The notes: generated from the sequence alone by a model not told the origin. A stretch of 12,353 nucleotides of DNA from a bacterium (GCA_030616165.1 JAUWXV010000100.1:1-12353); one strand, 5' to 3'; shown: positions 1 to 12,353, counted from the stretch's first letter. Numbers and translations: made by a program.

Positions 1-67
1 TGTTCTGTCCCTACATAATAGTCATTTGTAATTGAATATATTGTAGGGACAGGACATTGTCCTGTCC
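1..67. repeat. Inverted pair of REP-like palindromes (REPIN-like), left member cut by the window edge
   Basis: The right member has GTAG at 43-46, then a 9-bp stem GGACAGGAC (47-55), loop ATT and GTCCTGTCC (59-67). The left member is the reverse complement: TGTTCTGTCCCTACA (1-15) matches TGTAGGGACAGGACA (42-56) with one mismatch, and its outer arm lies beyond the window start. The two GTAG ends face each other across about 27 nt. This GTAG-plus-hairpin layout is that of REP elements, and the inverted pairing is that of REPINs. The rest of the upstream region (68-236) is AT-rich; I see no convincing promoter or second gene in it. Confidence 0.75.
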
Positions 68-236
68 TTCTGTTCTAAAGTAAAAGTTGATTTTATTTCG
101 TTTATTACTTTTCCATTTTAAAAAATGTCAGGAAAATATATATCATTTATTATTTAATAGGTCACTAGCTACTTATCTTAAGAAGTGGTTTTTTCGAAAA
201 AGTTGCTAATTTAAAAAATTATTAGACAGAGAAATA

Positions 237-2981
237 ATGGATTTGAGAAACTGTATTAATATAAAAATTCTTTTTGTATTTATTTTGTTATTTCATACGT
301 TGAGACTCTATTCAGGGACAACCGGTAAGATTGTTGGTATCGCGAAAGACAAAAGCACAGGAGAGGGTCTTCCAGGTGTTAATATTGTAATAGAGGGAAC
401 TACATTGGGTGCTGCAACTGATAAAGATGGAAGATACTTCATAATAAATATCCCTGCCGGGAGTTATAAAATATCTGCTTCAATGATTGGATATAAAAGA
501 GTAGATGTAGAGGATTTCAAGGTATTTCCGGATTTTACATCAGAGTTTAACTTCGAGATGGAAATTACACCGATAGAAGGTGAAGTGATAGTGGTGAGGG
601 CGGAGAGACCACTTATCCGGAAAGACCAGACTGCTACTGTGCGTATTATAACCGATGATGAAATAAAAAACTTACCCACTCGTGGCTACCAGCGTGTTGT
701 TACTTTGCAGAGCGGTGTTGTGGAATATGGAGGGGGGCTCATATCAATAAGGGGAGGAAGAACTAATGAAACAGCATATTATGTTGATGGATTTTCTCAA
801 CAGGACCCTTTAACCGGAGTCTCATCTACAATAATTAATAATAATGCTATAGACCAGGTTTCGATAATCACCGGTGGTTTTAATGCAGAATACGGCAGAA
901 TAATGTCCGGAGTTGTTAATGTTATCACTAAAGGAGGCACAAGAGATTATCACGGTTCATTTGAAGCGATTTCTGATGAATTTTCTGGCGATTGGATCAA
1001 AACCAACTCTTTCGGATACAATCTTTATTCTTTTTCTCTAAGTGGGCCTGTTGTTAAGAATAATGATAGATTTTTATTTTTTATCTCCGGGGAGATGAGA
1101 AATTTGGGAGATAGATTTCCGAAAGCCTCTGCTGGGGGCAGGCTTCCGCATAACTCGCTTAGTGGATTTAACTGGCAGGCAAAATTGAACGCTAAAATAA
1201 CAGATACTATAAATGGAGAATTTGCTACACTCGGCTCAAAAGAAAGTAGCGACATATATATTCATAGTTATAAATATAACCTTGAACATGCACCGAAAAG
1301 AGAAGATAGTAATAATTCTTATTATTTCAGGCTCTCACATGCATTGAGCCCGAATTCCTTTTATAAGTTATCTTTTAATCATTTTTATACCGAATCACAC
1401 ACAGGGGACGGGAAGCATTTCAAGAATATCAGTGAATATGGAAGGGAAATACTTGGAAGGCAGTTTGATGATGAGGCTTTGTTTTACTTGGGGGATGACC
1501 CTGAAACAATTGAGGATGATGGAAACCTCTGGAATGATTTTTTTCATAGAGAGTCTTCATACTACGGGCTGAAGGGAAATTTTACATCTCAGATAAACTC
1601 AAATCATCAAATTCGGACCGGATTCGATTTTCAAAGGCATACTTTAAGAATGTATCACCATCTCTTTCCCAGAAATGTTTATGATGGGAATGTGAGAAAA
1701 TACCAGGATTTAGATGTTTACGGATATGACGAAACAGGAAAAAATCATCTCAATTCCGGTTTAAACGGTGCAAAACACCCTATTACCGCTTCCCTTTATT
1801 TCCAGGATAAAATCGAATATCAAGGACTGGTAATAAATGCTGGTTTGAGATATGACTATATAAATCCTGATACCGAAGGATTGAAGGATGAATTAAAACC
1901 TCTTGGTGATGATTCTAAACTCGACCCCGAAGACCTTACATCAGCCAAAGTAGTGAATGAGATAAGCCCGCGTTTGGGTGTGGGATTTCCTATAACCGAT
2001 AGGACAGTCTTTCATTTCAATTACGGTAAATTTCTTCAACAACCAAACTTACAGCATCTTTATGTAAGTTATAGATATCTTGGGTTTAAAATTCCCTTTG
2101 GGGGATATTTTTTCCCCTTCGGAAACCCAAACCTCAAACCGGAGGAGACGACCGCATACGAGGCAGGAGTCGCACATCAACTGGGAGAAAATGTCAGAAT
2201 CGGTGTCACTGTTTATTACAAGGATGTTAAAAATCTTGTGCAGGTGGGAAGAATTACAGGAGAAAAATTTTCGTTTGATTCTTATAGAAATACAGATTTC
2301 GGTACCATAAAGGGATTAGACCTTTCAGTAACACTTCGTCGAATAAGAAACGTCTCGGGGAACTTAGCCTACAGTCTCTCCTTTGCAGAGGGGACTGGCT
2401 CAAGCCCAATCACGCAGAGAAATATTGCATGGACAGGCAGCCAGCAGCCGAAACTCACCGCTCCGCTCGATTTCGACCAAAGGCATAAATTATCGCTGAA
2501 TTTCGATGTAAGATGGGGAAAAAATGAAGGTCCAGAGTTCTTGGGAAAATATCTCCTTGGGAATGGGGGAATAAATGTGGTCATGAATGCAGGAAGTGGA
2601 CTCCCATATACGCCAACCTTTACCCATAATGAAGTCACTCTTGCAAGTGTTTCTTCACAGCCGTCTGGCTCTATAAATTCGAATTACGGTCCCTGGACTT
2701 TCCAAATTGATGCGAAAATTAATAAGATTATATCTGTTTATAAACTGAATTTCAATTTTTATGTATGGATATTGAACCTTTTAAACAGGAAAAATCCAAT
2801 TTCTTTTTATTCTTCAACAGGAAATCCTGAAACAAACGGTTGGCTTGTTACTCCAAATGGGCAGGAATTTATTGAAACTTTCGGGGAAGAGGGTAAAAGA
2901 AAATATCTTGAAAAAGAAAGAAATCCAAATAATTATAATATACCAAGACTTGTAAGGTTTGGTATCTTGATTGATTTTTAA
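237..2981 (+). CDS. TonB-dependent outer-membrane receptor with N-terminal carboxypeptidase-regulatory-like domain
   Basis: Predicted TonB-dependent receptor (914 aa) taking up an unknown ligand across the outer membrane. Residues 1 to about 26 form a signal peptide with a hydrophobic core (ILFVFILLF). Residues 30-111 are a carboxypeptidase-regulatory-like beta-sandwich (GKIVGIAKDKSTGEGLPGVN; TDKDGRYFIINIPAGSY). EVIVVRAE (116-123) resembles a TonB box. Residues about 127-232 are the plug, with SIRGGRTNETAYYVDG and GGFNAEYGRIMSGVVNVITKGG-type motifs. The remainder is beta-barrel, including NPNLKPEETTAYEAG, and the protein ends in ILIDF, with the terminal Phe usual for outer-membrane barrels. 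The ATG at 237 follows only a weak AGAGA; it is preferred because it gives a complete leader. The length is normal for the family, and no SusD-like partner is next to it, so a polysaccharide-utilisation role is not supported. Ligand unknown. The next gene begins after a 251-nt spacer filled by a tandem repeat. Confidence 0.93.
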   Translation: MDLRNCINIKILFVFILLFHTLRLYSGTTGKIVGIAKDKSTGEGLPGVNIVIEGTTLGAATDKDGRYFIINIPAGSYKISASMIGYKRVDVEDFKVFPDFTSEFNFEMEITPIEGEVIVVRAERPLIRKDQTATVRIITDDEIKNLPTRGYQRVVTLQSGVVEYGGGLISIRGGRTNETAYYVDGFSQQDPLTGVSSTIINNNAIDQVSIITGGFNAEYGRIMSGVVNVITKGGTRDYHGSFEAISDEFSGDWIKTNSFGYNLYSFSLSGPVVKNNDRFLFFISGEMRNLGDRFPKASAGGRLPHNSLSGFNWQAKLNAKITDTINGEFATLGSKESSDIYIHSYKYNLEHAPKREDSNNSYYFRLSHALSPNSFYKLSFNHFYTESHTGDGKHFKNISEYGREILGRQFDDEALFYLGDDPETIEDDGNLWNDFFHRESSYYGLKGNFTSQINSNHQIRTGFDFQRHTLRMYHHLFPRNVYDGNVRKYQDLDVYGYDETGKNHLNSGLNGAKHPITASLYFQDKIEYQGLVINAGLRYDYINPDTEGLKDELKPLGDDSKLDPEDLTSAKVVNEISPRLGVGFPITDRTVFHFNYGKFLQQPNLQHLYVSYRYLGFKIPFGGYFFPFGNPNLKPEETTAYEAGVAHQLGENVRIGVTVYYKDVKNLVQVGRITGEKFSFDSYRNTDFGTIKGLDLSVTLRRIRNVSGNLAYSLSFAEGTGSSPITQRNIAWTGSQQPKLTAPLDFDQRHKLSLNFDVRWGKNEGPEFLGKYLLGNGGINVVMNAGSGLPYTPTFTHNEVTLASVSSQPSGSINSNYGPWTFQIDAKINKIISVYKLNFNFYVWILNLLNRKNPISFYSSTGNPETNGWLVTPNGQEFIETFGEEGKRKYLEKERNPNNYNIPRLVRFGILIDF

Positions 2982-3203
2982 TAGTGGTTCGATATATCTA
3001 ATCCGAATGAATTAATGAGGGATTATGGTGTAGGGGTTTGATTTATCAAACCCGAATAAGTTAATGAAGTATTATAGTGTAAGGGTTTGATTTATCAAAC
3101 CCGAATAAGTTAATGAAATATTATTGTGTTGGGATTTGATTTACCGAAACCGAACAAGTTAATGAAGGATTATGGTGTAGGGGTTTGATTTATCAAACCC
3201 GAA
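2982..3203 (+). repeat. Tandem array of 49-bp units, each carrying a REP-like hairpin (4.5 copies)
   Basis: Four consecutive units are exactly 49 bp long (2982-3030, 3031-3079, 3080-3128, 3129-3177), followed by a 26-bp half unit (3178-3203). Each unit starts with a hairpin, best seen as GGGTTTGATTTATCAAACCC at 3034-3053, 3083-3102 and 3181-3200 (9-bp stem, TT centre). The foot before the hairpin is GTAG in units 2 and 5, GTAA in unit 3, GTTG in unit 4 and ATAG in unit 1. Units 1 and 4 have degraded stems. The rest of each unit is a conserved linker (CGAATAAGTTAATGAA). The array fills most of the space between the receptor stop and the next start, and its last hairpin ends 32 nt before that start. 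No T-tract follows the hairpins, so they are not typical intrinsic terminators. Confidence 0.92.
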
Positions 3204-3232
3204 AGCATTTAATTATAAAGTAACAATATATT

Positions 3233-6181
3233 ATGAATAAAAATTTATTGAAGATAACACTTATTCTGATTTTTTCTACTTATTCATTCTCTTCATCTGG
3301 TGGAGTGAGGAAAGATTTAACTGAAGAAAACCTCAAGAAACTTGTAAGAACTTTTGATATTGATAACAATGCAAAGATAGATACTAATAATGTGGAGATG
3401 TATGTTACAAATCACGGTTCATTTGCCTGGAATATCACAACAGGCAATTCAGGATTGATTTTTCCGAAAGGAACAACAAAGACAGCCGTTTTTGCTTCGG
3501 GTTTATGGATTGGAGCAAAAGTGGATGGAGAAGTAAGAACCTGTGTGGCAGAATTTTCTCAGGAGTTCGCACCAGGTAATATGAAGAACAAGACTTTTGT
3601 TCCTGATAATCCGGGCTTTAAAGTATATAAAATAAACAAAAGAGATGGACCGGAGAATCCGGATTGGTTAAACTGGCCATCGGAACTTGGTGCTCCGGTT
3701 GATTCGCATGGAAATCCCCTTGTGCTTGGTGATCAGACGCTTTGGGCGGTTTACAATGATGCTGACCCGAGTTATCACTCAAATAATGCAGGAAACTCTG
3801 ACCCTTTTGGCATTGAAATACAGCAGACTACATTTGCATTTGCAAGACGCGGTCCCCTGAATAATATTATATTTCTCAAGTTTCTAATAATTAATAAGGG
3901 GGAAAATGAACTCAAGGATACATTTATATCTTTGTGGAGTGACCCTGACTTAGGAGGTGCAAATGATGACCTTGTCGGATGTGATGTAGATTTAAGTCTT
4001 GGATACTGCTATAACGCTACAAATAATGATGAACTTTATGGGACTACTCCACCGGCTGTGGGATATGACTTTTTTAAAGGACCAAGAGGAGACAATGGTG
4101 AAATCCTTCCTATGACATCTTTTAATAAATATATTAACGGTACTGACCCAAGGACAAAGTATGAGACTTATAATTACATGCGGGGATTGAACGCAAACGG
4201 CTCTCATGTGATTGACCCTGAGGAAAACAGAATCACAAATTATGTCTGCTCAGGGGACCCGGTTACCAATGAGGGATGGATTGACAGTGACCCTGCTGAC
4301 CGAAGGTTTATGCTGAGTTCCGGTCCTTTTACATTTGCTCCTGGAGATACCCAGGAGGTTGTGGGTGCTATAATTTTAGGGCAGGGCTCAGACCGTCTTA
4401 CAAGTATTAGAGCATTAAGATTTTACGATACATTCGCTCAGGAGGCATTCGATAGAGGTTTCGACCTTCCTGCACCACCTGAAGGACCAAAGGTTAATGT
4501 GACTCATCTTGATAAAAAAATTATTCTCAGTTGGGGCTCTGAACCCGAAGAATATTATGAACCAGGATATAAATTTGAAGGTTACAACGTTTATCAGGGA
4601 GAATCTATTGCCGGACCATGGAAAAGAATCAATACTTTTGATAAAATAAACAATACCACCATAATCTTTGACCAAGTATTTGATATTGAGTCGGGTGTCG
4701 TGGTTAATAAACCGGTTCAATTCGGGAATGATACCGGACTGAGACAGTATATTGAAATAACAAGGGACGAAATACTCGGCGGAAGACTTATTAACGGCAA
4801 ATCTTACTATTTTTCGATAACTGCTTATGGTTATAACCCAAACGGAAAACCCAAAACATTGGAAAACGCATTGATAACAATTGTTGTCATTCCTCAGAAA
4901 CTAACTCCAGAAACAGACTTAACCCCCGTTTTAACTTCGGAAATTAAACCTGTTTATTCAAGAATAGATCAAAATCTTGCACCGAGTACCGATTCAGTCA
5001 AAGTTATAATTGTTGACCCCACAAAAGTAACTGGGCATGATTACAGAGTTGAGTTTAAAAAACTCGATTCCCCGGTAATAGATGACGATGATACAATAAC
5101 TACGGTATGGAATTTATTTGATTTAACAACCGTAAAAACCGTTTTGAAAAATCAGACAAACAAGGTTGGTGATGACCACTACAGCGTTGTTGATGGAATT
5201 CAGGTTAAGGTAATGGGGGGAAGGAAACACGGATTGAGTGAGGTTGTTTATTTGGATAAACCGAATAGCTGGCCGCCCGGACTTGAGCCGGTTGAATGGG
5301 GGGATGGGTTTTTTGATGGATGTGCCGATTTTGGGTTTAATTTCTTTGGGAGTGCTCTTAATCCATATACCAGTCCAGACGAGTTTTTTCCGGTGGAAAT
5401 AAGATTCAGCAATATAGTTACTCAAATGGGATACAGGTATCTTAGGGGAGACAATCCTTCATATAGGTATCAGGATTTTATTAAAGTCCCATTTACAGTC
5501 TGGGACCCAATCAGCAATAAACAGCTTAATTGTGCATTTGCCGAAAATAAGAATTCACCAACAGAAAACAAAAAATGGACTCCGGCAACCTCGGATGATG
5601 GAGGGTGGGAAATAATTTTCATATTCTCGAGCACATATCAGGATACACCTGACCCGGTTTATGTATCGAATAATATCCTTTACAATGCAGATAAATTTGA
5701 CATACTTTATATTATATGGCTTAAGAGAAAAAGGAATGGAATTGCTGTCGATTCGGGGGACATAATCAAGTTTAACTGGAATAATCCAAGCGATTCAAAT
5801 GACATATTTACATTTTCTACTCCAAAAGCCGTATTCGGCGACAAAGAATTAGCAAAATCCAAACTTAAAGATATAAGGGTTGTTCCAAATCCTTATTTTG
5901 GGCATTCATCGTATGAAGTGACCCAGTTTAATAGGGTCGTTAAATTCATAAATCTTCCAGAGAAATGTAAAATTCGTATATTTAATCTCGCAGGTGTATT
6001 GATTCGAACTCTCGAAAAGGATGATCCATCTACATCTATAATTACATGGAACCTTCTTACGGAAAATCACCTCTCACCTGCAAGCGGTATCTACATTTAT
6101 CATATTGAGGCTGAGGGTATCGGAGAAACTATTGGAAAAATGGCTATCTTTATCGAAAAAGAAAGATTAAATGTGTTTTAA
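3233..6181 (+). CDS. Large secreted protein with fibronectin-III-like segment and type IX secretion-like C-terminal domain
   Basis: Exported protein of 982 aa with no assignable enzymatic function. Residues 1 to about 21 look like a signal peptide (NLLKITLILIFSTYSFSSS). The N-terminal half (about 55-400) is a beta-rich region with FASGLWIGAKVDGEVR, a type seen in large uncharacterised exported proteins of FCB bacteria. From about 415 a proline-rich joint (LPAPPEGPKV) leads into a fibronectin-III-like segment (KIILSW; YNVYQGESIAGPW). The last 100 residues form a FlgD-like/type A sorting-type domain: VVPNPYFG (883-890), KIRIFNLAGVLIRTL, SGIYIYHIEAEG and IGKMAIFIEKE. This C-terminus is known as the export and anchoring signal of the type IX secretion system. 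A PorV-family gene downstream fits that role. No Shine-Dalgarno sequence is visible; the ATG is chosen for its leader. An adhesin, or a surface partner of the upstream receptor, are both possible. Confidence 0.8.
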   Translation: MNKNLLKITLILIFSTYSFSSSGGVRKDLTEENLKKLVRTFDIDNNAKIDTNNVEMYVTNHGSFAWNITTGNSGLIFPKGTTKTAVFASGLWIGAKVDGEVRTCVAEFSQEFAPGNMKNKTFVPDNPGFKVYKINKRDGPENPDWLNWPSELGAPVDSHGNPLVLGDQTLWAVYNDADPSYHSNNAGNSDPFGIEIQQTTFAFARRGPLNNIIFLKFLIINKGENELKDTFISLWSDPDLGGANDDLVGCDVDLSLGYCYNATNNDELYGTTPPAVGYDFFKGPRGDNGEILPMTSFNKYINGTDPRTKYETYNYMRGLNANGSHVIDPEENRITNYVCSGDPVTNEGWIDSDPADRRFMLSSGPFTFAPGDTQEVVGAIILGQGSDRLTSIRALRFYDTFAQEAFDRGFDLPAPPEGPKVNVTHLDKKIILSWGSEPEEYYEPGYKFEGYNVYQGESIAGPWKRINTFDKINNTTIIFDQVFDIESGVVVNKPVQFGNDTGLRQYIEITRDEILGGRLINGKSYYFSITAYGYNPNGKPKTLENALITIVVIPQKLTPETDLTPVLTSEIKPVYSRIDQNLAPSTDSVKVIIVDPTKVTGHDYRVEFKKLDSPVIDDDDTITTVWNLFDLTTVKTVLKNQTNKVGDDHYSVVDGIQVKVMGGRKHGLSEVVYLDKPNSWPPGLEPVEWGDGFFDGCADFGFNFFGSALNPYTSPDEFFPVEIRFSNIVTQMGYRYLRGDNPSYRYQDFIKVPFTVWDPISNKQLNCAFAENKNSPTENKKWTPATSDDGGWEIIFIFSSTYQDTPDPVYVSNNILYNADKFDILYIIWLKRKRNGIAVDSGDIIKFNWNNPSDSNDIFTFSTPKAVFGDKELAKSKLKDIRVVPNPYFGHSSYEVTQFNRVVKFINLPEKCKIRIFNLAGVLIRTLEKDDPSTSIITWNLLTENHLSPASGIYIYHIEAEGIGETIGKMAIFIEKERLNVF

Positions 6182-6231
6182 CTTATTTACCTGCGTCTAT
6201 TCATAAATGCTGAATTTCATAATATAAAGAG

Positions 6232-6292
6232 TGTCTTTTCGAGCGGAGTCCGAAGGACGTAGTCGAGAAATCTCAAAAAAATAGAGATCTCT
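6232..6292. repeat. Dispersed palindromic repeat of the CGAGCGGAGTCCGAAG family
   Basis: The core CGAGCGGAGTCCGAAG (6240-6255) recurs exactly at 8562-8577. Here it is followed by GACGTAGTCGAGAAATCTC, which can fold back on the core imperfectly (GGAGTCC GAA GGAC), and then by the short palindrome AGAGATCTCT (6283-6292). Repeats containing CGAG...GTCGAGAAATCTC are common dispersed intergenic elements in Bacteroidota-like genomes. The function is unknown. Confidence 0.6.
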
Positions 6293-6330
6293 TCCAGAGT
6301 AATCGGGGGATTCGCTGTAGCGGAACAAAC

Positions 6331-6348
6331 TTTCTTTTTAAAAAGAAA
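6331..6348. repeat. Perfect 18-bp AT-rich palindrome
   Basis: TTTCTTTTTAAAAAGAAA is exactly self-complementary. As RNA it has no loop, so a protein-binding dyad or chance in AT-rich DNA is as likely as a hairpin. A small hairpin (GCTC TTTTG GAGC) follows about 8 nt downstream. Confidence 0.45.
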
Positions 6349-6381
6349 CATTCATGCTCTTTTGGAGCACCACGAAATATG

Positions 6382-6399
6382 AAAATATATTCTATTTTC
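6382..6399 (+). repeat. 18-nt direct repeat, copy 1
   Basis: AAAATATATTCTATTTTC is repeated exactly at 6543-6560. The two copies lie either side of the inverted hairpin pair at 6444-6510. They may mark a duplication or an insertion, although the low complexity makes chance possible. Confidence 0.5.
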
Positions 6400-6443
6400 T
6401 GGATTAATTATGTAAGTTCAGATTTAACAAAAATTAATATAAA

Positions 6444-6510
6444 GGGCTTGATAAATCAAGCCCCTACAATTATAATGATAACATTTGTAGGGGTTCGATT
6501 TATCGAACCC
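6444..6510. repeat. REPIN-like element: two inverted REP hairpins joined at their GTAG feet
   Basis: The left member reads GGGCTTGATAAATCAAGCCC (6444-6463), a 9-bp stem followed by CTAC (6464-6467), so on the - strand GTAG precedes the hairpin. The right member has GTAG (6487-6490) followed by GGGTTCGATTTATCGAACCC (6491-6510), again with a 9-bp stem. The GTAG feet face each other across 19 nt. Compared with the hairpin of the 2982-3203 array, both members carry paired substitutions that preserve the stem (TTTGAT/ATCAAA, TTCGAT/ATCGAA, CTTGAT/ATCAAG). No T-tract follows, so terminator function is unlikely. Confidence 0.88.
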
Positions 6511-6542
6511 GATAATTAAAATATTCATATTCGTTTAATTTA

Positions 6543-6560
6543 AAAATATATTCTATTTTC
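6543..6560 (+). repeat. 18-nt direct repeat, copy 2
   Basis: This is the exact second copy of the sequence at 6382-6399. It lies 61 nt before the start of the PorV-like gene. Confidence 0.5.
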
Positions 6561-6621
6561 GGACTAAAGTAATGAACTTCAATTACAATTAAAAAACTTA
6601 TAAAAGCTTTACAATAAAAAT

Positions 6622-7632
6622 ATGAAGAAGATATTTTTCGTAATTATCATATTATTATTCAATATTGGAAGTGTTTTTGCGGGAAACAGCCTTCGAAAGG
6701 GAACTTGCGGTGCACTTGAATTAATTATTCCAATTGGCTCCAGATCCACGGCAATGGGCGGTTCTGTTGTTGCTGATACCAGGGGAACTGAGGCAATTTA
6801 TTGGAATCCTGCAGGTGTGGCTAATACCGAAGGAACAGAAGTCATCTTCTCTTATTTGAATTATATTGCCGACATAAAATATTCTTTTATTGGAATTACT
6901 ACAAATTTAGGAAACTTTGGTTCTTTGGGTTTTAATACAAGGGTCATGAACATAGGAGAGATAATCGTTACTACCGAAGAGAGCCCTGACGGGACCGGTG
7001 AAATTATTACTCCCAATTTTATAGTAGTCGGATTTACCTATTCAAGACAGATGACAGATAGAGTATTTTTCGGCAGTTCAATGTCGGTGATTCACGAGAG
7101 GATTATGCAGGAGACTGCCAGAGGTGTGGCTTTTGATTTTGGTTTTCAATATATTCCCGGAGTAGGAGGACTTAAACTTGGTGTTGTAATGAAAAACATA
7201 GGACCAAAAATCCGTTTTGCTGGCTCAGACCTCGATAAAAACATTCGTCTCCCGGAAGATAATCCTCAGGCTGCTAACAGAACTGTTAGACTGGAACTTG
7301 CCTCGTTTGAAATACCCTCATATCTTCAATTTGGCTCATCTTATGATTTTAAATTTGATGAGAACAAAAGTTTTATCCTCTCTGCTTCCTTCAGAAACAA
7401 CAACTTTTCAAGCAATGAATTTTCAGGTGGGGGAGAATTTAATTATAAGAATAAATTTATGCTGAGAATGGGATATTCCTCTTCATCTGAAAGAGAATAT
7501 ATATACGGATTAAATTTCGGATTAGGATTAAGTTTCGATTTTGGAGGGAGTGTTCTTACCTTTGATTATTCCAACGGACAAACAAAATACTTTGACAATA
7601 ATCAGTGGTTTACATTTAAATTAAAATTTTAG
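6622..7632 (+). CDS. PorV/PorQ-family (UPF0164) outer-membrane beta-barrel protein
   Basis: Predicted outer-membrane barrel of 336 aa. Residues 1-20 are a signal peptide (MKKIFFVIIILLFNIGSVFA, with likely cleavage after FA). The hallmark of the family follows: GSRSTAMGGSVVADTRGTEA (39-58), then IYWNPAGVA (59-67). The rest is a run of amphipathic beta-strands ending in WFTFKLKF with a terminal Phe. PorV itself is an outer-membrane component of the type IX secretion system that receives cargo from the translocon and passes it to the attachment complex. This family also contains many paralogues of unknown role. Its position directly after a protein with a sorting-type C-terminus supports a delivery or surface-anchoring role, but that is inference. 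The length matches the family. The start was chosen for its complete leader; no Shine-Dalgarno is visible before it. Confidence 0.87.
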   Translation: MKKIFFVIIILLFNIGSVFAGNSLRKGTCGALELIIPIGSRSTAMGGSVVADTRGTEAIYWNPAGVANTEGTEVIFSYLNYIADIKYSFIGITTNLGNFGSLGFNTRVMNIGEIIVTTEESPDGTGEIITPNFIVVGFTYSRQMTDRVFFGSSMSVIHERIMQETARGVAFDFGFQYIPGVGGLKLGVVMKNIGPKIRFAGSDLDKNIRLPEDNPQAANRTVRLELASFEIPSYLQFGSSYDFKFDENKSFILSASFRNNNFSSNEFSGGGEFNYKNKFMLRMGYSSSSEREYIYGLNFGLGLSFDFGGSVLTFDYSNGQTKYFDNNQWFTFKLKF

Positions 7633-7658
7633 CCATCTTGTTAAATCTTCTTATTCCC

Positions 7659-7686
7659 TTGACTTATTCCCAAATATATATATCTT
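7659..7686 (+). promoter_or_regulatory. Possible promoter for maf
   Basis: TTGACT (7659-7664) is separated by 16 nt from TATCTT (7681-7686), about 50 nt before the maf start. The match to a housekeeping promoter is only fair, and the area is AT-rich, so this is a weak call. Confidence 0.22.
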
Positions 7687-7736
7687 TTGTAATGGTATAC
7701 CTTTAATTTAATAGATAATTATATAAGAAACAAAAA

Positions 7737-8324
7737 ATGTTTGAATTTCTTAAAAAACAGAGAATTATATTGGCATCAAAATCACCGAGAAGAGCTGATA
7801 TATTAAGACAACTTAAAATTGATTTCGAGATAATAGATAGTGAAGTTTCCGAAGAACCATTTGAAAATGATGCGTCTATTGAAGATTATGTTATGAGGAT
7901 ATCTGATAAAAAGGTTATGAACGTTGCAGGAAAAATTACAGATGGGATTATTATTGCCGCAGATACTATTGTTACAATTGATGGACAGATACTTGGAAAA
8001 CCTAAAAATTGCGACGAGGCAAAAAATATGCTTAAAAGATTAAGCGGTAGAATACATTATGTCTATACAGGTGTGAGTGTCGTTTTGAATCCGGGCTTTA
8101 TTAAAAAGAGCGATTATGAAATCACAAAAGTTAAATTCAGAAAATTAAATGATAACGAAATTAATTATTATGTCGATTCTGGGGAACCTATGGATAAAGC
8201 AGGGAGTTATGGTATTCAGGACCTCCCGGCAATTTTCGTGGAAAAGATTGACGGATGCTATTTTAATGTGGTTGGTCTTCCCTTGACTAAGGTTTATCTC
8301 TTGATGAAGTCTTTGGTAAAATAA
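7737..8324 (+). CDS. maf: Maf-family nucleoside triphosphate pyrophosphatase, YhdE (dTTP/UTP) type
   Basis: Cytoplasmic pyrophosphatase of 195 aa, the usual Maf length, expected to hydrolyse dTTP, UTP and related (including modified) nucleotides to the monophosphate plus diphosphate, a house-cleaning reaction. The N-terminal signature ASKSPRRADIL (13-23) contains the SxSPRR substrate loop. AADTIV (74-79) supplies the acidic metal-binding Asp76, and GKP (87-89) the conserved Lys88. DKAGSYGIQ (153-161), with Lys154 and Gln161, is the form typical of the YhdE subgroup rather than the m7GTP-specific YceF subgroup. The protein closes with the usual NVVGLPL motif (177-183). There is no signal peptide. 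The ATG at 7737 has no clear ribosome binding site but puts the SPRR motif at the usual distance from the N-terminus. It is not obviously linked in function to its neighbours. Confidence 0.95.
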   Translation: MFEFLKKQRIILASKSPRRADILRQLKIDFEIIDSEVSEEPFENDASIEDYVMRISDKKVMNVAGKITDGIIIAADTIVTIDGQILGKPKNCDEAKNMLKRLSGRIHYVYTGVSVVLNPGFIKKSDYEITKVKFRKLNDNEINYYVDSGEPMDKAGSYGIQDLPAIFVEKIDGCYFNVVGLPLTKVYLLMKSLVK

Positions 8325-8332
8325 TTATGACT

Positions 8333-8356
8333 GACAGACAAGAATGTCTGTCCTAC
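8333..8356 (-). repeat. REP-like hairpin with GTAG foot, on the - strand
   Basis: GACAGACA (8333-8340), loop AGAA and TGTCTGTC (8345-8352) form an 8-bp stem, followed by CTAC (8353-8356). Read on the - strand this is GTAG directly against the stem, the same layout as the other REP elements here. It begins 8 nt after the maf stop codon. A following T-tract is absent, so it may protect the 3' end rather than terminate. A partial copy (ACAGACAAGAATG) lies at 12165-12177. Confidence 0.75.
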
Positions 8357-8360
8357 TAAT

Positions 8361-8380
8361 TAACCTGAATAATTCATAAA
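8361..8380 (+). repeat. 20-nt repeat shared by the 3' flanks of maf and tldE, copy 1
   Basis: TAACCTGAATAATTCATAAA is found exactly at 12195-12214. The likeness extends on both sides in degraded form: ACAGACAAGAATG lies upstream in both places, and TATTGAT...ATTATTAATG downstream. It looks like a dispersed intergenic module of roughly 80-95 nt, possibly the end of an old mobile element. Confidence 0.65.
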
Positions 8381-8450
8381 ATTATCTGTTTTGTTAGATA
8401 ATTTATTGATTCTTTTATAATTATTAATGAACCGCCTGTTAAAAATAAAA

Positions 8451-8501
8451 GTAGGGGTGAACTTGCCTGCCCTGTGGGCCTGCCCTTCGGGTTCACCCTA
8501 C
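8451..8501 (+). repeat. Larger GTAG hairpin element
   Basis: GTAG (8451-8454) and GGGTGAAC (8455-8462) pair with GTTCACCC (8491-8498), whose end overlaps a closing CTAC (8498-8501). The interior holds a smaller hairpin, GCCC TGT GGGC (8469-8479). It is markedly GC-richer than its surroundings. The layout resembles the other REP-like elements but with a longer, possibly inserted, apical part. Confidence 0.68.
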
Positions 8502-8532
8502 TGGATTACATAATATAATATAGTGTCATTTT

Positions 8533-8577
8533 CCGCCAAAGGCTGATCCGCCTTTGGTGGACGAGCGGAGTCCGAAG
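8533..8577. repeat. Hairpin joined to a CGAGCGGAGTCCGAAG repeat
   Basis: CCGCCAAAGGC (8533-8543) and GCCTTTGGTGG (8550-8560) form an 11-position stem with one wobble around a 6-nt loop. Immediately after comes the 16-nt core CGAGCGGAGTCCGAAG (8562-8577), identical to 6240-6255, and then a truncated REP. The block is a mosaic of at least three repeat types. Confidence 0.6.
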
Positions 8578-8581
8578 CTCC

Positions 8582-8598
8582 GTAGCCGACCCTGCGGG
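8582..8598 (+). repeat. Truncated REP element of the CCGACCCTG family
   Basis: GTAG (8582-8585) is followed by CCGACCCTG, but the loop and most of the right arm are missing (only CGGG remains). The downstream flank, GGGAAATATAAATTTT, is the same as after the complete copy at 8750-8775. The truncation abuts the tldE remnant. Confidence 0.6.
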
Positions 8599-8668
8599 AA
8601 ATATAAATTTTCCAGTGGATGGTATTACCCTTGGTGGAAATACTCTTAATTTGCTAAAAAATATTGAA
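8597..8668 (+). pseudogene. Remnant of the 3' end of a tldE/pmbA-like gene
   Basis: Read from 8609, the codons give FPVDGITLGGNTLNLLKNIE, matching FPVDGVTLGGNALDMLENID at residues 401-420 of the intact TldE (11949-12008). Over the 60 aligned bases I count 51 identities, and several differences are synonymous. In-frame likeness may reach back to 8597 (GNIN against GEIA). After 8668 the match ends and a repeat begins. This motif belongs to the C-terminal domain of the TldE/PmbA family, so the piece is what is left of a second tldE-like gene that stood upstream of tldD. An open frame running on to 8800 crosses REP sequences and is not a real gene. The piece is bounded by GAAATATAAATTTT before and GAAATACAAATTTT after, which suggests repeat-mediated rearrangement. 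Confidence 0.82.
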
Positions 8669-8703
8669 GAAATACAAATTTTTATTCTTTTATTTCAATT
8701 TTT
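8669..8703 (+). repeat. 35-nt exact direct repeat shared by the tldD and tldE leaders, copy 1
   Basis: All 35 bases (beginning GAAATACAAATTTTTATTC) recur at 10605-10639. Here the copy follows the tldE remnant directly; at the second site it follows a complete REP hairpin. It is therefore a REP-flanking sequence that has been separated from its hairpin at this site. Confidence 0.85.
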
Positions 8704-8749
8704 AATGACTCATAAGGTCCATAAATACATGTCATTGCGAGATACCTCC

Positions 8750-8775
8750 GTAGCCGACCCTGTCCACAGGGTCGG
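8750..8775 (+). repeat. REP element of the CCGACCCTG family in the tldD leader
   Basis: GTAG (8750-8753), CCGACCCTG (8754-8762), loop TCCA and CAGGGTCGG (8767-8775) make a perfect 9-bp, GC-rich stem. It ends 25 nt before the first tldD ATG and 16 nt before its ribosome binding site. If transcribed it would form a stable hairpin in the tldD leader. A matching element lies in the tldE leader at 10692-10717. Confidence 0.85.
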
Positions 8776-8791
8776 GAAATATAAATTTTTT

Positions 8792-8796
8792 AGGAG
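8792..8796 (+). promoter_or_regulatory. Ribosome binding site of tldD
   Basis: AGGAG lies 4 nt before the ATG at 8801 and 7 nt before the ATG at 8804. The 7-nt spacing equals that at tldE and makes the second ATG a slightly better start; the choice changes the protein by one Met only. Confidence 0.75.
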
Positions 8797-8800
8797 ATAA

Positions 8801-10324
8801 ATGATGAAAAGTCATCTTAAACCAATTACACGGAGAAAATTCTTAAAAACAGGAATTGCTGGCGGATTTATTACTGCTACCCTTCCCCTCTGGAAACTTT
8901 TTTCTTTTTCTGCTCCTCCTTCTGATTTTTATGTCAATCCTGCCTGCAATCTTTCAAAGGAAACACTTGAGAAACTTATTAAAATTGCCCTTCAGCGCGG
9001 AGGTGAGTTTGCTGAAGTTTATGTTGAATACACGGTGAGTAATAATATCTCCTTAGAAGAAGATAAGATTCATGGAGCACTTAGAGGCGTGGATATGGGT
9101 GTTGGAATTCGGGTTCTTCACGGTGAAAAAACCGGCTATGCTTTTTCTGATGATTTAACTTTTGACAAACTAAAACAAACGGCAGAAGTTGCAAGTCTCA
9201 TCGCTTCTGAAAAGGAAGTAAAAAATCCCGTTGGATTAAAATCTTCCAAAATTTCTTCTTATTACCAGGTGAAAGTTTCTCCTGACAGCATTGTTATCCA
9301 GAATAAGGCAAAACTCCTCTTGAAGGCAAATTCCGTCGGTCGAGAATATGACAAAAGAATTAACCAGGTCAATGTAATTTTCTCTGATACGAATAAGAAA
9401 ATTATCATTGCTAATTCGGATGGAATTTGGGTAGAAGATGTACAAACTCTGACTAACTTACATGTTAATGTCAATGCCATAGAGGACGATAAAAAAAGTC
9501 GTGGTGAAGCTTATAAACAAGGTACGTTGGGTTATGAACATTATGACTTAAAATTAGCGGAAGAATTAGCAAAAGATGCAGGTAGAATGGCAATAGCAAT
9601 GCTCCCAGCAGAAGATGCTCCTGCAGGCGAATATCCAATAGTTCTGGCAAAAGGAGACTGTGGTGTATTTTTCCATGAAGCAATAGGACACAGTCTGGAG
9701 AGTGATGGAATTAGAAAAAAAACTTCCTGTTTCTGGGACAAAAAAGGAGAAATGATTGCTTCCTTGGCTGATGATGGAACAGTACCTGGAGCAGGGGGTT
9801 CAATCAATGTTGATGATGAAGGAACACCCGGTCAAAAGACTGTTCTTATTGATAAAGGTAAGTGCATCAACTTTCTCTACGATAGACTGAATGCAAAATT
9901 AATGAATGCAAAATTAACCGGAAACGGAAGAAGAGCATCCTACCAGCATTATCCCATTCCAAGAATGACAAATACCTACTTAATGGCAGGAGAAGATGAC
10001 CCCGAGGAAATAGTAAAATCGGTCAAAAAGGGGATTTATGTTGCTCTAATTGGAGGAGGAAGTGTCTCACCGACTACAGGAAGATTTGGATTTTCTGTTC
10101 CTGAAGGATATCTAATTGAGGATGGCAAAATTACAAATCCGCTCAAAGGAATCCGGCTTATGGGAAATGGTCCGGAAGTATTAGAAAATATTGTTACGAT
10201 AGGACATGACTTAGAAATTTTGCCAGGAACATCATGTATGAAAAGTAGACAGATAATGCCAATTTCTTGTGGAAATCCAACCTTGAAAGTTTCTAAGATA
10301 ACCATTGGCGGTGCAAAAGTATAG
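8801..10324 (+). CDS. tldD: TldD-type metallopeptidase with a twin-arginine (Tat) signal peptide
   Basis: Catalytic subunit of the TldD/TldE metallopeptidase, known in other bacteria for degrading unfolded peptides and for maturing microcin and RiPP precursors. The 507 aa begin with a Tat leader: TRRKFLKTG (10-18) followed by a hydrophobic stretch to about residue 37. The N-terminal PmbA/TldD domain starts near residue 52 (LEKLIKIALQRGGEFAEVY; GVGIRVLHGEKTGYAFSDD). The C-terminal domain holds the metal-binding HEAIGH (292-297, HExxxH), and Cys479 (GTSCMKSRQIMP) lies where the family has its third metal ligand. The end is GNPTLKVSKITIGG. The excess over the roughly 480 aa of E. coli TldD is about the size of the Tat leader. 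The Cys is followed by MKSRQ instead of the more common GKxGQ. It stands 424 nt before tldE. Export would be unusual compared with the classical cytoplasmic complex. Confidence 0.92.
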   Translation: MMKSHLKPITRRKFLKTGIAGGFITATLPLWKLFSFSAPPSDFYVNPACNLSKETLEKLIKIALQRGGEFAEVYVEYTVSNNISLEEDKIHGALRGVDMGVGIRVLHGEKTGYAFSDDLTFDKLKQTAEVASLIASEKEVKNPVGLKSSKISSYYQVKVSPDSIVIQNKAKLLLKANSVGREYDKRINQVNVIFSDTNKKIIIANSDGIWVEDVQTLTNLHVNVNAIEDDKKSRGEAYKQGTLGYEHYDLKLAEELAKDAGRMAIAMLPAEDAPAGEYPIVLAKGDCGVFFHEAIGHSLESDGIRKKTSCFWDKKGEMIASLADDGTVPGAGGSINVDDEGTPGQKTVLIDKGKCINFLYDRLNAKLMNAKLTGNGRRASYQHYPIPRMTNTYLMAGEDDPEEIVKSVKKGIYVALIGGGSVSPTTGRFGFSVPEGYLIEDGKITNPLKGIRLMGNGPEVLENIVTIGHDLEILPGTSCMKSRQIMPISCGNPTLKVSKITIGGAKV

Positions 10325-10378
10325 TGCTGTTTAATTATGATTGAAAAGTATATGATTCAAATTATAAATTTTAAATAC

Positions 10379-10536
10379 TAAATTCTAAACAAATTAAAAT
10401 GACCAAAATCCAAAATTCAAAACAATGCGATTAATAAGATAGAACCTTAATATTTAATAAAGAAATTGAATTCATAATAGAAAAATTAAAATTTTATAAC
10501 ATTTGAAATTTGAATTTCCTATTTATTTAGAATTTA
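10379..10536. repeat. Long imperfect inverted repeat, MITE-like, AT-rich
   Basis: The outer arms TAAATTCTAAACAAAT (10379-10394) and ATTTATTTAGAATTTA (10521-10536) are complementary at 15 of 16 positions. Further inward, AAATTC/GAATTT segments also face each other with gaps. No transposase fits within 158 bp. Similar AAATTCTAAA...TTTAGAATTT inverted elements are known as dispersed non-coding repeats, but low complexity limits certainty. Confidence 0.55.
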
Positions 10537-10578
10537 GAATTTATTATTATTTGTATATTTTTCTTTTTTTGTAGATTC

Positions 10579-10604
10579 GTAGCCGACCCTGTCCACTGGG
10601 TCGG
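10579..10604 (+). repeat. REP element of the CCGACCCTG family, third copy
   Basis: GTAG (10579-10582), CCGACCCTG (10583-10591), loop TCCA and CTGGGTCGG (10596-10604) form a stem with one mismatch at the eighth position. It is followed directly by the 35-nt repeat shared with 8669-8703. Confidence 0.8.
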
Positions 10605-10639
10605 GAAATACAAATTTTTATTCTTTTATTTCAATTTTT
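10605..10639 (+). repeat. 35-nt exact direct repeat shared by the tldD and tldE leaders, copy 2
   Basis: This is identical over 35 bases to 8669-8703. Here it is the natural downstream flank of a complete REP hairpin, so this copy is likely closer to the original arrangement. Confidence 0.85.
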
Positions 10640-10652
10640 GGGTGTTTCTGCT

Positions 10653-10677
10653 GGCAAAGGTGTTCTTCACCTTCGCC
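10653..10677. repeat. Hairpin between the two REP copies
   Basis: GGCAAAGGTG (10653-10662), loop TTCTT and CACCTTCGCC (10668-10677) form a 10-position stem with one mismatch. The hairpin is GC-rich against an AT-rich background. No GTAG foot is evident on the + strand, so it may be another repeat family. Confidence 0.6.
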
Positions 10678-10691
10678 CACAAAATACCTTC

Positions 10692-10717
10692 GTAGCCGAC
10701 TCTGTCCACAGGGTCGG
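10692..10717 (+). repeat. REP element of the CCGACCCTG family in the tldE leader
   Basis: GTAG (10692-10695), CCGACTCTG (10696-10704), loop TCCA and CAGGGTCGG (10709-10717) form a 9-position stem with one G-T wobble. It ends 31 nt before the tldE ATG, close to the 25-nt distance at tldD. Confidence 0.82.
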
Positions 10718-10735
10718 GAAATACTCAAAAGTTTA

Positions 10736-10741
10736 AAGGGA
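10736..10741 (+). promoter_or_regulatory. Ribosome binding site of tldE
   Basis: AAGGGA lies 7 nt before the ATG at 10749. With tldD, this is one of only two clear ribosome binding sites in the window. Confidence 0.6.
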
Positions 10742-10748
10742 ATCAAAA

Positions 10749-12095
10749 ATGGATTATAAATTATTAGCCGAAAATATTGTTAAAAGAGCATTAAAATATG
10801 GAGCAGATGAGGCAGAAGTTTATTTAGAAAATGGAAGAATGTTTGAGTTATCAGTCAGAAATGGAGATGTAGAAAATGTCAAGCAGGCAGCATCAAAGGG
10901 GCTGGGATTGAGGGTTTATAAAGAAAATAAACCCGGGTTTTCTTATACCTCTGATTTTTCAGAGCAATCTCTTGAAGAATTTACCAAAAAAACTGTCCAA
11001 CTTTCTCTTGTTGCTGACCCGCAGCCATGGAATGCTCTTCCTGATTTTAAAGAGGGAAAAATTCAAGACCTTGATTTATATGACCCTTATATCTCTGAAA
11101 TTGAAAGTGAGAAGAAAATAAAAATAGCAAAAGAGGTGGAAAGAATTTCCCTTGCCTATGATAAAAGAATCACTAAAACAGGTGGAGGATCTTTTAGAGA
11201 CACTGAAATAGAAACAATTATTGTTAATTCTAAAGGTGTTTCCTATTCTTCCAAAAGCACAGGGATTAGTTTTGGAGTTGGAGTTATTGCTGGAGAAGGG
11301 AGTGATATGCAGTCTGGCTATTGGGACAGCTCAAAGAGACACTTTAAAAACTTGGATACCATTGAGAATGTGGCAAATAAAGCAGCTAAAGAAGCAGTCG
11401 AAAAACTCGGAGCAAGACCTGTTGAAACTCAAAAAGCTCCTGTTGTTTTTGACCGTTACTCTGCAGGTGCATTCTGGTGGGGAATTTTAGGGGCTATGAA
11501 TGGTGACCGTGTTTACAAAAAAACTACTTTTTTGACTGATTATCTCAATAAACCCGTTGCTTCAGAACTTATCACAATTTCAGATGACCCAACCATCCCA
11601 GGACATATTTCCTCTGTTCCTTTTGATGGAGAAGGAAATATAACAAGAAAAAACATTCTTATTGATAAGGGAATTTTGAAGATGTTCATCTATGATACAA
11701 TTACTGCTCGAAAAGCAGGAGTTAAGGTCAATACAATGGCTCAGAGATTTCGTGGTTATCGCACACTACCATCTGCTTATTTTTTAAATATTGTTGTTCA
11801 AAACGGTAATATGAACCGGGAAAGGATTATCTCTGAAATAAAAAATGGTTTTTATGTCAAAGGTATCAGGGGAGCGGGTACAGATGCTACAACTGGAAAT
11901 TTTTCCAGTGGCGCTTCGGGTTTCTGGATAGAAAATGGAGAGATTGCCTTTCCGGTGGATGGTGTTACCCTCGGTGGAAATGCTCTTGATATGCTTGAAA
12001 ATATTGACGTTGTGGCTAATGACCTTGACATTAGAGAAGATATTAACAGTCCTTCTTTTAAAATAGCAGAAGTCACAATAGGAGGGAAAGGATAA
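10749..12095 (+). CDS. tldE: TldE/PmbA subunit of the TldD/TldE peptidase
   Basis: Partner subunit of TldD, 448 aa, about the length of E. coli PmbA. The N-terminal domain begins at once (ENIVKRALKYGADEAEVYLE, residues 8-27), with GLGLRVYKENKPGFSYTSDF following. The C-terminal domain has PVVFDRYSAGAFWWGILGAM and GDRVYKKTTFL, then TDATTGNFSSGASGFWIENG and FPVDGVTLGGNALDMLENID (401-420), ending in AEVTIGGKG. There is no HExxxH, as expected for TldE, which supports the complex without a metal site of its own. No signal peptide or Tat motif is present, although the upstream TldD has one. It therefore either stays in the cytoplasm or is exported bound to TldD; the sequence cannot decide. A ribosome binding site (10736-10741) supports the start. 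The same C-terminal motif is found as a decayed copy at 8597-8668. Confidence 0.94.
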   Translation: MDYKLLAENIVKRALKYGADEAEVYLENGRMFELSVRNGDVENVKQAASKGLGLRVYKENKPGFSYTSDFSEQSLEEFTKKTVQLSLVADPQPWNALPDFKEGKIQDLDLYDPYISEIESEKKIKIAKEVERISLAYDKRITKTGGGSFRDTEIETIIVNSKGVSYSSKSTGISFGVGVIAGEGSDMQSGYWDSSKRHFKNLDTIENVANKAAKEAVEKLGARPVETQKAPVVFDRYSAGAFWWGILGAMNGDRVYKKTTFLTDYLNKPVASELITISDDPTIPGHISSVPFDGEGNITRKNILIDKGILKMFIYDTITARKAGVKVNTMAQRFRGYRTLPSAYFLNIVVQNGNMNRERIISEIKNGFYVKGIRGAGTDATTGNFSSGASGFWIENGEIAFPVDGVTLGGNALDMLENIDVVANDLDIREDINSPSFKIAEVTIGGKG

Positions 12096-12164
12096 AAGTT
12101 TAAATAGTTTAAAAAAGATAAAAGAACCATAAAAGTTAGATTACTTGGAGTTAATTACTATATA

Positions 12165-12214
12165 ACAGACAAGAATGAAGAACTATGAATTATATAACCT
12201 GAATAATTCATAAA
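12165..12214 (+). repeat. Repeat shared by the 3' flanks of maf and tldE, copy 2
   Basis: ACAGACAAGAATG (12165-12177) equals 8334-8346, and TAACCTGAATAATTCATAAA (12195-12214) equals 8361-8380. The REP hairpin intact at the first site is broken here: the TGTCTGTC arm is missing. An inverted repeat TATGAATTAT (12184-12193) / ATAATTCATA (12203-12212) is present only at this site. Confidence 0.65.
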
Positions 12215-12290
12215 CTTCTAGGCATATTATTGATATTATTAATGTTACTATAGAAGTACCTTTGAAACAATGCTAAGTGTCGCTGCTATC

Positions 12291-12353
12291 GTCATCCTGA
12301 ACTTGTTTCAGGATCTAATATGAAATCTGAAGATAGATTCCGAAACAATACTG
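12291..12353. repeat. Dispersed palindromic repeat pair of the GTCATCCTGAAC type, cut by the window end
   Basis: ATCCTGAA (12294-12301) and TTCAGGAT (12307-12314) form an 8-bp stem with a 5-nt loop, preceded by CGTC. GTCATCCTGAACTTGTTTCA is a well-known type of dispersed intergenic repeat in many bacteria. AGATTCCGAAACAA (12333-12346) resembles the inverted copy of the same element, so the window probably ends inside an inverted pair. Confidence 0.6.

Follow-up and report, generated by a model that had tools for sequence, protein, structure and literature searches.

Palindromes that directly follow the tetramer GTAG recur along the window, i.e. the whole stretch of 12,353 nucleotides of bacterial DNA analysed here, which constitutes contig C73 of a genome of 3.74 Mb in 343 contigs (a 90%-complete assembly) and encodes a TonB-dependent receptor, two proteins without a Pfam match, a Maf protein and two TldD/PmbA proteins. 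This raises the question of whether the palindromes are REP elements and, if so, whether they are served by several REP-associated tyrosine transposases (RAYTs) or by one with relaxed stem specificity. A sequence-only reading of the window had placed GTAG next to at least five stem sequences, and all five were located, on either strand (Table 1). In keeping with the GTAG REP superfamily, a short stem, perfectly paired and closed by a small loop, begins immediately 3' of GTAG, and the copies are numerous and mostly intergenic, the CCGASCCTG family being low-copy. It is very probable that the palindromes are REP elements of this superfamily, that several families coexist in one genome and that each family most likely owes its amplification to a RAYT (TnpA_REP) of its own, whose binding, cleavage and mobility would follow those of studied relatives.

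Table 1. REP elements, their remnants and their arrays in the window.
Feature	Position	Strand	Basis or remark
Left-REP remnant (GTAGGGACAGAACA side) of a tail-to-tail dimer	1..14	-	The full dimer, with this spacer, occurs in L012 and L060; 53-bp pitch also at C11, C17, C54, C170, C213 and C302
REP GTAG+GGACAGGACA-t-TGTCCTGTCC (stem GGACAGGAC), right half of the same dimer as 1..14	43..67	+	~57 exact GGACAGRAC-family places genome-wide
Head-to-tail tandem array, 4.5 copies of a 49-bp REP-carrying unit	2982..3203	+	Tandem Repeats Finder
REP GTAGGGGTTTGATTTATCAAACCC (stem GGGTTTGAT)	3030..3053	+	GTAG-footed, in the 49-bp array
REP copy with GTAA foot	3079..3102	+	1 mismatch; in the 49-bp array
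Decayed REP copy (GTTGGGATTTGATTTACCGAAACC), foot lost, pairing partly lost	3128..3151	+	Sequence reading; third array unit
REP GTAGGGGTTTGATTTATCAAACCC (stem GGGTTTGAT)	3177..3200	+	GTAG-footed, in the 49-bp array
REP GTAGGGGCTTGATTTATCAAGCCC (stem GGGCTTGAT), left half of the 67-bp tail-to-tail dimer 6444-6510	6444..6467	-	GTAG-footed; the 67-bp dimer recurs elsewhere
REP GTAGGGGTTCGATTTATCGAACCC (stem GGGTTCGAT), right half of the 67-bp dimer	6487..6510	+	Same stem, with one 3'-arm difference, at a RAYT 3' end (C182:26123-26146)
REP GTAGGACAGACATTCTTGTCTGTC (stem GACAGACA)	8333..8356	-	~9 bp past the maf stop codon; 127 places at <=3 mismatches
Double-foot REP GTAG-GGGTGAAC...28 nt...GTTCACC-CTAC, long loop	8451..8501	+	GTAG-adjacent stem at 8451-8498; 13 distinct places with loops of 2-28 nt; the C283 RAYT gene contains this stem too
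CCGACCCTG REP, truncated, with most of the loop and 3' arm missing	8582..8598	+	Sequence reading
REP GTAGCCGACCCTGTCCACAGGGTCGG (stem CCGACCCTG)	8750..8775	+	GTAG-footed
REP GTAGCCGACCCTGTCCACTGGGTCGG, CCGACCCTG copy with one stem mismatch	10579..10604	+	Pattern search
REP GTAGCCGACTCTGTCCACAGGGTCGG, CCGACCCTG copy with one stem mismatch	10692..10717	+	Pattern search

The association of GTAG with hairpins extends well beyond the window. In 72 other contigs of the genome (748 kb, every fourth contig, a single sampling scheme), perfect stems of at least 8 bp with loops of 2-7 nt were collected and the tetramer directly 5' of each was recorded. GTAG preceded 59 of the 1385 stems, while 2.1 were expected from its own frequency, which corresponds to a 28-fold enrichment; the runner-up in this sample, TAGG, largely represents GTAG elements offset by one base, and a single dinucleotide shuffle of the sampled contigs gave no GTAG-preceded stem. 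Moreover, 57 of the 59 lay outside open reading frames, while the coding share of the sample was 81%, both by a rough mask of ORFs of at least 100 aa drawn up without a gene finder. The genome search for GTAG plus a stem of at least 8 bp in intergenic DNA, as proposed in the sequence-only reading, thus returned a strong excess in this 748-kb sample.

An intergenic position, in some cases right after a stop codon as at 8333 past maf, would also suit intrinsic transcription terminators or mRNA-stabilising elements to which GTAG is incidental, and an influence on mRNA has been proposed for other REPs (PMC3733652). However, on reading the sequence no T-run directly 3' of the stems is seen, an Rfam search of the window gave no match, identical units of 23 to 67 bp are dispersed with their non-paired spacer included, and the GTAG excess would have no place in this explanation, which is very improbable and was rejected. 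The REPs may nevertheless have a secondary role in mRNA.

Copy numbers of the individual families were obtained by searching the entire genome for each pattern. The most abundant of the window's families, GACAGACA/GTCAGACA, occupies up to 127 places at <=3 mismatches, followed by GGGYTYGAT with ~61 places at <=2 mismatches and GGACAGRAC with ~57 exact places, for which larger raw totals reflect near-palindromic matches counted on both strands. The GGGTGAAC family occupies 13 distinct places and CCGASCCTG is present in ~10 copies, with CCGACCCTG at four places and CCGAGCCTG at six, the latter in one array. The same patterns read backwards gave no match in the genome. Further families occur in the 748-kb sample, among them GGGCGAAC, GGGCGGGT and the double-foot AGACATGC, and GACAGACA is present at low copy number, once exact, in three other genomes of the phylum. 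A double-foot family, GTAGAGACRTGCCATGGCAYGTCTCTAC, was observed at L013, L026 and L060.

Two families, both represented in the window, form dimers. CTTGAT and TTCGAT stems stand tail to tail at a constant pitch of 43 bp in about ten places, and the 67-bp unit 6444-6510 recurs at C49 (L019) without any change, even in the unpaired spacer, and at C181 (L052) with a single-base difference. The GGACAGAA/GGACAGGA pair constitutes a similar unit of ~78 bp with a 53-bp pitch and a conserved linker. Both units consist of two inverse REPs with a linker and recur in the genome, as is the case for BIMEs; since the dimers conserve their spacers and 67 bp are identical in two places, they were evidently copied rather than formed by convergence. 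This bears on the paired substitutions TTTGAT/ATCAAA, TTCGAT/ATCGAA and CTTGAT/ATCAAG, from which selection on structure had been argued. The substitutions are real and preserve pairing, but they mostly tell apart subfamilies that were amplified as units and so say little for selection beyond the copying step. For the most part, the CTTGAT stem and the TTCGAT stem each make up one half of a single dimer that spread as a whole, and their copies are therefore not independent evidence of selection. Covariation over distinct sequences showed pairs 4 and 6 changed on both sides, while pairs 1-3 also occur in unpaired states, a pattern which fits a hairpin required at the time of copying and offers no evidence for an RNA role.

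The repeats also touch the architecture of the contig itself. The contig start falls within the left half of a GGACAGAA/GGACAGGA dimer unit, and the edge at position 1 is therefore probably a repeat-induced assembly break. A AAATTTTTATTCTTTTATTTCAATTTTT stretch at 8675-8705 and 10610-10640 precedes both tldD-like genes near REPs, which suggests, as far as the sequence goes, that intergenic DNA was duplicated around these paralogues.

The genome encodes the corresponding enzymes. Seven genes exceeded the cut-off for Pfam Y1_Tnp (PF01797) in a genome search, while no match to PF01797 was obtained in one relative of the same family. The more specific model NF047646 (REP-associated tyrosine transposase) identified nine ORFs of 177-255 aa, on C182 (twice), C283, C302, C51, C268, C108, C207 and C329, as well as several fragments; two scored above the curated 80-bit cut-off (126 and 103), one reached 79 and the rest 54-73 bits, with highly significant E-values. 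The sequences feature the HUH motif, the catalytic tyrosine helix and the WQ motif, and H92, H94, W159, Q160 and Y180 are invariant in alignment A2. The C108 protein was modelled with AlphaFold2 (mean pLDDT 80.6), and the top PDB match of the model is 4er8, E. coli RAYT in complex with its REP hairpin (E 8e-7). With respect to TnpA_REP subclass 2.4, the C108 protein (NHFH, WQ, YIINNP, with an internal GGGCACA stem in its gene) and the C268 protein (NHFH, WQ, YIFNNP) conform, while C283 and C302 contain an in-frame internal REP and deviate from the exact motifs (DHIH, Y(I/M)ENHP). As the HUH fold is common to RAYTs and IS200 transposases, and weak matches to NF033573 were obtained, classical insertion sequences might alternatively have moved the elements, which would then be ordinary MITEs or IS200/IS605 ends. 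These matches, however, stayed under the cut-off of NF033573 and were far weaker than those to NF047646, and the repeats are single palindromes of 23-26 bp that have a foot on one side and do not form the two ends of some longer element; such an origin is scarcely credible and was likewise rejected.

The presence of a RAYT gene flanked by the same hairpins had been anticipated, and several of the nine RAYT-like ORFs indeed are flanked by or contain stem families of the window. As in a REPtron, the stem of four of the five window families recurs, unchanged or nearly so, at or in a RAYT gene or remnant. The RAYT at 14.8 kb of C182 is embedded in an array of ~41-bp units and has CCGAGCCTG stems to either side, and the one at 26.2 kb of the same contig ends at a GGGTTCGAT REP. 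A GGGTGAAC REP lies inside the C283 RAYT and a near-identical one inside the RAYT at 9.1 kb of C302, while a 5'-truncated RAYT at 3.1 kb of C302 starts at a GGACAGAAC REP and ends near a second. This remnant (L176:1444-1760, C302 ~3070-3386) comprises the C-terminal half only, with the internal REP at its left bound and another REP to the right, and by its sequence looks as though cutting or recombination had taken place at the internal REP. The C51 RAYT (L004), which exceeds the NCBIfam cut-off, is accompanied by two copies of a CGCCCTGGGT hairpin (CGCCCTGGGTTTCATTACCCAGGGCG), its locus holds no GTAG hairpins, and it may belong to the Bacteroidetes-type subclass 2.6 with atypical structures.

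A small number of RAYTs, or even a single one, could in principle move all families if their specificity were relaxed and they read mainly GTAG together with any short stem that has a GC foot. Most families share GTAG and a stem with a G-rich foot, a whole-stem swap affected one group-3 RAYT only moderately (PMC8266576), and for the GACAGACA family no RAYT of its own, and none adjacent to it, was found in the 90%-complete assembly. Yet different stems stand at or in different RAYT ORFs and, among the related loci of other genomes described below, the core stem inside the RAYT gene equals the flanking stem in 31 of 37, compared with 3.7 (sd 1.8) when loci are shuffled, which points to a pairing of enzyme and repeat at the level of the stem. 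Relaxed specificity is hence rather unlikely. Of the two possibilities raised by the sequence-only reading, several RAYTs are better supported, since different RAYTs carry different window stems; several RAYTs with different REPs fit best, a situation already described in other genomes (PMC3733652, PMC6006769).

For studied relatives, recognition of foot and hairpin as single strand, HUH cleavage and copying have been described (PMC8266576). By analogy, a REP stem would fold where DNA becomes single-stranded, e.g. at the replication fork, the RAYT would read the GTAG foot together with features of the hairpin, its HUH/tyrosine centre would cut nearby, and the REP or REP dimer would be copied or moved to a new site. 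On this ground we infer that the RAYTs of this genome bind, cleave and mobilise REPs, and the REPs here have probably been spread by them.

A further feature of the system is the REP within the RAYT gene itself. The internal REPs of C283 and C302 are translated as RRGEL(V/I)HPDD, VGxDLSA(Q/R)IH and REGRVNPPLR, and others occur in C108, C268, C207 and C278. Among the 80 relatives most similar to one query (alignment A1; many phyla, chosen irrespective of hairpins, with counts that ignore relatedness), a GTAG or GTGG hairpin lay within the matched stretch in 68 and at most 400 bp away in 40. Hairpin density across these 80 loci amounts to 2.85 per kb inside the gene, 1.62 beside it and 0.105 beyond 1 kb, GTAG hairpins thus being 15- to 27-fold denser in or beside the RAYT gene than farther off. 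The internal element usually starts 15-45 nt past the HUH codons (median ~28). Its reading phase is GTA-GGG in 37 cases and xGT-AGG in 19, while the phase in which TAG is a stop is almost absent, as expected for translated DNA; stop codons occur in 7 of the 80 matched stretches. A tree of 74 RAYTs, built to see whether internal REPs arose once or many times, was poorly resolved: its best version calls for 8 changes of reading phase, of which well-supported branches require only 1-2. In the C108 model, the REP-coded residues lie in a loop of low confidence that connects the HUH strand (92-99) to the helix after it (132-151).

In some foreign genomes (L108, L125, L138, L140, L143, L162), the exact REP of the RAYT gene was observed only at its own locus or in few places; an internal copy can hence be maintained even where there is no wide dispersal of its exact sequence, and a RAYT is not always accompanied by such dispersal. 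The existence of in-frame REPs within RAYT genes was briefly remarked on in 2018 (PMC6006769), and no other report was found in the open-licence literature; new here are their quantified frequency, position and stem matching. That the internal REP of group-4 RAYTs is a conserved functional part, i.e. a copy of the cognate substrate placed just past the HUH codons and tolerated because it encodes a loop, and no stray insertion, is a tentative proposal that is somewhat doubtful at present. If correct, the internal REP would ensure that enzyme and substrate stay together when transferred or, alternatively, a RAYT could bind its own gene or transcript via this element and thereby limit itself; a changed internal REP could also seed new stem families. 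With 68 of 80 group-4-like genes carrying a hairpin near a fixed site, it becomes testable whether the transposase needs its own substrate in the gene. Likewise, the pairing of enzyme and repeat could be tested within a single organism here, as its genome combines nine RAYT-like ORFs with five or more REP families.

With regard to known systems, a CGTC-tagged hairpin (CGTCATCCTGAACTTGTTTCAGGAT) was observed at 12290-12314, with 18 genome places at <=2 mismatches, mostly with a TGTC foot. It recalls the CGTC-tagged repeats and Rickettsia palindromic elements, has a different foot and is not part of the REP finding; no associated transposase is known for CGTC repeats (PMC3733652). The E. coli RAYT (PDB 4er8; group 2), the best structural match of the C108 model, recognises GTAG and hairpin as a single strand, as the enzymes here presumably do, but needs a bulge (PMC8266576) which the perfect palindromes of this genome lack. 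Closer is TnpA_REP subclass 2.4, or RAYT group 4 (PMC6006769), with which the C108 and C268 proteins share NH[IFV]H, WQ and YIxNNP, and the repeats share stems that open with three G-C pairs as well as double-foot REPs; C283 and C302 (DHIH, Y(I/M)ENHP) and the RAYT at 26 kb of C182 (NHLH, YIIDNP) depart from this consensus. The GTAG-tagged REP families of Di Nocera et al. 2013 (PMC3733652) likewise have a one-sided GTAG foot, stems of 6-9 bp and short loops, are mainly intergenic with some REPs inside genes, form tail-to-tail and head-to-head dimers as well as clusters, and coexist as several families per genome with repeat-specific RAYT loci. The stem sequences here differ from theirs, and the 49-bp array is arranged head to tail, a form called absent or under-represented there. 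Taken together, the stems of the window and their RAYTs are a new example of a known system, not a new system.
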